A stretch of 52,696 nt of DNA from Rubrobacter aplysinae (GTDB lineage Bacteria; Actinomycetota; Rubrobacteria; Rubrobacterales; Rubrobacteraceae): assembly GCF_001029505.1 (NCBI RefSeq), contig NZ_LEKH01000018.1, forward strand, positions 1-52,696, given 5' to 3'. Position numbers and translations under genes: made by a program. Numbering within the stretch: position 1 is the stretch's first letter; each line of letters opens with the position of its first letter. The notes below the pieces were generated by a model. It ran no database searches and was not told the origin of the DNA. It worked only from the letters and a program-made list of their open reading frames with translations. Shown here piece by piece: positions 1 to 52,696 of the stretch.

Positions 1-206
1 GGGAGATCCTCATAGACCAGGGCACCGAAGACGTGTTCTTAGATGAGCAGCTCTACCCGCACATCTTCGAGGAGGCGTGCGAGGCGGCGGGCCAGCCCCT
101 GAAGCTGCGCCGTCAGGAAGGGTACGACCACGGCTACTACTTCATCTCTACCTTCATGGCGGACCACCTACAGCACCATGCCAAAGCCCTCGGAGTGTCT
201 CGGTGA
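1..206 (+). CDS. fghA: S-formylglutathione hydrolase (C-terminal end only)
   Basis: The gene enters from the left edge and reads in frame 3 to a TGA at 204-206, giving about 67 residues. The end has the esterase-D family signature GYDHGYYFISTF followed by a DHLQHHA tail, and the His in YDHGYY is the family's catalytic histidine. The enzyme hydrolyses S-formylglutathione (or an equivalent thiol adduct) to formate in formaldehyde detoxification. This fits the PQQ-dependent alcohol dehydrogenase 5 kb downstream, which could generate aldehydes, but the two are not in one operon. The start and most of the enzyme lie outside the window. Confidence 0.85.
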   Translation, partial: EILIDQGTEDVFLDEQLYPHIFEEACEAAGQPLKLRRQEGYDHGYYFISTFMADHLQHHAKALGVSR

Positions 207-461
207 CGGGGCAAGTATAAGAACTCCCTATACGGTTCACCGAGTGCAAACGGGGAAGCGTAAGGTAAGCTGTCAGAGGGAGTTTCTCGACGCTATGTTC
301 CCGTTTCCGATAGGAATCCTCGGGCCTTTGAGTGCATCTCGACCCTGCCACTCTCAAGGGGAAGGCTTCATCGCGAGCTATAGTCGAGTTGGCAGCCACA
401 CTCCAATGGGAACTGGCCAGCTGAGGAGCCGGACCCTACCGTACACTCTGTCCTATTAGCG
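207..461. other. intergenic region, no gene recognised
   Basis: This is the convergent gap between the hydrolase end and the stop of the minus-strand stress protein. Short open frames exist on both strands but have no ribosome site or family resemblance. I see no strong hairpin. Confidence 0.5.
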
Positions 462-905
462 TTAAGCCGGAGAGACGAGCGGGCTCTCGGGTCCCACCAA
501 CACAACCGGGCAAGGCGCATAGCGTGCAATTCTCTCTACCTCACAACCCGCTAGCAAGCGCTTGATGAGGCTACCTCTCCGTTTGCCCACGATTACCATT
601 CCCGCTCCTATCTCTCCGATCAGCCTAATTATCTCGCTTTCCGGGAATCCCAATCTTATGTGTGTCTCTGCGATGGTCCTACCTGCGGCCTCGACCGTCT
701 CGACCGCGGCTTCCACGATCCGCCGAGCATTCTCCTCTTGCCTTTCACAATGGGTTGACTCTATAAACTCCGGGGCCGACGGTAACAGCAAAGTCCAGAT
801 GTGAGCCACGTGTAGCTCCGCGTCCATCTTCTCCGATATGGTAGCCGCCGTTTGGAGGGTTGATGTTGGATCTTCGCTGCCCCAGCTAACCGCCAAGACC
901 TTCAC
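462..905 (-). CDS. universal stress protein, UspA family
   Basis: This 147-residue protein has the single-domain Usp length and layout. It starts with a hydrophobic strand (MKVLAVSWGSEDPTS), and residues about 105-137 carry VGKRRGSL followed by ARYAPCPVVLV, which is the Usp nucleotide-binding end. The usual Gly-Ser-(Val/Thr)-Ser after the second glycine is changed to AGCEVER, so ATP binding may be weakened. I prefer the GTG at 905 because AAGAGG lies upstream at good distance; a TTG at 914 is also possible. It stands alone and probably acts in the cytoplasm as a stress-response or small-molecule sensing protein. Confidence 0.8.
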   Translation of the reverse strand: MKVLAVSWGSEDPTSTLQTAATISEKMDAELHVAHIWTLLLPSAPEFIESTHCERQEENARRIVEAAVETVEAAGRTIAETHIRLGFPESEIIRLIGEIGAGMVIVGKRRGSLIKRLLAGCEVERIARYAPCPVVLVGPESPLVSPA

Positions 906-1089
906 GGCGAGCAAGCCTCTTCGGGGCGACCCGAGTCTCGCATCTCCACGCGAGTACGCTTACGCGCACGGCGTCTGCAAATCAACACGCAATAGCCCGG
1001 CCAGAAAATGTTTCGAGTGTAATACATTGTCATAACCACCTGACACACCTTCCCGCAAATCCTCACACAAAAATAGTAGCAGTTGTTCC

Positions 1090-1175
1090 GCGGGATGTGC
1101 GGGTTTTCAGTCGATAAGCCGGGCCAGAGTCGAGGCGCATACGCTCGACGGCTTACGTAGAGTGCCTCGATCAGC
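1090..1175 (-). mobile_element. relic of an IS982-like element (transposase end plus terminal repeat)
   Basis: On the minus strand one frame reads STLARLID then stop, followed by AAACCCGCACATC. The second relic at about 17.0 kb ends the transposase with LTRLLD, stop, then AAAACCTGCACATC. The two ends align over roughly 35 bases, including the final codons and the outer repeat. The coding part to the right is not recognisable beyond a few residues, so this is a heavily decayed left end. Confidence 0.5.
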
Positions 1176-1567
1176 AGATCCGGAGCAGAAACCGGGTAGT
1201 TAATGCCACAGTGCCAGTTAAGTAGCGCCATCTCCCGAGCACCCGCACTATCGGAGCCCGGAGCCCCTCTTTGAGCCGCTTGTCGTACTGACGCTAGACT
1301 ATTCTATTGGGTTCAAACTTGGTAGCGTCCCAACTTGGCACGATCTCTAGCCTCGTACCTAGCCAATCGGTCTGCTATGCGTTCGTGGAAGTTTTGAAGG
1401 TAGACTGTACAGCATATGTCGGTGGGGCTTTGTTCGACGATCGTAAGGTTCCTAAAGCACTTACGCCGATAAATACCACAAGATTGCAGTAACTGGCGCT
1501 ATAGTACTAAGGAGCGACGTAGTATTGTACTGCGACACGATACGGTACAGAGTGGAAGGAGCGACGC
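1176..1567. other. intergenic region, mostly featureless
   Basis: No gene is supported here. The 11-mer aaggagcgacg occurs twice (1509-1519 and 1556-1566); the second copy forms the ribosome site of the next gene, so it looks like a small local duplication. The base composition is less GC-rich than the flanking genes. Confidence 0.4.
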
Positions 1568-1981
1568 TTGATAATCCTCACGGCGCCCCCGGAGTTACGT
1601 GAGACCGGATCCTACGAGGCGTGCCTGCGTATGCTGCATTGGCGTTACGAGGCCGAGCTCGTTTTCAAGGATGGGGATCTGCCCGAGGATTCGGCTTCCT
1701 ACGATCCCTCCAATGTGATCACCCTCTACGTGCTGTCCCGCGAGGATGGCACGATAGATCTCGGGGTGTACCGGAAATGGGAACATCTCTGTGAGAAGCT
1801 TGGTGCCCAGGCGACCCTTCTGTTCCCCGTTGGAGAGTCGGCCGCTGAACTCGGTAACTTTACCGTTTCTCTACTAAGAGGGTTCGAGGGTAGTGACCAG
1901 TACTACGCGATGGTCACCCCAGAGTCCGTCACCTCGAATTCAGGAGGGCCTATGCCCGAAGCCTGGAGTAGAGTACGCTGA
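1568..1981 (+). CDS. conserved-looking hypothetical protein, 137 aa
   Basis: I do not recognise this family. It starts at TTG 1568, directly after the ribosome site GGAAGGAG with suitable spacing, and codon use matches neighbouring genes. The protein is soluble, without a signal peptide or membrane segment. It alternates hydrophobic strands (VITLYVLSRED, ATLLFPVGE) with polar loops, suggesting a small alpha/beta fold. It stands alone between relic DNA on the left and the decayed clpC N-domain on the right. The strong ribosome site and intact frame make it a likely real gene; its function is unknown. Confidence 0.6.
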   Translation: MIILTAPPELRETGSYEACLRMLHWRYEAELVFKDGDLPEDSASYDPSNVITLYVLSREDGTIDLGVYRKWEHLCEKLGAQATLLFPVGESAAELGNFTVSLLRGFEGSDQYYAMVTPESVTSNSGGPMPEAWSRVR

Positions 1982-2054
1982 TGGACCACATCCCGGAGCC
2001 AAGTAGAGAGTAGCATGTCTGCTACCTAGAGCTTCAAAGGAACGAGCATATTTC

Positions 2055-2345
2055 TTGCTGGCGGAGTTTCTAGTATCGGCAGCGATGCGAGCGATTCGGA
2101 ACTACTCTTGGCCGAGTGCAGAGCGAGGACGAAATGGAAGATACCGCAATCACCATCTACTGCTCGGGCTCTTCACCGCTAAGATGATGACTGGGCCTTT
2201 GGCGAAAGGTTTTCTTAGAGGCGTGTCAAGGAGTCCATCCTCCAGGTACGGCGAAGTGCAGTTGTGGTCGTGTGTAGTAGGATATTGAGCATGAAGCGTA
2301 TCAACTGTATCAATCGTCCGACTACTCTAACCCCTCAGCGAAGAT
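2055..2345 (+). pseudogene. clpC: decayed ClpC N-terminal domain
   Basis: The segment reads NHHLLLGLFTAKMMTGPLAK in the same frame as the downstream ClpC ATPase. It matches the Clp N-domain repeat (usual form GTEHLLLGL...AAKVL). A neighbouring frame just upstream reads VQSEDEMEDTAI, which matches the helix that normally precedes it, so at least one frameshift separates the two halves. An in-frame TGA at 2286-2288, and TGA and TAA codons further on, cut it off from the ATPase body. The first part of the N-domain is not recognisable. This is what remains of the adaptor-binding domain of the following clpC gene. Confidence 0.65.
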
Positions 2346-4328
2346 TTGGGTAATGACAAGGTGGACCCTGCCAGGGGCGACGGGTCCCGGACCAACGCGA
2401 CGCCGATGGTGGACGAGTACAGCCGCGACCTGACGCGGATGGCGAAGGACGGGAAACTCGACCCCGTCATCGGGCGAGCCGAAGAAGTCGAGACCACCAT
2501 CGAGATTCTCTGCCGGAGAACCAAGAATAACCCCGTGCTGATAGGGGATCCAGGTGTCGGCAAGACGGCAATCGTCGAGGGACTTGCTCAATGGATCGTG
2601 GGCGGCGAGGTCCCGGATAGGCTCGCTGATAAGCGCGTCCTCGCACTGGACCTCTCGGGAATGGTTGCGGGGACGCAGTATCGCGGAGAGTTCGAGGAGC
2701 GTCTCAAGAAAGTCCTGGAGGAGATCCGGGAGAGCCCGGATGATCAGATAATCTTCCTCGATGAGCTGCATACCGTGGTTGGAGCCGGCGCGGTAGAGGG
2801 CTCGATGGATGCCTCCAACATGCTCAAACCCGCCCTGGCATACGGCGAGATGCATCTCGTGGGCGCAACCACGGTAGACGAATACCGCAAGAACATCGAG
2901 AAGGACGCGGCGTTGGAACGTCGCTTGCAGCCGATCCTCGTCGGCGAGCCCTCCGTTGACCATGCTATCGAGATCCTGCGCGGCCTCAAGGACCGCTACG
3001 AGGCGCACCACCTCGTCAAGATTACCGAAGAGGCTATGGTCGCCGCCGTCGAGTTCTCCGACCGCTACGTCACCGGTCGTTTCCTCCCGGATAAGGCTAT
3101 AGATCTGATGGACCAGGCGTCGGCTAGGGTGTGCCTGCGCGCGAAGACCGGACCTGTGGACACGAAAGCTCTGGAAGAGGAACTGAGGAGTCTTCAGAGG
3201 GAGAAGGATCACGCGGTCATCTCCGAGGACTTCAGGAGGACGAAAGAGCTCAAGGAGAAAGTGGCTCGCCTGCGCGAGCAGATCGCGGAATCCGGCGGCG
3301 ATCATCGCCCGACGGTGGCGGAGGTGACGGTCGAGGACATCGCCGAGGTCGTCTCTCGGGCAACGGGCATCCCGGTGAGTCAGCTCACCGAGGAGGAGCG
3401 TGAGCGTCTGCTTCGCTTGGAAGGACAGCTTCACGAGCGCATCGTGGGCCAGGAAGAAGCCGTCGAGGCGGTGGCCGAAGCCATAAGACGCGCCCGCGCT
3501 GGACTCTCCGACCCGAATAGGCCTATAGGTAGCTTTCTATTCCTCGGTCCCACCGGTGTTGGCAAGACCGAGCTAGCGCGCACGCTCGCCGACGCTCTCT
3601 TCGGGAATGAGGCGGCGATAGTCAGGATAGACATGTCGGAGTTTCAGGAGAAGCACTCGGTGTCGCGGCTCGTCGGTGCGCCTCCGGGCTACGTCGGGTA
3701 CGAGGAGGCCGGGCAGTTGACGGAAGCGGTGAGACGCCGCCCGTATTCGGTGTTGCTGCTCGACGAGATCGAGAAAGCGCACCCGGACGTCTTCAACGTA
3801 CTGCTCCAGATCCTGGACGACGGACGGCTTACAGACTCCCAGGGTAGGACCGTGGATTTCAAGAACGCGGTGGTAATCATGACAAGCAACTTCGGGGCGG
3901 AGCGCATCAAGGCGCACGCCCAGCTAAACGAGACGTTCGAGGACCTCAAGGAGGACATGAACCGGCTGCTCAGGAGTACCCTGCGCCCGGAGTTCGTGAA
4001 CCGCATAGACGAGGTGATCCTGTTCCGCGCCCTGGGCAAGGATCAGATAGAGGAGATAGCGGGCCTCCTCCTCGACCACACTTCGAGACGCCTGAAAAGT
4101 CAGGGAGTCGCGATCGAGTTCACCGAGGCCGCCGTGGCACTGATCGCCGAAGAAGGCTACGACCCCGAGTTCGGAGCCCGTCCTTTGCGGCGCGCCATCC
4201 AGCGGAGGGTGGACAATGAACTCTCGCGCTTGGTCCTGGGCGGTTCGCTAAAACCGGGAGACAAGGTAGCCGTCGGCGCTGGCGAAGACGGACCTGGATT
4301 CGAGGTGATCCACGGAGCGGCCGACTAG
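2346..4328 (+). CDS. clpC: ClpC-type AAA+ unfoldase lacking its N-domain
   Basis: The 660-residue protein starts where ClpC normally has its linker ([22 protein letters not shown]) and contains both AAA+ modules. Walker A is at residues 67-74 (GDPGVGKT) and at 401-408 (GPTGVGKT), the middle domain has a UVR-like helix near 295-315, and a C-terminal D2 small domain follows. ClpC hexamers unfold proteins for the ClpP protease in the cytoplasm. Normal ClpC is about 810-850 residues; the missing N-domain survives as a broken relic just upstream. The TTG start at 2346 has no convincing ribosome site, and an ATG at 2406 is an alternative. Both ATPase modules look intact, so a shortened protein may still be made, but the gene may also be a recent pseudogene with a full copy elsewhere. 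Confidence 0.8.
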
Positions 4329-4422
4329 GAGGGAATAGGCCTGCGGTGAGATAGCGAGGGGAGAGGCCCCGCTCGCGCGGCGCCTCGAACCTTCTTTCGC
4401 TCAAAACGCTCCGCAGGCAAGA

Positions 4423-4983
4423 TCAGTGGTTGGCCGATTCATGGCTGGTCGCCTCGTACACCGAGGCGGCAAAGACCTCCAGATCCTCCCGGCACGAAAC
4501 GAGAGCCTGCTCGGCCTCCTGTAAAAGCGGAGCGCCGAATCGGTCGCGAGCCCGGATCTTGCCAAACCAAGCCTCTAGCTTGGCAAGGTCCTCCTCGTTC
4601 TCCTCCAGCTCGGCGAAGGTGAAATTCTCCTCACCGCGCTCCTTACCCAACTCGGCGTGAAACGCTCGGCACCTCTCTATAACCTCAGAGTACTCAGCGT
4701 CGCGGGCCTGGTCGAAAGCCTCGCTCAGGCCCACCTCATCGACAACCGCGTCTCCTCTCAGGAGGCAGGCCACACCTTCCGACTCGCGGATCTCCTGGGA
4801 GATACCGCGCATCACCCGCTCGGCCCCCGGATCGGCCGGAAGCGCCGCCACCCCACTTTGCAGATATATAGCGCCTGCGGTTTTGAGCTTGCGCCAGACG
4901 CTCGCCCGGTAGCGGCTCGGCTCCGACGGGAGCTTGTACACCAGAACGAACCACTCCTGCCCACGGTTTGTGGCGTCCTTCAT
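4423..4983 (-). CDS. ChrB-like N-terminal-domain protein
   Basis: The 186-residue protein begins with WFVLVYKLPSEPSRYRASVWRKLKTAGAIYLQSGVAALP, the hallmark of the ChrB N-terminal domain found in chromate-resistance regulators. Only this domain and a charged helical tail are present, while full ChrB proteins are about 300 residues with a second domain. No chromate transporter (chrA) lies nearby, so chromate sensing is not shown. It is convergent with clpC and divergent from the PQQ genes. I am confident of the family and unsure of the role. Confidence 0.75.
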   Translation of the reverse strand: MKDATNRGQEWFVLVYKLPSEPSRYRASVWRKLKTAGAIYLQSGVAALPADPGAERVMRGISQEIRESEGVACLLRGDAVVDEVGLSEAFDQARDAEYSEVIERCRAFHAELGKERGEENFTFAELEENEEDLAKLEAWFGKIRARDRFGAPLLQEAEQALVSCREDLEVFAASVYEATSHESANH

Positions 4984-5093
4984 TAGGTTCTCATAGTAAC
5001 AGCCATTAACTCGACTTTGAAACGATGGTGGCCTTGACGAGGTTTTTATGATACTTTTGAGGCGTTGGGGATGTTAGGAAAGGAGGAGAGCTA

Positions 5094-5561
5094 GTGGCAA
5101 AGGCCAGGGAGAAGCAGCTATCCCAGATGGTGAGCGAGCTTGGTCTGGACAAGCAAAACGGCGGTGCGATAGGTCGCCTGCTCAACCACGGAGGGCTCGC
5201 GCACGCCGAGGAGGGATCCGACGGCCGCATGAAGATCCAGATCCGGATTCCCGAAGACGAGTTGACCTATTCGCCTTCGATCACCGTCATGCCCCATGCG
5301 GGTGAACTCGAGATCGAGTTCTTCAACGATGACACGAACACTCACTGCGCGCAGGTGCCGAGTAATGGTGACTACCAGTGGATATGGTTGCCGAACCATT
5401 CAACCGGAAAGGTCACCGTCCAACTCGATGGTCCGGGCTATTACTGGTATAGCTCCAATGTAGGCAACGATGAAGGCCGGGGACTGATGGGGGCAATCGT
5501 CGTGATGGGGGAGGTTCCCGAGGAGGCTCGCCTCGACCGTCCGGCCCAGCCACGTCCGTAA
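5094..5561 (+). CDS. cupredoxin-like PQQ-associated protein (copper ligands apparently lost)
   Basis: The protein has 155 residues, a GTG start at 5094 and a strong AGGAAAGGAGG site. The C-terminal 100 residues have the cupredoxin pattern (ITVMPHAGELEIEFFND, then a His near residue 84, then GYYWYSSNVGNDEGRGLMG). I recognise it from memory as the small protein found beside PQQ dehydrogenases in actinobacteria (the MSMEG_3727-type family). Cupredoxins carry Cys and His in the last loop; here these positions read Ser120/121 and Asp126, leaving only His84 and Met132. There is no signal peptide. It lies 34 bases upstream of the dehydrogenase and is probably co-transcribed, so it may act as a partner or assembly subunit rather than an electron carrier. 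Confidence 0.75.
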   Translation: MAKAREKQLSQMVSELGLDKQNGGAIGRLLNHGGLAHAEEGSDGRMKIQIRIPEDELTYSPSITVMPHAGELEIEFFNDDTNTHCAQVPSNGDYQWIWLPNHSTGKVTVQLDGPGYYWYSSNVGNDEGRGLMGAIVVMGEVPEEARLDRPAQPRP

Positions 5562-5595
5562 AGCGCCCATAGAGAGGAATAGAGAGGAGCATCAG

Positions 5596-7284
5596 TTGAC
5601 GCAGGAATACATAGACGCACCGTCGCCGGTCTCTCTCGGGAATTTGAGCACCACGACCGGGGATGCGCCGCCGGTAGCGAAGGACCTCACGTACGAGCGC
5701 ATCCTCGATGCCCGCTCGGAGCCGCATAACTGGATTACCTACTACGGTGCTTACGACGGGCAGCGCTACAGTCCGCTGGACCAGATCAACACGGAGAACG
5801 TCAAGCGGCTCACTCCCGCGTTTGTGTTCCAGTCCGGCTCGCAGGGCCTTCACGCGGGTCCCTCGACATACTCGTTCGAGGCCGCCCCGCTCGTCGTGGA
5901 CGGCGTCATGTTCGTCTCGGGCTGGGATGGCTTTGTCTGGGCTCTCGACGCCAAGACGGGACAGTCACTGTGGCAATATAAGCACGCGATCCCGTTCGAT
6001 ACCTCGCTGTGCTGCGGCAATGTGAACCGCGGGGTCGCCGTGGCGCAGGGTAAGGTCTTCGTCGCCACCCTGAATGCCCATATAATCGCGCTCGACGCCG
6101 AAAACGGCGAGAAGATCTGGGACACCGTACACGGTGACGTGCGGGCCGGTGAGAGCGCCACGGTCGCTCCCCTCGTCGTGAAGGATACGGTCATCGTGGG
6201 CAGCTCCGGCGGGGAGTTCGGGGTGCGCGGCCATCTCGACGCCTACAATATCGAGACCGGAGAGCGCGTCTGGCGGTGCTACATGGTGCCGAAGCCCGGC
6301 GAGCCGGGGTCGGAGACCTGGCCGGACGATGGCGAGACCTGGCAACGGGGTGGTGGAAACTGCTGGGTCACGGGCACCTACGACCCGGAGCTTAACCTCC
6401 TGTACTGGGGGACCGGCAACCCGGCGCCTGACTTCGACGGAGAAGTCCGTCCGGGCGACAACCTCTACACCGACAGCGTCGTCGCCGTGAACCCCGACAA
6501 CGGCGAGAAGGTGTGGCACTATCAGTTCACCCCGCACGACCTGTGGGACTATGACTCAAACATGGAGAGCATCCTCTTCGAGAAGGACGGGCGCAAGCTA
6601 CTCGGACACTTCGACAAGAACGGATACTTCTTCATCCTGGACCGCACGAACGGCGAACTCGTTTCGGTAACACCCTTCGTTGACCGCATCAATTGGGGCG
6701 AGATCGACTCCGACGGTAAAGTAACGCCCAGCATATACCCCGAGAAGGAGGGAGAAGAGGTCCACTTTTACCCGGGGCCGGCCGGGGGCAAGGAATGGAC
6801 GCACGCGGCCTTCAGCCCGAGGACAGAGATGTTCTACTGCCCGGTACAGGATACCGGTTCGACGATCGCGCGTAGGCGCAGGGAGTTCAAGGAGGGCATG
6901 CCTTACTGGGGAGCGCATGTCATCGTGGACTCCGAGGACATGAAGGGGTCCGTAAGCGCCTTCAACACGGACGGCGAGGAAGCCTGGAGGTGGGAGACTG
7001 AGATGCCGATGTGCGCGTCGGTGCTCGCCACGGCTGGCGACCTCGTGTTCGCGGGCGAACCCTCGGGTTATCTAAACGCATTAGATGCGCGCACCGGGGA
7101 ACATTTGTGGAAATTCCAGTGCGGAAGCGGCCACCACAGCAGCCCAACGACCTACAGCATAGACGGCAGGCAGTATATAGCCGTGCCGGTCGGCTGGGGC
7201 GCCTGGGTCGAAGGGTTCCTACCCGGAATGATGGGTGGACCTCATGGCTCCGGTATCTTCGTTTTCGCGCTGCCGGAGGAATAA
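5596..7284 (+). CDS. PQQ-dependent alcohol/methanol dehydrogenase, predicted lanthanide type
   Basis: This 562-residue eight-bladed quinoprotein oxidises an alcohol to an aldehyde. Visible features are the vicinal cysteines Cys139-Cys140 (LCCG), Glu186, the TGNPAP motif with the metal-binding Asn, and the catalytic HDLWDYD, where Asp318 is followed two residues later by Asp320. An Asp at that second position is the published marker of lanthanide-dependent XoxF- and PedH-type enzymes; calcium enzymes carry Ala or Ser there. The TTG start follows AGAGAGGAGC. No signal peptide is visible, although the family normally works outside the membrane. The pqq genes follow directly. Exact substrate is unknown. 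Confidence 0.85.
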   Translation: MTQEYIDAPSPVSLGNLSTTTGDAPPVAKDLTYERILDARSEPHNWITYYGAYDGQRYSPLDQINTENVKRLTPAFVFQSGSQGLHAGPSTYSFEAAPLVVDGVMFVSGWDGFVWALDAKTGQSLWQYKHAIPFDTSLCCGNVNRGVAVAQGKVFVATLNAHIIALDAENGEKIWDTVHGDVRAGESATVAPLVVKDTVIVGSSGGEFGVRGHLDAYNIETGERVWRCYMVPKPGEPGSETWPDDGETWQRGGGNCWVTGTYDPELNLLYWGTGNPAPDFDGEVRPGDNLYTDSVVAVNPDNGEKVWHYQFTPHDLWDYDSNMESILFEKDGRKLLGHFDKNGYFFILDRTNGELVSVTPFVDRINWGEIDSDGKVTPSIYPEKEGEEVHFYPGPAGGKEWTHAAFSPRTEMFYCPVQDTGSTIARRRREFKEGMPYWGAHVIVDSEDMKGSVSAFNTDGEEAWRWETEMPMCASVLATAGDLVFAGEPSGYLNALDARTGEHLWKFQCGSGHHSSPTTYSIDGRQYIAVPVGWGAWVEGFLPGMMGGPHGSGIFVFALPEE

Positions 7285-7298
7285 GCGCAGAGGTCTGA

Positions 7299-7328
7299 TA
7301 TGGTGAGTAGCATATGCTACTCACCATA
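7299..7328. repeat. perfect 30-bp palindrome between the dehydrogenase gene and pqqA
   Basis: The left arm is tatggtgagtagcat and the right arm is its exact reverse complement with no loop (centre at 7313/7314). It begins 15 bases after the dehydrogenase stop and ends 34 bases before pqqA. No T-run follows, so it is either a factor-assisted terminator/processing hairpin that sets dehydrogenase and pqq expression apart, or an operator. Confidence 0.6.
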
Positions 7329-7362
7329 CTAAAGAAAGAGCATAGGAAAGGAGACGCTAGAC

Positions 7363-7449
7363 ATGGAGTGGAAGACCCCCGAGTTCGAGGAAATCGAGAT
7401 CAGAGCCGAGGTTACCGCATACGCCGCAACCTGGCCCGACTGGGACTGA
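7363..7449 (+). CDS. pqqA: PqqA precursor peptide of PQQ
   Basis: A short gene encodes 28 residues starting MEWKTPEFEE and ending ATWPDWD. The invariant Glu and Tyr that are joined to make PQQ lie in EVTAY, at Glu16 and Tyr20, the same numbering as in classical PqqA. The ribosome site AGGAAAGGAG is strong and well spaced. PqqE, with PqqD as carrier, cross-links these two residues, and the peptide is then cleaved and matured. It is first in the order A-B-C-D-E, 76 bases before pqqB. Short length explains why it is easily overlooked. Confidence 0.93.
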   Translation: MEWKTPEFEEIEIRAEVTAYAATWPDWD

Positions 7450-7525
7450 GATAGCAAATGGAGTGGGCGTTGGGCAATTCGCCCGGCGCCCTCTTTCTGT
7501 GAGATGATCTGGATGGAGGACTTGC

Positions 7526-8416
7526 GTGTGGGTGCGTGTTCTCGGAGCAGCGGCCGGAGGAGGGTTTCCGCAGTGGAACTGCAACTGCCCACAGTGTCGG
7601 GCCGTGCGCTACGGCTCGCGGCCATGCCGCTCGCGCACCCAGTCGTCGGTTGCCGTAAGCGCCGACTATCGGCGATGGTTCCTGCTCAACGCCTCGCCCG
7701 ATATTCGGGCTCAGATCGAGTCCTTTCCGGCTCTGCACCCACAAGGGGTCAGGAATTCTCCACTGCGGACCGTATTGCTTACCGATGCCGAGTTGGATCA
7801 CAGCCTCGGTCTGCTGCTGTTGCGAGAGGTTGACAGCCTCGAGTTGCATGCCACCGAGGAGGTTCACGAGAAGCTATATGAAGGCACATCGCTGCTCCAG
7901 ACGCTCGGCGCCTACACCAGCGTCAACTGGCGTCCGGTCTCTACGGGGACGGAGGTACCGCTGGGGGATGGTCTGTCTTATCGGGCCTTTCGCGTTCCCA
8001 CGAACAAGCGGGCACGCTTTGGGGACGGTGAGGAGGAAGGCGTTGTGGGGTACCGGATCACCGACTCAAACACTGGACGGACTTTGGTGTACCTACCGGG
8101 CGCACAGGAGTTGACGGCCTCGGTGCGGGCTCAGTTGGAAGACTGTACATGCCTGCTCTTCGACGGGACCTGCTGGCAGGACGACGAGCTGATCCGGCTC
8201 GGCATCGCCGGCAAGACGTCGCGTGAGATGGGACACCTGCCGATCGGGGGCACCGATGGGAGCTTGAAGCAATTGTCCCAGCTCCCCATCGAGCGCAAGA
8301 TGTACATCCACATCAACAATACAAATCCTATCTTGCTCGAGGACTCGCCCGAGCGAAGCAGCGTCGAGGAGCACGGCCTGGAAGTGGCCGCAGATGGGCT
8401 AGAACTGGAGATCTGA
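7526..8416 (+). CDS. pqqB: PqqB, metallo-beta-lactamase-fold PQQ biosynthesis protein
   Basis: The 296-residue protein starts at GTG 7526 after GGAGG and begins [22 protein letters not shown], the typical PqqB start with its Cys cluster. The segment [18 protein letters not shown] carries the family's LDH motif. PqqB is proposed to hydroxylate or otherwise mature the cross-linked Glu-Tyr intermediate in the cytoplasm. Length matches the usual 300 residues. The stop is two bases before the start of pqqC, so the two are translated from one message. Confidence 0.92.
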
Positions 8417-8418
8417 AG

Positions 8419-9126
8419 TTGATAACAGCCGATACTGGCAGCTTTATCGAGGCTTTGCGTGCTCAATCTCAGCGCTACCACAGTGAGCATCCGTTCCATG
8501 CGTTGATGAATGAGGGGCGCTTAAACCGCAGCCAGATCCAGGGCTGGGTGGCAAACCGCTTCTACTATCAGGAGAACATCCCGCGTAAGGACGCCGCCAT
8601 TCTTGCCAACTGCCCCGACCGTGAGGTACGGCGGCGCTGGATCCGGCGCATCCAGGATCACGATGGAACGGCGGACGAAGAGGGGGGCATCGAGGCCTGG
8701 CTGCGCCTTGGAGAGGCTGCGGGACTGACGCGAGATGAGATGCTAGACGAGCGGCACATCGTGCCCGGGGTGCGGTTCGCCGTGGATGCTTACGTCACCT
8801 TTGCCAGCACCCGCCCCTGGGTCGAGGCGGTGGCTTCCTCGCTGACCGAGTTGTTTGCGCCGGATCTCATGTCGGAGCGTCTGGCCGCATTCGAGCGCTT
8901 TTACACCTGGATAGACCCCGACGGGCTCGCTTATTTCCGTGCCCGCCTTACGCAGGCCCCCCGCGACTCCGAGCACGCTCTCGAGGTGGTAAAGGAACAC
9001 TGCCAGACACCAGAGGAACAGGCGCGGGCTGTGGAGGCACTATCCTTTAAAAATGACGTTCTTTGGAGCATGTTGGACGCCATTGATAGAGCTTATCCGG
9101 GCGGCACTCAGGAGGGTGATTCTTGA
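8419..9126 (+). CDS. pqqC: PqqC, pyrroloquinoline-quinone synthase
   Basis: This 235-residue all-helical oxidase catalyses the last step, ring closure and eight-electron oxidation of the intermediate to PQQ using oxygen. Family patterns seen are [16 protein letters not shown] near the start, [24 protein letters not shown], and [16 protein letters not shown] with active-site His and Arg. The start is TTG 8419, immediately after pqqB. The length is slightly short of the usual 250. A gap of 136 bases follows before pqqD, unusual for this otherwise tight operon; I see no gene or hairpin in that gap. Confidence 0.93.
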
Positions 9127-9262
9127 TCGCATCTACTGGACCATCTTATACGGGGCTTTGGATCTGTCGCTCAATTTCAGATTGCATTCAGCTTAATGAG
9201 CCAGTTATTGGGAGCGCGCCGCGCTTGGTGTCTGCGGACCATACTACGATACAGGAGGGTAT

Positions 9263-9544
9263 ATGAGCACGGCAGTACTATCTACGAATCGTCCTCATTT
9301 GCCGCGGCGGGTCCGAATGGAGTGGGACCCAGTGCGGGAACAGCAAGTTCTGCTGGCACCGGAGGAAATCCTTGTCCTGAATCAAACAGGCGCAATCATC
9401 CTGGGCCTGTGCGATGGAGATAGAACGGTAGTAGAGATCGTAGAGGAGCTGCGCGGACAGTATAAGACCGTGGCCGACGATGAGGTGCGGGAGTTCCTCG
9501 CACGACTCGCCGCCAAGCGATGGGTGGAGCTCGGTGATGAATAG
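9263..9544 (+). CDS. pqqD: PqqD, peptide chaperone for PqqA
   Basis: A 93-residue winged-helix protein of the RRE (RiPP recognition element) type. It has the PqqD pattern RVRMEWDPVREQQVLLAPEE, LNQTGAIILGLCDGDRTVVEIVEEL and a final strand RWVELGDE. It binds PqqA and presents it to PqqE. The ATG at 9263 follows CAGGAGGG with good spacing. It overlaps the start of pqqE by 8 bases, which indicates translational coupling with its partner enzyme. Confidence 0.92.
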   Translation: MSTAVLSTNRPHLPRRVRMEWDPVREQQVLLAPEEILVLNQTGAIILGLCDGDRTVVEIVEELRGQYKTVADDEVREFLARLAAKRWVELGDE

Positions 9545-10628
9545 ACCGTATGGCATGCTGGCCGAGCTTACTTACGAATGCCCGCTCCACTGCCCGTACT
9601 GCTCAAACCCGCTCAATCTTGCGGAATACAACGAGGAACTGAGCACGGAAGATTGGCAACGGGTGATGAGCCAGGCTCGGGAGCTCGGAGTTTTGCAGCT
9701 TCACCTGTCGGGTGGCGAGCCTCTCCGGCGCCGCGATCTTGTAGAACTCGTCTCCAGCGCCCGCGACATAGGTCTGTATACCAACCTCATTACGAGCACT
9801 GTGGGCCTATCGCGTGGACGGGCGGAACAGCTAAAGGACGCCGGCCTAGACCACATACAGATCAGCATCCAAGCCGACGAGCAAGGCCTCTCCGACCGTA
9901 TAGCCGGTACTCCTGCCTATGACCGCAAGATCGAGGCGGCCCACATGGTCAAGGAGCTGGATTGGCCGCTCACTTTGAATGTGGTCCTCCACCGCCACAA
10001 CATCGACAGGGTGGGCCACATCCTCGAGTTAGCCGAGGAGTTGGGGGCCGACCAAATTGAGCTTGCCAATACCCAGTACCATGGCTGGGCCATGCGCAAC
10101 CGCGCGGCTCTACTGCCCAGCAGGACGCAGCTCGAGGATGCCGAGGAGATAGTACGCGCCGCACGTCGGCGCCTGAAGGGGAAGATGGAGATCATCTACG
10201 TTATCCCCGATTACTACAGCAAGTACCCCAAACCCTGTATGGGCGGCTGGGGCAAACAGCAGCTAACGGTGACACCAAACGGAAACGCCCTGCCCTGCCC
10301 CGCGGCGCATCAACTCGACCTTCCCCGGGCCAGCGTGCGCGAGCACTCGCTGGAGTGGATCTGGGAGGAGTCGACCATCTTCAATCGCTTCCGGGGCACG
10401 GAGTGGATGCCGGAGCCTTGCCAGAGTTGTGATCGCCGCGAGATAGATTTCGGTGGTTGTCGCTGCCAGGCGTTCCAGCTCACCGGTGACGCCGCACGAA
10501 CCGATCCAGTCTGCCACCTCTCGCCAGACCACGAGATCGTGGCTAAGGCGGTACGAGAGGCCAACGAAGACGCCCAGCCAGACGAAGCAGAGCTCATCCA
10601 CCGTGCGAATGCTGCCCGGCGGGCGTAA
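9537..10628 (+). CDS. pqqE: PqqE, radical SAM enzyme cross-linking PqqA
   Basis: The 363-residue protein has the radical SAM cluster motif CPLHCPYC at Cys15, Cys19 and Cys22, followed by LHLSGGEPLRRRDL for SAM binding. The C-terminal SPASM domain has Cys residues in CMGGWGKQQLTVTPNGNALPC, CQSC and GGCRCQ for the auxiliary iron-sulfur clusters. It forms the carbon-carbon bond between Glu16 and Tyr20 of PqqA. I chose ATG 9537 because it overlaps the pqqD end and gives the family length; a longer open frame upstream runs inside pqqD. Confidence 0.93.
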   Translation: MNRPYGMLAELTYECPLHCPYCSNPLNLAEYNEELSTEDWQRVMSQARELGVLQLHLSGGEPLRRRDLVELVSSARDIGLYTNLITSTVGLSRGRAEQLKDAGLDHIQISIQADEQGLSDRIAGTPAYDRKIEAAHMVKELDWPLTLNVVLHRHNIDRVGHILELAEELGADQIELANTQYHGWAMRNRAALLPSRTQLEDAEEIVRAARRRLKGKMEIIYVIPDYYSKYPKPCMGGWGKQQLTVTPNGNALPCPAAHQLDLPRASVREHSLEWIWEESTIFNRFRGTEWMPEPCQSCDRREIDFGGCRCQAFQLTGDAARTDPVCHLSPDHEIVAKAVREANEDAQPDEAELIHRANAARRA

Positions 10629-11010
10629 GGATTAGTGCGGCTTGGTCTGCGACTTGGGGGAATCGGACCCGCGCGTGTACGGTAGTTGGTGGGCGGCTAT
10701 CCGTCCACTGTGAGTTACTGTGCTCGAAAGCGCAATCGTTCGTGCAAGTAGAGCAAGCAGTCTCCGTGACGAGCGTGACGAGCGTGACGAGCTACAGCGG
10801 CGATCCCATGCTGTACTCTCACTAGCTCGCAAGGCAAGTCTCTCGTTCCCGGCTCCGCCTCTGGTGGCTGACGTTGTAGACAAGCTTCCCGACCGTCTTG
10901 CGATGAGTTCGTTCGCCGACAAGGTCCACCGTTGAGTTCAGGATTTTTCTCGGTGGCCCGCTAACGATAGGGACGATACTCCAGCATCATCTAGCAGCTT
11001 CACTCCAGAT
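10629..11010. other. intergenic region with a short tandem repeat
   Basis: No gene is supported between the pqqE stop and the hairpin at 11011. The 9-mer cgtgacgag is repeated three times without interruption at 10765-10791. Open frames on either strand lack ribosome sites and family resemblance. Confidence 0.45.
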
Positions 11011-11052
11011 AACTTGGCCCTTGACCAAATCTGCCTGGTCAAGGGCCAAGTT
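11011..11052 (-). terminator. perfect 17-bp inverted repeat, probable terminator
   Basis: The left arm aacttggcccttgacca (11011-11027) is the exact complement of 11036-11052, with an 8-base loop. It lies 28 bases beyond the stop of the minus-strand membrane protein gene at 11080. No T-run follows on that strand, so termination may need a factor. Confidence 0.55.
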
Positions 11053-11079
11053 ACCGTCAAGATACTTTGATCTAGCCGA

Positions 11080-11634
11080 TTACTCTATAGTCTCCATCAT
11101 TATCAAGACTACAGAAAAGACAATCAGACCGACTCCAGAGGTCGCAGCGGCGACTGCGCGCCTCTGCATCGCCGGGATCACGCGCAGGAGGGCGACACCT
11201 ACGACAAGGCCGGTGAGAGCGAGTAGCGCGCTTGACCACGCTTGCTCACCGAAGGCTTGTTGCATAAGCGAACCCCCCGCCGGGTTACCGACCAGACCAA
11301 AGCTGAAGTTGTCGAGAGCCAGAATAATCGGCAGCACCCATACCGGCCATCCCACAGAAGCTGCTCCTGCTTGACGCGCCGTGAAACCAAGAAAAGCCAT
11401 GCCAATCAAATAGATACCCAGGATAGCCGGGAGCCCGATCTCCAGGATTTCGCCCATCTCGCCCGACATCATCAAAGGCGTAGCCGCCCCGAGCCCTACT
11501 CCTATAAGGAATCCGATGGCGTCGGCAAGGCCGAAAAACGCGGCGAGCAGCAGACGGTGCGACCATTTGCTTAGAAGCGGGCTGACTACTATGCAAGCGA
11601 TCAGGCTGTCAAGACCTAAAAGCAGGAACCCCAT
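11080..11634 (-). CDS. six-helix membrane protein, MntP-like topology
   Basis: The 184-residue protein is almost wholly hydrophobic with about six membrane helices arranged as two similar halves. Each half opens with an acidic residue inside the membrane (GLDSLIACIV near the start, ILALDNFSFGL near the middle). This resembles MntP manganese exporters and related LysE-like transporters, but I cannot place it firmly. The ATG at 11634 follows AAGGAGGAAAGGGAG, a very strong site. It stands alone with a hairpin terminator downstream. Export of a metal ion is a reasonable guess only. Confidence 0.65.
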   Translation of the reverse strand: MGFLLLGLDSLIACIVVSPLLSKWSHRLLLAAFFGLADAIGFLIGVGLGAATPLMMSGEMGEILEIGLPAILGIYLIGMAFLGFTARQAGAASVGWPVWVLPIILALDNFSFGLVGNPAGGSLMQQAFGEQAWSSALLALTGLVVGVALLRVIPAMQRRAVAAATSGVGLIVFSVVLIMMETIE

Positions 11635-12043
11635 ATCAATACTCTCCCTTTCCTCCTTGTAACCTTGCAGGTACCCCTAACACCCGCATAACATACTCCA
11701 TGTTAGCTGCAGTAATAGTAGCAACTTATCAGATGCTAGTCAACAAACATGTAGCCTTTACAAGAATTTTCCTATCTCTACCGAGCCGTCGTACGCGAGA
11801 ATTATAAAGGCTGTCTGAAGCAGTAATCTGGTTACATGGGACTTAGTGTACAAATCGCCTACTAAGCTATGAATTTCGTCGTGCTCGGGAGTGTTCTGGG
11901 TGGATCGTAAAGGCGTGCCGGGAACACTTCAAGGCGTTTGCAGCTGCCGTCTATGAGGGCGCCGACCACGGATCGGCTGATTAGTTGTGAGAGCTCCAGC
12001 CGTCGACGGAGAATGGCGCTGCCTCGCGTTCTCGGGGGACGGG
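11635..12043. other. intergenic region upstream of the membrane protein and YkvA genes
   Basis: This is a divergent promoter region. The left half is AT-richer and probably holds the promoter of the membrane protein gene. On the plus strand, 11880-11984 reads a short protein-like tail (KACREHFKAFAAAVYEG) without a start, perhaps the remnant of a lost gene. I recognise no operator. Confidence 0.4.
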
Positions 12044-12441
12044 GTGCGAGTAACCTTAGAAGAGTGGAGGCGTCGGGCCGAGCGCTTGAAGGCCGAGGCC
12101 TACGCCGTGTATCTGGCTTACGAGGACCCTCGGATGGCACTCTACGCCAAGCTGTTTGCCACCCTCTTGGTTGCCTATGCTTTCAGCCCCTTAGATCTGA
12201 TCCCGGACTTCATCCCGATCCTCGGCTACCTGGATAACCTCCTCCTGACCTCTCTGGGCGTGGCCCTCGCGATGCGAATGATCCCCCAAAGAGGTCCTCT
12301 TATTCGGCAGTCGGAATAGGGCGCGGGAGATGGTGGAGAGGGGTGAGGCCCGTGAGCTGGCCTGCCACCGTCATCGTTATCCTCTGGTTGACCCTGGCTA
12401 TACTCTCCATCTACGCGGTGGTGAGGATAGTCCTGAGTTGA
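12044..12441 (+). pseudogene. YkvA/DUF1232-family membrane protein broken by two frameshifts
   Basis: The first frame (GTG 12044 after GGGGGA) gives a helix and the DUF1232 core YAFSPLDLIPDFIPILGYLD, and stops at 12319. The next frame over, starting at about 12284, reads KEVLLFGSRNRAREMVERGEA, and a third frame from 12352 reads VSWPATVIVILWLTLAILSIY and ends at 12441. These pieces join into one typical protein with its final membrane helix. Each shift is explained by one extra C, in CCCCC near 12283 and in CCC near 12349. It is therefore a frameshifted gene or carries sequencing errors. The family's function is unknown. Confidence 0.65.
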
Positions 12442-12460
12442 GTAATTCCGGAGACACCTT

Positions 12461-13486
12461 CTATTCACCCCAGGTCTTACGCAGGACGCGGACCCAATTC
12501 TTGTGGGCGAGCTTTCGGAGTGCCTGGGCATTGTAGCCCCGGTCTCTGAGCGCCGACACGAACCTCGGTAGCCCTGATACATCGCCTATCTCTTGTGACA
12601 CTGGAACCCCATCGAAGTCAGAACCGAAGCCGACCCTGCCGATACCGACTCGCCCTACCAGGTAGTCGATCTGCCGCACCATTACCTTCAGAGAGGTGTC
12701 CTTATCGCTGACCCCGTCCTCGCGGAGGTTGTGGGGGGCGAAATTGAGGCCCACCATTCCGTCCGAGGCGGCTATGGCGTCGAGCTGCGGGTCCGTGAGG
12801 TTCCGGGTGGCGGCGCAGATGGTGTATGCGTTGGAGTGGGTCGCCACGAGCGGGGCATCCGAGAGCGCCGCCACATCCCAGAAGCCTCGTTCGTTCAGAT
12901 GCGACACATCTAGCATGATGCCGAGGTCGTTGCAGGCGCGAACCAACTCCTTACCGGCTTCGGTTAGGCCCGGACCTGTATCCGCCGAGCGCTGAAACTG
13001 CCAGGCGACACCCTCGGCAAAGGCGTTCGGACGGCTCCAGACGAGGCCCAGCGAACGCAGCCCTGCTCGGTAGAGCACGTGCAGCGCATCGAGGTCGGTG
13101 TCGATCGCATCCGCACCCTCTAGGTGGAGTACCGCCGGCATCACTTCTTCATCCAGGCACCGCTGAAGGTCAGCGGCAGTGTGGACGATCTTGAACTGCC
13201 CGTCCGAGCGATCTTCGATCTTGAACAGCATGGCGGCAGCAGCCATCGAGTAGCGCAGCGCGTACGCAGGATCTAGCGCGGATTCGGAATTCTGACCTCT
13301 TGGTGAGGGCACCCAGACCGCGAAGAAGCCGCCCCCAAAGCCGCCCTCCCGTGCCCGGGGCAGATCCAGGTGGCCCCGCTCACCGCGCTCGAAAAATGCA
13401 CTAGGTCCGCCCCCATCCGGCTCAATGAGCCTTTCAAGCACATCGTTGTGTCCATCGAACACGATCGGAAATACATCTCGACTCAT
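12461..13486 (-). CDS. membrane dipeptidase family (M19) zinc peptidase
   Basis: The 341-residue protein has the M19 layout: FDGHNDVLERL near the start (His and Asp bind zinc), LHLEGADAID (bridging Glu), VATHSNA (His) and GFGSDFDGVP near the end. Such enzymes cleave dipeptides and some beta-lactams. No signal peptide is visible, so it is probably cytoplasmic. The ATG at 13486 follows AAGGGAGA with good spacing; the longer open frame upstream overlaps the next gene's coding region and is not used. It is downstream of the TPR-methyltransferase gene on the same strand, 77 bases apart. Confidence 0.88.
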   Translation of the reverse strand: MSRDVFPIVFDGHNDVLERLIEPDGGGPSAFFERGERGHLDLPRAREGGFGGGFFAVWVPSPRGQNSESALDPAYALRYSMAAAAMLFKIEDRSDGQFKIVHTAADLQRCLDEEVMPAVLHLEGADAIDTDLDALHVLYRAGLRSLGLVWSRPNAFAEGVAWQFQRSADTGPGLTEAGKELVRACNDLGIMLDVSHLNERGFWDVAALSDAPLVATHSNAYTICAATRNLTDPQLDAIAASDGMVGLNFAPHNLREDGVSDKDTSLKVMVRQIDYLVGRVGIGRVGFGSDFDGVPVSQEIGDVSGLPRFVSALRDRGYNAQALRKLAHKNWVRVLRKTWGE

Positions 13487-13563
13487 ACGAGAATCTCCCT
13501 TCTTGACGATACACTCTACCGCTAACTCGTGGCGGTGTGCATGACGCGAAACATCTGAAACGC

Positions 13564-14841
13564 CTACCTCTCGGCTCTCCTGCCGAGCAGGTGGATCCAG
13601 CGGGCCACACCCCTGTAGGGGTCCTTTCGTCCCGCTGCCCATTCGAGCTCCAGGGCATCCTCCAGCACATCGGGGACTGCGGGAGTGTCGCCGAGGTGTT
13701 CCGTGAAGCTCCTTACCCCGTGCCAAGCTATAACCTCGGCACCGGCGGACTCAAGGATATCCCGGAGCCCAGCTACCGTGTCGGCTCGCGTAAGTGTTCC
13801 AAAGGGTCCTTCGTCCCAATTCGCTTCCAAAGAGCCTAGTGCTTTCCGGTAGTGGCCCTGGAGGGCCGGGCGCATGGCAAGCGCATCGGCATTCTTTGCC
13901 AGCACCGAGATCAAGCTGCCGGGCCGGACGAGTCTGACCAGAGCTCGCACGAGCGGCCCCGGGTCTTCGACGGAGGGTAAGACCCCGTGACAGGTAGTCG
14001 CATCGAAGATCGTCTCGCCGAGCAGGCCCGGCGCTTCCTCACCACGACCCTGCACCAGCCGCACGCGGCTACCGGTCGCTGCATCTTCCCTCTCAAGCGC
14101 CTGTCGCGCCCGGGCAAGCGCCTCTTCAGAGGGGTCCAGGATTGTCACCTCGTAACCCTTCTTAGCCAACGGGATGGCGACACGCCCGGCCCCGCCGCCC
14201 ACGTCTACAATAGCGGCCGGCGGCGGTGGCAGGTGCTGGATCAGGTCTCGAACGAGGATCCCGCGTCGTATCGCGCCTCGCAGGGTCTCGTGGTGCGCCA
14301 CGGCTCCCCGTGCGGAAAACCCGGACGGGCCTTTCACTAACGCGTCAGCCGCGAGGTCAGGGGATTCTTCGTGCATATCATCCGCGTAGTGGTTTATGGG
14401 TCGCTGGTAACGGACGATCCAGGCATCAGAGGAGAACTCCGTAAGACACCGCAGCAGGGTTGCCGTCGCCTCACGGTACTCTCCGAGATCGTGGAGACTC
14501 ATAGCCAGAAACGCTCGCAAAGCCTGGTTCTCCGGGAATCGCGCCAGGCCGCGTTTCAGAACCTCTGCTGCCTTCGCCGGCTCGCCCACGGTGCGGTACG
14601 AGCTGCCGAGGTCGAGGGCAGCCTCCTCCGTTTCCTTATCCGATAGACCGCCCGCGATCGCTTGCTCGTACCTGGGAATGGCTTCTCGCTCGTGGCCCAG
14701 ACTACCGAGGATACGGGCGTAAGAGAGGCTGGCCGCCGCGTCGCCGGGATCGTCCTCTAGCACGCTGCGCAGTATCTCTGACGCCTTACCTTGCCTACCT
14801 TCCCGTGCCAGGTGGTCTGCTTCGTTTATCCGGTCTCCCAT
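13564..14841 (-). CDS. TPR-repeat / class I SAM methyltransferase fusion
   Basis: Residues about 1-135 form three to four tetratricopeptide-type helical pairs (SYARILGSLGHEREAIPRYEQ, SYRTVGEPAKAAEVLKRGLARFP). Residues about 205-320 form a Rossmann methyltransferase with motif I IVDVGGGAGRVAIPLA at 211-226 and an acidic strand end ILDPSEEALARARQ. A linker (residues 140-200) separates them. The ATG at 14841 is five bases after GAGGAG; a GTG at 14847 is a second choice. The substrate is unknown, and the TPR part may recruit a partner protein. It probably shares a message with the dipeptidase. Confidence 0.75.
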   Translation of the reverse strand: MGDRINEADHLAREGRQGKASEILRSVLEDDPGDAAASLSYARILGSLGHEREAIPRYEQAIAGGLSDKETEEAALDLGSSYRTVGEPAKAAEVLKRGLARFPENQALRAFLAMSLHDLGEYREATATLLRCLTEFSSDAWIVRYQRPINHYADDMHEESPDLAADALVKGPSGFSARGAVAHHETLRGAIRRGILVRDLIQHLPPPPAAIVDVGGGAGRVAIPLAKKGYEVTILDPSEEALARARQALEREDAATGSRVRLVQGRGEEAPGLLGETIFDATTCHGVLPSVEDPGPLVRALVRLVRPGSLISVLAKNADALAMRPALQGHYRKALGSLEANWDEGPFGTLTRADTVAGLRDILESAGAEVIAWHGVRSFTEHLGDTPAVPDVLEDALELEWAAGRKDPYRGVARWIHLLGRRAER

Positions 14842-14930
14842 GCACACTCCTCAAGATGCGACTTTCGATATTATGTAACAAGATGGGTTGGAAAGAGTGC
14901 GCGTAAGCGCTTTTGGGGAGGGGAGTACAG

Positions 14931-15506
14931 ATGTTGACCGAAGAACCACGTGTGGCCGGACAGAGGATTCTGGGCTTTGCCGGCAGCCTGCGCTCCGGCT
15001 CTTACAATCGCGCGCTTTTGAGAGCAGCGGCCGAAGAGGCTCCGGAAGGAATGTCCATAGAGACCTTCGACCTCGCAGATATCCCACTCTACAATCAGGA
15101 CGTAGAGGACCAGGGCGACCCCGAGCCGGTAGCGGAGTTCAAGGAGGCTATAAGTCGCTGCGATGGGGTTTTAATCTCCACCCCTGAATACCAGCACGGC
15201 ATGAGCGGTGTGTTGAAGAACGCGCTGGACTGGGCTTCCAGGCCGGCGGGTAGGTCAGTGATGAAGGGCAAGCCGGTCGCGATAATGGGAGCGAGCCCCA
15301 GCCCCATTGGTACCGCCCGCTCCCACCTCCAGCTCCGGCACACCCTCAACTACCTGCAGGCCGACATGGTCTTCCGTCCCGAGGTGCTGGTCGCCCAGGC
15401 CCGGGAGAGATTTGACGAAGAGGGACGATTTACCGACGAGACCGGCCGGAGGTCCATGGCCGAGTTGCTGGAGGCGCTAGCCAAGAAGGTTGCAGTCAGA
15501 AACTAG
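14931..15506 (+). CDS. NAD(P)H-dependent FMN reductase (SsuE/ChrR family)
   Basis: The 191-residue flavodoxin-fold protein has the FMN-phosphate loop GFAGSLRSGSYNRALLRAA near the start, PEYQHGMSGVLKNALDWASR in the middle (the family's PEYN-type motif) and MGASPSPIGTARSHLQLRHTL. Such enzymes reduce FMN or quinones with NAD(P)H in the cytoplasm. The ATG at 14931 follows GGGGAGGGGA. It is 56 bases upstream of the FAD-dependent oxidoreductase and may be co-transcribed; reduced flavin or redox protection could link the two. Confidence 0.87.
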   Translation: MLTEEPRVAGQRILGFAGSLRSGSYNRALLRAAAEEAPEGMSIETFDLADIPLYNQDVEDQGDPEPVAEFKEAISRCDGVLISTPEYQHGMSGVLKNALDWASRPAGRSVMKGKPVAIMGASPSPIGTARSHLQLRHTLNYLQADMVFRPEVLVAQARERFDEEGRFTDETGRRSMAELLEALAKKVAVRN

Positions 15507-15562
15507 CAGATCACTGCGCGGCGGGGCTAAAAGCCTCCGCCATTAGATGAAAGGAGGAGATC

Positions 15563-16987
15563 GTGCCAGACTACGATATGGTGGTCATCGGTAGCGGTTT
15601 TGCAGGCTCGACAGCTACGCTGAGCTTCTTGGAGACGACGGAAAAGGCCGGCCAAGCTGGCCGTGTAGCGTTGATTGAGGCGGGGAAGAGAGGCGTGTGG
15701 CCGGGAGCTTCGCGCTGGGCGAGGCCTTTTCTGCGACTCAATCGCGACAACAAGCTCTTGCGCGACCGGGTTGTCGGCGTAGAGCATGATCGTCGGAGCA
15801 TGTCGGATCTCGACTACTGGCGCAAACTCGAGGATGAGGTGCCGAGCACGGTCAAGTTCATGGAGGACCACGGCGTCAAGCTGGACCATCACGACGAGGA
15901 GAACGCCGCCATGGACTTCGAGGAGCAGCACTTCGTCTTTCTGAGAAGTGGCGGCAAGGAAATTATAGATTTTTACCTGGAGCACATCGCGAAGTATGAG
16001 ACCGTCGACGTACTCTGGGAGCACGAGGCGATAGAGTTGACCGTCGACGACGAGGGGCGAGTGGGCGGCATCGTAGTGCGTAAGCCCGACGGTCAACAGC
16101 GCACCATCACAGCCCATACGGTTATCCTGGCTTGTGGAGGCTTCGGGGGGAATCCGGAGATGCTCCGTGAACATACCGGCCAGGATACAGAGGACCTTCC
16201 GACTATCGCCCCCGGTATACGCTACAACCGTGGCGCCGGCATCCGTATGGCGATGGATGCCGGGGCTGGCACGGCCGGGCAGTTCGACATGTTCCACGCC
16301 GAGCTCGTTGATACGCGGGCGAGAGCGTACCACGCGGTCATCTGGGGCTTGAACTACGGGATCGTGGTCAATGAGAACTGCGAACGTTTCCACGACGAGG
16401 GCGAGGACTACCTCTTCGCCACCTCCGAATTGATTGCCTATGACACCTGGCGTCATCAGAACCAGAAGTCGTACTTCATCACCGACAAGACCGTGATGGA
16501 TCGTTTCGAGGGTAGCTGGGTCTACGAGAGAACCGACAAACCGCCGGAACAGTCCGACACGATCTCCGGTCTGGCCGAGAAGCTCGGCCTCGACCCGGCG
16601 AAGCTCGAGGCGACAGTAAGTGAGTTCAACGCGGCCTGCGGCCCCGGCGACTGGAACCCGGTCAAGATGGACGGAAAAAAGACCTCGGGGATCACGCCGC
16701 CGAAATCGAACTGGGCAAATCCTATCGTTGAAGCGCCCTTCTTCGGGTTCCCGATGACGGCGCACTTCATGTTCAACTTCGGCGGGCTGAAGGCTGACAT
16801 GGACGGGCGTGCGCTAAACGCAAACGAGGAGCCGATCCCCGGTCTCTACGCCGCAGGCGAGATCACAGGGCTTTTCCACCACAAGCAGCCACCGGCAACG
16901 TCGGTGCTGCGGGCGAATACCTTCGGACGCATCATCGGCGCAAACATCGCCAGGTCACTCCCGGAGACGGCCGCGGCACATAGGTAA
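15563..16987 (+). CDS. FAD-dependent oxidoreductase, TcuA/fumarate-reductase-like
   Basis: This 474-residue flavoprotein begins with the Rossmann motif YDMVVIGSGFAGSTATL and ends with the second FAD motif GLYAAGEITGLFHHKQPPATSVLRANTFGRIIG. The middle capping domain (LACGGFGGN, NRGAGIRMAMDAGAG) is that of the fumarate reductase/succinate dehydrogenase flavoprotein family. It most resembles tricarballylate dehydrogenase TcuA, but the substrate is not provable from sequence. GTG 15563 follows AAAGGAGGAGATC. No signal peptide is present, so it is cytoplasmic. The upstream FMN reductase is its likely operon partner. Confidence 0.8.
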   Translation: MPDYDMVVIGSGFAGSTATLSFLETTEKAGQAGRVALIEAGKRGVWPGASRWARPFLRLNRDNKLLRDRVVGVEHDRRSMSDLDYWRKLEDEVPSTVKFMEDHGVKLDHHDEENAAMDFEEQHFVFLRSGGKEIIDFYLEHIAKYETVDVLWEHEAIELTVDDEGRVGGIVVRKPDGQQRTITAHTVILACGGFGGNPEMLREHTGQDTEDLPTIAPGIRYNRGAGIRMAMDAGAGTAGQFDMFHAELVDTRARAYHAVIWGLNYGIVVNENCERFHDEGEDYLFATSELIAYDTWRHQNQKSYFITDKTVMDRFEGSWVYERTDKPPEQSDTISGLAEKLGLDPAKLEATVSEFNAACGPGDWNPVKMDGKKTSGITPPKSNWANPIVEAPFFGFPMTAHFMFNFGGLKADMDGRALNANEEPIPGLYAAGEITGLFHHKQPPATSVLRANTFGRIIGANIARSLPETAAAHR

Positions 16988-17019
16988 GATCCGTTTAGCT
17001 AACCCGATGTGCAGGTTTT

Positions 17020-17390
17020 TTAGTCAAGGAGCCGAGTCAGTTGCAAAGGACTGTGCCCACTCTGTTCGCCTAGAAAGAACGCCAGTGTATGGATCAAGAC
17101 CTTCCTGAGCAGTCTGCTCGCCAGATGCCAGAGGTCTCGCGCCCACAAATGCTGTATCGTATAGCGCTCGGTGAGTTGCCCAAAGACGGTGTCTATATGG
17201 TAGCGGAGTTCGCTCAAGAAGGCACTACTACGAGAATTGGGGTCTTTGGACCTGCTCGCGTATGGAGCAGCAAACTCAAGGCCTCCTTCTTGCAGCTCTC
17301 GGACCGTGCGCGGCGAATGGTAGTTGCGGTCTCCAACGACGATGCCTGGTAGAGGAGTCGGTAGAGATCTTGCACCAGCACTTGTAGCTT
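17020..17390 (-). mobile_element. IS982-like transposase remnant with one terminal end
   Basis: The minus strand reads continuously VVGDRNYHSPRTVRELQEG, LRYHIDTVFGQLTERY, WARDLWHLASRLLRKVLIHTLAFFL and ends LTRLLD. This is the C-terminal third of an IS982-type DDE transposase, including the conserved final Glu/Asp region before VFGQLTERY. An in-frame stop codon appears near 17375 and nothing homologous is seen further upstream, so the element is cut off. The outer end ACCCGATGTGCAGG lies at about 16999-17013. The same end occurs near 1.1 kb. Confidence 0.75.
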
Positions 17391-17625
17391 ACGTATCTTT
17401 CAGACAACGTCCAGAGCACCCACGCGTAAAGAACGTCTGTATATACGGCAGATCCAGTTAGACGATATTCAGACAGGATAATCTATATTATCTGGCATGA
17501 TGGGTGGTGCAAATTTAGCCTAGATATAGGGCTTTGCGCCTGTAGAGGACGTTGGAGTGATTATCTGGCACGGCCCGAGGCCATTCTAGCTACCGGGACC
17601 GACTGCCATGGCACAGGCGGGCCGT
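17391..17625. other. intergenic region, no gene recognised
   Basis: An AT-richer gap between the IS relic and the toxin gene's stop. I see no coding frame or strong hairpin here; it may contain further unrecognisable IS sequence. Confidence 0.4.
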
Positions 17626-18039
17626 TCACTCTCGTATCAGGCGCACCTCTACATCGAGATCGAGCTCGGCCCAGACCCGGTCCGCCGTGTACGCCGGTAG
17701 CCCGAGCTTCGCTGCCAAAGCCAGGCACGCGCAGTCTCCCAGCGAAAGGCCATGCTCGCGGTTGGCCAGACGCAGCACACCTGTGGCGTAGGCGAACTCC
17801 TCGTCTACAGAATGCACCTCAAGCGCAAGACCCTCCAGAGCCTCGCGTGTTTCGGCCTCCGGCATCCCGCGCTCGGCGAGCTTACCCACCACCTCGGCGA
17901 GGTTCATCGACCCGATAATCGCTCCCGATAGTAGGGGAGCCACGACCTCCTGACCGGGCTCACCGTCAAGCAAAGCAAGGAGGGCTGAAGCGTCTAGTAC
18001 CACGCCCCGGCCAGCGTCGGGCCTTCCAGCCTTGCTCAC
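17626..18039 (-). CDS. vapC: PIN-domain toxin, VapC family
   Basis: The 137-residue protein has the PIN-domain acidic set: GVVLDASALLALLDGEPG near the start, MNLAEVVGKLAERG in the middle and GLSLGDCACLALAAKLGLPAYTADRVW near the end. VapC toxins are magnesium-dependent RNases that cut tRNA or rRNA. The GTG start at 18039 overlaps the antitoxin stop by four bases (GTGA), with GGAG in front, so it is translationally coupled. A GTG at 18003 would give a shorter form that begins right at the PIN fold. Confidence 0.87.
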   Translation of the reverse strand: MSKAGRPDAGRGVVLDASALLALLDGEPGQEVVAPLLSGAIIGSMNLAEVVGKLAERGMPEAETREALEGLALEVHSVDEEFAYATGVLRLANREHGLSLGDCACLALAAKLGLPAYTADRVWAELDLDVEVRLIRE

Positions 18040-18305
18040 GACCGCTCCGAGTCCCGCGTGACCTCGGACTCGACCTCCGCACGCCGATCCGCCAAGAGCT
18101 CTCCGGAGAGGTCACTACCCTCAGGGACGTAACGACGCACCAGAGTCTGAGCTCGAGAGATGGCCTGGGCAGGCGTAGAGATCCTGAGCCCATCCTCGTC
18201 GGCGTGCAATATTGCCTCGTCTCCATCCTCAAAACCTAAAGCTCGGCGAAACTCTGCCGGAATAATCATTCGACCATTTTTGCCTATCTTTACTTTTTGG
18301 TCCAT
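18036..18305 (-). CDS. vapB: AbrB/SpoVT-type antitoxin, VapB
   Basis: The 89-residue protein starts with the swapped-hairpin DNA-binding domain (KVKIGKNGRMIIPAEFRRALGFEDGDEAILHADEDG) and ends with an acidic, flexible toxin-binding tail. It neutralises the adjacent VapC and normally represses its own promoter. The ATG at 18305 follows AGAGGA with short spacing. The upstream AT-rich region carries the 9-mer gccaaatag twice (18330-18338 and 18376-18384), which might be part of its operator. Confidence 0.87.
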   Translation of the reverse strand: MDQKVKIGKNGRMIIPAEFRRALGFEDGDEAILHADEDGLRISTPAQAISRAQTLVRRYVPEGSDLSGELLADRRAEVESEVTRDSERS

Positions 18306-18524
18306 GTGTCCTCTTAATGAGCCAATTTAGCCAAATAGTGTCAATAAGTTTATTATAGACAATCCTCGAATTATCGCCAAATAGCTCAGCTATCAGCTAC
18401 GTTCGGGGCTATCGACATCCCAAAAATAGCTTATGTAAATTACACTTTTCGCAAATGATATACTGCTCCGCAGAGAAAGAACAAAGTAAGAGCTGAGTAA
18501 GCCATCCAGGTAGCTATATCGGGG

Positions 18525-19802
18525 GTGTTTGGAAGTTTGGATAGCAATGATAGAGGCGATACACGGTCAGGGCACATAGAAGCCGAGGACTACTCTGATG
18601 ATCACTCTATTAGTATAAGTGCCACCGACTCCGACAATGATGCTACTGCTGAGTCTAACGAGCAGGTCATCGAGGTACTGCCGGAGCATGTTTCAGTGCA
18701 GCCTCTGGACTCTGTGGACGATGAGCTGCCCGAGCCTGCTCAGTCAGATCGCAAGGTGGCTCACCGCCTGGAGCGGTTCTCGATGGCCGGCTCAAAGCAG
18801 GAGCTCATCGTTTCAGAGAGCCTGGCTCCGGATGCGAACCCGGTCTCGGCGTATCTCGCCGGTCTTTCCGAGAGCTCGTGCAGGCCGATGCGCACCAATC
18901 TTGAGAATATTGCACATTTCGTCTCCGGTGGCCGGGCTTCGGCGATGCAGCTCGCCTGGTGGAACCTGCGCTTTCAGCACACTTCGCTCATCCGCTCCAC
19001 TCTGGCCGAGACCTACGCTCCTTCCACGGCGAACCTGATGCTCTCGGCGCTGCGAGGGGTGTTGCGGGCCTGCTTCAGGCTCGGCTACATGTCCGCCGAC
19101 GACTACGGGCGCGCGGCGGACGTGGGCGCGGTGCGTGGCAGCCGCCTCCCCCCCGGCCGCTCCATAGACCGGGGCGAGCTGTTCGAGTTATTCCGAATAT
19201 GCTACACGGATAACAAAAAGGCCCGGGGGGCACGGGACGCCGCTGCTCTTGCACTTCTGTACGTGTGTGGTCTCCGGCGCAGCGAGCTGGTCTCTTTGGA
19301 TGTCTCGGACTACGATCCCGAAAGCTTGGAAGTAAGGATAAGGGGCAAGGGAAACAAGGAGAGGCTCGGCTATGCCGAAGGCGGCGCTGACAGGGCGATA
19401 AACCAGTGGCTCTCTATTAGAGGAGATACGGAAGGTGCGTTGCTACTGCCCATCAACAAGGGCGACAGGATCGTCCATGAGCGCCGGGATGGTGGCGGAG
19501 ACAACTGTGGAGAGGTTCATCCGGCTAGGATGACCGACCAGGCGATCTACGACGTGGTGCGGCGCCGCCAGAGAGAGGCCGGGGTGAAGCACCTCTCGCC
19601 ACACGACTTTAGAAAGACATTCATAGGGGATCTACTGGATGCGATAGGAGATCTCTCTGCGGCGCAGCAGCTCGCCGGGCACGCAGATCCCTCCACCACC
19701 GCGCGCTACGACCGGCGCGGGGAGCGGGCAAAGAGGAAGGCTGCGAGCCACCTGCACGTGCCCTACTTCGAGAACAGGCACAGTGGCCCCGGGCAATCGT
19801 GA
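18525..19802 (+). CDS. tyrosine recombinase/integrase with acidic N-terminal extension
   Basis: The catalytic residues of a XerC/XerD-type recombinase are all present: Arg251 in GLRRSELVSL, Lys in RGKGNKER, His360 and Arg363 in HDFRKTF, His in AGHADPSTTARY and the nucleophile Tyr395. Residues 100-190 form the SAM-like core-binding domain. The first 85-90 residues from GTG 18525 are rich in Asp, Glu and Ser and unlike the rest in codon use. A start at ATG 18783, with GGAG upstream, would give a standard enzyme of about 340 residues. No tRNA or attachment site is seen, and no other phage or transposon genes adjoin it. Confidence 0.82.
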   Translation: MFGSLDSNDRGDTRSGHIEAEDYSDDHSISISATDSDNDATAESNEQVIEVLPEHVSVQPLDSVDDELPEPAQSDRKVAHRLERFSMAGSKQELIVSESLAPDANPVSAYLAGLSESSCRPMRTNLENIAHFVSGGRASAMQLAWWNLRFQHTSLIRSTLAETYAPSTANLMLSALRGVLRACFRLGYMSADDYGRAADVGAVRGSRLPPGRSIDRGELFELFRICYTDNKKARGARDAAALALLYVCGLRRSELVSLDVSDYDPESLEVRIRGKGNKERLGYAEGGADRAINQWLSIRGDTEGALLLPINKGDRIVHERRDGGGDNCGEVHPARMTDQAIYDVVRRRQREAGVKHLSPHDFRKTFIGDLLDAIGDLSAAQQLAGHADPSTTARYDRRGERAKRKAASHLHVPYFENRHSGPGQS

Positions 19803-19918
19803 GTCTTCCAGGCGACCCGGGAGATTCTATACGAATGTACGAATATAAGCGTGGCGAGTTGCTCGGAGTCTGAGTGTGACAAGTAACCATCCAGAGTTCA
19901 CGAAGGTGTATAGCAAAC

Positions 19919-19939
19919 CCTAGCTCGATCGAGGCTAGG
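19919..19939 (-). terminator. small hairpin at the end of the ABC ATPase gene
   Basis: The arms cctagc and gctagg flank a self-complementary tcgatcga centre, and the right arm overlaps the ATPase stop codon. It is convergent with the integrase gene and may end transcription from the minus side. There is no T-run. Confidence 0.35.
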
Positions 19940-21203
19940 TTATGGCTCTCTCGGTCTTTGGATCGAACAGGCGTACCTTGTCAGCCTCTATCCCGAGCCT
20001 CAGGCTACTGGTCTTACTCGCCTGACTTTCCGCCGAAACCCGGGCCACCATCATCTCCTCGATCTCCGCAGAGCTCCCAGAGCCCCCATTCTCGGAATCA
20101 CCGGGGCTGGCGCCATCACTGACGCTGGTCATCTCATCGAGGCTCTTTGAGTGCGCTACCTGCTCCCTTCCAGGTGCGAAGTACACATACTTCTCACTAC
20201 CCATGCTCTCTATGACCTCCGGCTCCACCTCTAAAACGCTCTGCGAGGCATTCAAGTCTCCGGAGCCGTCCAAGCTCGCTAAACTCGCATCCTCCATGTG
20301 CTCGGGCCGGATACCTAGGATCACCCCGGAGCCCGCGTACTCCCCGATTTCGGGGTGCCCGGATACCGGCTCTTTAGCTAGCGGTATCCTAGTCTGCCTC
20401 GCACCTTCTCCGAATACGACCGCGTAACCGGAGTAACCAGAGGGGCTCTCTGAATCACGCTCGAGGTGGGCGTTTATAAAGTTCATGGCCGGGCTACCGA
20501 TAAACCCAGCGACGAACACGTTGCGTGGCCGCTCGTACATCTGTTGTGGGCTCGCCACCTGCTGTACCTCGCCATCCTTTAAGACCACTATCCGGTCAGC
20601 CATCGTCATGGCTTCGGTCTGATCGTGGGTGACGTAGATGGTCGTCGTCCCGAGCCTGTTGTGCAGCTTACTGATCTCGGTTCGCATGTTTACCCGGAGC
20701 TTTGCGTCCAGGTTGGATAGCGGCTCGTCCATGAGGAATGCCTTGGGCTCTCTCACTATCGCCCTGCCGAGGGCAACCCTCTGCCTCTGGCCACCCGAGA
20801 GTGCTTTCGGCTTACGGTCCAGAAAGCTCTGTATACCCAGGATATTTGCAGCTTCCTCGACGCGGCGGTTTATCTCCTCTTTGTCCTCTTTCTTGAGCTT
20901 CAGGGCGAAGCCCATGTTCTCGCGCACGTTCATGTGAGGGTACAGAGCGTAGTTCTGGAAGACCATGGCTATGTCCCGGTCACGGGGCGGGAGGTCGTTA
21001 ACCACCTGCTCGCCGATGTGGATCTGTCCGGAGGTAATATCCTCTAGGCCCGCGATCATGCGAAGCGCGGTCGACTTGCCGCACCCCGAGGGCCCGACGA
21101 ACACGACGAACTCTCCATCTGGGATGTCGAGGTTCATGTCTCTTACCGCTACCACGCCCTCGCCGTAGACCTTACACACATCCTCTAGCAATACCTCTGC
21201 CAT
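19935..21203 (-). CDS. sugar ABC transporter ATPase, MsmK/UgpC type
   Basis: The 422-residue protein begins [16 protein letters not shown], has Walker [10 protein letters not shown], signature [36 protein letters not shown], and a C-terminal TOBE/OB-type regulatory domain. It energises import of sugars through MalF/MalG-type permeases. The only permeases in the window lie 7 kb away (28.3-30.1 kb) and lack an ATPase of their own, so this is probably their motor. An extra Ser/Glu-rich stretch ([20 protein letters not shown]) near residue 360 makes it longer than the usual 360-370. ATG 21203 follows AAGGGG. Confidence 0.88.
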
Positions 21204-21335
21204 TAGCCTGCCCCTTTCCCGGGTGTGAGCTGAGAGTAGCAGCCCCAACCTGTAATCGACCTTTTACAGGCTTACTCAAGCCCCTCTAAGTACTTCGCTA
21301 TTTCAAGTTTAACCCTATGATCTGATAAAGTAAAA

Positions 21336-21345
21336 CAAATTGAGT
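21336..21345 (+). promoter_or_regulatory. candidate ROK-repressor operator, copy A
   Basis: The core CAAATTGAGT, in the wider context TAAAACAAATTGAGTTA, lies in the divergent promoter region between the ABC ATPase and the cupin gene. The same 10-mer occurs in the repressor/mannosidase promoter region. The surrounding DNA also has an inverted pair caagtttaa (21304-21312) and ttaaacttg (21369-21377). Confidence 0.4.
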
Positions 21346-21400
21346 TACTAACTGTGGTCAATAAAGTATTAAACTTGCAAACAGTAAAGGAGTGTACATT

Positions 21401-21748
21401 TTGGGCGAGATGCTACATGAGGACAAGCCCTGGGGCGCATTTAATCAGTATACGTTCAACGAGGCTACTACGGTCAAGATCATACGAGTAGAGCCCGGAA
21501 ACAGGTTGTCTCTGCAGCGCCATGGTAAGAGAGAAGAACTATGGGTTGCGCTGGATCCGGGGTTGGAGGTCGAGATCGATGGTGATGTTAGTAGCCTGGA
21601 AATAGAAGAGAAGATTAAGATCCCATGCGGCGCTGCGCATAGGATGAGCAACGTTTCCGATCACGATGCCAGAATGCTCGAGATTAGCTTCGGCGACTTC
21701 GACGAGGATGACATAGAGAGGCTCGAAGACGACCATAATAGGGTATAG
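21401..21748 (+). CDS. small cupin resembling the type II mannose-6-phosphate isomerase domain
   Basis: The 115-residue protein matches the C-terminal cupin of GDP-mannose pyrophosphorylase/mannose-6-phosphate isomerase: KPWGAFNQY, VKIIRVEPGNRLSLQRHGKREELWVAL, IPCGAAHRMSN and the closing FDEDDIERLEDDHNR. The metal-binding His, Glu and His positions are present. It would interconvert mannose-6-phosphate and fructose-6-phosphate, which fits the mannosidase and sugar kinase nearby. I chose TTG 21401, eight bases after AAAGGAG; the GTG at 21392 overlaps that site. It is divergent from the ABC ATPase. Confidence 0.75.
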   Translation: MGEMLHEDKPWGAFNQYTFNEATTVKIIRVEPGNRLSLQRHGKREELWVALDPGLEVEIDGDVSSLEIEEKIKIPCGAAHRMSNVSDHDARMLEISFGDFDEDDIERLEDDHNRV

Positions 21749-21811
21749 ACTTTTAGTGGTTGTATCTGCACCGGCCTGATTCGAAGGCCGCTACCTGTTG
21801 CACCATTTTCT

Positions 21812-22744
21812 TCAGCGGACAAGCCTCTCAGCCAGCGTACGTGCTCCACAGATTACGCTTCTCTCCCCGAGAGTCGCGCGGCGCACGGGAATATGGCTGA
21901 ACGCCGGCATTATGGGTTCCGTGCTCAAAGCCCGCTGCACCATCTCAAAGAAGATCTGCGACTGAGCTACTCCGCCCCCGAGTATTACGATGTCTGGATC
22001 GTAGGCGTAGATGAAGTTCACCAAGGCGCGCCCGAGATGCCCCGCAGCCTCTCGCAGAATCTCTCTAGCTTCCACCTCGCCGGCGCTGGCCGCCCGGGCA
22101 ACGTCTCGCGCCGTGACGGAGCCGTCCATGACGGAACCGTTTCCGGGGAGAGGCTTCCAGCCTCTGCGTAACGCCTGCCGGGCGATCGCGGTCCCCGAGG
22201 CTACCGCTTCCACACAACCGTTACGCCCGCAGCCGCAAGGAAACTCCCGGTCGGTTACCGTAGTGTGGCCCAGTTCCCCGGCAAGCCCTCGCGAACCGGA
22301 GAATATCTGTCCGTTGACGATCAGCCCAGCGCCGACGCCAGTGGAGACCGTGACGTAGAGTATCGAGTCATGGTCGTGGCCCGCGCCGAAGGCAGCCTCG
22401 CCTAGGGCACCCAGGTTGCAGTCGTTTTCCAACACTACCGGGGATGAAAGGCGGGCCCCGAGCTCGGCCGAAATTTCGAGCTCCCACCACGGCCTCGAGA
22501 GGTTTGGCGGGTTCAGGACCACCCCGTTTACCGGGTCCAGAGGTCCCGGAGACGCTACTGCTACCGACTCTATGGGCTTGCCTCCCGCCAGCTCGACGAC
22601 AGCCTCCGCCAACTTTTCGAGCACCTCTCCTTCCGTGGGGGTGTCGAGCACTCGGCAGAGTTCGGGCCTCTCCACGGAGATCTCCCGGAAAACCTCTATC
22701 CTGGTCTTGGTACCGCCCACATCAACTGCGGCCCGCAGCGCCAT
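21812..22744 (-). CDS. ROK-family sugar kinase
   Basis: The 310-residue protein begins AAVDVGGTKTRIEVF (phosphate-binding loop), has VVLENDCNLGALGEAAFG with the catalytic Asp, AGELGHTTVTDREFPCGCGRNGCVEAVASG with the zinc-binding His and Cys set, and ILGGGVAQS near the end. ROK kinases phosphorylate glucose, mannose or fructose; from context mannose is likely here. ATG 22744 lies one base after the repressor stop, so the two are co-translated. It supplies the phosphorylated sugar for the cupin isomerase. Confidence 0.85.
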   Translation of the reverse strand: MALRAAVDVGGTKTRIEVFREISVERPELCRVLDTPTEGEVLEKLAEAVVELAGGKPIESVAVASPGPLDPVNGVVLNPPNLSRPWWELEISAELGARLSSPVVLENDCNLGALGEAAFGAGHDHDSILYVTVSTGVGAGLIVNGQIFSGSRGLAGELGHTTVTDREFPCGCGRNGCVEAVASGTAIARQALRRGWKPLPGNGSVMDGSVTARDVARAASAGEVEAREILREAAGHLGRALVNFIYAYDPDIVILGGGVAQSQIFFEMVQRALSTEPIMPAFSHIPVRRATLGERSVICGARTLAERLVR

Positions 22745-22745
22745 C

Positions 22746-23972
22746 CTAGACGGTCTCCACTCCCCGCAACTGCGGGTGGTAAGTCGTATGTAGCACCGAG
22801 GCCGCCCCTCCGACCGAGCCGGAGTACGTCCCGCCGTGCGAAAGCTCCACCCTAGTGTGTTGCAGGTTACGGGCAAGCGTCGTCTGCCGGAGGATCTCCT
22901 CTATCTCCTGCACGTAGATCCCGGCAGCCTCGCCCAGGCCCTTGCCTCCCAGCACAACCAGCTCCAGGTCGAGCGTGTTCACCAGGTCGACCACCCCCTG
23001 CCCGAGCATCCTCGAGGAGCGTACTAACTCGTCGCGCGCGAGCGCATCGCCCTCCACGGCCGCCGCACTCACGTCTTCGAAGAGAAGCTCGCCTCTCTCC
23101 CACTGTGTCATTATGCTCTGCACTCCCGCGTCTAGCCGCTGCTGTACTCGACGGGCGACCGCCGCCGGAGCGCAGTACATCTCCACGCAGCCTCTCCTGC
23201 CGCAGAAGCACTCGGGGCCTTCTATGTTGAGAGTGGTGTGGCCGAATTCCCCAGCGTTGGATGAGGAGCCGCGCAGCAGACGGTTGTCCAGGAACAAGCC
23301 GGCTCCGATACCGACGCCGACGTAGATGAAGGCGAAGTCTCGCGCTCCCTGCGCGCCCCCGGACCATCTCTCCCCCACGGCCGACGCCGTCGCGTCGTTA
23401 TCCACCAGCACGGGTAGGCCGACCTTCTGCTCCAGGCTATCCTTGAGGGGCACCTCGGTCCAGCCCCTCAAGTTCGGCGGATTGTAGACTACGCCGGTGT
23501 CGTGATCCAGCGGCCCAGGACAACACACACCCAGCCCAAGAACCTTTCCCCTTTCTAGCTCGGAACCTATCAGCGAGTCCTCCACGAGTTCCGCCACTTC
23601 ACTGACAACGGCATCGGGGCCATGCTCTTCAGGTGTTTCCCTCTCCGTGGTGTATACGACCCCGCCCGCCAGATCAAGCACAACCAGCGTTATCTCGTCG
23701 CAGTCGATCTGCACTCCCAGCGCGTATCCAGCTTGCGGATTTATTTGAAGCCCCACTCTGGGCTTGCCCACGCTAACCGGCGAGACCTTCTCACTCTCAA
23801 CGACCAGACCCTTCTCCAAAGTTCGCCGGACTATGTTGGAGACCGTCTGAGCCGTTAAGCCAACTCTCTTTGCAATCTCGACCCGGCTGATGCCTCCGTT
23901 CACCCGGATGAGTTCTAGAACCACCTGCTCGTTGTAGTCCCTAACCCCCAACAGGTTCGTACCATTACCCAC
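22746..23972 (-). CDS. ROK-family transcriptional repressor
   Basis: The 408-residue protein has an N-terminal winged HTH (VVLELIRVNGGISRVEIAKRVGLTAQTVSNIVRRTLEKGLV) followed by a complete ROK domain, including VDNDATASAVGE, AGEFGHTTLN and CFCGRRGCVEMYC. Such NagC/Mlc/XylR-type regulators repress sugar genes until the sugar binds. I prefer GTG 23972, behind GAAGGAG; the longer frame from TTG 24032 lacks a ribosome site and would run through the candidate operator. It heads an operon with the ROK kinase and is divergent from the mannosidase operon, which it probably controls. Confidence 0.85.
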   Translation of the reverse strand: MGNGTNLLGVRDYNEQVVLELIRVNGGISRVEIAKRVGLTAQTVSNIVRRTLEKGLVVESEKVSPVSVGKPRVGLQINPQAGYALGVQIDCDEITLVVLDLAGGVVYTTERETPEEHGPDAVVSEVAELVEDSLIGSELERGKVLGLGVCCPGPLDHDTGVVYNPPNLRGWTEVPLKDSLEQKVGLPVLVDNDATASAVGERWSGGAQGARDFAFIYVGVGIGAGLFLDNRLLRGSSSNAGEFGHTTLNIEGPECFCGRRGCVEMYCAPAAVARRVQQRLDAGVQSIMTQWERGELLFEDVSAAAVEGDALARDELVRSSRMLGQGVVDLVNTLDLELVVLGGKGLGEAAGIYVQEIEEILRQTTLARNLQHTRVELSHGGTYSGSVGGAASVLHTTYHPQLRGVETV

Positions 23973-24026
23973 GCATTCTCCTTCTTCGGAGCCTGTGACT
24001 GCCACTATACCGTTATCGAATAAATC

Positions 24027-24036
24027 ACTCAATTTG
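24027..24036 (-). promoter_or_regulatory. candidate ROK-repressor operator, copy B
   Basis: On the minus strand the site reads CAAATTGAGT, in context TTAAAGCAAATTGAGTGA, and matches copy A at 14 of 16 positions of the wider motif. It lies between the repressor start and the mannosidase start. Confidence 0.4.
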
Positions 24037-24117
24037 CTTTAATAATAGTCAAATGGTAACGTGGCCGCAGGTGGAGGACAGAAAGAGCATTAGTATCAAG
24101 GAGTGATAGCTGTCCGC

Positions 24118-26877
24118 ATGGACCACACCACACGTCAGCAAGAGAAAAGCAGTCCTGAGCAAGCTCCGATGGATGTTATCGTAATCCCTCACTCTCACTG
24201 GGACCGGGAGTGGTACCAGACCTTCGAGGAGTTCAGGTTCAACCTGGTCCATTTCATGGACGAGCTCATCGAGCAACTCGAGACCGACGAGGGCATGCGG
24301 CACTTCATGCTGGATGGTCAGGTGTCGCTTATCGAGGATTACCTGGAGGTCCGCTCTGAGAATGGAGAGAGGCTGCGACGGCTTATCCAGGACGGCCGGA
24401 TAGAGATCGGTCCCTGGTACGTCCAGCCCGACGAGTTCTTGATCTCCGGGGAGTCCTTGGTGCGCAATCTTCTCATAGGAGATCGTCAGGCGAGGGACTA
24501 CGGCCCCGTGATGAAACAGGGTTACGTCCCCGACACCTTCGGCCACGTGGGACAGCTCCCGCAAATATTGCAGGGCTTCGACATCGGCGCCTTCTACTTC
24601 ATGCGGGGCCTGGGGGAGGACGTCGACGAGCTTGGCTCGGAATTCTGGTGGGAGGCGCCCGACGGTTCAAGGGTAATGGCGCACTTCCTCTCGGAGACGT
24701 ACTCAAACGCCGCAGTGCTGGGCTCGGACCCGGAGAGTATGTCGTTTAGGCACGAGATGATCTCGGCTCCCAGTAGCTACATGGTCAGCTACGATAGCCT
24801 CTACGAGCTTCGTGACCGGTTGGCGGCGCGGACGGTCAGTAGGACTATCCTGCTCCTAAATGGCAGCGATCACGTCACCGTGCAGCCAGACTTTTCCCGG
24901 CACGTCTTCGACCTCAACCGCTCCATGCCCGACCGTATATTCAACGGCAGGCTAGAAGACTTCGAGCGGCGCGTCCTCGCGTCGGGTGCCGAACTGAACA
25001 CCTATTGGGGAGAGCTTAGGTCTCCCCGGTACCAGCCGGTCCTGCGCGGGACGCTCTCTTCGCGGACGTACATAAAGCAGGAAAACGCCCATACCCAGCA
25101 CCTTCTAGAGGGGCTGGCCGAGAGAGCGGCGGCCGTCGCCTACGCGCTCGGGGGCAAGGACTACCAGCCTTTCCTGAGATACGCCTGGCGAGATTTGGTC
25201 AAAAATCACGCCCATGATTCCGTAGGCGGCTGCTCTACGGACACGGTGCATCGACAGATGATGCACCGCTTTGATACCGCCAACCGCGTAGGACAGAAGG
25301 TCATAGACGAAGCCCTCAACTTTCTCACCACCAGGGCCTCGGCAGCGCTCGGGATCGGCGCGGTACCGGTCGTCGCGTTCAATCCCAGCTCATGGAAGCG
25401 TAGTGGCGCGGTACGCGTGGACGTTTCTCTGGATGCCGATGCTCCGCTACGCCAGAGGATCTTCGGTTATAGCAGCGCCACTGACCTGGACTTGGAGCAG
25501 TTCGTCTTGCTGGACCCGGACGGCGAAGAGGTTCCGTTCGTCATTAGAGACAGCAAGTTGCGCATCGAGGATGCGCTCTACCGCAGGAAAGCGGTCCGCA
25601 GGCAGACCATCGAGTTCGAGGCTCTCCGGCTCCCGGCGCTCGGACATAAGGCCTATCAGCTTGTGCGCGCTGCAGACCGGGAACGCGACAAAAGCCTCCA
25701 GCAGCAGAGCCAGGCTCTAGTCCTGGAGAACGAGTATGTGCGAGTGCTGCCCGAAGACGATGGCACATTGACCATTACCGACAAGTCTACCGGGCGTGAG
25801 TATCCTGGTTTGAATCGTCTCGTGGACGACGCGGACGCCGGAGACGAATACAATTTCTCCCCGCCAGAACTCCAGCACCGGATAGTTTCCACACAGGCGG
25901 ATTGGCGGGTCGAGCAGGGAGATGACGAGCGGCACCTGGTTCTCAGGGCGGAGCTAGAGTTGCCGAGAGGATTGACCGAAGACCGCTCCGGGCGCTCGGA
26001 GGATCTTGCGCGCTGCCCGGTAGTGGTACACGTACATCTGCCGTCTAACGCGCGGCAGGTAAGGATCTCGACGGAGTTCTACAACCGGGTAAAGGACCAC
26101 CGCCTGCGGGCAATTATCCCCAGTGGCTTCGAGGCGGAGGAGTCAATCGCCGAGAGCGCCTTCGGGACGGTGAGGCGTCCAACTACTGTAGAAGACAGCT
26201 CGGGCTACAGAGAAGAGGACTCAATGACCTTCGCCCAGCAGCGCTTCGTGCGCGTCGAGGAAGGCGGAAGCGGGATCGCGGTGCTGAATAAGGGTCTCAG
26301 CGAGTATGAGGCTTCCCCGGACGGAGAGGTGGCGCTGACGCTGTTGCGCTCGGTCGGATGGCTTTCGCGCAACGATCTATCTACTCGTATTGGGCATGCG
26401 GGTCCAGAGCTCGCCACGCCAGAGGCGCAATCTCAAGGGCGGCAAATGTTCGAGTATGCAGTCGTTCCGTACACGGATAGTTGGCCTGAAGGCAGCATAT
26501 ACAGAGAGGCTGAGGAATTCTGGCTGCCTTTGCAGGCTAGAGCGGGCCAGCGACTGCAGGACGATTTCGAAAGCCGCCCGGAGTACGCCAGAGGGTCTTA
26601 CATGCGCGTGGACAATGAGAATGTCGTCCTCAGCGCCCTAAAAAAGGCGGAGAACATGGACGGCCTGGTGGTGAGGCTCTTCAACGCCTCCGGAAAGGAG
26701 GAGCAAGTCGTACTGCGTTTTGGCTTGCCGATTGTCTCGGCTTACCGGACAAACCTGAACGAGGAAATCTTCGAGCAGATAGCTCCCGATGACGACTCGG
26801 AGAGCGAGCTCCACCTTACTGTCGGCGGTTCGGCGATAGAAACCTTGATGGTCAAGACGCAGGCCGACGGACAATAG
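24118..26877 (+). CDS. glycoside hydrolase family 38 alpha-mannosidase
   Basis: This 919-residue enzyme has the GH38 zinc site HSHWDREW at residues 25-32, the nucleophile Asp139 in GYVPDTFGHVGQLPQIL and the later zinc-site motif NHAHDSVGGCSTDTVHRQM. A long C-terminal beta-sandwich region follows. There is no signal peptide, so it cleaves imported alpha-mannosides in the cytoplasm. Related bacterial enzymes include MngB, which acts on mannosyl-glycerate; the substrate here is open. ATG 24118 is 14 bases after AAGGAG, and GTG 24103 overlaps that site, so the start is uncertain. The ABC transporter genes follow on the same strand. Confidence 0.88.
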   Translation: MDHTTRQQEKSSPEQAPMDVIVIPHSHWDREWYQTFEEFRFNLVHFMDELIEQLETDEGMRHFMLDGQVSLIEDYLEVRSENGERLRRLIQDGRIEIGPWYVQPDEFLISGESLVRNLLIGDRQARDYGPVMKQGYVPDTFGHVGQLPQILQGFDIGAFYFMRGLGEDVDELGSEFWWEAPDGSRVMAHFLSETYSNAAVLGSDPESMSFRHEMISAPSSYMVSYDSLYELRDRLAARTVSRTILLLNGSDHVTVQPDFSRHVFDLNRSMPDRIFNGRLEDFERRVLASGAELNTYWGELRSPRYQPVLRGTLSSRTYIKQENAHTQHLLEGLAERAAAVAYALGGKDYQPFLRYAWRDLVKNHAHDSVGGCSTDTVHRQMMHRFDTANRVGQKVIDEALNFLTTRASAALGIGAVPVVAFNPSSWKRSGAVRVDVSLDADAPLRQRIFGYSSATDLDLEQFVLLDPDGEEVPFVIRDSKLRIEDALYRRKAVRRQTIEFEALRLPALGHKAYQLVRAADRERDKSLQQQSQALVLENEYVRVLPEDDGTLTITDKSTGREYPGLNRLVDDADAGDEYNFSPPELQHRIVSTQADWRVEQGDDERHLVLRAELELPRGLTEDRSGRSEDLARCPVVVHVHLPSNARQVRISTEFYNRVKDHRLRAIIPSGFEAEESIAESAFGTVRRPTTVEDSSGYREEDSMTFAQQRFVRVEEGGSGIAVLNKGLSEYEASPDGEVALTLLRSVGWLSRNDLSTRIGHAGPELATPEAQSQGRQMFEYAVVPYTDSWPEGSIYREAEEFWLPLQARAGQRLQDDFESRPEYARGSYMRVDNENVVLSALKKAENMDGLVVRLFNASGKEEQVVLRFGLPIVSAYRTNLNEEIFEQIAPDDDSESELHLTVGGSAIETLMVKTQADGQ

Positions 26878-26948
26878 CGTCACGGAGACCGATGGATTTG
26901 CACAAGCACCGGCTGGTCCGGTCTCCAGCGAGGGAAAGGATGAAGAAC

Positions 26949-28271
26949 ATGCAGATACCGGGTAGAGCGATAAGCCGGAAGAAGTTCCTTAAGGTAGGTG
27001 GCGCCGGGGTCGCGGGCGCCGCGATGCTCGGCACCGCCGGGTGCGCCGGTGGAGGCGAAGAGGAACAGGGAGGGGACGCAAACAGCATCGGGTGGCAGGT
27101 GATACCGCCTTACTCGCCACAGGCTACAGACCAATCCCGCGTCGACTACATAGAGAGTTCCATCTCCGACTGGGAAGAGTCTAGCGAGTTCTCGATCAAC
27201 CCACAGGTAAGCTCTTCAAACATCACGGCGGCGAACGCAAGACTCTTGGAGCAGGCCTCCCAAGGCCGGGCCCCGGATATCGCAATGGTTGACTCCTATC
27301 TATTCCCCCGCTTCTACGACTTCGTGCGACCGCTAGGCGAGTATATGGGTGACGTTTCCCAAGAGGACTATTTCCCGTTTGCCCGTGAGACCATGACTAA
27401 TGGCGGCGACGTCCTTGGCCTCCAGTTCACCACCGACGTCCGCGTGATGTTCTATCGTACGGATCTCGTAGAGGAGCCGCCGTCCTCCTGGGATGAGTTA
27501 CTCGAGGTGGGTCGGGGCCTCCGGGACCGAGAGGGGCTCGATCCCTTTCTCTTTCCCGGCGGCCGAGACGAGGCGACCGTAACCACCTCCCTACTGCCAT
27601 ACTTCTGGGCTCAGGGAGGGGAGCTCGTCGACGATGAGGGCAATCCCATCTTTGGCGAGGGTGAAAACCGTGAGAGTATGCTTAATTCCTTGAATTTCAT
27701 AAGGCAGTGCGTCGAAGCGGGGATAACGCCCCAGCGGGTCACTGAGTATGGGACGGAGCCGGACCTGAATGGTGACGTTTCGTCAGGGAACACGGCGATG
27801 TTCCTGGGCGCCAACTTCCAGGTCGGCCTCCTCCAGGAGATAATGGGAGTCGAGGAGTTCAATTCCCAGTGGGCAGTCGCCCCCATACCTTCGATGGAGG
27901 GCGGCGACAACCATGCAACCACAGCGGGCGGCCAGATGTGGGGGGTCTTCACGGAGAACGAGGACAAGCAGCGGGCCGGCGTTGATTTCTTGAAGTCCGC
28001 CTTCGTAGGCAATCAAGGTATGGCTGGGTGGTGCAACGTGGGCGGCTACCTTCCACCCCGTCAGCCGGTCTTCGAAGTCTCGGACTACGAGGGAAATAAA
28101 TACACTGACACTTTCCGGGAGCACCTCGAGATGTACGCTCGCAATCGTCCCGCCGCAGAGAGCTACCAGGACATCTCCACCCAGCTACAGATCGCCGTTT
28201 CGAACACGATCTCCGGGGAACGGAGCCCGGAAGATGCCCTTGAGGCCGCGGTTAACTCGGTGCAATCATGA
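26949..28271 (+). CDS. sugar-binding lipoprotein of an ABC transporter
   Basis: The 440-residue protein has an export signal SRKKFLKVGGAGVAGAAMLG ending in TAGC, with Cys32 as the lipid-modified residue. The start has a twin-Lys/Arg flavour close to a Tat signal. The mature part is a cluster B solute-binding protein (family 1): ITAANARLLEQASQGRAPDIAMVDSYLFP, FYRTDLVEEPPSSWDELLE and late TTAGGQMWGVFTENEDKQRAGVDFLKS. ATG 26949 sits eight bases after AAAGGA. It overlaps the first permease gene by four bases (ATGA) and delivers the sugar to it. Confidence 0.87.
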   Translation: MQIPGRAISRKKFLKVGGAGVAGAAMLGTAGCAGGGEEEQGGDANSIGWQVIPPYSPQATDQSRVDYIESSISDWEESSEFSINPQVSSSNITAANARLLEQASQGRAPDIAMVDSYLFPRFYDFVRPLGEYMGDVSQEDYFPFARETMTNGGDVLGLQFTTDVRVMFYRTDLVEEPPSSWDELLEVGRGLRDREGLDPFLFPGGRDEATVTTSLLPYFWAQGGELVDDEGNPIFGEGENRESMLNSLNFIRQCVEAGITPQRVTEYGTEPDLNGDVSSGNTAMFLGANFQVGLLQEIMGVEEFNSQWAVAPIPSMEGGDNHATTAGGQMWGVFTENEDKQRAGVDFLKSAFVGNQGMAGWCNVGGYLPPRQPVFEVSDYEGNKYTDTFREHLEMYARNRPAAESYQDISTQLQIAVSNTISGERSPEDALEAAVNSVQS

Positions 28272-29242
28272 GTTCTGGCACAACGGCGCCAGCGGCGGAG
28301 CGGCACCCGCCAGCCAACGGGCCTGGCAAACCGCCTAGTCAAAAGAGGAACAGGCTATCACGTATCAAGGAATCCCCTCTGCCATGGCTCTTGCCGCTTG
28401 CCCTCGTACTCGGGGTAACTTTTCTCTATCCCGTGTTCGAGATTGCCCGCCTGAGCTTCACCGACGCCAGCTTGGTAGGGACAGACTACTCTTACACTCT
28501 AGAGTCCTACATGTCACTGTTCGGTTCGCCGGGCTTTTGGAACATGCTGACCGTGACGGCGATCTTCGTCTCGGCTAGCGTAGCCTTCCAGATGCTCTTA
28601 GGTTTCGTTATAGCGCTGCTCATAGATCAGGGCGTTCAGCGAGGCCTCAAAGCTACGATCGTCACCCGGACAGCGGTGCTCACCGCTTGGGCCATACCCG
28701 GGGTGATAATCGGGATCATCTGGAGCATCCTGTACGAGCAGTCCGCTTCGGGAATTCTCAATTACATCTTTAGCTCGGTTGGGTTGGTTGCAGAGGCCTT
28801 ACCATTCCTCTCGGATCCGGATCTCGCGCTCGCTTCGGTGACCGCGGCTAACATCTGGCGCGGTACGGCCTTCAGCATGATCTTGATCTATGCCGGCCTC
28901 CAGACCCTGCCGCGGGATGTACTGGAGGCCGCTAGAATAGACGGGGCAAATGCCCTCCAGAGACTGTTCCGGGTGGTTATCCCAATTCTCGCACCAATGC
29001 TTTTTATTAACCTCGTGATAGTAACCATCGAAACTTTTAACACCTTTGATATGGTACTAGCGTTAACCGGTGGTGGCCCGGGCCAAAGCACGGAGGTCAT
29101 CGCGCTCAGCATCTACAATAAGATATTCCAGCAGTTCGACCTTGGAGTTGGGGCCGCAACGGCCATGCTGCTGCTGGTAATAAGCGCCGCCATGACGACT
29201 GTGTACATAGCGTTCATAGAGCGTAGTCAGGGGTTGGAGTAG
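28268..29242 (+). CDS. sugar ABC transporter permease, MalF type
   Basis: The 324-residue protein has a charged N-terminal tail, six membrane helices and the permease EAA loop EAARIDGANALQRLFRVVIPIL that contacts the ATPase. It is the first of the two channel subunits and overlaps the binding-protein gene by four bases. The second permease starts two bases after its stop. The ATPase partner is probably the MsmK-type gene at 19.9-21.2 kb, since none is found here. Confidence 0.88.
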   Translation: MSSGTTAPAAERHPPANGPGKPPSQKRNRLSRIKESPLPWLLPLALVLGVTFLYPVFEIARLSFTDASLVGTDYSYTLESYMSLFGSPGFWNMLTVTAIFVSASVAFQMLLGFVIALLIDQGVQRGLKATIVTRTAVLTAWAIPGVIIGIIWSILYEQSASGILNYIFSSVGLVAEALPFLSDPDLALASVTAANIWRGTAFSMILIYAGLQTLPRDVLEAARIDGANALQRLFRVVIPILAPMLFINLVIVTIETFNTFDMVLALTGGGPGQSTEVIALSIYNKIFQQFDLGVGAATAMLLLVISAAMTTVYIAFIERSQGLE

Positions 29243-29243
29243 C

Positions 29244-30101
29244 GTGAACAGAATACTCGCCAGTAAGGCGCGCCGGGAGTCGCTGATCAATGCCGCGCTG
29301 TACCTCTGTTTCGGGATAGTTACATTGTTCTTCTTGTTCCCGGTTTTCTGGGTGCTCTCGATGTCCTTGAAGTCCGTGCCACAACTCTTCGCGACCCCGC
29401 CAGTCTGGTTCCCTTTGAACCCGCAATTCGGGAATTATGCCTACGTGATCCAGAATACCTCTATAGTCGGGTATCTACTGAACTCGGCGTTAATAGTGGC
29501 CTTTAGTGTCGTGCTGACACTTATAATCGCAACCCTCGCGGCATACGGGTTCTCCCGGTTCATTTTCCGCGGCAAAAAGCTCTCTTTGATGGCTGTGTTG
29601 GTCTTCCAGATGGTCTCGCCGGTCGTTATAGCGATTCCTCTGTATCGGACTCTGGTAGCGCTCGGCCTATTGAATAACTTTGCCGGTCTGATTGTGGTGT
29701 ATGTGGCCGTGGTCCTGCCATTCACCACCTGGTTCTTGAAAGGCTACTTCGACACGATCCCACACGACCTAGATGACGCAGCGTCTATAGATGGTTGTAG
29801 CCGCATACAACTCCTATGGAGGGTGCTGCTGCCGGTTTGTGCCCCCGGCATAGCTTCGTCAGCCATTATCGTGGCGGTATTGAGCTGGTCACAGTTTGTT
29901 GTGCCGTTCATCCTCCTGGATGATCGCACCATGTACCCAGTATCTGTCGGGCTCGTGAACCTGCAGTCAAACTCCGACGCGATAACTCTGCACTACCTTT
30001 CGGCTGCCAGCGTAGTCGCCATAGGACCCGTCCTGGTACTGTTCGTAATACTGCAACGTTACATCGTGGGTGCTTTGGCAAGCGGAGCAGTCAAGGGCTG
30101 A
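29244..30101 (+). CDS. sugar ABC transporter permease, MalG type
   Basis: The 285-residue protein has six membrane helices and an EAA-type loop DAASIDGCSRIQLLWRVLLPVCAPG, where the usual first Glu is Asp. It starts at GTG 29244, two bases after the MalF-type stop, and closes the operon. The tail VGALASGAVKG is typical of MalG-type permeases. Together with its partner it forms the import channel for the sugar cleaved by the GH38 enzyme. Confidence 0.88.
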   Translation: MNRILASKARRESLINAALYLCFGIVTLFFLFPVFWVLSMSLKSVPQLFATPPVWFPLNPQFGNYAYVIQNTSIVGYLLNSALIVAFSVVLTLIIATLAAYGFSRFIFRGKKLSLMAVLVFQMVSPVVIAIPLYRTLVALGLLNNFAGLIVVYVAVVLPFTTWFLKGYFDTIPHDLDDAASIDGCSRIQLLWRVLLPVCAPGIASSAIIVAVLSWSQFVVPFILLDDRTMYPVSVGLVNLQSNSDAITLHYLSAASVVAIGPVLVLFVILQRYIVGALASGAVKG

Positions 30102-30135
30102 AACGCTCTCGCCTCTTTTGTGCCCTCTTGGCTGC

Positions 30136-30189
30136 CTGCTTAGCGGGATCATACTCCGCTAATCGGCAAAGTATGATCCCGCTAAGCAG
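30136..30189 (+). terminator. perfect 20-bp inverted repeat after the mannoside operon
   Basis: The arms at 30136-30155 and 30170-30189 are exact complements (left arm begins ctgcttagcggg) around a 14-base loop. It lies 34 bases past the last permease stop and no T-run follows. It most likely ends the mannoside operon, and the convergent hydratase transcript may use it too. Confidence 0.55.
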
Positions 30190-30264
30190 AGAACTGACCT
30201 GCAGTATGGAAGCCTTAACCTTCTCATTTAAGAGACGAAGGTAAAGCCGGATCTAGCGTGACGT

Positions 30265-30371
30265 GTGCGCACTCTGTTCCAGGATCTGACGGAGTACTGC
30301 CTCCTCTGCGGCAAATTGCTCCGTAAGGCACTCGTTCACCGTGTCGGGCTGCTCTCGTACTGGTTCTCCCT
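30265..30371 (+). mobile_element. possible transposase tail fragment
   Basis: One plus-strand frame reads LCGKLLRKALVHRVGLLSYW, which lines up with ASRLLRKVLIHTLAFFL of the IS982-like relic at 17.0 kb, with equal spacing to a later Ser-Pro. The similarity is short and may be chance. Nothing else is seen in the 30190-30371 gap. Confidence 0.2.
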
Positions 30372-31166
30372 CTACAGTCCGCGCCAAGTTGGCTTACGAC
30401 CTTCTGCGAATGCGCGAGGACCTTCCCGAGCATCCTCGGATACCAGCATGCTCTCATAAGTGCGCATACTCCCGCTCCTTATATACGCGTAGGCTTCTTC
30501 GACGCCCAGATTCTCGGTGGCGGCCGTTATCTCCTTGAGGGCGGAGATAGCGAGTGGGGCTGCGCTGGCGACCCTCTGCGCCAGCCGCCTGGCCTCATCC
30601 ATCAGCGTCTCCGCCGGCACCGAGGAGTTGACGAGACCCCACCGCGCGGCCTCCTCTGAGTCCATGCTCCGTCCTGTGAGCATCATCTCCATTGCTATGA
30701 CTCGGGGTAGCCGCCTGGGCAGCCGGAACGCGCCACCGGCGTCCGGGATGATTCCCAGGGTTGTCTCGGGCAGAGAGAACTGGGCGTGGTCTGCTGCAAC
30801 CACGAGGTCACAGGCCAGCGCAAGCTCGAAGCCACCGCCGACCGCGAGCCCGTTCACTGCGGCGATCACGGGCTTGTCGAGGCCAAAGAGCTCGGTGAGA
30901 CCCGCGAAGCCGCCGGGACCGTGGTCGGCATCCACAGCCTCGCCTCCCGCAGCGGCCTTGAGATCCCAGCCGGCGGAGAAGAACCGCTCGCCAGCGCCGG
31001 TCACGATCGCGACTCTGAGTTCCGGATCGTCGCGGAAGGCGAGGAAAGCCTCGGCCAGTTTGCAGCTTGTCGCAGAGTCGATGGCGTTCGCCTTGGGACG
31101 GTCGAGCGTTATCTCAAGCACCCCGCCGCTCCGCTCGGCGCGCACGGCTTCCGCAGCGTCTGTCAT
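30372..31166 (-). CDS. caiD: carnitinyl-CoA dehydratase-like crotonase (CaiD)
   Basis: This 264-residue crotonase matches CaiD closely along its length: [92 protein letters not shown], and the end [21 protein letters not shown]. It would hydrate crotonobetainyl-CoA to carnitinyl-CoA. The oxyanion loops and catalytic Glu of [16 protein letters not shown]-type sequence are present. ATG 31166 follows GGAGGTTGGAG. It is the last gene of the minus-strand operon, 39 bases after the ligase. Confidence 0.85.
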
Positions 31167-31205
31167 CTCCAACCTCCGTCGTTTCGGGGGCTCACAACTA
31201 CTCGG

Positions 31206-33329
31206 CTATTCGGATTGCATCCGGATCAGGGCATCGGCGGCGACGGCCCCCTCGCCGCGAGGCAGGACGAGCAGCGGGTTCACCTCAAGCTCCTCGATCT
31301 CGTCCCTGCGCTCGTCCGCGAAAGCGGAGATGTCGAGCACCGCCTGAACCGCTGCCTCACGGTCGCCCGCTGGACCACCCCGGAAGCCGGAGATCAGGGC
31401 CGAGACCTTCAACGAGTCCAGCGCGCGTGAGATCTCCGCCCTGCCCGCCGGGAGCAGCACCGTGGCGCTGTCCCGCACCAGCTCCGTCAGCGTTCCGCCG
31501 GAGCCTACCACCAGGGCCAGCCCGAAGCGCTCGTCCCGCCTGAGGCCGATTATCAGCTCCGCGACGGCGCCCCGGACCATCCGCTCGATGAGGAACCCAT
31601 CCTCCCCGTTCGAGCCGTTGGAGAGGCCGGCGGCCGCCACACGCTCCACCGCCGTACGGACCTCACTGTCGTCGCGCAGGTCGAGCGCGACGGCGTCGTG
31701 GTCGCTCTTGTGCGCAAGCTCCGCCGCCACGGGCTTGACGACCACCGGATACCCGATGCCGGCCGCCACCCCGGCCGCCTCTCCGGCGGAGCTGGTACGG
31801 GCCTCCGGTACTCGGACACCGGAGGCGGCGAGCAGCCGCTTGCTCTCCCACTCATCCAGTAGCCGCGGTTTCCGTGGCGCCCTGCCTGGCGCGGCGGGCA
31901 CCAGAGACTCCGCCGAGTCCTCGTCCGAGATCTCCCGCCGCCGCTCCGCGTACCAGGCCGCTCCGGCGAGGGCCGCGGTAGCTTCCGGAAGACCCTGCAA
32001 CGGCACCACGCCACCATCTAGCAGCCTCTGCCGGGCATCCGACGGTAACAGCTCCGGGATCGTGCAAGCCACCGCCGCGACCTTGCAGGTCTCCTTCTGG
32101 GAGGAGATCAGGGCGTCTGCGGCGGCGTTCCAGGCGTCCACGTCCCATTCGCCGCCACGCGGGTAGTCCAGGGTGAGGACCGTGACGTCGAACTCGCCCC
32201 GCATCATCGTCGTAAAACACCTCTGCAGCTTCTCGCGGTCGCCCCACACCGCCGTGTTGTAGTCCAGTGGATTGGAGATGCTGACGAAATCTCCCAGCTG
32301 CTCCGCGAAGGCGGCCTCCTGGGAGTCGTCCAGCTCCGGTAGCGAGAGTCCCAGCGGGGCGGCGAGGTCGGCGAACATCGCCGAGTCGCCGCCGGAGCCC
32401 GCCAGCACCCCGATCTTCCTCCCTTTCAGAGGCCCGGTGTAGGCCAGGAGCTTGAGCGTCTCCAGGAACTTGGCCAGCGTGCCGGCGCGCACGATGCCGA
32501 GCCTCTCGAAGAGGGCGTCGTACAGCTCGTCCGGATCCGAGAGCGAGCTGGTGTGGCTGCGCGTGATCCTGGTGCCAAGACTTGAGGACCCGGACTTCAG
32601 GGCGACCACGGGCACGCCCCTTTCCTGGGCCCGCAGCGCGGCGCGACTGAAGGCGCCGACGTCCTTTATGCCCTCCACGTACAGCCCGATGGCCTGTACG
32701 CGGGGGTCCTCGATCAGGGCGTCCACGTAGTCGGCGAGGCCGAGCACGGCCTGGTTGCCGATGCTTATGACGTGACTCAGAGGGAGAGAGCGATCGGCCA
32801 TCGTCACGTTCAGGCTAATATTGCCACTCTGGCTGACCACCGCCACGCCTCTCTCCGTGCGTTCTCCGCCGTGAAGGTCCGGCCACAGGGCCGGTCCTTC
32901 CAGATAGTTCAACATCCCGTAGCAGTTGGGCCCGACCAGCGCCATCTCTCCCGCCGCTGCGACTAGCTCCTCCTGCAACGCCTCGCCCTCGTGGCCCAGC
33001 TCGGCGAAGCCCGCCGCGTAGCACACGCAGCCGCCGACCCCGAGGGCCGCGAGCTCCCCCACTGCCTCGATGGTAGCCTCCCGCCGGATACCGACGAAGG
33101 CGGCGTCCGGCGCCTCCGGCAGCTCGGCGATGGACGGATAGCAAGGGTAACCGGCCAGCTCCTCGTACTTGGGGTTCACCACCAGGATGCGCCCCTCGTA
33201 GCCGAGGTCCTCGCAGTTATGGATGGCCCCCGCTAGATCCCGCCCCCCGACGAAGACGATGCTCCGGGGCGCGAGCAGACGCTGCACGTTACCTCGCGGT
33301 GTCAAGGTGTCCTCCATCAGTGAGCTCAT
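31206..33329 (-). CDS. ADP-forming acyl-CoA ligase (likely gamma-butyrobetaine/carnitine-CoA ligase)
   Basis: The 707-residue protein has fused alpha and beta halves of the NDP-forming acyl-CoA synthetase family. The first half has a CoA-binding Rossmann fold (SIVFVGGRDLAGAIHN, NPKYEELAGYPCYPSIAELPEAPDAAFVGI), GPNCYGMLNY and VVSQSGN. The second half is an ATP-grasp domain (LLAASGVRVPEARTSS, GYPVVVKPVAAELAHKSDHDAV) ending in EELEVNPLLVL. It makes an acyl-CoA with ATP, giving ADP and phosphate. From its place between a CaiA-like dehydrogenase and a CaiD-like hydratase I infer gamma-butyrobetaine or crotonobetaine as substrate. Start at ATG 33329 is six bases from the previous stop. Confidence 0.8.
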   Translation of the reverse strand: MSSLMEDTLTPRGNVQRLLAPRSIVFVGGRDLAGAIHNCEDLGYEGRILVVNPKYEELAGYPCYPSIAELPEAPDAAFVGIRREATIEAVGELAALGVGGCVCYAAGFAELGHEGEALQEELVAAAGEMALVGPNCYGMLNYLEGPALWPDLHGGERTERGVAVVSQSGNISLNVTMADRSLPLSHVISIGNQAVLGLADYVDALIEDPRVQAIGLYVEGIKDVGAFSRAALRAQERGVPVVALKSGSSSLGTRITRSHTSSLSDPDELYDALFERLGIVRAGTLAKFLETLKLLAYTGPLKGRKIGVLAGSGGDSAMFADLAAPLGLSLPELDDSQEAAFAEQLGDFVSISNPLDYNTAVWGDREKLQRCFTTMMRGEFDVTVLTLDYPRGGEWDVDAWNAAADALISSQKETCKVAAVACTIPELLPSDARQRLLDGGVVPLQGLPEATAALAGAAWYAERRREISDEDSAESLVPAAPGRAPRKPRLLDEWESKRLLAASGVRVPEARTSSAGEAAGVAAGIGYPVVVKPVAAELAHKSDHDAVALDLRDDSEVRTAVERVAAAGLSNGSNGEDGFLIERMVRGAVAELIIGLRRDERFGLALVVGSGGTLTELVRDSATVLLPAGRAEISRALDSLKVSALISGFRGGPAGDREAAVQAVLDISAFADERRDEIEELEVNPLLVLPRGEGAVAADALIRMQSE

Positions 33330-33334
33330 AAGGT

Positions 33335-34534
33335 CTACCAGCCCGTGTACACGTCGAGGCCACGTTTCTTGATCTGGCCGCCGATTATCATGCGCTGCAC
33401 CTCGGAGGTGCCCTCCCAGATGCGGTCCACCCGCACGTCGCGCCACAGCCGCTCGACGGGATTCTCCCGCTGGTAGCCCCTGCCGCCCATGATCTGGACC
33501 GCCTTGTCGCAGACCCTGCTGGCCATCTCCGAGCATTGTAGCTTGACCGCCGAGGCGCGGGCGTGAGCCAGCTTGGGGTCGGACTCGTTGGCGGTCTCCC
33601 AGCACACCCGGTAGAGCATGCTCTTCGAAGCCATGATCTCGACCGCCATATCCGCAAGCATGAACTCTATGGCCTGGAAGTCCCTTACCGGCTGGCCGAA
33701 CTGCACCCTACCGGCGGCGAACTCGTTGGCGATCTCCGTCGCCCGGGTCGCCGCGCCCACGCACCGGGCGCCGATCGCGAGCCGCGCCTCGACGAACCAG
33801 TCCTTGGTGAGCTCGAACCCTTCGCCCACGTCGCCAAGTATCTTGTCCTCGCCGACCTCGACATCCTCCAGCACGAACTGCGGATGGCCCCACACGTAGT
33901 TGTGGGTGAAGCTCGGGGTCTTCTCCACCCTCACCCCAGGCACATCCTTGTCCACGAAGAAGACGGTGGGCCTGTCGGGGTCGCCGTCAACGTGGGCGTG
34001 GACGAGCAGATAATCCGCCCCACCGCCGTCGGTGAACCATTTCTCGCCGTTGATCTTGAACCCGCCATCTATGCGGTCCGCCCGGGTCTGCACGGCCCGC
34101 ACGTCGGAGCCGGCGCCGGGCTCCGTGATCACGTACGCCTCGCGGCGCTCGCCCCGGCAGGTCGGCGCCAGGTACTCCCGCTTCTGCTCCGGCGTGGCGA
34201 ACCGCATGGAAGAGGCCGGCTGCATCACCACGTTCCACAGCGCCCCCGTGGCCCGTCCGAGCTGCTCGTTTAAGAGCATCTGCTCGAAGTTGTCGTAGCC
34301 CTGGCCACCGTCCTCGGGTGAGTGGTTCACGGCGTTGAACTCCCAGTCCACCACCGACCGGGTAAGCTCCGAAATCCTCCCGGCGGAGAGCCCTCCCCCC
34401 TCCTCGCACTCCAGTTCGGCGGACACTAGCACCTCGTCCACGAAGGCCCGCGCCCGCGACTGAAGCCGCCGATGCTCCTCCGAGAGCGAGAAGTTAGTAC
34501 CGTTCATAATGCTCTTCGACGAGACAGAGTCCAC
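33335..34534 (-). CDS. acyl-CoA dehydrogenase (likely gamma-butyrobetainyl-CoA/crotonobetainyl-CoA)
   Basis: The 399-residue flavoprotein shows the acyl-CoA dehydrogenase order: helical N-domain (LSEEHRRLQSRARAFVDEVL), beta-domain AYVITEPGAGSDVRAVQTRADRIDGGFKINGEKWFTDGG, and C-domain ending IMGGRGYQRENPVERLWRDVRVDRIWEGTSEVQRMII, with the catalytic Glu in WEGTSE. In context it would interconvert gamma-butyrobetainyl-CoA and crotonobetainyl-CoA, as CaiA does. GTG 34534 after GAGGAGG is the best start. It heads the minus-strand operon, and its promoter region holds two TACAGTAGA boxes. No dedicated electron-transfer flavoprotein genes are in the window. Confidence 0.82.
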   Translation of the reverse strand: MDSVSSKSIMNGTNFSLSEEHRRLQSRARAFVDEVLVSAELECEEGGGLSAGRISELTRSVVDWEFNAVNHSPEDGGQGYDNFEQMLLNEQLGRATGALWNVVMQPASSMRFATPEQKREYLAPTCRGERREAYVITEPGAGSDVRAVQTRADRIDGGFKINGEKWFTDGGGADYLLVHAHVDGDPDRPTVFFVDKDVPGVRVEKTPSFTHNYVWGHPQFVLEDVEVGEDKILGDVGEGFELTKDWFVEARLAIGARCVGAATRATEIANEFAAGRVQFGQPVRDFQAIEFMLADMAVEIMASKSMLYRVCWETANESDPKLAHARASAVKLQCSEMASRVCDKAVQIMGGRGYQRENPVERLWRDVRVDRIWEGTSEVQRMIIGGQIKKRGLDVYTGW

Positions 34535-34614
34535 CAGATTCCTCCTCAACTACCCTAGTCCAGGGCTCGTCTACATAGGTGTCATCAATAGCTATTATTG
34601 TGAATCTTAAACTA

Positions 34615-34683
34615 TACAGTAGAAATATGTAAAGGTCGGACAGACTTGCGCTCATTACGCTATATCGCTAGCATTACAGTAGA
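34615..34683. promoter_or_regulatory. two TACAGTAGA boxes in the divergent carnitine promoter
   Basis: Direct copies of TACAGTAGA lie at 34615-34623 and 34675-34683, exactly 60 bases apart, in the 203-base region between the dehydrogenase and the cleavage-enzyme genes. The region is AT-rich compared with its flanks. The same box occurs twice, as an inverted pair, upstream of the transporter and regulator genes at 38989-39018. They are likely operators for the regulator at 39.3 kb. Confidence 0.6.
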
Positions 34684-34737
34684 TTTATAAGATCTCGTAG
34701 AGCTTGACAAAGACGACGAACATCCTCAGGGGGCAGC

Positions 34738-35640
34738 ATGAACAGAGAGGTAATAGTGAGTTGCGCCGTTACGGGGGCGGGCGACACCGCCGGTAAGAAC
34801 CCCAACGTGCCGGTAACTCCGCAGGAGGTAGCCGACTCTGCCATAGAGGCGGCACAGGCCGGGGCGGCGGTGGCCCACATCCACGTCCGTGACCCGGAGA
34901 CGGGCGAAGGCTCCAACGACCCGGCCCTGTTCCGGAAGGTGGTGGAGCGCATCCGGGAGTCGGACACGGACGTGATCATAAACCTCACCGCCGGGGGCGG
35001 GGGTGACTTCCTGCCAAACGACGACGATCCGGGTGTGGGAGCCGCGGGTACGGACGTGCAAAGTCCCGAGGAGCGCCACGCCCACGTAGGGGCGCTATTA
35101 CCGGAAATGTGTACGCTGGACTGTGGCTCGTACAACTTCGCGGACTTCGTATATTTGAATGCGGAGCCCTGGATCCGGCGCCAGGCGAGTCTTATACAGG
35201 CGGCGGGGGTAAAGCCCGAGATAGAGTGCTTCGAGCTCGGCCATGTTAGGCTGGCCCGCCAGCTAGTAGAGGATGGGCTGGTGGATCATCCGCCATTTTT
35301 CCAGATATGCCTCGGCATCCCGTGGGCTGCGGAGGCCAACACAGAGACCATGCACGCCATGCGCGACGCTCTGCCGGCGGAAGCCCGGGATGCGGGTAGC
35401 TGGTGCGGCTTCGGCGTCGGCCGGATGCAGATACCGATGGCCGCACAGTCGGTGCTCTTAGGCGGCAACGTGCGGGTCGGCCTCGAAGATAACCTGTACC
35501 TCGAAAAGGGCGTCCCGGCGACCAACGGTGCTCTTGTAGACAGGGCCGTCGGCGTCATAGAGAGCCTCGGCGCCAGGCCAGTTACCCCTACCGAGGCCCG
35601 CGAGAAGCTCGGGCTGAAGGTACAGGAGGCCAGGGTCTGA
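34738..35640 (+). CDS. cdhC: BKACE-family 3-dehydrocarnitine cleavage enzyme
   Basis: This 300-residue zinc enzyme of the beta-keto acid cleavage family begins REVIVSCAVTGAGDT and has the metal-site HIHVRDPETGEG, the family Glu/Thr positions in NLTAGGGG, and LDCGSYNFADFVYLNAEPWI. The carnitine-pathway members condense 3-dehydrocarnitine with acetyl-CoA to give betainyl-CoA and acetoacetate. The next genes, carnitine dehydrogenase and thioesterase, fix this substrate choice. ATG 34738 follows AGGGGGCAGC. It leads the plus-strand operon from the shared divergent promoter. Confidence 0.85.
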   Translation: MNREVIVSCAVTGAGDTAGKNPNVPVTPQEVADSAIEAAQAGAAVAHIHVRDPETGEGSNDPALFRKVVERIRESDTDVIINLTAGGGGDFLPNDDDPGVGAAGTDVQSPEERHAHVGALLPEMCTLDCGSYNFADFVYLNAEPWIRRQASLIQAAGVKPEIECFELGHVRLARQLVEDGLVDHPPFFQICLGIPWAAEANTETMHAMRDALPAEARDAGSWCGFGVGRMQIPMAAQSVLLGGNVRVGLEDNLYLEKGVPATNGALVDRAVGVIESLGARPVTPTEAREKLGLKVQEARV

Positions 35641-35703
35641 GCAACGTTAGTAAGCACCCATAACCCATCTTGAAGAAGCCGAAAAATGCCGGGAGGAGCG
35701 AGA

Positions 35704-36702
35704 GTGACCGACGAATATCAGGGTAGAGCCAGCACGGTCTGCCTCGTAGGGGCGGGCGTCATAGGCTACGGCTGGGCGGCGCGGTGCCTGGCGGCCGGCC
35801 TGGACGTGGTCGCCACCGATCCCGCACCGGGCGCCGAGGAGAGCATCAGGGCCGGAGTGGAGAATGCCTGGCCCGCGCTTGAGCGGGTTGGCCTCGCGGA
35901 AGGTGCGGGCAAGGAGAGGCTATCTTTCACAGCCGATCTGGAAGAGGCGGTCGCCGGGGCGGATTTCGTGCAGGAGAGCGTCCCGGAGCGGGAGGAGCTC
36001 AAGCAGGACGTGCTCGCCCGCATAGACGCCGCCGCGCCAACGCGGGCAATCATCGCCTCAAGCACCTCGGGTTTTCTACCCTCCACGCTACAGAAAAAGT
36101 GCCAGCACCCCGAGCGGGTGATGGTTGGCCATCCTTTCAATCCCGTGTATCTGTTGCCCCTTGTAGAGGTGGTCGGAGGCGAGAAGACCTCCCCAGAGAA
36201 CATACAGAGGATGATGGGCTTCTACCGCTCCATTGGCATGAAGCCCCTTCACGTAAAGAAGGAGATAGACGGGCACCTCTCCGACCGCCTCCAGGAGGCG
36301 CTGTGGCGCGAGAACCTGCACCTCGTAGCCGAGGGCGCCGCCACCACCAAGGAGCTGGACGAGGCCATAGTCTACGGTCCCGGTCTCAGGTGGGCCCTCA
36401 TGGGGGTCAACCTGACCTTTCACATGGCCGGAGGCAAGGAAGGCATGTCGCACATGCTGGCTCAGTTCGGGCCCGCACTGGAAGCTCCCTGGACCAAGCT
36501 ACAGGCTCCTGAGCTAACAGAGGAGCTGAAAGAGAGGATGGTTACAGGCACCACCGAACAAGCCGCGGGGCGCTCAGTCGCCGAGCTTGAGCGTCGCCGC
36601 GACGAGTTCTTGATCCGACTCATGGAGCTGCTCCGGGAGTACTGGCCGGAGAACGAGATCTCCGGTAACCCTAAGGACGGAGAGCGCAATGCCGGAGCCT
36701 GA
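35704..36702 (+). CDS. cdhA: L-carnitine 3-dehydrogenase
   Basis: The 332-residue NAD-dependent enzyme has the Rossmann start TVCLVGAGVIGYGWAARCLAAG, the catalytic His in GHPFNPVYLLPLVEVVGG, and the 3-hydroxyacyl-CoA-dehydrogenase-like C-domain with LQEALWRENLHLVAEGAAT and GPGLRWALMG. This pattern is that of L-carnitine dehydrogenase rather than the acyl-CoA enzyme. It oxidises carnitine to 3-dehydrocarnitine. GTG 35704 follows GGGAGGAGCGAGA. The gene overlaps the thioesterase start by 14 bases; in some bacteria the two are fused. Confidence 0.87.
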   Translation: MTDEYQGRASTVCLVGAGVIGYGWAARCLAAGLDVVATDPAPGAEESIRAGVENAWPALERVGLAEGAGKERLSFTADLEEAVAGADFVQESVPEREELKQDVLARIDAAAPTRAIIASSTSGFLPSTLQKKCQHPERVMVGHPFNPVYLLPLVEVVGGEKTSPENIQRMMGFYRSIGMKPLHVKKEIDGHLSDRLQEALWRENLHLVAEGAATTKELDEAIVYGPGLRWALMGVNLTFHMAGGKEGMSHMLAQFGPALEAPWTKLQAPELTEELKERMVTGTTEQAAGRSVAELERRRDEFLIRLMELLREYWPENEISGNPKDGERNAGA

Positions 36703-37204
36703 GAACACCGGGCTCCCCTACAACGCTCCGCTGCGCCTGCACGAGGCGGAGGTACTTCCCGAGTGGGTGGACTACAACGGGCACATGAGCGAGGCGTTCT
36801 ACGTGCTCGTCTTCGGCCACAGCACCGACGCACTGCTCAACTACATTGGCATGGATGCGGAGTACCGGGAGCGTAGTCGGTGCTCGCTGTACACGCTAGA
36901 GGCCCACGTTAGCTATGTGCGGGAAGCCCGTGAGGCTGAGCCCCTGCACGTGACGACCCAGCTCCTTGACCACGATCATAAGCGCGCCCACCTCTTCCAC
37001 TCGATGTACCACGCCACGGACAGGAGGCTGCTCGCCACCGGGGAGGTCATGATGCTCAACGTGGACAACACTGAACCCGCGGGACCACGCTCGGCGCCGT
37101 TCTCGGAGGAGATCTCCTCCACCTTGAAGGGAATCAAGGCCTCTCACGACTCCCTGCCCCTACCCGAGCAGGCCGGTCGCGCAATCGGCATAGAACGCCG
37201 GTAG
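36689..37204 (+). CDS. cdhB: hot-dog thioesterase, likely betainyl-CoA thioesterase
   Basis: The 171-residue protein has the 4-hydroxybenzoyl-CoA-thioesterase-type hot-dog motif LPEWVDYNGHMSEAFYVLVFG, with catalytic Asp, followed by TLEAHVSYVREAREAEPLHVTTQLLDHDHKRAHLFHSMYH. It would release glycine betaine from betainyl-CoA, the last step after the cleavage enzyme. ATG 36689 lies inside the dehydrogenase end and follows GGACGGAGAG, so the two are coupled. It may also act on carnitinyl-CoA, since no other gene for that step is seen. Confidence 0.82.
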   Translation: MPEPENTGLPYNAPLRLHEAEVLPEWVDYNGHMSEAFYVLVFGHSTDALLNYIGMDAEYRERSRCSLYTLEAHVSYVREAREAEPLHVTTQLLDHDHKRAHLFHSMYHATDRRLLATGEVMMLNVDNTEPAGPRSAPFSEEISSTLKGIKASHDSLPLPEQAGRAIGIERR

Positions 37205-37291
37205 CCTACTATGGGGGCCTCTATGGGTCTCTCCTCGTAATGGATATTCCGGCTAGCCTTGTTGCTGGCTGAGAAAACTACACGTAAGACG

Positions 37292-37319
37292 CCCCCGGCA
37301 GGCTAGAGCTCGCCGGGGG
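37292..37319. terminator. GC-rich hairpin between convergent genes
   Basis: Arms cccccggc (37292-37299) and gccggggg (37312-37319) flank a 12-base loop between the thioesterase and the transporter, which converge here. It probably serves both transcripts. No T-run is present on either side. Confidence 0.5.
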
Positions 37320-37354
37320 AGTCCGTTGGACGTCAGTGTCAGCTGTGGCCTCCG

Positions 37355-38965
37355 TTAGCGGCGCTGCTCCTGGCCGGCGGAGACCTTCTCTTGTTCCTCG
37401 CCCATGGCTACAGGCTCTGGAGTATTCGCGTTGTCCGCTTCTGTGGCGGGAGTTCCGCCGGACTCGGCCTTGTCGTTTATCAGCCACTTCCTGAAAGACA
37501 AAACCATCAGGAGGAGGATGAATAGTAAGGGGAAGGCGCTTATAACGGTCAGCGTCTGCAGCGGCTCCAGGCCGCCGCCGTACATCATCACGATCGCCAC
37601 GGCACCGAGCATAGCCGCCCAGAAGAGCCTGTGCCAGCGGGGCGGCTCCTCCTCGGGTCCGAGCTCGCTCGAGGCCACGGAGGCCAGGGCGAACGACGCC
37701 GAGTCGAGCATGGTCGCCAGGAAGACCATCGCCAGCACGAGGAACACCACCAGGACGAGGCCGCCAAGCGGCAAGCCGAGCACGGTCGCTATGATAGCCG
37801 CCGGGGCTCCCTCGTTCTCCAGGATGTCTGTTACCGGGACCACGTTGTTAAGCTCGAAGTACAGGCTCGTATTGCCGAGGATTGCGAAGGCGGACCAGGT
37901 GCCCAGGCTGCCCGCCAGGCACATGGCGAGGATCACCTCCCGCATGGTCCTGCCCCGGGAGATCCGCGCGGCGAACAGCCCCACGAACGGGGCGTAGGCG
38001 ATCCACCAGCCCCAGTAGAAGACGGTCCAGGTCTCGGTGAATCCCGAATCTCGGATGGGGTCCATGTAGAAGCTCATCTGGACGAAGTTCTGGAGCAGGA
38101 GGCCGACGCTGTTGGTAAAAGTCGTCAGGATGAACACGGTCGGCCCGGCTACTATGATGAATACACCTAGCGCCAGAGCCAGGTAGACGTTGAGGTCCGA
38201 CAGCCGCTTGAGGCCCTTCTGCAGGCCGAGATACGCGCTGAGCCCGAAGATTGCGGTCCAGATCACGATTATCCCGGCGTCTAGCGTGATCCCCTGCGAA
38301 ACGCCGGTCAGCTCGCCGAGTCCTTCGGAGATCATGGGCGTGGCAAGCCCGAGCGAGGTGCCCACGGCACCTATGAGCCCGAACACGAAGAAAACGTCTA
38401 TGATCTTGCCGATCCAGCCGTCCGCGTGATCCCCGAGTATCCCCCTACAGGCCGCGCTCAAACGGAGTATCGGCTGCTTGCGCACGTAGAAGGCGTACGC
38501 GATCGGCAATGCTGGCAGGCAGTAGATGGCCCACGCGGTGAAACCCCAGTGAAACATCCCGTACGTGGCCGCCCAGTTTCCGGCCTCCACGCTGCCCGGC
38601 TCCAGCCCGAACGGCGGGGACGTATAGTAGTATGCCCACTCTATAACTCCCCAGTACATGATCCCCGAGCCTATGCCGGTCGTGAACAGCATCGCTATCC
38701 AGCTCGTAGTGGAGAACTGTGGTCGGGTATCCGGGTCGCCGAACTTCAAGCGCCCATACTTGCCGAACGCCAGATACACCAGCAGGCCGAATACCGCTAT
38801 CGCGAACCACATGTAGAGCCAGCCAAAGCTACCCGTGATAAACGATAACATGCCATCCAGAATCGCCGTGCCCCGTTCCGGACCCAGCAAAAGCGGTGCG
38901 CAAATGGCAGCCACCAACAATAAGGAAAGCCAAAATATCCTTTTCTCAACACCGGGTTGCCTCAA
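37355..38965 (-). CDS. BCCT-family betaine/carnitine transporter
   Basis: The 536-residue protein has about twelve membrane helices and the BCCT signatures TGIGSGIMYWGVIEWAYYY, the Gly-rich GTSLGLATPMISEGLGEL, and the helix-8 Trp-rich segment TWTVFYWGWWIAYAPFVGLFAARISRGRTMREV. BCCT proteins import choline, carnitine, betaine or gamma-butyrobetaine by sodium or proton symport or by exchange. From context carnitine or gamma-butyrobetaine is likely. The charged tail (EADNANTPEPVAMGEEQEKV) is cytoplasmic. TTG 38965 follows AAGGGAG. Two inverted TACAGTAGA boxes lie just upstream, between it and the regulator. Confidence 0.87.
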   Translation of the reverse strand: MRQPGVEKRIFWLSLLLVAAICAPLLLGPERGTAILDGMLSFITGSFGWLYMWFAIAVFGLLVYLAFGKYGRLKFGDPDTRPQFSTTSWIAMLFTTGIGSGIMYWGVIEWAYYYTSPPFGLEPGSVEAGNWAATYGMFHWGFTAWAIYCLPALPIAYAFYVRKQPILRLSAACRGILGDHADGWIGKIIDVFFVFGLIGAVGTSLGLATPMISEGLGELTGVSQGITLDAGIIVIWTAIFGLSAYLGLQKGLKRLSDLNVYLALALGVFIIVAGPTVFILTTFTNSVGLLLQNFVQMSFYMDPIRDSGFTETWTVFYWGWWIAYAPFVGLFAARISRGRTMREVILAMCLAGSLGTWSAFAILGNTSLYFELNNVVPVTDILENEGAPAAIIATVLGLPLGGLVLVVFLVLAMVFLATMLDSASFALASVASSELGPEEEPPRWHRLFWAAMLGAVAIVMMYGGGLEPLQTLTVISAFPLLFILLLMVLSFRKWLINDKAESGGTPATEADNANTPEPVAMGEEQEKVSAGQEQRR

Positions 38966-38988
38966 ACTCGTCTCCCTTCAACCAAAGA

Positions 38989-39018
38989 TCTACTGTAATC
39001 CTAATGATGTACAGTAGA
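38989..39018. promoter_or_regulatory. inverted TACAGTAGA pair upstream of the transporter and regulator
   Basis: TCTACTGTA at 38989-38997 and TACAGTAGA at 39010-39018 form a perfect inverted repeat with a 12-base spacer, 24 bases upstream of the transporter start. The same 9-mer occurs twice in the other divergent promoter of this cluster. I read it as the operator of the MerR-XRE-cupin regulator. Confidence 0.6.
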
Positions 39019-39307
39019 AAATGCAAATGAATGTTTTCTAGGGGGCTCCAGCCCCGGGTGACGAGCCCCGGTCAGAATTGAGGCAAACACGGATTCTGAC
39101 CGGCCGTCAGCCGTTGTCTAGTTTCTTAGCAAGCTGGCAAACTCCGTGCTTTCATCCATCTATGACCTCTCAAGCGGTATGCGGGTATCGCCAGCTTCGA
39201 TTTGGCCAGGATGGTCTGCGGTTTTGTTAATGTACAATTCGATTATCTTGGCTGCGGAGACCAAACACCATTCATGGCGCGAGGAAGATGCCGAGCCTAA
39301 GGATACC
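39019..39307. other. long leader upstream of the regulator with hairpins
   Basis: An 11-base perfect inverted repeat (ccggtcagaat at 39068-39078 and its complement at 39093-39103) lies here, preceded by the GC hairpin ggggctccagcccc near 39043. In-frame ATG (39230) and GTG (39146) codons precede the chosen regulator start but lack ribosome sites. The region may hold a terminator for upstream transcripts or a control element for the regulator. Confidence 0.4.
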
Positions 39308-40138
39308 TTGGACAGCCCGGGCGACGGCGCGCACGGGATCTCGATTGGTGAGACTGCACGATATATCGGGGTCTCAACGCAGGCACTTAGAGGCTGGGAG
39401 AACGAGGGCCTGATCAAACCCCGGCGTAGTCAAGGCGGGACCAGGTATTACAGCCGACAAGACCTCGAGCGGTTGCGTGGGATCCAGCAACTCAGGGAGA
39501 TTCATGGCTTGAACTTCGCCGCCATCCGAAGAGAGCTCGGCTCTGTAGAAGATAATGGCTCTGCCGAGGAGCCCCAAAGTGAGCTCCAGGCCAGGCGGCT
39601 CGGGGAGCGTCTCCGCAGCGTGCGTCTCGGCGAGAGCAAAACCTTAAAGCAAGTCTCCGAGGCGACCGGACTCTCCGTATCCTTTATCTCGGCCCTGGAA
39701 CGCGGGCACTCCGGCGCTTCTATCGCGACCCTGCGTAACGTGCTCGGGTTCTACGGACTGCATTGGAGGGAGGTATTCGGAGACCCGGTCGAGCACCGCT
39801 CCCGACTCGTCGGGCCCCAGGACAGGCCTCTGACCCGATGGCCGAACGGCCTCCGTTCAGAGGGCCTCACCACCACCGGCTCCCTGATGGACCCGGCCGT
39901 CATGCACTTTCCTCCAAATACCGGTAGCGGTGAGCATTTCTCCCACTCCGGCGAAGAGTTTATCTACGTGCTCTCTGGCAGACTTTTCGTCGAGCTGGAT
40001 GAGCCCGGTCGTGAGACGAAAGTTTATCGTTTGGGGAGCGAGGATTGTTTGTACTTTCCCTCTTCAGTACCCCATACTTGGTGGACCGAGGAAGAGCAAG
40101 CGACGGTCATATACGTCGACAGCCCTCCTTCCTTCTAG
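39308..40138 (+). CDS. MerR-XRE-cupin triple-domain transcriptional regulator
   Basis: Numbered from TTG 39308 (276 residues), a MerR-type HTH spans about 11-79 (ISIGETARYIGVSTQALRGW, GGTRYYSRQDLERL). A second HTH of the XRE type spans 97-155 (LGERLRSVRLGESKTLKQVS, GLSVSFISALERGHS), and a cupin about 195-272 (GSGEHFSHSGEEFIYVLSGR, PSSVPHTWWTEE). The cupin has His and Glu positions that could bind metal or a small ligand. Many XRE-cupin proteins regulate amine or amino-acid catabolism. It is divergent from the BCCT gene and probably senses carnitine or an intermediate. The start is set by AAGGA four bases upstream; longer versions are possible. Confidence 0.8.
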   Translation: MDSPGDGAHGISIGETARYIGVSTQALRGWENEGLIKPRRSQGGTRYYSRQDLERLRGIQQLREIHGLNFAAIRRELGSVEDNGSAEEPQSELQARRLGERLRSVRLGESKTLKQVSEATGLSVSFISALERGHSGASIATLRNVLGFYGLHWREVFGDPVEHRSRLVGPQDRPLTRWPNGLRSEGLTTTGSLMDPAVMHFPPNTGSGEHFSHSGEEFIYVLSGRLFVELDEPGRETKVYRLGSEDCLYFPSSVPHTWWTEEEQATVIYVDSPPSF

Positions 40139-40224
40139 GCGCCGCGGTCTTTCTCCAAAATATGTCATCAGGATAACGGCCAGTTTTGATACAAGTCAGT
40201 TTGTAGCGTAAAAGCCAAAGTAGC

Positions 40225-40977
40225 TTACAATACCCCGATAGCCGTGTAGACGGCGGTTACGACCATGAACCCGGCGAAGCCCAGGCGTAGCGCCCGCTCC
40301 GGCAGCGGGTCGCGCAGCCTCACCCCGAGCCAGGCCCCGACGATCGCGCCCAGGATCAGGGGCGGCAGCTCCGTGAGATCCACTACCCCGACGAGGATGT
40401 ATCCTAGTGCCCCCACGGCTCCCGCGGAGAGCACCACCGCCAGGCTGGTCGAGACGGCGGTCTTGGTGGTGAGGCCCATCCCGAGCACCATCAACGGCAC
40501 CATCAGCACTCCGCCGCCGACCCCCACCAGCCCCGAGAGCGCCCCGATTCCCACCCCGGCGGCGAGCACCAGCGCCACGGGTATCCGCTTGCCCTCTCCC
40601 GTACTCTCCGAGCGGCCTTTGGCCGTGGGATAGGCGAGGGCCAGCAGCAGGGCGGCGAAGGCAAGCTCGACCACCGCATCCGGGGAGATGCGGCTTACGG
40701 CGACCCCTATGAGGGTCGAGGGCGCGACGGCGAGCGACAGCACCCCGGCCGTACGCCACTGTACCGGGTTCTCGCTGCGGGCGTTGCGGATGGTGCCCGA
40801 GAGCGAGGAGAACACGATGATCGCCAGGCTCGCGGCGACCGCCTCGGTTATGTTCCAGCCCGCAACGTACAACAGCGCGGGCACGAACACGATGCCGCCG
40901 CCGACCCCCACCAGGCCCGAGAGAGCGCCGCCGCAGACCCCGAGCACCGCCAGAAGTATTAGCTGAGAGGAATCCAT
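40225..40977 (-). CDS. TauE/SafE-family membrane permease
   Basis: The 250-residue protein has about eight membrane helices in two repeated halves, each opening with the family motif GGALSGLVGVGGGIVFVPALL or GIGALSGLVGVGGGVLMVPLMV. Members export sulfite, sulfoacetate or other anions, or take up sulfonates. Neighbours do not point to a substrate. The ATG start at 40977 lies 78 bases beyond the hairpin region 41020-41078. It converges with the regulator gene. Confidence 0.85.
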   Translation of the reverse strand: MDSSQLILLAVLGVCGGALSGLVGVGGGIVFVPALLYVAGWNITEAVAASLAIIVFSSLSGTIRNARSENPVQWRTAGVLSLAVAPSTLIGVAVSRISPDAVVELAFAALLLALAYPTAKGRSESTGEGKRIPVALVLAAGVGIGALSGLVGVGGGVLMVPLMVLGMGLTTKTAVSTSLAVVLSAGAVGALGYILVGVVDLTELPPLILGAIVGAWLGVRLRDPLPERALRLGFAGFMVVTAVYTAIGVL

Positions 40978-41019
40978 GTTTACAAGATCACCTTTATCTC
41001 ATACCCTTCCTCTCCCAAC

Positions 41020-41078
41020 AACGTACCTCCTACGAAGCGAGCAGAGAGAAGGTACGTTAGGCAAAAGTTTTGCCTAAC
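41020..41078 (-). terminator. two overlapping inverted repeats after the gamma-glutamyltransferase gene
   Basis: The perfect pair gttaggcaaaa (41056-41066) and ttttgcctaac (41068-41078) has a one-base centre. A second pair, aacgtacct (41020-41028) and aggtacgtt (41050-41058), overlaps it. The arrangement could switch between two hairpins. It lies 28 bases after the upstream stop and about 40 bases before the TauE start, so it could be a terminator or an attenuator. Confidence 0.5.
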
Positions 41079-41106
41079 TCCGTATTACCCTCAAGCCTAC
41101 TAGCCT

Positions 41107-42708
41107 TCACTGAGCTAGCGCGCAGCCGTCTTTGCGAGGATCGCTACCGCAGGCCCGTACGCCGTCCTCATAGACCCGGATTAGCTGTGCGCCGCCGGTA
41201 GGGATCTCGTAAGGGGCGCCGATCCGGACGTCGTGACCTAACCTCCGCAGCTTTTCGGCAGCTTCCTCTGAACCCCGGTCTTCCAGGAGCAAGGTGCCTC
41301 TATCGTGGAAGTGGCGGGGGTGATCCACGGCCTGCTGGGGGCTCATGTCGTAGTCGATCAGGTTGGCGAGCAACTGTACGTGTCCCTGGGGCTGCATGTG
41401 GCCGCCCATCACGCCGAAGGTGGCCCACAGATTATCGTCCTTGGTGGCCAGCCCGGGGATGATGGTATGCAGGGGGCGTTTGGCGGGCGCCAGGGCGTTC
41501 GGGTGGCCTTCGTCGAGATGGAAGGAGTATCCTCTGTTTTGCAGACACACCCCGGTCCCTTCGGCCACCACACCGCTCCCGAATTTCATGAAGAGGCTGT
41601 TTATGAACGAGCAACCGTTACCCTCGGCGTCCACCGCGCACAGGTAGGTAGTATCGGTACCGGAGACGGGTTCGGCCTGAGTAGCGGCTTTACCCAGGGA
41701 GATCCGCTCCCGGAGCCTCGCTGCGTACTTCTTGGAGAGAAGCTCCTCGGTCGGTACCTCCGAGAACTCCGGGTCCCCGATCAGCCCGTGCAGGTCGGCG
41801 TAGGCGAGTTTTTTGGCTTCCGCTTCCAAGTGAATGCGTTCGGCGGAGAGCGGGTGGAGCTCCCGTAGTTCGTATCCCTCCAGGATGTTCAGCATCTCAA
41901 GAGCCGCTATCCCCTGCCCGGGTGGCGGTATCTCGTGCACCTTCACGCCCCGGTAGTCGGTGGAGATGGGTTCCACCCAGGTGGTCTCGTGGGAGGCGAG
42001 GTCCTCCTCAGCCAGATAGCCTCCAGCTCTCTGCACGGAGCGTGCGATGTTTGCGGCGACTTCGCCCTCGTAGAAGGCGTCGGCTCCGCCTTCCATCACG
42101 GCCCGGATCGTGCGGGCCAGATCAGGCTGATGGAACATCTCGCCGCTCTCTGGCGCCCGGCCCCGGGGAAGGAACGTCTTCACTGCGGCTTCGTCGCGTC
42201 CTAGCAGCTCCTCGTCCTCTTTCCAGTAGCGGGCGACTACCTCCGAGACCGGATTTCCTTCCTCGGCCGCCTCCCGGGCAGGCTCTAGTAGCTTAGAAAG
42301 GGATAGGCGTCCAAGGGAAGATGCTGCATCCCCCCACAGCCTCACGGCGCCCGGCACGGTCACGGTGAGGGCGCCGCGCTCGGGCATATGTTCCACGCCC
42401 CGGCTCTTGAGCTTCTCGACCGTCGCTGATCGTGGGGCCCGACCGGAGCCGTTTGCCCCGATGACCCGCCCGGTCTCCGACTCGTGGAAAAGGAGGAAGG
42501 CGTCTCCGCCCATCCCGGTGGTCATAGGCGCGACCACCGCCATCGTGGCTGCCATCGCCACACAGGCGTCGGCAGCGTTACCCCCAGCATCTAGAACGCG
42601 GATACCGGCGAGGGCGGCTCGCGGGTGCTCGCAGGCTACCGCACCTTTCGTCCCCAGTACTGTTGAACGGCCTCCAAAATCCGGACGTTGACCATCATAC
42701 TGCTCCAT
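41107..42708 (-). CDS. ggt: gamma-glutamyltransferase
   Basis: The 533-residue Ntn-hydrolase has the large-subunit start GAVACEHPRAALAGIRVLDAGGNAADACVA, TTGMGGDAFLLF, and the autoprocessing site GTDTTYLCAVDAEGN, where the second Thr of DTT becomes the nucleophile of the small subunit. The GGHMQPQGHVQLLANLIDYDMSPQQAVDHPRHF segment is typical. It hydrolyses or transfers gamma-glutamyl groups. There is no signal peptide, which is common in one branch of this family. The ATG at 42708 is used. It may share a message with the NRAMP-related gene upstream (75 bases apart). Confidence 0.88.
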   Translation of the reverse strand: MEQYDGQRPDFGGRSTVLGTKGAVACEHPRAALAGIRVLDAGGNAADACVAMAATMAVVAPMTTGMGGDAFLLFHESETGRVIGANGSGRAPRSATVEKLKSRGVEHMPERGALTVTVPGAVRLWGDAASSLGRLSLSKLLEPAREAAEEGNPVSEVVARYWKEDEELLGRDEAAVKTFLPRGRAPESGEMFHQPDLARTIRAVMEGGADAFYEGEVAANIARSVQRAGGYLAEEDLASHETTWVEPISTDYRGVKVHEIPPPGQGIAALEMLNILEGYELRELHPLSAERIHLEAEAKKLAYADLHGLIGDPEFSEVPTEELLSKKYAARLRERISLGKAATQAEPVSGTDTTYLCAVDAEGNGCSFINSLFMKFGSGVVAEGTGVCLQNRGYSFHLDEGHPNALAPAKRPLHTIIPGLATKDDNLWATFGVMGGHMQPQGHVQLLANLIDYDMSPQQAVDHPRHFHDRGTLLLEDRGSEEAAEKLRRLGHDVRIGAPYEIPTGGAQLIRVYEDGVRACGSDPRKDGCALAQ

Positions 42709-42783
42709 AAATTACGTTACTCGCTTTCTCCAGAGCTTGCTCGCATCAACCCGTGGATCACGAATACATCCTTGGGGAGCTTC

Positions 42784-44082
42784 TCAGAATAGACCCACTA
42801 TCTCCCTTACCGCGAGCACGATGAATAGCAACACCGCGAGTGTCATTAGGGCGTTCGAGACGATCTTGTTCCGATACTCGCGCGCTATATTGCCGCGGTT
42901 CAAGAGCCAGAGCAGCGTGACGGCCATAAACGGCAATAGTAGAGCGCCCAGGGCGGCGTAGATGATTACCAAAAGTACAGGTTCTCCAAAGGCGAACAAC
43001 AGCATGGGCGGGAAGGTGCACCACAAGAGGAAGCCGCGGAAGTAGATGCTCTTCTCAGAGAGGTACTCCTGTGCCTGATCCTCGGGGACCCGGCGCACGG
43101 TCCTGACGTAGTCGGCGAAGAGGTAGGCCGCGGCGTTCCAGCCCCCGAGTATCGAACTGCTCACGGCTGCCCAGAACCCGATGAGAAAGAGCCATTTCGC
43201 TAGTGCGCCGAACTGCGCCTCTAGCGGATCGGAGACAGCCACAAGACCCTCTTCACCGCTGATGTTAGTACCGGTTCCAAAGAGAAAGCTCGCGCCTATG
43301 ATTAGCATGGAGATCATGAACAAAGCAGTCACTATGTAGCCAACGCCCGAGTCTACCCTCATCACCGGTATCCACGATGAGCTTCTCCAGCTGCGCTCGC
43401 GTACCCAGTACGTGTAGGCAGCAATCGAGTACGTCCCGCTCACGCCGCCCACGACGCCCAAGGCGTAGACCAGAGAGCCCTCCGGTAGTGTGGGCACAAA
43501 ACCTGCTGCGAGATTTTGTGGGAGCCCCGGGAGTAAGAATACCGCGAGCCCTACTACGGTTATGAACATCAGCACGATAAAGGTCTCCATTAGACGCTCG
43601 AAGAGTCCGTAGCGACCTATTAAGAGAATCAGAAAACCCGCCACACCATGGATTATGGCCCAGCCATAGATAGGCAACACGCCGGGTATCATCGCATCGG
43701 CGGCGAGCGCGGCCGCCGAGGTAACGGCAGCGCCATAGAAAAATATGACCAGGAAGAGATAAACAACGAAGTAACCACTCGCCCAGCGGCTGATTGAGTG
43801 CCAGCCTTCGAGGATGGTAGTGCCCGTCGCCATGTACCAGCGACCGAGCCCCTCGACCAGCGAAAGCTTGATAAGCGCTCCGAGAATGATCGTCCAGAGA
43901 AGCGCTGTCCCGTAGCGTGTGCCTGCAACCAAAGAGGTAACCATGTCTCCAGCCCCCACACCACCAGCTGCGAGGATAAGCCCTGGGCCCACGATCTTGA
44001 GCTTGCCTCTTAGAGTAGTCGGCGGGTTCTCGCGAGCTACGTCAGTAGTCCCCCCTGTCGAACCCTCGGTAACATCGGCCAT
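42784..44082 (-). CDS. NRAMP-related transporter without the DPGN motif
   Basis: The 432-residue protein has about eleven membrane helices and NRAMP-family features (KIVGPGLILAAGGVGAGDMVTSLVAGTRYG, YGLFERLMETFIVLMFITVVGLAV, DNR-free late helices). In true NRAMPs helix 1 carries DPGN and helix 6 MPH, which bind manganese or iron. Here they read GAGD and GGVSG, so the metal site is lost or altered, as in NRAMP-related branches that carry other ions. ATG 44082 follows AGGGGG. Substrate unknown; a magnesium-type or non-metal role is possible. Confidence 0.75.
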   Translation of the reverse strand: MADVTEGSTGGTTDVARENPPTTLRGKLKIVGPGLILAAGGVGAGDMVTSLVAGTRYGTALLWTIILGALIKLSLVEGLGRWYMATGTTILEGWHSISRWASGYFVVYLFLVIFFYGAAVTSAAALAADAMIPGVLPIYGWAIIHGVAGFLILLIGRYGLFERLMETFIVLMFITVVGLAVFLLPGLPQNLAAGFVPTLPEGSLVYALGVVGGVSGTYSIAAYTYWVRERSWRSSSWIPVMRVDSGVGYIVTALFMISMLIIGASFLFGTGTNISGEEGLVAVSDPLEAQFGALAKWLFLIGFWAAVSSSILGGWNAAAYLFADYVRTVRRVPEDQAQEYLSEKSIYFRGFLLWCTFPPMLLFAFGEPVLLVIIYAALGALLLPFMAVTLLWLLNRGNIAREYRNKIVSNALMTLAVLLFIVLAVREIVGLF

Positions 44083-44158
44083 CAGGCCCCCTAATACGCG
44101 ATGGTTTCCATTCCCCACCAAACATTAGACAACGAAAGAAAGCGTTAAGCAAACTACG

Positions 44159-44706
44159 AATCATGTCCTAAACGGCATCGCCGCGACCCCGGACCGGCGG
44201 TATCTCATCACTGTGCAGTCGAGCACCATAACTTGTACCGCATAGACACGGCCACCAAAGAGGTTATCCAGATAGATACCGGAGGAGCCGACCTCACCAG
44301 TGGTGATGGCATCTTGCTCGATGGCCGTACCCTGTACGTGGTCCAAAACGAGCAGGAGCTGATCGTTCCCATAGAGCTCTCTTCCGACTACTTGAGCGGT
44401 ACGGCTGGCGACGCCTTCACAGAGGACGCCTTCATGTACCCGACTACCATCGCCACCTACGACGACCGCCTTCTCGCCGTAAACTCGCAGTTTGGAGCCC
44501 AGGAGAGCGGCAACTCGGAGCTGCCGTTCAACGTCTCCAATATGCCACTCCCCGAGCAGGCGCAGAGTAGCGTGGGTGAATCGGATCTTCCGGAGACCGG
44601 CGGAGTGTCTTCCGTTCTTCTAGCCTTCTGCCTGATGCTAGCGGGACTCTCCATACCGGCTGCCGTCTACGCGATAAGACGTCTTGGAAGCTCAAGAAGC
44701 ACGTAG
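44159..44706 (+). pseudogene. broken wall-anchored SMP-30/beta-propeller-like protein
   Basis: One frame reads NHVLNGIAATPDRRYLITVQSST and ends at a TAG near 44226. The next frame continues directly with NLYRIDTATKEVIQIDTGGADLTSGDG. Together they form the last part of a gluconolactonase/superoxide-dismutase-annotated beta-propeller, with a one-base deletion between them. The first 150 or so residues are absent, because NRAMP-related DNA adjoins at once. The end has a sortase-type signal, DLPETGG, a membrane helix and RR. It is a relic, though the second frame could still yield 157 residues. Confidence 0.6.
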
Positions 44707-44790
44707 CGCCGGAGGCTAACTAGTTGCTACGCGGTGCGCTCTTCCACCGGGAATGACCCGTCCAGATAGAGGAGCTCCTCTAAAATCCTC

Positions 44791-44925
44791 CTAGTCGTCC
44801 TCTTCCTCATCGTCATCATCTTCTTCGCCGCCGCACCCCACGGCGCCGATGAGCACGAGTGCTAGAAGCCCCGCACTCCCCATCCTGACGAAACGCCTTA
44901 AGAACTGCTGCCGGCTCTCGATCAT
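44791..44925 (-). CDS. very small predicted lipoprotein, 44 aa
   Basis: The ATG at 44925 follows GGAGGGGGAGCC, a very strong ribosome site. The product begins MIESRQQFLRRFVRM, has a hydrophobic core (SAGLLALVLIGAVGC) ending in a lipobox-like Cys31, and then a tail made almost only of Asp and Glu (GGEEDDDDEEEDD). It looks like an exported lipid-anchored acidic peptide, perhaps cation binding. It does not match a family I know. Nothing else shares its strand nearby. Its small size means automated callers may miss it. Confidence 0.6.
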   Translation of the reverse strand: MIESRQQFLRRFVRMGSAGLLALVLIGAVGCGGEEDDDDEEEDD

Positions 44926-45195
44926 GGCTCCCCCTCCGCTGCCCCTGCAAGTCTATAGCTCTCTGCGATCTCACCGCGTCCAACCTCGGCCGGTTTCATG
45001 GTATGCAGGGTGTACACCGTGGTCAATAGTGATACATGAGATATAGACACCACGAGCAATGTGCTGGATACTTGGTAGCTTAGCGAGCAAGCAGCGGTGA
45101 AGTTTAGGAGGAGGTGAGGTTGGCATGAGGTCCTTTTACGACATGCCGGATACCACTACCGACCATAGCGACCGTAGTAGAAGCGGAAGAGCCGG

Positions 45196-45570
45196 GTGGT
45201 GCCATCAAGGTTTCTATTTATTCCAGCGCTCGTTTCGCTGGCATTCATAGTGTTCGCCGCTCCGGCGGTGCTGGCGCAGGACGACTCCGATAACGATTCC
45301 GACAATGGCTCTTTCAGCTCTACAGATAATGGCTCGGATACCGACAACGACGATGATTCCGACAATGGCGGTGGCGGCGACTTCGATAACGATGACCAGA
45401 CTGTCACCGGGCAACAGTACGACTCAGAGGATGGAAGAGTACAGACTCCGGCTACAGGAGGGGTGCCACTACTGCCTGTGGCTGCCGCGAGCCTGATACT
45501 GCTAGGCTGCTGTATGTTTATGGGTACGCTCATGGTAAAGAGGCTACTCGTACGCGGACCGACTGGCTGA
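45196..45570 (+). CDS. secreted Asp/Ser/Asn-rich protein with LPxTG-like anchor
   Basis: The 124-residue product has a signal peptide (RFLFIPALVSLAFIVFAAPAVLAQ), a low-complexity DDSDNDSDNG-type region of about 50 residues, and a C-terminal anchor TPATGG followed by a membrane helix and basic residues. The middle is strongly acidic and may bind cations. GTG 45196 has a weak site. A much better one, TAGGAGGAGGTGAGG, stands before ATG 45125 in another frame that runs into this gene, so a frameshift near 45190 may have cut off the true start. It is probably displayed on the wall. Confidence 0.6.
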   Translation: MVPSRFLFIPALVSLAFIVFAAPAVLAQDDSDNDSDNGSFSSTDNGSDTDNDDDSDNGGGGDFDNDDQTVTGQQYDSEDGRVQTPATGGVPLLPVAAASLILLGCCMFMGTLMVKRLLVRGPTG

Positions 45571-45626
45571 GGTCCCGTAAGAGTAAGGCCTTACGTAGCA
45601 ATTGTTTAACGAACTAGGGAGGCTTG

Positions 45627-45851
45627 ATGGGTGAGAAGCAGGATAGGGATATTGAGAAGATCTACTCTACCTCCGAGTTCGTAGCGAAGCTGCGTAGGTT
45701 GGCCGACTCACTAGAATCCGGCGAGCAGTTCGAGATCCAGGTAGCCGGAGAAAGGATCTACGTTCCCGCCCGAGCCGAGTTCAACATCGAGCATGAGAGG
45801 GAGGGCGGCGAAGAGGAGATCGAGTTTCAGCTCAAATGGGCCGATCAATAA
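45627..45851 (+). CDS. amphi-Trp domain protein
   Basis: The 74-residue protein has the amphi-Trp layout: IEKIYSTSEFVAKLRRLADSLESGEQFEIQVAGERIYVPARAEFNIEHER in outline, ending in EEIEFQLKWADQ with the closing Trp. Members are small proteins of unknown biochemical role, often near stress genes. I use ATG 45627, four bases after AGGGAGG; the preceding TTG is too close to it. It lies 56 bases after the secreted protein gene on the same strand. Confidence 0.78.
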   Translation: MGEKQDRDIEKIYSTSEFVAKLRRLADSLESGEQFEIQVAGERIYVPARAEFNIEHEREGGEEEIEFQLKWADQ

Positions 45852-45975
45852 TCTCTGGATTAGGCCCATGCTGCCGTCTCTGGTTTCCTGTACAGACATA
45901 CAGGCATAGCAACGCAAAACGCTATAATCTTATTGAAGTGAGCACTGTAGGTATGGTCGAGAAGACAATCCAGAG

Positions 45976-46698
45976 TTAAGGTCCGTCAAGATCCGAGCGG
46001 AGTACCAAGGCTCCTCCGGAGTCCCTCACGGAGACCGCCTCGGCGTTCTCCCGGAGCACCGCCCCGTTTAGGTTGCACTCCACAGGCTGCTCAGCATCGC
46101 CAATCAGCGTGCCGGCTGAGGCGCGCGTGCCGTCCTCGCCAAGCACCTCTACCGTGTACCTCTCGTCTTCTTCTAAGCCCTCCATCTCCAGTATCACCTC
46201 GGTACCCCAGGTGTGGGCCACTACCTCTCCGTCAGCCGAGATTCCCTGGGGCTCCGTGGTGAAGGAGATGGGCTCCACGTCGCCGAGGCCTGGCTCTTCC
46301 GGTGCCGTGGGTATGGCCCATATACCTGCTACTGCAAGCAATACTACGGCTACGGAGGCGGCGATGAGACTCGGGGCGCTAAGCCGTCTACGACGTCCAT
46401 GGTGCCTATGGCGCGGGTGATCGTTCTCTCCCGCCCGCTTGCCCGTCGCGACGGCTACGACCCTGTCTTCGAGAGCGGGCGGGGGAGTCTGATCCAGAGT
46501 ATGCTCGACTTCGGGGTGTGCCGAGTCACGATCTTGGACGAGCGTGGCGGCGACCTGCCCTAGTTCCTCGGCCTCTTTCCGGCAGCTCTCGCAGTGGGCG
46601 AGGTGGCTTTGTAGCTCCCGCTCCTCCTCGCCTTCCAGATGCCCTAGTGCGTAGGCCCCCAGTAGCTCCTTGTAGTACCGATGGTAGTTATCCGTCAT
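45976..46698 (-). CDS. anti-sigma factor (zinc-finger HC2 and RskA-type)
   Basis: The 240-residue protein has an N-terminal anti-sigma zinc motif HLAHCESCR (His-x3-Cys-x2-Cys), a basic linker, one membrane helix (LIAASVAVVLLAVAGIWAIP) and an outer domain similar to the RskA C-terminal region (FTTEPQGISADGEVVAHTWGTEVILEMEGL). It holds the cognate sigma factor at the membrane until a signal releases it. It overlaps the sigma gene by four bases (ATGA), so they are translated together. Confidence 0.88.
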   Translation of the reverse strand: MTDNYHRYYKELLGAYALGHLEGEEERELQSHLAHCESCRKEAEELGQVAATLVQDRDSAHPEVEHTLDQTPPPALEDRVVAVATGKRAGENDHPRHRHHGRRRRLSAPSLIAASVAVVLLAVAGIWAIPTAPEEPGLGDVEPISFTTEPQGISADGEVVAHTWGTEVILEMEGLEEDERYTVEVLGEDGTRASAGTLIGDAEQPVECNLNGAVLRENAEAVSVRDSGGALVLRSDLDGP

Positions 46699-47336
46699 TG
46701 AGAGCTCTCCGGCTGTTCTGTCTCTTCGAGGGCCAGACGCAGGATCTTCAGGGCATAGTACATCCGGCTGCGCAGGGTCCCGGCCGGTACCCCAAGCTCC
46801 TCGGCGAGCTCCGCGTAGCCGCGGCCCCGGTAATGGACCTCCACTATGACCGTCCGGTGGTCCTCGCTGAGCTTGGATAGTGCTTCCTCAAGACGCAGCC
46901 TGAGAACTACGGTCTCCACCTGATCCTCACCTTCCGAACTCGCGCTTTCCAACTCTGCATTTGGTCCGCCGGCGGCCGACTGCAATTCCTGCGGTTCGTC
47001 TCCCGGACCAGAAGGGCGCACCGCTCTCGCACGGGCGGCGTCCACGATCAGGTTGCGCGCTATGGCAAACAGCCACGTCCTTAGAGAGCCTCTTCGGGCG
47101 TCGAAGCGCTCCCTGTTTCGCCAGTACCGGATGAAGGTCTCCTGAACAATCTCTTCGGCAAGACTTCGGTCGGCGAGCGAGCGTAGCGCCAGGCGAAAGA
47201 GCTCCCGTGAGTGCTCCCTGTAGGCTTCGCGCAATCGTGTTTCGTCCTCGTCCTGGTCCCCGTTTCGCCGCCGTAGCCGCGAACCGAGACGGCGTATGGA
47301 ACCTATGGACCCCCCACCGGCACCTGGATCGCTCAT
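46695..47336 (-). CDS. ECF-type RNA polymerase sigma factor
   Basis: The 213-residue protein has sigma region 2 (YREHSRELFRLALRSLADRSLAEEIVQETFIRYWRNRERFDARRGSLRTWLFAIARNLIVDAARARAV) and region 4 (LSKLSEDHRTVIVEVHYRGRGYAELAEELGVPAGTLRSRMYYALKILR) with a linker between. It is like the SigK/SigL group that pairs with RskA-type anti-sigma factors. The adjacent wall-anchored and kinase genes are possible targets. The first 25 residues are basic and poorly conserved. Confidence 0.9.
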   Translation of the reverse strand: MSDPGAGGGSIGSIRRLGSRLRRRNGDQDEDETRLREAYREHSRELFRLALRSLADRSLAEEIVQETFIRYWRNRERFDARRGSLRTWLFAIARNLIVDAARARAVRPSGPGDEPQELQSAAGGPNAELESASSEGEDQVETVVLRLRLEEALSKLSEDHRTVIVEVHYRGRGYAELAEELGVPAGTLRSRMYYALKILRLALEETEQPESSQ

Positions 47337-47626
47337 CTACCACCATACACACCGGGGACTGCAGATTGTGGGGACTCTGACCATGCACCGACCTCCCAAG
47401 GGTAAATCTCCTGACCCTCCCAGCATCCAAAACGGGCCTCGCCTTACCATTTTTGCTGATGCGGCGCTAGCCTTGAAGATATCCTCTGTCCCGAAGAGCA
47501 ACGGTCGGACCCATGTTAACCGACTGGGTGGGCCATGCTCAGACTTTGCGAGCTTCAAGAAAGCTATAAAGATTATAAAGCTAGACTTCAACACATCCTC
47601 CGGCAGTGGAAGAGCCGTAGAGGACA
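47337..47626. other. intergenic region upstream of the sigma factor
   Basis: This gap holds the sigma gene's promoter on the minus strand. I see no gene; a short AT-rich block lies near 47560-47590. No ECF-type promoter could be assigned with confidence. Confidence 0.4.
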
Positions 47627-47656
47627 GATGGGCGGGAGCCGGAGTCCCCGCCCATC
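47627..47656 (-). terminator. GC hairpin after the wall-anchored protein gene
   Basis: Arms gatgggcggg (47627-47636) and cccgcccatc (47647-47656) flank a 10-base loop, 59 bases beyond the stop of the minus-strand DUF4394-like gene. No T-run follows. Confidence 0.5.
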
Positions 47657-47715
47657 ATTGACCGACCGTCGCTGACTTGTCAGCCTCTCGTCGGGTTTTC
47701 TGCCCTTTAGTGCGT

Positions 47716-48732
47716 TTAGGCGCTGTTACGCCGCACCAGCGCGCGGGCGGAGAACCCGGCGGCTAGCAACGCGAGTCCGCCAAAGAGAGCCACTGTAGCC
47801 AGAGCCCCCACAGAAGGACCTCCCGTGTCCGGTAGAGCGTCCATCTCGTCCATCTGCGTCGTTGGGATGGCGAGATCGGAGACGTATTCGCCCCCGCCGA
47901 TGGTGCCGATCTGGCTGGTCGCACCAGACACGACGTCGACGCTGTAGAGCACGGAAGGCTGGCCCTCGGCGCTCTGTATTGCGGCGAAGCCCCTGTCCGA
48001 GCCACCGAGCGAGGTGATGTCAAAGCCCGTGAGCGTGGTGAAGCCGGGGCTCAGGGGACCGATGGTGTTTAGCACCCCGTCGTTTGGCGGGTCCTGCTGG
48101 ACATAGTTGCCCGTTGCGAGGTCGAAGTCGTAGAGGGCGGTATTCTCGACATCCGGGAGGTTGTTGGCGTAGGCGCCGTCAACCACGTTCGGGCTCACAC
48201 CGGCGTTCGGGTCGCCCGGAGCATAGGCTAGGGTCCCGTCTACGGTGGTCTCTCCGGTCTCTACGTCAACGCGCAGGTTCTGCGAGGTGTCGCTTACGAT
48301 CCTGAGGGCATCCGCCGAGGGGTTGAAGTCCACGCCAAAGACGTTGCCCTGGAGCGCGACACTCAAGGGCGCGACGGCGGTCGCGGCCCCGGAGGCCGGG
48401 TCTATGGTGTATAGCTGGCTGGTGGAGCCGACCCCGTAGAGCTCCCCGGTAGCCGGACGGAAGTCTATGCCTACCAGGCTCTCGCCCTGCGCGAGACCAG
48501 AGACCGCCACGCGCGAGTCGATCTGGGACGAGGTGCTACGGTCGAAGCCCACAAGCTCGCCCGAGGTGTTCAGGGCGTAGGTGGTGCCACCCGAAGCGCT
48601 TCCGTAGCCGCTTTGTGCAGCCGCGTTCGAGGTGGCCCCAAGGAGCAATCCTGCTACGAGGACGATAGCCATTAGCGCCAGGACCGGCCTCGACATGCCG
48701 GATAGCCTGGAGCGTACGCTTAGTGCGTTCAC
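47716..48732 (-). CDS. wall-anchored DUF4394-like beta-propeller protein
   Basis: The 338-residue product has a signal peptide (PVLALMAIVLVAGLLLGATSNAAAQ), a domain with repeats such as LVGIDFRPATGELYGVGSTSQLYTIDPASG and VFGVDFNPSADALRIVSDTSQNLRVDVETG (the DUF4394 pattern), and a C-terminal sortase signal ALPDTGG with membrane helix and ARALVRR. It is displayed on the wall; the function of the domain is unknown. I prefer GTG 48732 behind GGAAAGGA, since ATG 48750 has no site. It resembles in style the broken LPETGG protein at 44.2 kb. Confidence 0.8.
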   Translation of the reverse strand: MNALSVRSRLSGMSRPVLALMAIVLVAGLLLGATSNAAAQSGYGSASGGTTYALNTSGELVGFDRSTSSQIDSRVAVSGLAQGESLVGIDFRPATGELYGVGSTSQLYTIDPASGAATAVAPLSVALQGNVFGVDFNPSADALRIVSDTSQNLRVDVETGETTVDGTLAYAPGDPNAGVSPNVVDGAYANNLPDVENTALYDFDLATGNYVQQDPPNDGVLNTIGPLSPGFTTLTGFDITSLGGSDRGFAAIQSAEGQPSVLYSVDVVSGATSQIGTIGGGEYVSDLAIPTTQMDEMDALPDTGGPSVGALATVALFGGLALLAAGFSARALVRRNSA

Positions 48733-49053
48733 TATAGAGATCCTTTCCATGTTGTTGTGCAGCGTTTCTTTTTCTTTTCCGGCCCTCGAATCATAGAGCC
48801 CGCCTCGAGCGATCCGCCGGGGGCGGTTCCGGACACGAGCAGCCAACCCCTGTTGTTTACTTCCCTTTTAATTATGCTGGACTCTGACTCCCCCTTCGCA
48901 TAGACTTCTATAGAGGGGTTACGTACTGTGAGAGGGTCGTGTTCAACGCTGTGGTCGGAACGGGTTAATTTTCCACTCTCTTCTATCCAGAGGCATCTGC
49001 AGGAGGGCTCTGTGGTCTTGTACTCTCCGGTATGCCCTTATGCGTTGTTGACT
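48733..49053. other. intergenic region between the kinase and wall-protein genes
   Basis: This is the upstream region of the wall-anchored protein gene and the downstream region of the kinase gene, both on the minus strand. A pyrimidine-rich stretch lies near 48765-48780. I recognise no gene, operator or strong hairpin. Confidence 0.4.
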
Positions 49054-50523
49054 CTATTCGGTCTTCGCGGCGTCGGTGTAGACGACCACGTTGAATGAGG
49101 CTCCTTCGGGCATCGCCGCACGGTCCTGGTTGAAGATCGCCCACCGCTCTCTGCCAGCGTCGTACCAGACCCCCACCGGGTGATCGTTGTAGACGCCGCC
49201 TCCGGCACCATCGCCGTCGGGGTTCCAGTTCTGCGTGATCGTAATGGAGGCCTCGGGGTTGCCGTTTGCCACCGGGATGTCCAGGTAAGTGCTGTTCGCC
49301 GAGATATTTCCGGTATCTGCGCTGTGGACCAGCACCCGGGTGGACTGCGCAGAGTCAATACCCTCGCCAGATGAAGTCGTGGGGTTCGTAGAGCCCGAAG
49401 CGCCGCTATTTGGACTATTTTGGGAGTCGGCCTCCGCGTACATCGCCCTCAGATCACCCCCGTAAAGGCCCCAACCTGCTGCAGCAAGTAGTGCGGTGAG
49501 CGAGATTGCGGCGAGAAACCGCCTGCGTCTGACTCGGCGGGCCCTAAGCCGGACGGCGTTCGGGGCGGGTGGCTCCTTCCGAGCCAGTAAAGTCCCCACT
49601 ATCTTCTCCGGGATTGCTGTAAATAGTCGGGAGCCGGCGCGATAGACCCGGGACAGCCCCGAGGCGGGTCGGGACCCGGATACGGCGGCCGCTTCGATTG
49701 CGGCTCCCCGAGCTTCCAGCTCTTCCGCGACCGCTGCGGCCTCTGCAGGACGCTCCGTGACGGATTTGGCGAGCAGTCTCAGGGTCAGGTCGTTCAAGGC
49801 ATCCGGGACGCTAGGGTTAAGCTCGCTCGGGGCCACAGGCGGCTCGTTTATGTGCCCGAGCGCGACGGCGGTCTGTGAATCGCCACAAAAGGGGGGCGTG
49901 TCGGTGAGCATCTCGTAGAGGACCGCGCCCAGAGAGTACAGGTCGCTACTTTTACTAACCGCCTCACCCTTTGCCTGCTCAGGGGACATGTATCTCACAG
50001 TTCCGTGTATGCCCCGGGCCTCCGTCGTGGAGGCGGGAGAGCAGGCTATGCCGAAGTCCGCTACCTTCACGCCTCCCGTACTCGTCAGTAGCGTGTTCTG
50101 GGGCTTGATGTCGCGGTGGATGACGCCTTGGGCGTGCGCCGCCTGCAAAGCGCGGGCGATCCCGGCCGCCGTCGCCGCCGCGTCTTTCGGAACCAGCGCG
50201 CCGCCTTCACGCAGCCTGTCCTTCAACGTTCCGCCCCCGGCGTACTCCATGGCGAAGAAGGGACGCCCTGCTTGCGAGGAGCCGAGCTCGTAGATCTGTA
50301 CGATGTTCGGGTGCGACAGCGAGGCCGCGCTGCGCGCCTCGTCCTTAAAGCGTTGCGCACAGTCGGATTCGCTAGAGTACTCCTCCCGCAGAATCTTTAG
50401 CGCTACCTGCCGGCCCAGAAGCCGGTCAGTTGCCCGGTAAACCTCTGCCGTAGCCCCAGAGCCCAGGCGCTCCAACAACACATACCGCTCCTCCAATACG
50501 GCATGGTGCGTTTTCTCGGTCAC
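49054..50523 (-). CDS. PknB-type Ser/Thr kinase with an outer domain
   Basis: The 489-residue protein has a full kinase domain at about 13-275: LGSGATAEVYRATD, VALKIL with the Lys, VIHRDIKPQN with the catalytic Asp, VADFGIA and YMSPEQAKGE. A basic segment and one membrane helix (FLAAISLTALLAAAGWGLY, near 335-355) follow. The outer part has no PASTA repeats. Instead it has a Ser/Asn-rich stalk and an 85-residue domain with GNPEASITITQNWNPDG, YNDHPVGVWYD, WAIFNQDRAAMPEGASFNVVV, a module I know from secreted bacterial proteins but cannot assign a ligand. It may sense an extracellular signal. Confidence 0.87.
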   Translation of the reverse strand: MTEKTHHAVLEERYVLLERLGSGATAEVYRATDRLLGRQVALKILREEYSSESDCAQRFKDEARSAASLSHPNIVQIYELGSSQAGRPFFAMEYAGGGTLKDRLREGGALVPKDAAATAAGIARALQAAHAQGVIHRDIKPQNTLLTSTGGVKVADFGIACSPASTTEARGIHGTVRYMSPEQAKGEAVSKSSDLYSLGAVLYEMLTDTPPFCGDSQTAVALGHINEPPVAPSELNPSVPDALNDLTLRLLAKSVTERPAEAAAVAEELEARGAAIEAAAVSGSRPASGLSRVYRAGSRLFTAIPEKIVGTLLARKEPPAPNAVRLRARRVRRRRFLAAISLTALLAAAGWGLYGGDLRAMYAEADSQNSPNSGASGSTNPTTSSGEGIDSAQSTRVLVHSADTGNISANSTYLDIPVANGNPEASITITQNWNPDGDGAGGGVYNDHPVGVWYDAGRERWAIFNQDRAAMPEGASFNVVVYTDAAKTE

Positions 50524-50774
50524 GTTCTCTCTCCGGTCGATGACGAAGGTTCAGGTCGTGTACCCGTAATACGTATGAGACGCCCAGAGCGTTCATTCTC
50601 AAAAAGCGAAGCGCTGAAAGTAGGTGTCGGTAGGCCCTGCGTTGTCTTCGCCCCTGCTAGTTAGAACTTGCGCTTCTCATTAGCAACTCTTGTTAGCAAC
50701 TGCTGGCAGCCTTCTTTCATCATTTTCTATTAGTAAGGAATTTCTTAGTAAGTCTATGGTGTTCATAACAATCT
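50524..50774. other. intergenic region upstream of the kinase gene
   Basis: This holds the kinase promoter and the end region of the phosphatase gene. The 9-mer ttagcaact occurs twice near 50678-50700. No gene is supported. Confidence 0.35.
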
Positions 50775-52235
50775 CTAGGCAGGTTGGGCCCCGGGGTGAC
50801 CGTCTTCGACCATCCAGGAGGTCAGGGTGGTAGCCGGGGCCTCAGGATTCTCTACGATACGGTAGTCGGTTCGCCAGAGTCTCTTATCCACGGTGCAGCG
50901 CACGTAGCCGCGGTGATCCCCGTCAAAGAACCTGACATGCGGGTTCTCCGAAAGGGCTGCTTGGACCTGGCCGGCCCACGGACAACCGGAGCTTATAGAC
51001 GTCCCGACGAACTCGGCGGCGAGCGTCTCGGAGTCCGGGTTGTCGAAGTCAGCTTTGAGGTCGTTTACGAAGCTCGCGTGCCAGTCGCCGGAGATGACTA
51101 ACGGGTTTGACGGACGGCTCCGGCCCACGAAATCCAGCAGCCGGTCGCGGGCGGCGGTGTAGCCGTCCCACTGGTCGTGGTTTATGCGTTCTCCTTCTCC
51201 GGGCTGGTAGTCATACCGGGCCATCATAGTCTGCTGGGCGATCACGTTCCAGCGTTTCTCCGAGCGGGCGAGGCCGTCGAAGAGCCACTTCTCTTGCCGG
51301 GAGCCGGTCATGGTCCGGGTCTCGTCCCGGCTCGCCGGCTGGCGCAGGGCGATGAGCCGGCCGTCTGCCTGATCGGTCCTGTGCTGGCGGGTGTCTAGCA
51401 CGTTGAACTCCGCTAGCTCTCCGAAGGCGTGGCGGCGGTGTATGCGCATCCGGGGGCCGCGGGGCATCGCGGAGGGCCGCAAGGGCATGTGCTCGTAGTA
51501 GGCCTGTAGGGCAGCTTCTCTGAGCTTGAGAAACTCGTCTGAGGGCTCGTCTTTTTCGGAGGTCTCTCCGGCCCAGTCATTGTCTACCTCGTGGTCGTCA
51601 AACACGGCGATGAATGGGAACGAGGCGTGGGCCTCCCTAAGTTCCGGGGCGCTCTTGTACAGGGCGTGCAGGTTGCGGAAGTCTTCTAGGGTGCGCGTAT
51701 CTTTTCGTTCGTAGATATAGTCGCCCAGGTGAACCACGAAGTCCAGATCCTCCCTAACCATCCCGCCGTATGAGGGGTAGTGCCCGTCTTGCCAGTCCTG
51801 GCAGGAGGCGTAGGCAAAGGAGAGACCGGAGTCGCCGGAGCCTGGGGCGGGAGCCGTTTTTGTGCGGCCGGTCGGGCTGATCTCCTCGCCGGCCTTGAAC
51901 CGGTAGTAGTACCACCTTGCAGGTTCGAGTCCCTCCACCTCGGCGTGTACGGAGTGGGCGAGATCCGGAGCGGCGCTAGCCGTCCCCCGCCGGGCGATCC
52001 GCTGGAAACCCTCGTCGTGGGCGATCTCCCATCTCACAGGGACCTCCACCTGTGGCATCCCTCCGCCGCCCGAGGCGTTCAAGGGCTCGGGAGCCAGCCG
52101 GGTCCACAGCACCACGCCATCTGGCCTGGGGTCCCCGGAAGCCAAGCCCAGCGTAAAAGGAGGCCCGGATAGAGAAGAGCCGCCGCACAGCTTCGGCAGC
52201 GTAGCCACGGGTACGAGCAAGAATCCGGCGGCCAC
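50775..52235 (-). CDS. phoD: PhoD-type alkaline phosphatase/phosphodiesterase
   Basis: The 486-residue reading frame has the PhoD pattern: FTLGLASGDPRPDGVVLWTRLAP, FAYASCQDWQDGHYPSYGGM, VVHLGDYIYE, FDDHEVDNDWAG, VLDTRQHRTDQ and VISGDWHASFVNDL, which form the metal site. It cleaves phosphate mono- or diesters outside the cell. From GTG 52235 the export signal is cut; the same frame continues upstream to 52293 with GGISRRTFLGTGGKVAAGF, a twin-arginine signal. No ATG, GTG or TTG lies at the start of that stretch: a TTA (52293-52295) stands seven bases after AAGGGG where a start is expected. Confidence 0.85.
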   Translation of the reverse strand: MAAGFLLVPVATLPKLCGGSSLSGPPFTLGLASGDPRPDGVVLWTRLAPEPLNASGGGGMPQVEVPVRWEIAHDEGFQRIARRGTASAAPDLAHSVHAEVEGLEPARWYYYRFKAGEEISPTGRTKTAPAPGSGDSGLSFAYASCQDWQDGHYPSYGGMVREDLDFVVHLGDYIYERKDTRTLEDFRNLHALYKSAPELREAHASFPFIAVFDDHEVDNDWAGETSEKDEPSDEFLKLREAALQAYYEHMPLRPSAMPRGPRMRIHRRHAFGELAEFNVLDTRQHRTDQADGRLIALRQPASRDETRTMTGSRQEKWLFDGLARSEKRWNVIAQQTMMARYDYQPGEGERINHDQWDGYTAARDRLLDFVGRSRPSNPLVISGDWHASFVNDLKADFDNPDSETLAAEFVGTSISSGCPWAGQVQAALSENPHVRFFDGDHRGYVRCTVDKRLWRTDYRIVENPEAPATTLTSWMVEDGHPGAQPA

Positions 52236-52295
52236 TTTCCCGCCGGTTCCAAGAAAGGTCCTGCGGCTTATGCCTCCGGCACTACTATCTTCTAA

Positions 52296-52612
52296 GGCTT
52301 ATCCCCTTTGCGGCCTACGAGAAGCGGTCCCGCTGCTTCCTCCATCCCGCCACCCTAATACCTTTGATAACGGCGCGTTATTTAAGGAGTAGTGTAACTT
52401 TGTGGCAAGCAGTAAGAAGCCCGGCATGAGCGCCGCCAGTACGATGCCGGCCTCTATTAGATTGCTGGGCCTACAACAATTTCCACAAAACGACCGTTTC
52501 GCGGACTCCTGAAGACCAGTTCCATAAATCGGCGGTTCCCGGAGCAAGGGTGTTTGTAAACCCATCCTTACAGCATGTTGCGGTAGAGATGGACTGGTGA
52601 GAACATCGCTGC
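52296..52612. other. intergenic region, presumably containing the left end of an IS element
   Basis: No gene is supported. The stretch just before the transposase start (about 52567-52612) should include the terminal repeat of the IS630-type element, possibly from the TA at 52569, but with one end only I cannot define it. Confidence 0.35.
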
Positions 52613-52696
52613 ATGAACGGTTACTCAGAAGACCTGCGAAGCAAGATAGCCACTGCCGTGGAGCGCGGGAGGTCAAAAGCCCAGGCTGCCCGGACC
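52613..52696 (+). mobile_element. IS630-family transposase, first 28 codons
   Basis: The ATG at 52613 opens a frame that runs off the right edge. The residues NGYSEDLRSKIATAVERG and SKAQAA match the N-terminal helix-turn-helix start of IS630-type transposases (usual form YSEDLRRKIV, then SKSQAARLFGVS). Nothing more can be said about its completeness. Confidence 0.75.

Follow-up and report, generated by a model that had tools for sequence, protein, structure and literature searches.

A PQQ dehydrogenase family of Actinobacteria with a lanthanide-type aspartate, no export signal and a probable location inside the cell

The window analyzed in this study, a stretch of 52,696 nucleotides from Rubrobacter aplysinae, encodes a PQQ-dependent dehydrogenase of the methanol/ethanol type (5596-7284, forward strand) that has no export signal and carries Asp320, the aspartate found in lanthanide-dependent enzymes. 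We consider it rather likely that this protein belongs to a cytoplasmic quinoprotein system that probably uses a lanthanide and is reoxidized without a periplasmic cytochrome c. To our knowledge, the characterized PQQ dehydrogenases and lanthanide enzymes all work outside the cytoplasmic membrane. We infer the location, the metal and the electron acceptor of the system, as well as the roles of its partner protein and of a linked transporter, from what was observed: the sequence identity, the metal ligands, the absence of a signal, the gene order, the linkage to transporter genes and the failure to detect a class I cytochrome c in four Rubrobacteraceae genomes.

A sequence-only reading of this DNA had proposed a PQQ dehydrogenase at 5596-7284, and both the coordinates and the identity were borne out. 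The open reading frame encodes 562 amino acids from a TTG start preceded by a GAGGAG ribosome site, and the protein passes the TIGR03075 profile with 637 bits (cut-off 480). It is the single TIGR03075-type dehydrogenase in the genome (3.19 Mb, 98.9% complete). Its nearest named relatives, from uncultured Rubrobacteraceae and Rubrobacter marinus, are 84-89% identical. The best solved structure by sequence was PedH (6zcv, 382 bits), which was also the best fold match of the AlphaFold model (pLDDT 77.5; TM 0.84, 37% identity), followed by XoxF. The family set consisted of 65 non-truncated sequences, all from Actinobacteria, the only phylum in which the signal-less family has been found so far; in the tree they formed one clade with 100/100 support. 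XoxF (4mae, 6dam, 6oc5) shares the TIGR03075 assignment, the WDYD motif, the vicinal Cys pair and the propeller with the window dehydrogenase, but forms a separate clade. A 59%-identical fragment from another actinobacterial lineage (locus L105, G167:C2), with the motif WDFDGNNE and an in-frame TGA, is possibly a decayed or more distant member.

The residues of the PQQ and metal site were assigned by alignment with XoxF (4mae), PedH (6zcv) and the quinohaemoprotein alcohol dehydrogenase of Comamonas (QH-ADH; 1kb0). The catalytic Asp318 (codon 6547-6549), Tyr319 and Asp320 (codon 6553-6555) occupy 6547-6555 on the forward strand, within the motif PHDLWDYDSN. Residues C139, C140, R145, W257, E207, N275 and D318 are each conserved in 65/65 family sequences; the vicinal Cys139-Cys140 pair (6010-6015, forward strand) is also present in XoxF, PedH and QH-ADH. 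Asp320, the extra aspartate that marks lanthanide-dependent PQQ dehydrogenases (XoxF, PedH, ExaF), is likewise found in 65/65, whereas the calcium-type QH-ADH has Thr at this position. One of the six patterns used to search for relatives was WDYDSNME, and the search was thus biased towards Asp320. Since all 65 relatives keep the aspartate, 38 of them without this search pattern, its presence is not due to chance. Relatives were also reached independently through the partner family; the motif region was read for eight of these, and all eight have Asp320. The lanthanide marker two residues past the catalytic Asp318, on which the sequence-only reading had relied, is therefore present, and it completes a ligand set (E207, N275, D318, D320) shared with PedH of Pseudomonas putida (6zcv, 6zcw), the lanthanide Asp included. 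Judging from these ligands, the metal of the family is probably a lanthanide.

The region upstream of the dehydrogenase was then considered. The reading frame ahead of the TTG at 5596 is open for only 30 codons, to a stop at 5503. These codons read WGRFPRRLASTVRPSHVRKAPIERNREEHQ and are Arg-rich and not hydrophobic. An N-terminal signal encoded upstream of 5596, which would have contradicted the sequence-only reading, was looked for in these 30 codons, and neither a signal nor an ATG, GTG or TTG start was found. The conserved N-terminus of the family (MT.EYVDA...) begins at the start codon, which is mostly ATG and in most cases follows a ribosome site. In several relatives (loci L020, L021, L044, L048, L060, L069, L072 and L084), an in-frame stop lies 1-5 codons ahead of the conserved start, and a missed start is ruled out for this reason. 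The suggestion that the true start lies elsewhere is thus refuted. A hidden upstream start or a frameshifted signal was rejected as well, on the basis of the short signal-less upstream frame and the upstream stops of the relatives.

No Sec, Tat or lipoprotein signal was found in the 65 non-truncated dehydrogenases (0/65). A simple Tat motif within the first 40 residues was present in 0/65 dehydrogenases and in one partner only. The peak hydropathy of the N-terminal 45 residues (12-residue window) had a median of 0.49 and a maximum of 1.70 in the family. Eight annotated proteobacterial homologues, which served as positive controls and have recognizable signal peptides, gave 1.43-2.52. By this crude measure, a few family members overlap the lowest of these controls, but their N-termini, MTLEYVDAGEAIDHVALSAVGG for example, include acidic residues and do not qualify as signal peptides. 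PQQ relatives from the same phylum do have signals, which are lipoprotein-like in L101 and L103, Tat-like (DRRSFL) in L104 and Sec-like in L106. Since signals are present in the same-phylum and proteobacterial relatives and in 0/65 sequences here, their absence is a conserved trait and not an annotation error. The statement that the dehydrogenase lacks a signal peptide and a Tat motif therefore holds for the family as a whole, and the corresponding statement on the cupredoxin-like neighbor holds for 64/64 family partners. Because an export signal is conservedly absent, the dehydrogenase is probably located inside the cell. Among the three explanations offered by the sequence-only reading, a cytoplasmic enzyme is the best supported, given 65/65 dehydrogenases and 64/64 partners without a signal and exported enzymes of the same phylum with one.

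The partner gene (5094-5561, forward strand, GTG start, no signal) lies directly upstream of the dehydrogenase gene in nearly all loci; a stop is found 11 codons ahead of its start. The protein belongs to the MSMEG_3727 family, with 247.8 bits for TIGR04339 (cut-off 75) and 251.8 bits for PF23509 (cut-off 27). Its AlphaFold model (pLDDT 82.8) gave auracyanin and CuA domains as the best Foldseek matches, which indicates the cupredoxin fold. The description of the partner as cupredoxin-like is thus correct for the fold, shared with the auracyanin and CuA cupredoxins (6kol, 2cua), but not for the canonical copper ligands. In an alignment of 64 sequences, the only candidate soft ligands left were H84 (64/64) and H68 (61/64). 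The canonical Cys is replaced by Ser121 (64/64), and the strand that normally carries Cys, His and Met reads S121...N125-D126-E127-G...L131, all nearly invariant. The His-Cys-His(-Met) set of type 1 copper was not found in the 64 sequences, which have no second His in the Cys region. In comparison with the auracyanin and CuA proteins, the partner has one N-terminal His, Ser in place of Cys and no second His. A role as a blue copper electron carrier was rejected because the copper ligands are missing. The conserved oxygen ligands might, speculatively, point to a hard-metal or structural role.

Behind the pair lie the genes for PQQ synthesis, in the order partner, dehydrogenase, pqqA, pqqB, pqqC, pqqD and pqqE, all on the forward strand. 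The precursor peptide PqqA (MEWKTPEFEEIEIRAEVTAYAATWPDWD; 7363-7449) has the Glu and Tyr of PqqA peptides, and its position is conserved in relatives. It is followed by pqqB (7526-8416; TIGR02108, 399 bits), pqqC (8419-9126; TIGR02111, 341 bits), pqqD (9263-9544; TIGR03859, 84.6 bits, cut-off 46) and pqqE (9537-10628; TIGR02109, 553.7 bits over residues 20-366). Since the homology begins at residue 20, pqqE probably starts at the ATG at 9537 and not at the mechanical ORF start at 9480. A pqqE gene lies near the dehydrogenase gene in 30 of the loci examined, including the window, and in genomes without an adjacent pqq cluster a true pqqE was present elsewhere (7/7 searched). Since all-by-all clustering of neighboring ORFs was polluted by antisense ORFs in this GC-rich DNA, codon-position GC was used for the neighbor genes. 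On the other side of the pair, and divergent from it, is a gene with a ChrB N-terminal domain (PF20229; 4423-4983, reverse strand); L046, L072 and L074 also have ChrB-like genes close to the pair. The window further encodes a ClpB/ClpG-like AAA chaperone of 660 residues (2346-4328), which falls short of the ClpB cut-off and is missing the region of the usual N-terminal domain. A phage-type integrase gene (18525-19802) is followed by genes for an ABC ATPase and, together with a solute-binding protein, a glycoside hydrolase 38.

Two unrelated families of cation transporters recur in the same neighborhood. Of the family loci, 28 contain MntP (PF02659) and 21 a member of the Na/Ca exchanger family (PF01699); no locus contains both, and the transporter gene is often directly behind pqqE. 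Ten family genomes were searched as a whole. In the six with MntP (G396, G400, G403-G405 and G408), every MntP gene was at the dehydrogenase locus (6/6), and the exchangers of three other genomes were also located there; the chance of a single gene landing in the 13.7-kb stretch is about 0.1-0.4% per genome. These gene neighborhoods suggest that a dedicated metal transporter often accompanies the signal-less dehydrogenase gene, and this linkage is a new finding. Both transporter types are annotated for export, so the linkage does not show lanthanide import. In the window, all that occupies the transporter slot is a remotely MntP-like protein (11080-11634), encoded on the opposite strand beside the cluster. 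Against a profile built from MntP sequences at related loci, this membrane protein, distantly similar to the MntP/LysE superfamily, scores 33.8 bits (hhalign probability 95%); it does not reach the PF02659 cut-off and has no Pfam or NCBIfam assignment. We regard it as a tentative member of the system.

In characterized relatives, electrons are passed to a periplasmic cytochrome c. Class I cytochrome c (PF00034, PF13442) gave no match in the genome of the window and in three other Rubrobacteraceae, among them the complete chromosome of R. marinus, while the positive controls were detected. Since family members of other orders do have PF00034/PF13442 cytochromes, the argument against the usual acceptor is limited to Rubrobacteraceae. 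PedH-type relatives have a signal peptide and function in the periplasm with cytochrome c, whereas the family described here has no signal and its Rubrobacteraceae members have no detectable class I cytochrome c. The XoxG and XoxJ genes of XoxF systems were not seen among the conserved neighbors of the family loci. In 37 loci, KatG is encoded beside the dehydrogenase pair (for example L069:3070-5304, L055 and L065), which suggests that the dehydrogenase yields H2O2 in those lineages. No KatG was found in the genome of the window, and a scheme with O2 and KatG cannot be general for this reason; KatG was thus rejected as a general component despite the 37 loci. In 46 loci, the dehydrogenase is flanked by regulators that combine a DhaR-like N-terminal part with a C-terminal LytTR DNA-binding domain (for example L069:7984-9378, reverse strand; L069:9765-11216; L023:3868-5301, reverse strand); such regulators are not near it in the window. 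It is possible that they are alcohol or metal sensors. Ferulate/vanillin-type genes beside some Saccharopolyspora loci (L039, L043) were considered as a clue to the substrate; they occur in only 2-4 loci.

On the reading we prefer, the pair at 5094-5561 and 5596-7284 would form a self-contained system together with the pqqABCDE genes behind it. Both the synthesis of PQQ and its insertion into the dehydrogenase would take place in the cytoplasm, and the enzyme would at no point be exported. The enzyme, with PedH as its closest characterized relative, would oxidize alcohols by the usual hydride-transfer chemistry of PQQ. Its metal, held by E207, N275, D318 and D320, would most likely be a light lanthanide. 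The copper-less partner would be obligate; it may be a structural subunit, serve for docking or carry a metal through oxygen ligands, but would not be a copper electron carrier. Reduced PQQ may be reoxidized by a respiratory acceptor facing the cytoplasm, or by O2 with KatG clearing H2O2. The linked transporter of the MntP or Na/Ca exchanger type might control how much of the metal, or of a cation competing with it, is present in the cytoplasm. The most specific version is doubtful in our judgment, namely an actinobacterial cytoplasmic lanthanoenzyme that receives PQQ and lanthanide inside the cell, depends on a dedicated lanthanide transporter of the MntP/Na-Ca-exchanger type for supply or protection and is reoxidized without cytochrome c through the copper-less partner or O2.

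The strict conservation of Cys139-Cys140 (65/65) counts against a cytoplasmic location. The vicinal Cys pair forms a disulfide in characterized enzymes, and the cytoplasm would tend to reduce it. Non-classical release of signal-less proteins sometimes occurs, and exporters of the TerC type have been proposed to metallate exoenzymes. It could be argued along these lines that the dehydrogenase and its partner act outside the membrane after folded, non-classical or piggy-back export, with the linked cation exporter supplying the metal there. The Cys pair would favor such an oxidizing compartment, MntP and Na/Ca exchangers usually export cations, and all characterized relatives are extracytoplasmic, which PMC10875860 states for XoxF. 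We nevertheless regard this explanation as unlikely. As to another export route, which the sequence-only reading had also raised, neither the dehydrogenase nor the partner shows a convincing type VII WxG motif, lipobox or sortase motif; a YxxxD/E match is present in 57 dehydrogenases but is misplaced, lying near residue 50, where the folded domain begins, and not behind a helical hairpin. No protein with a Tat signal that could serve as an export partner was seen in the conserved cluster, a conserved hydrophilic N-terminus takes the place of a signal in 65/65, and the usual cytochrome acceptor was not found in Rubrobacteraceae.

Asp320 notwithstanding, a cytoplasmic enzyme might also work with Ca2+ or a different cation, and the transporter would then handle Ca2+ or Mn2+. 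The linked transporter types are named for these ions, and no gene for lanthanide uptake or binding was seen in the cluster. The invariance of Asp320, as in XoxF and PedH and in contrast to the Thr of the Comamonas enzyme, and the fact that these two lanthanide enzymes are the closest solved structures make this explanation rather improbable. That a misannotated start or an assembly error hides a signal, to which the TTG start of the window gene could point, is hardly credible and is refuted by comparison, given the same N-terminus, mostly with ATG, in the 65 sequences, the ribosome sites and the nearby upstream stops in several relatives.

Lanthanide enzymes are often regarded as a gram-negative trait. 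The same gene pair with the same association to PQQ synthesis genes is known from Mycobacterium smegmatis as MSMEG_3726/MSMEG_3727 (TIGR04339, PF23509). A 2011 paper pointed it out as the only PQQ enzyme of this organism, located beside the synthesis genes (PMC3023750), and it was mentioned again in 2019 (PMC6529628); previously, in 2011 and in later family models, it was only named as PQQ-associated. Our search, which covered literature outside subscription, found nothing on the location, metal, acceptor or transporter linkage of the signal-less family, and nothing relevant on cytoplasmic quinoproteins, MntP with lanthanides or rare-earth alcohol dehydrogenases of gram-positive bacteria. A 2024 paper (PMC10875860) described XoxF as missing from gram-positive genomes and MAGs, with reasoning from its periplasmic location, and for other phyla it proposed that NRAMP transports lanthanides. 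If the cytoplasmic, lanthanide-using reading is true, rare-earth catalysis would take place inside gram-positive cells by way of a widespread actinobacterial family. It would also point to an uncharacterized cytoplasmic electron acceptor for PQQ, and MntP and the Na/Ca exchangers would be two candidate transporter families for the handling of lanthanides (or Ca/Mn) in the cytoplasm.
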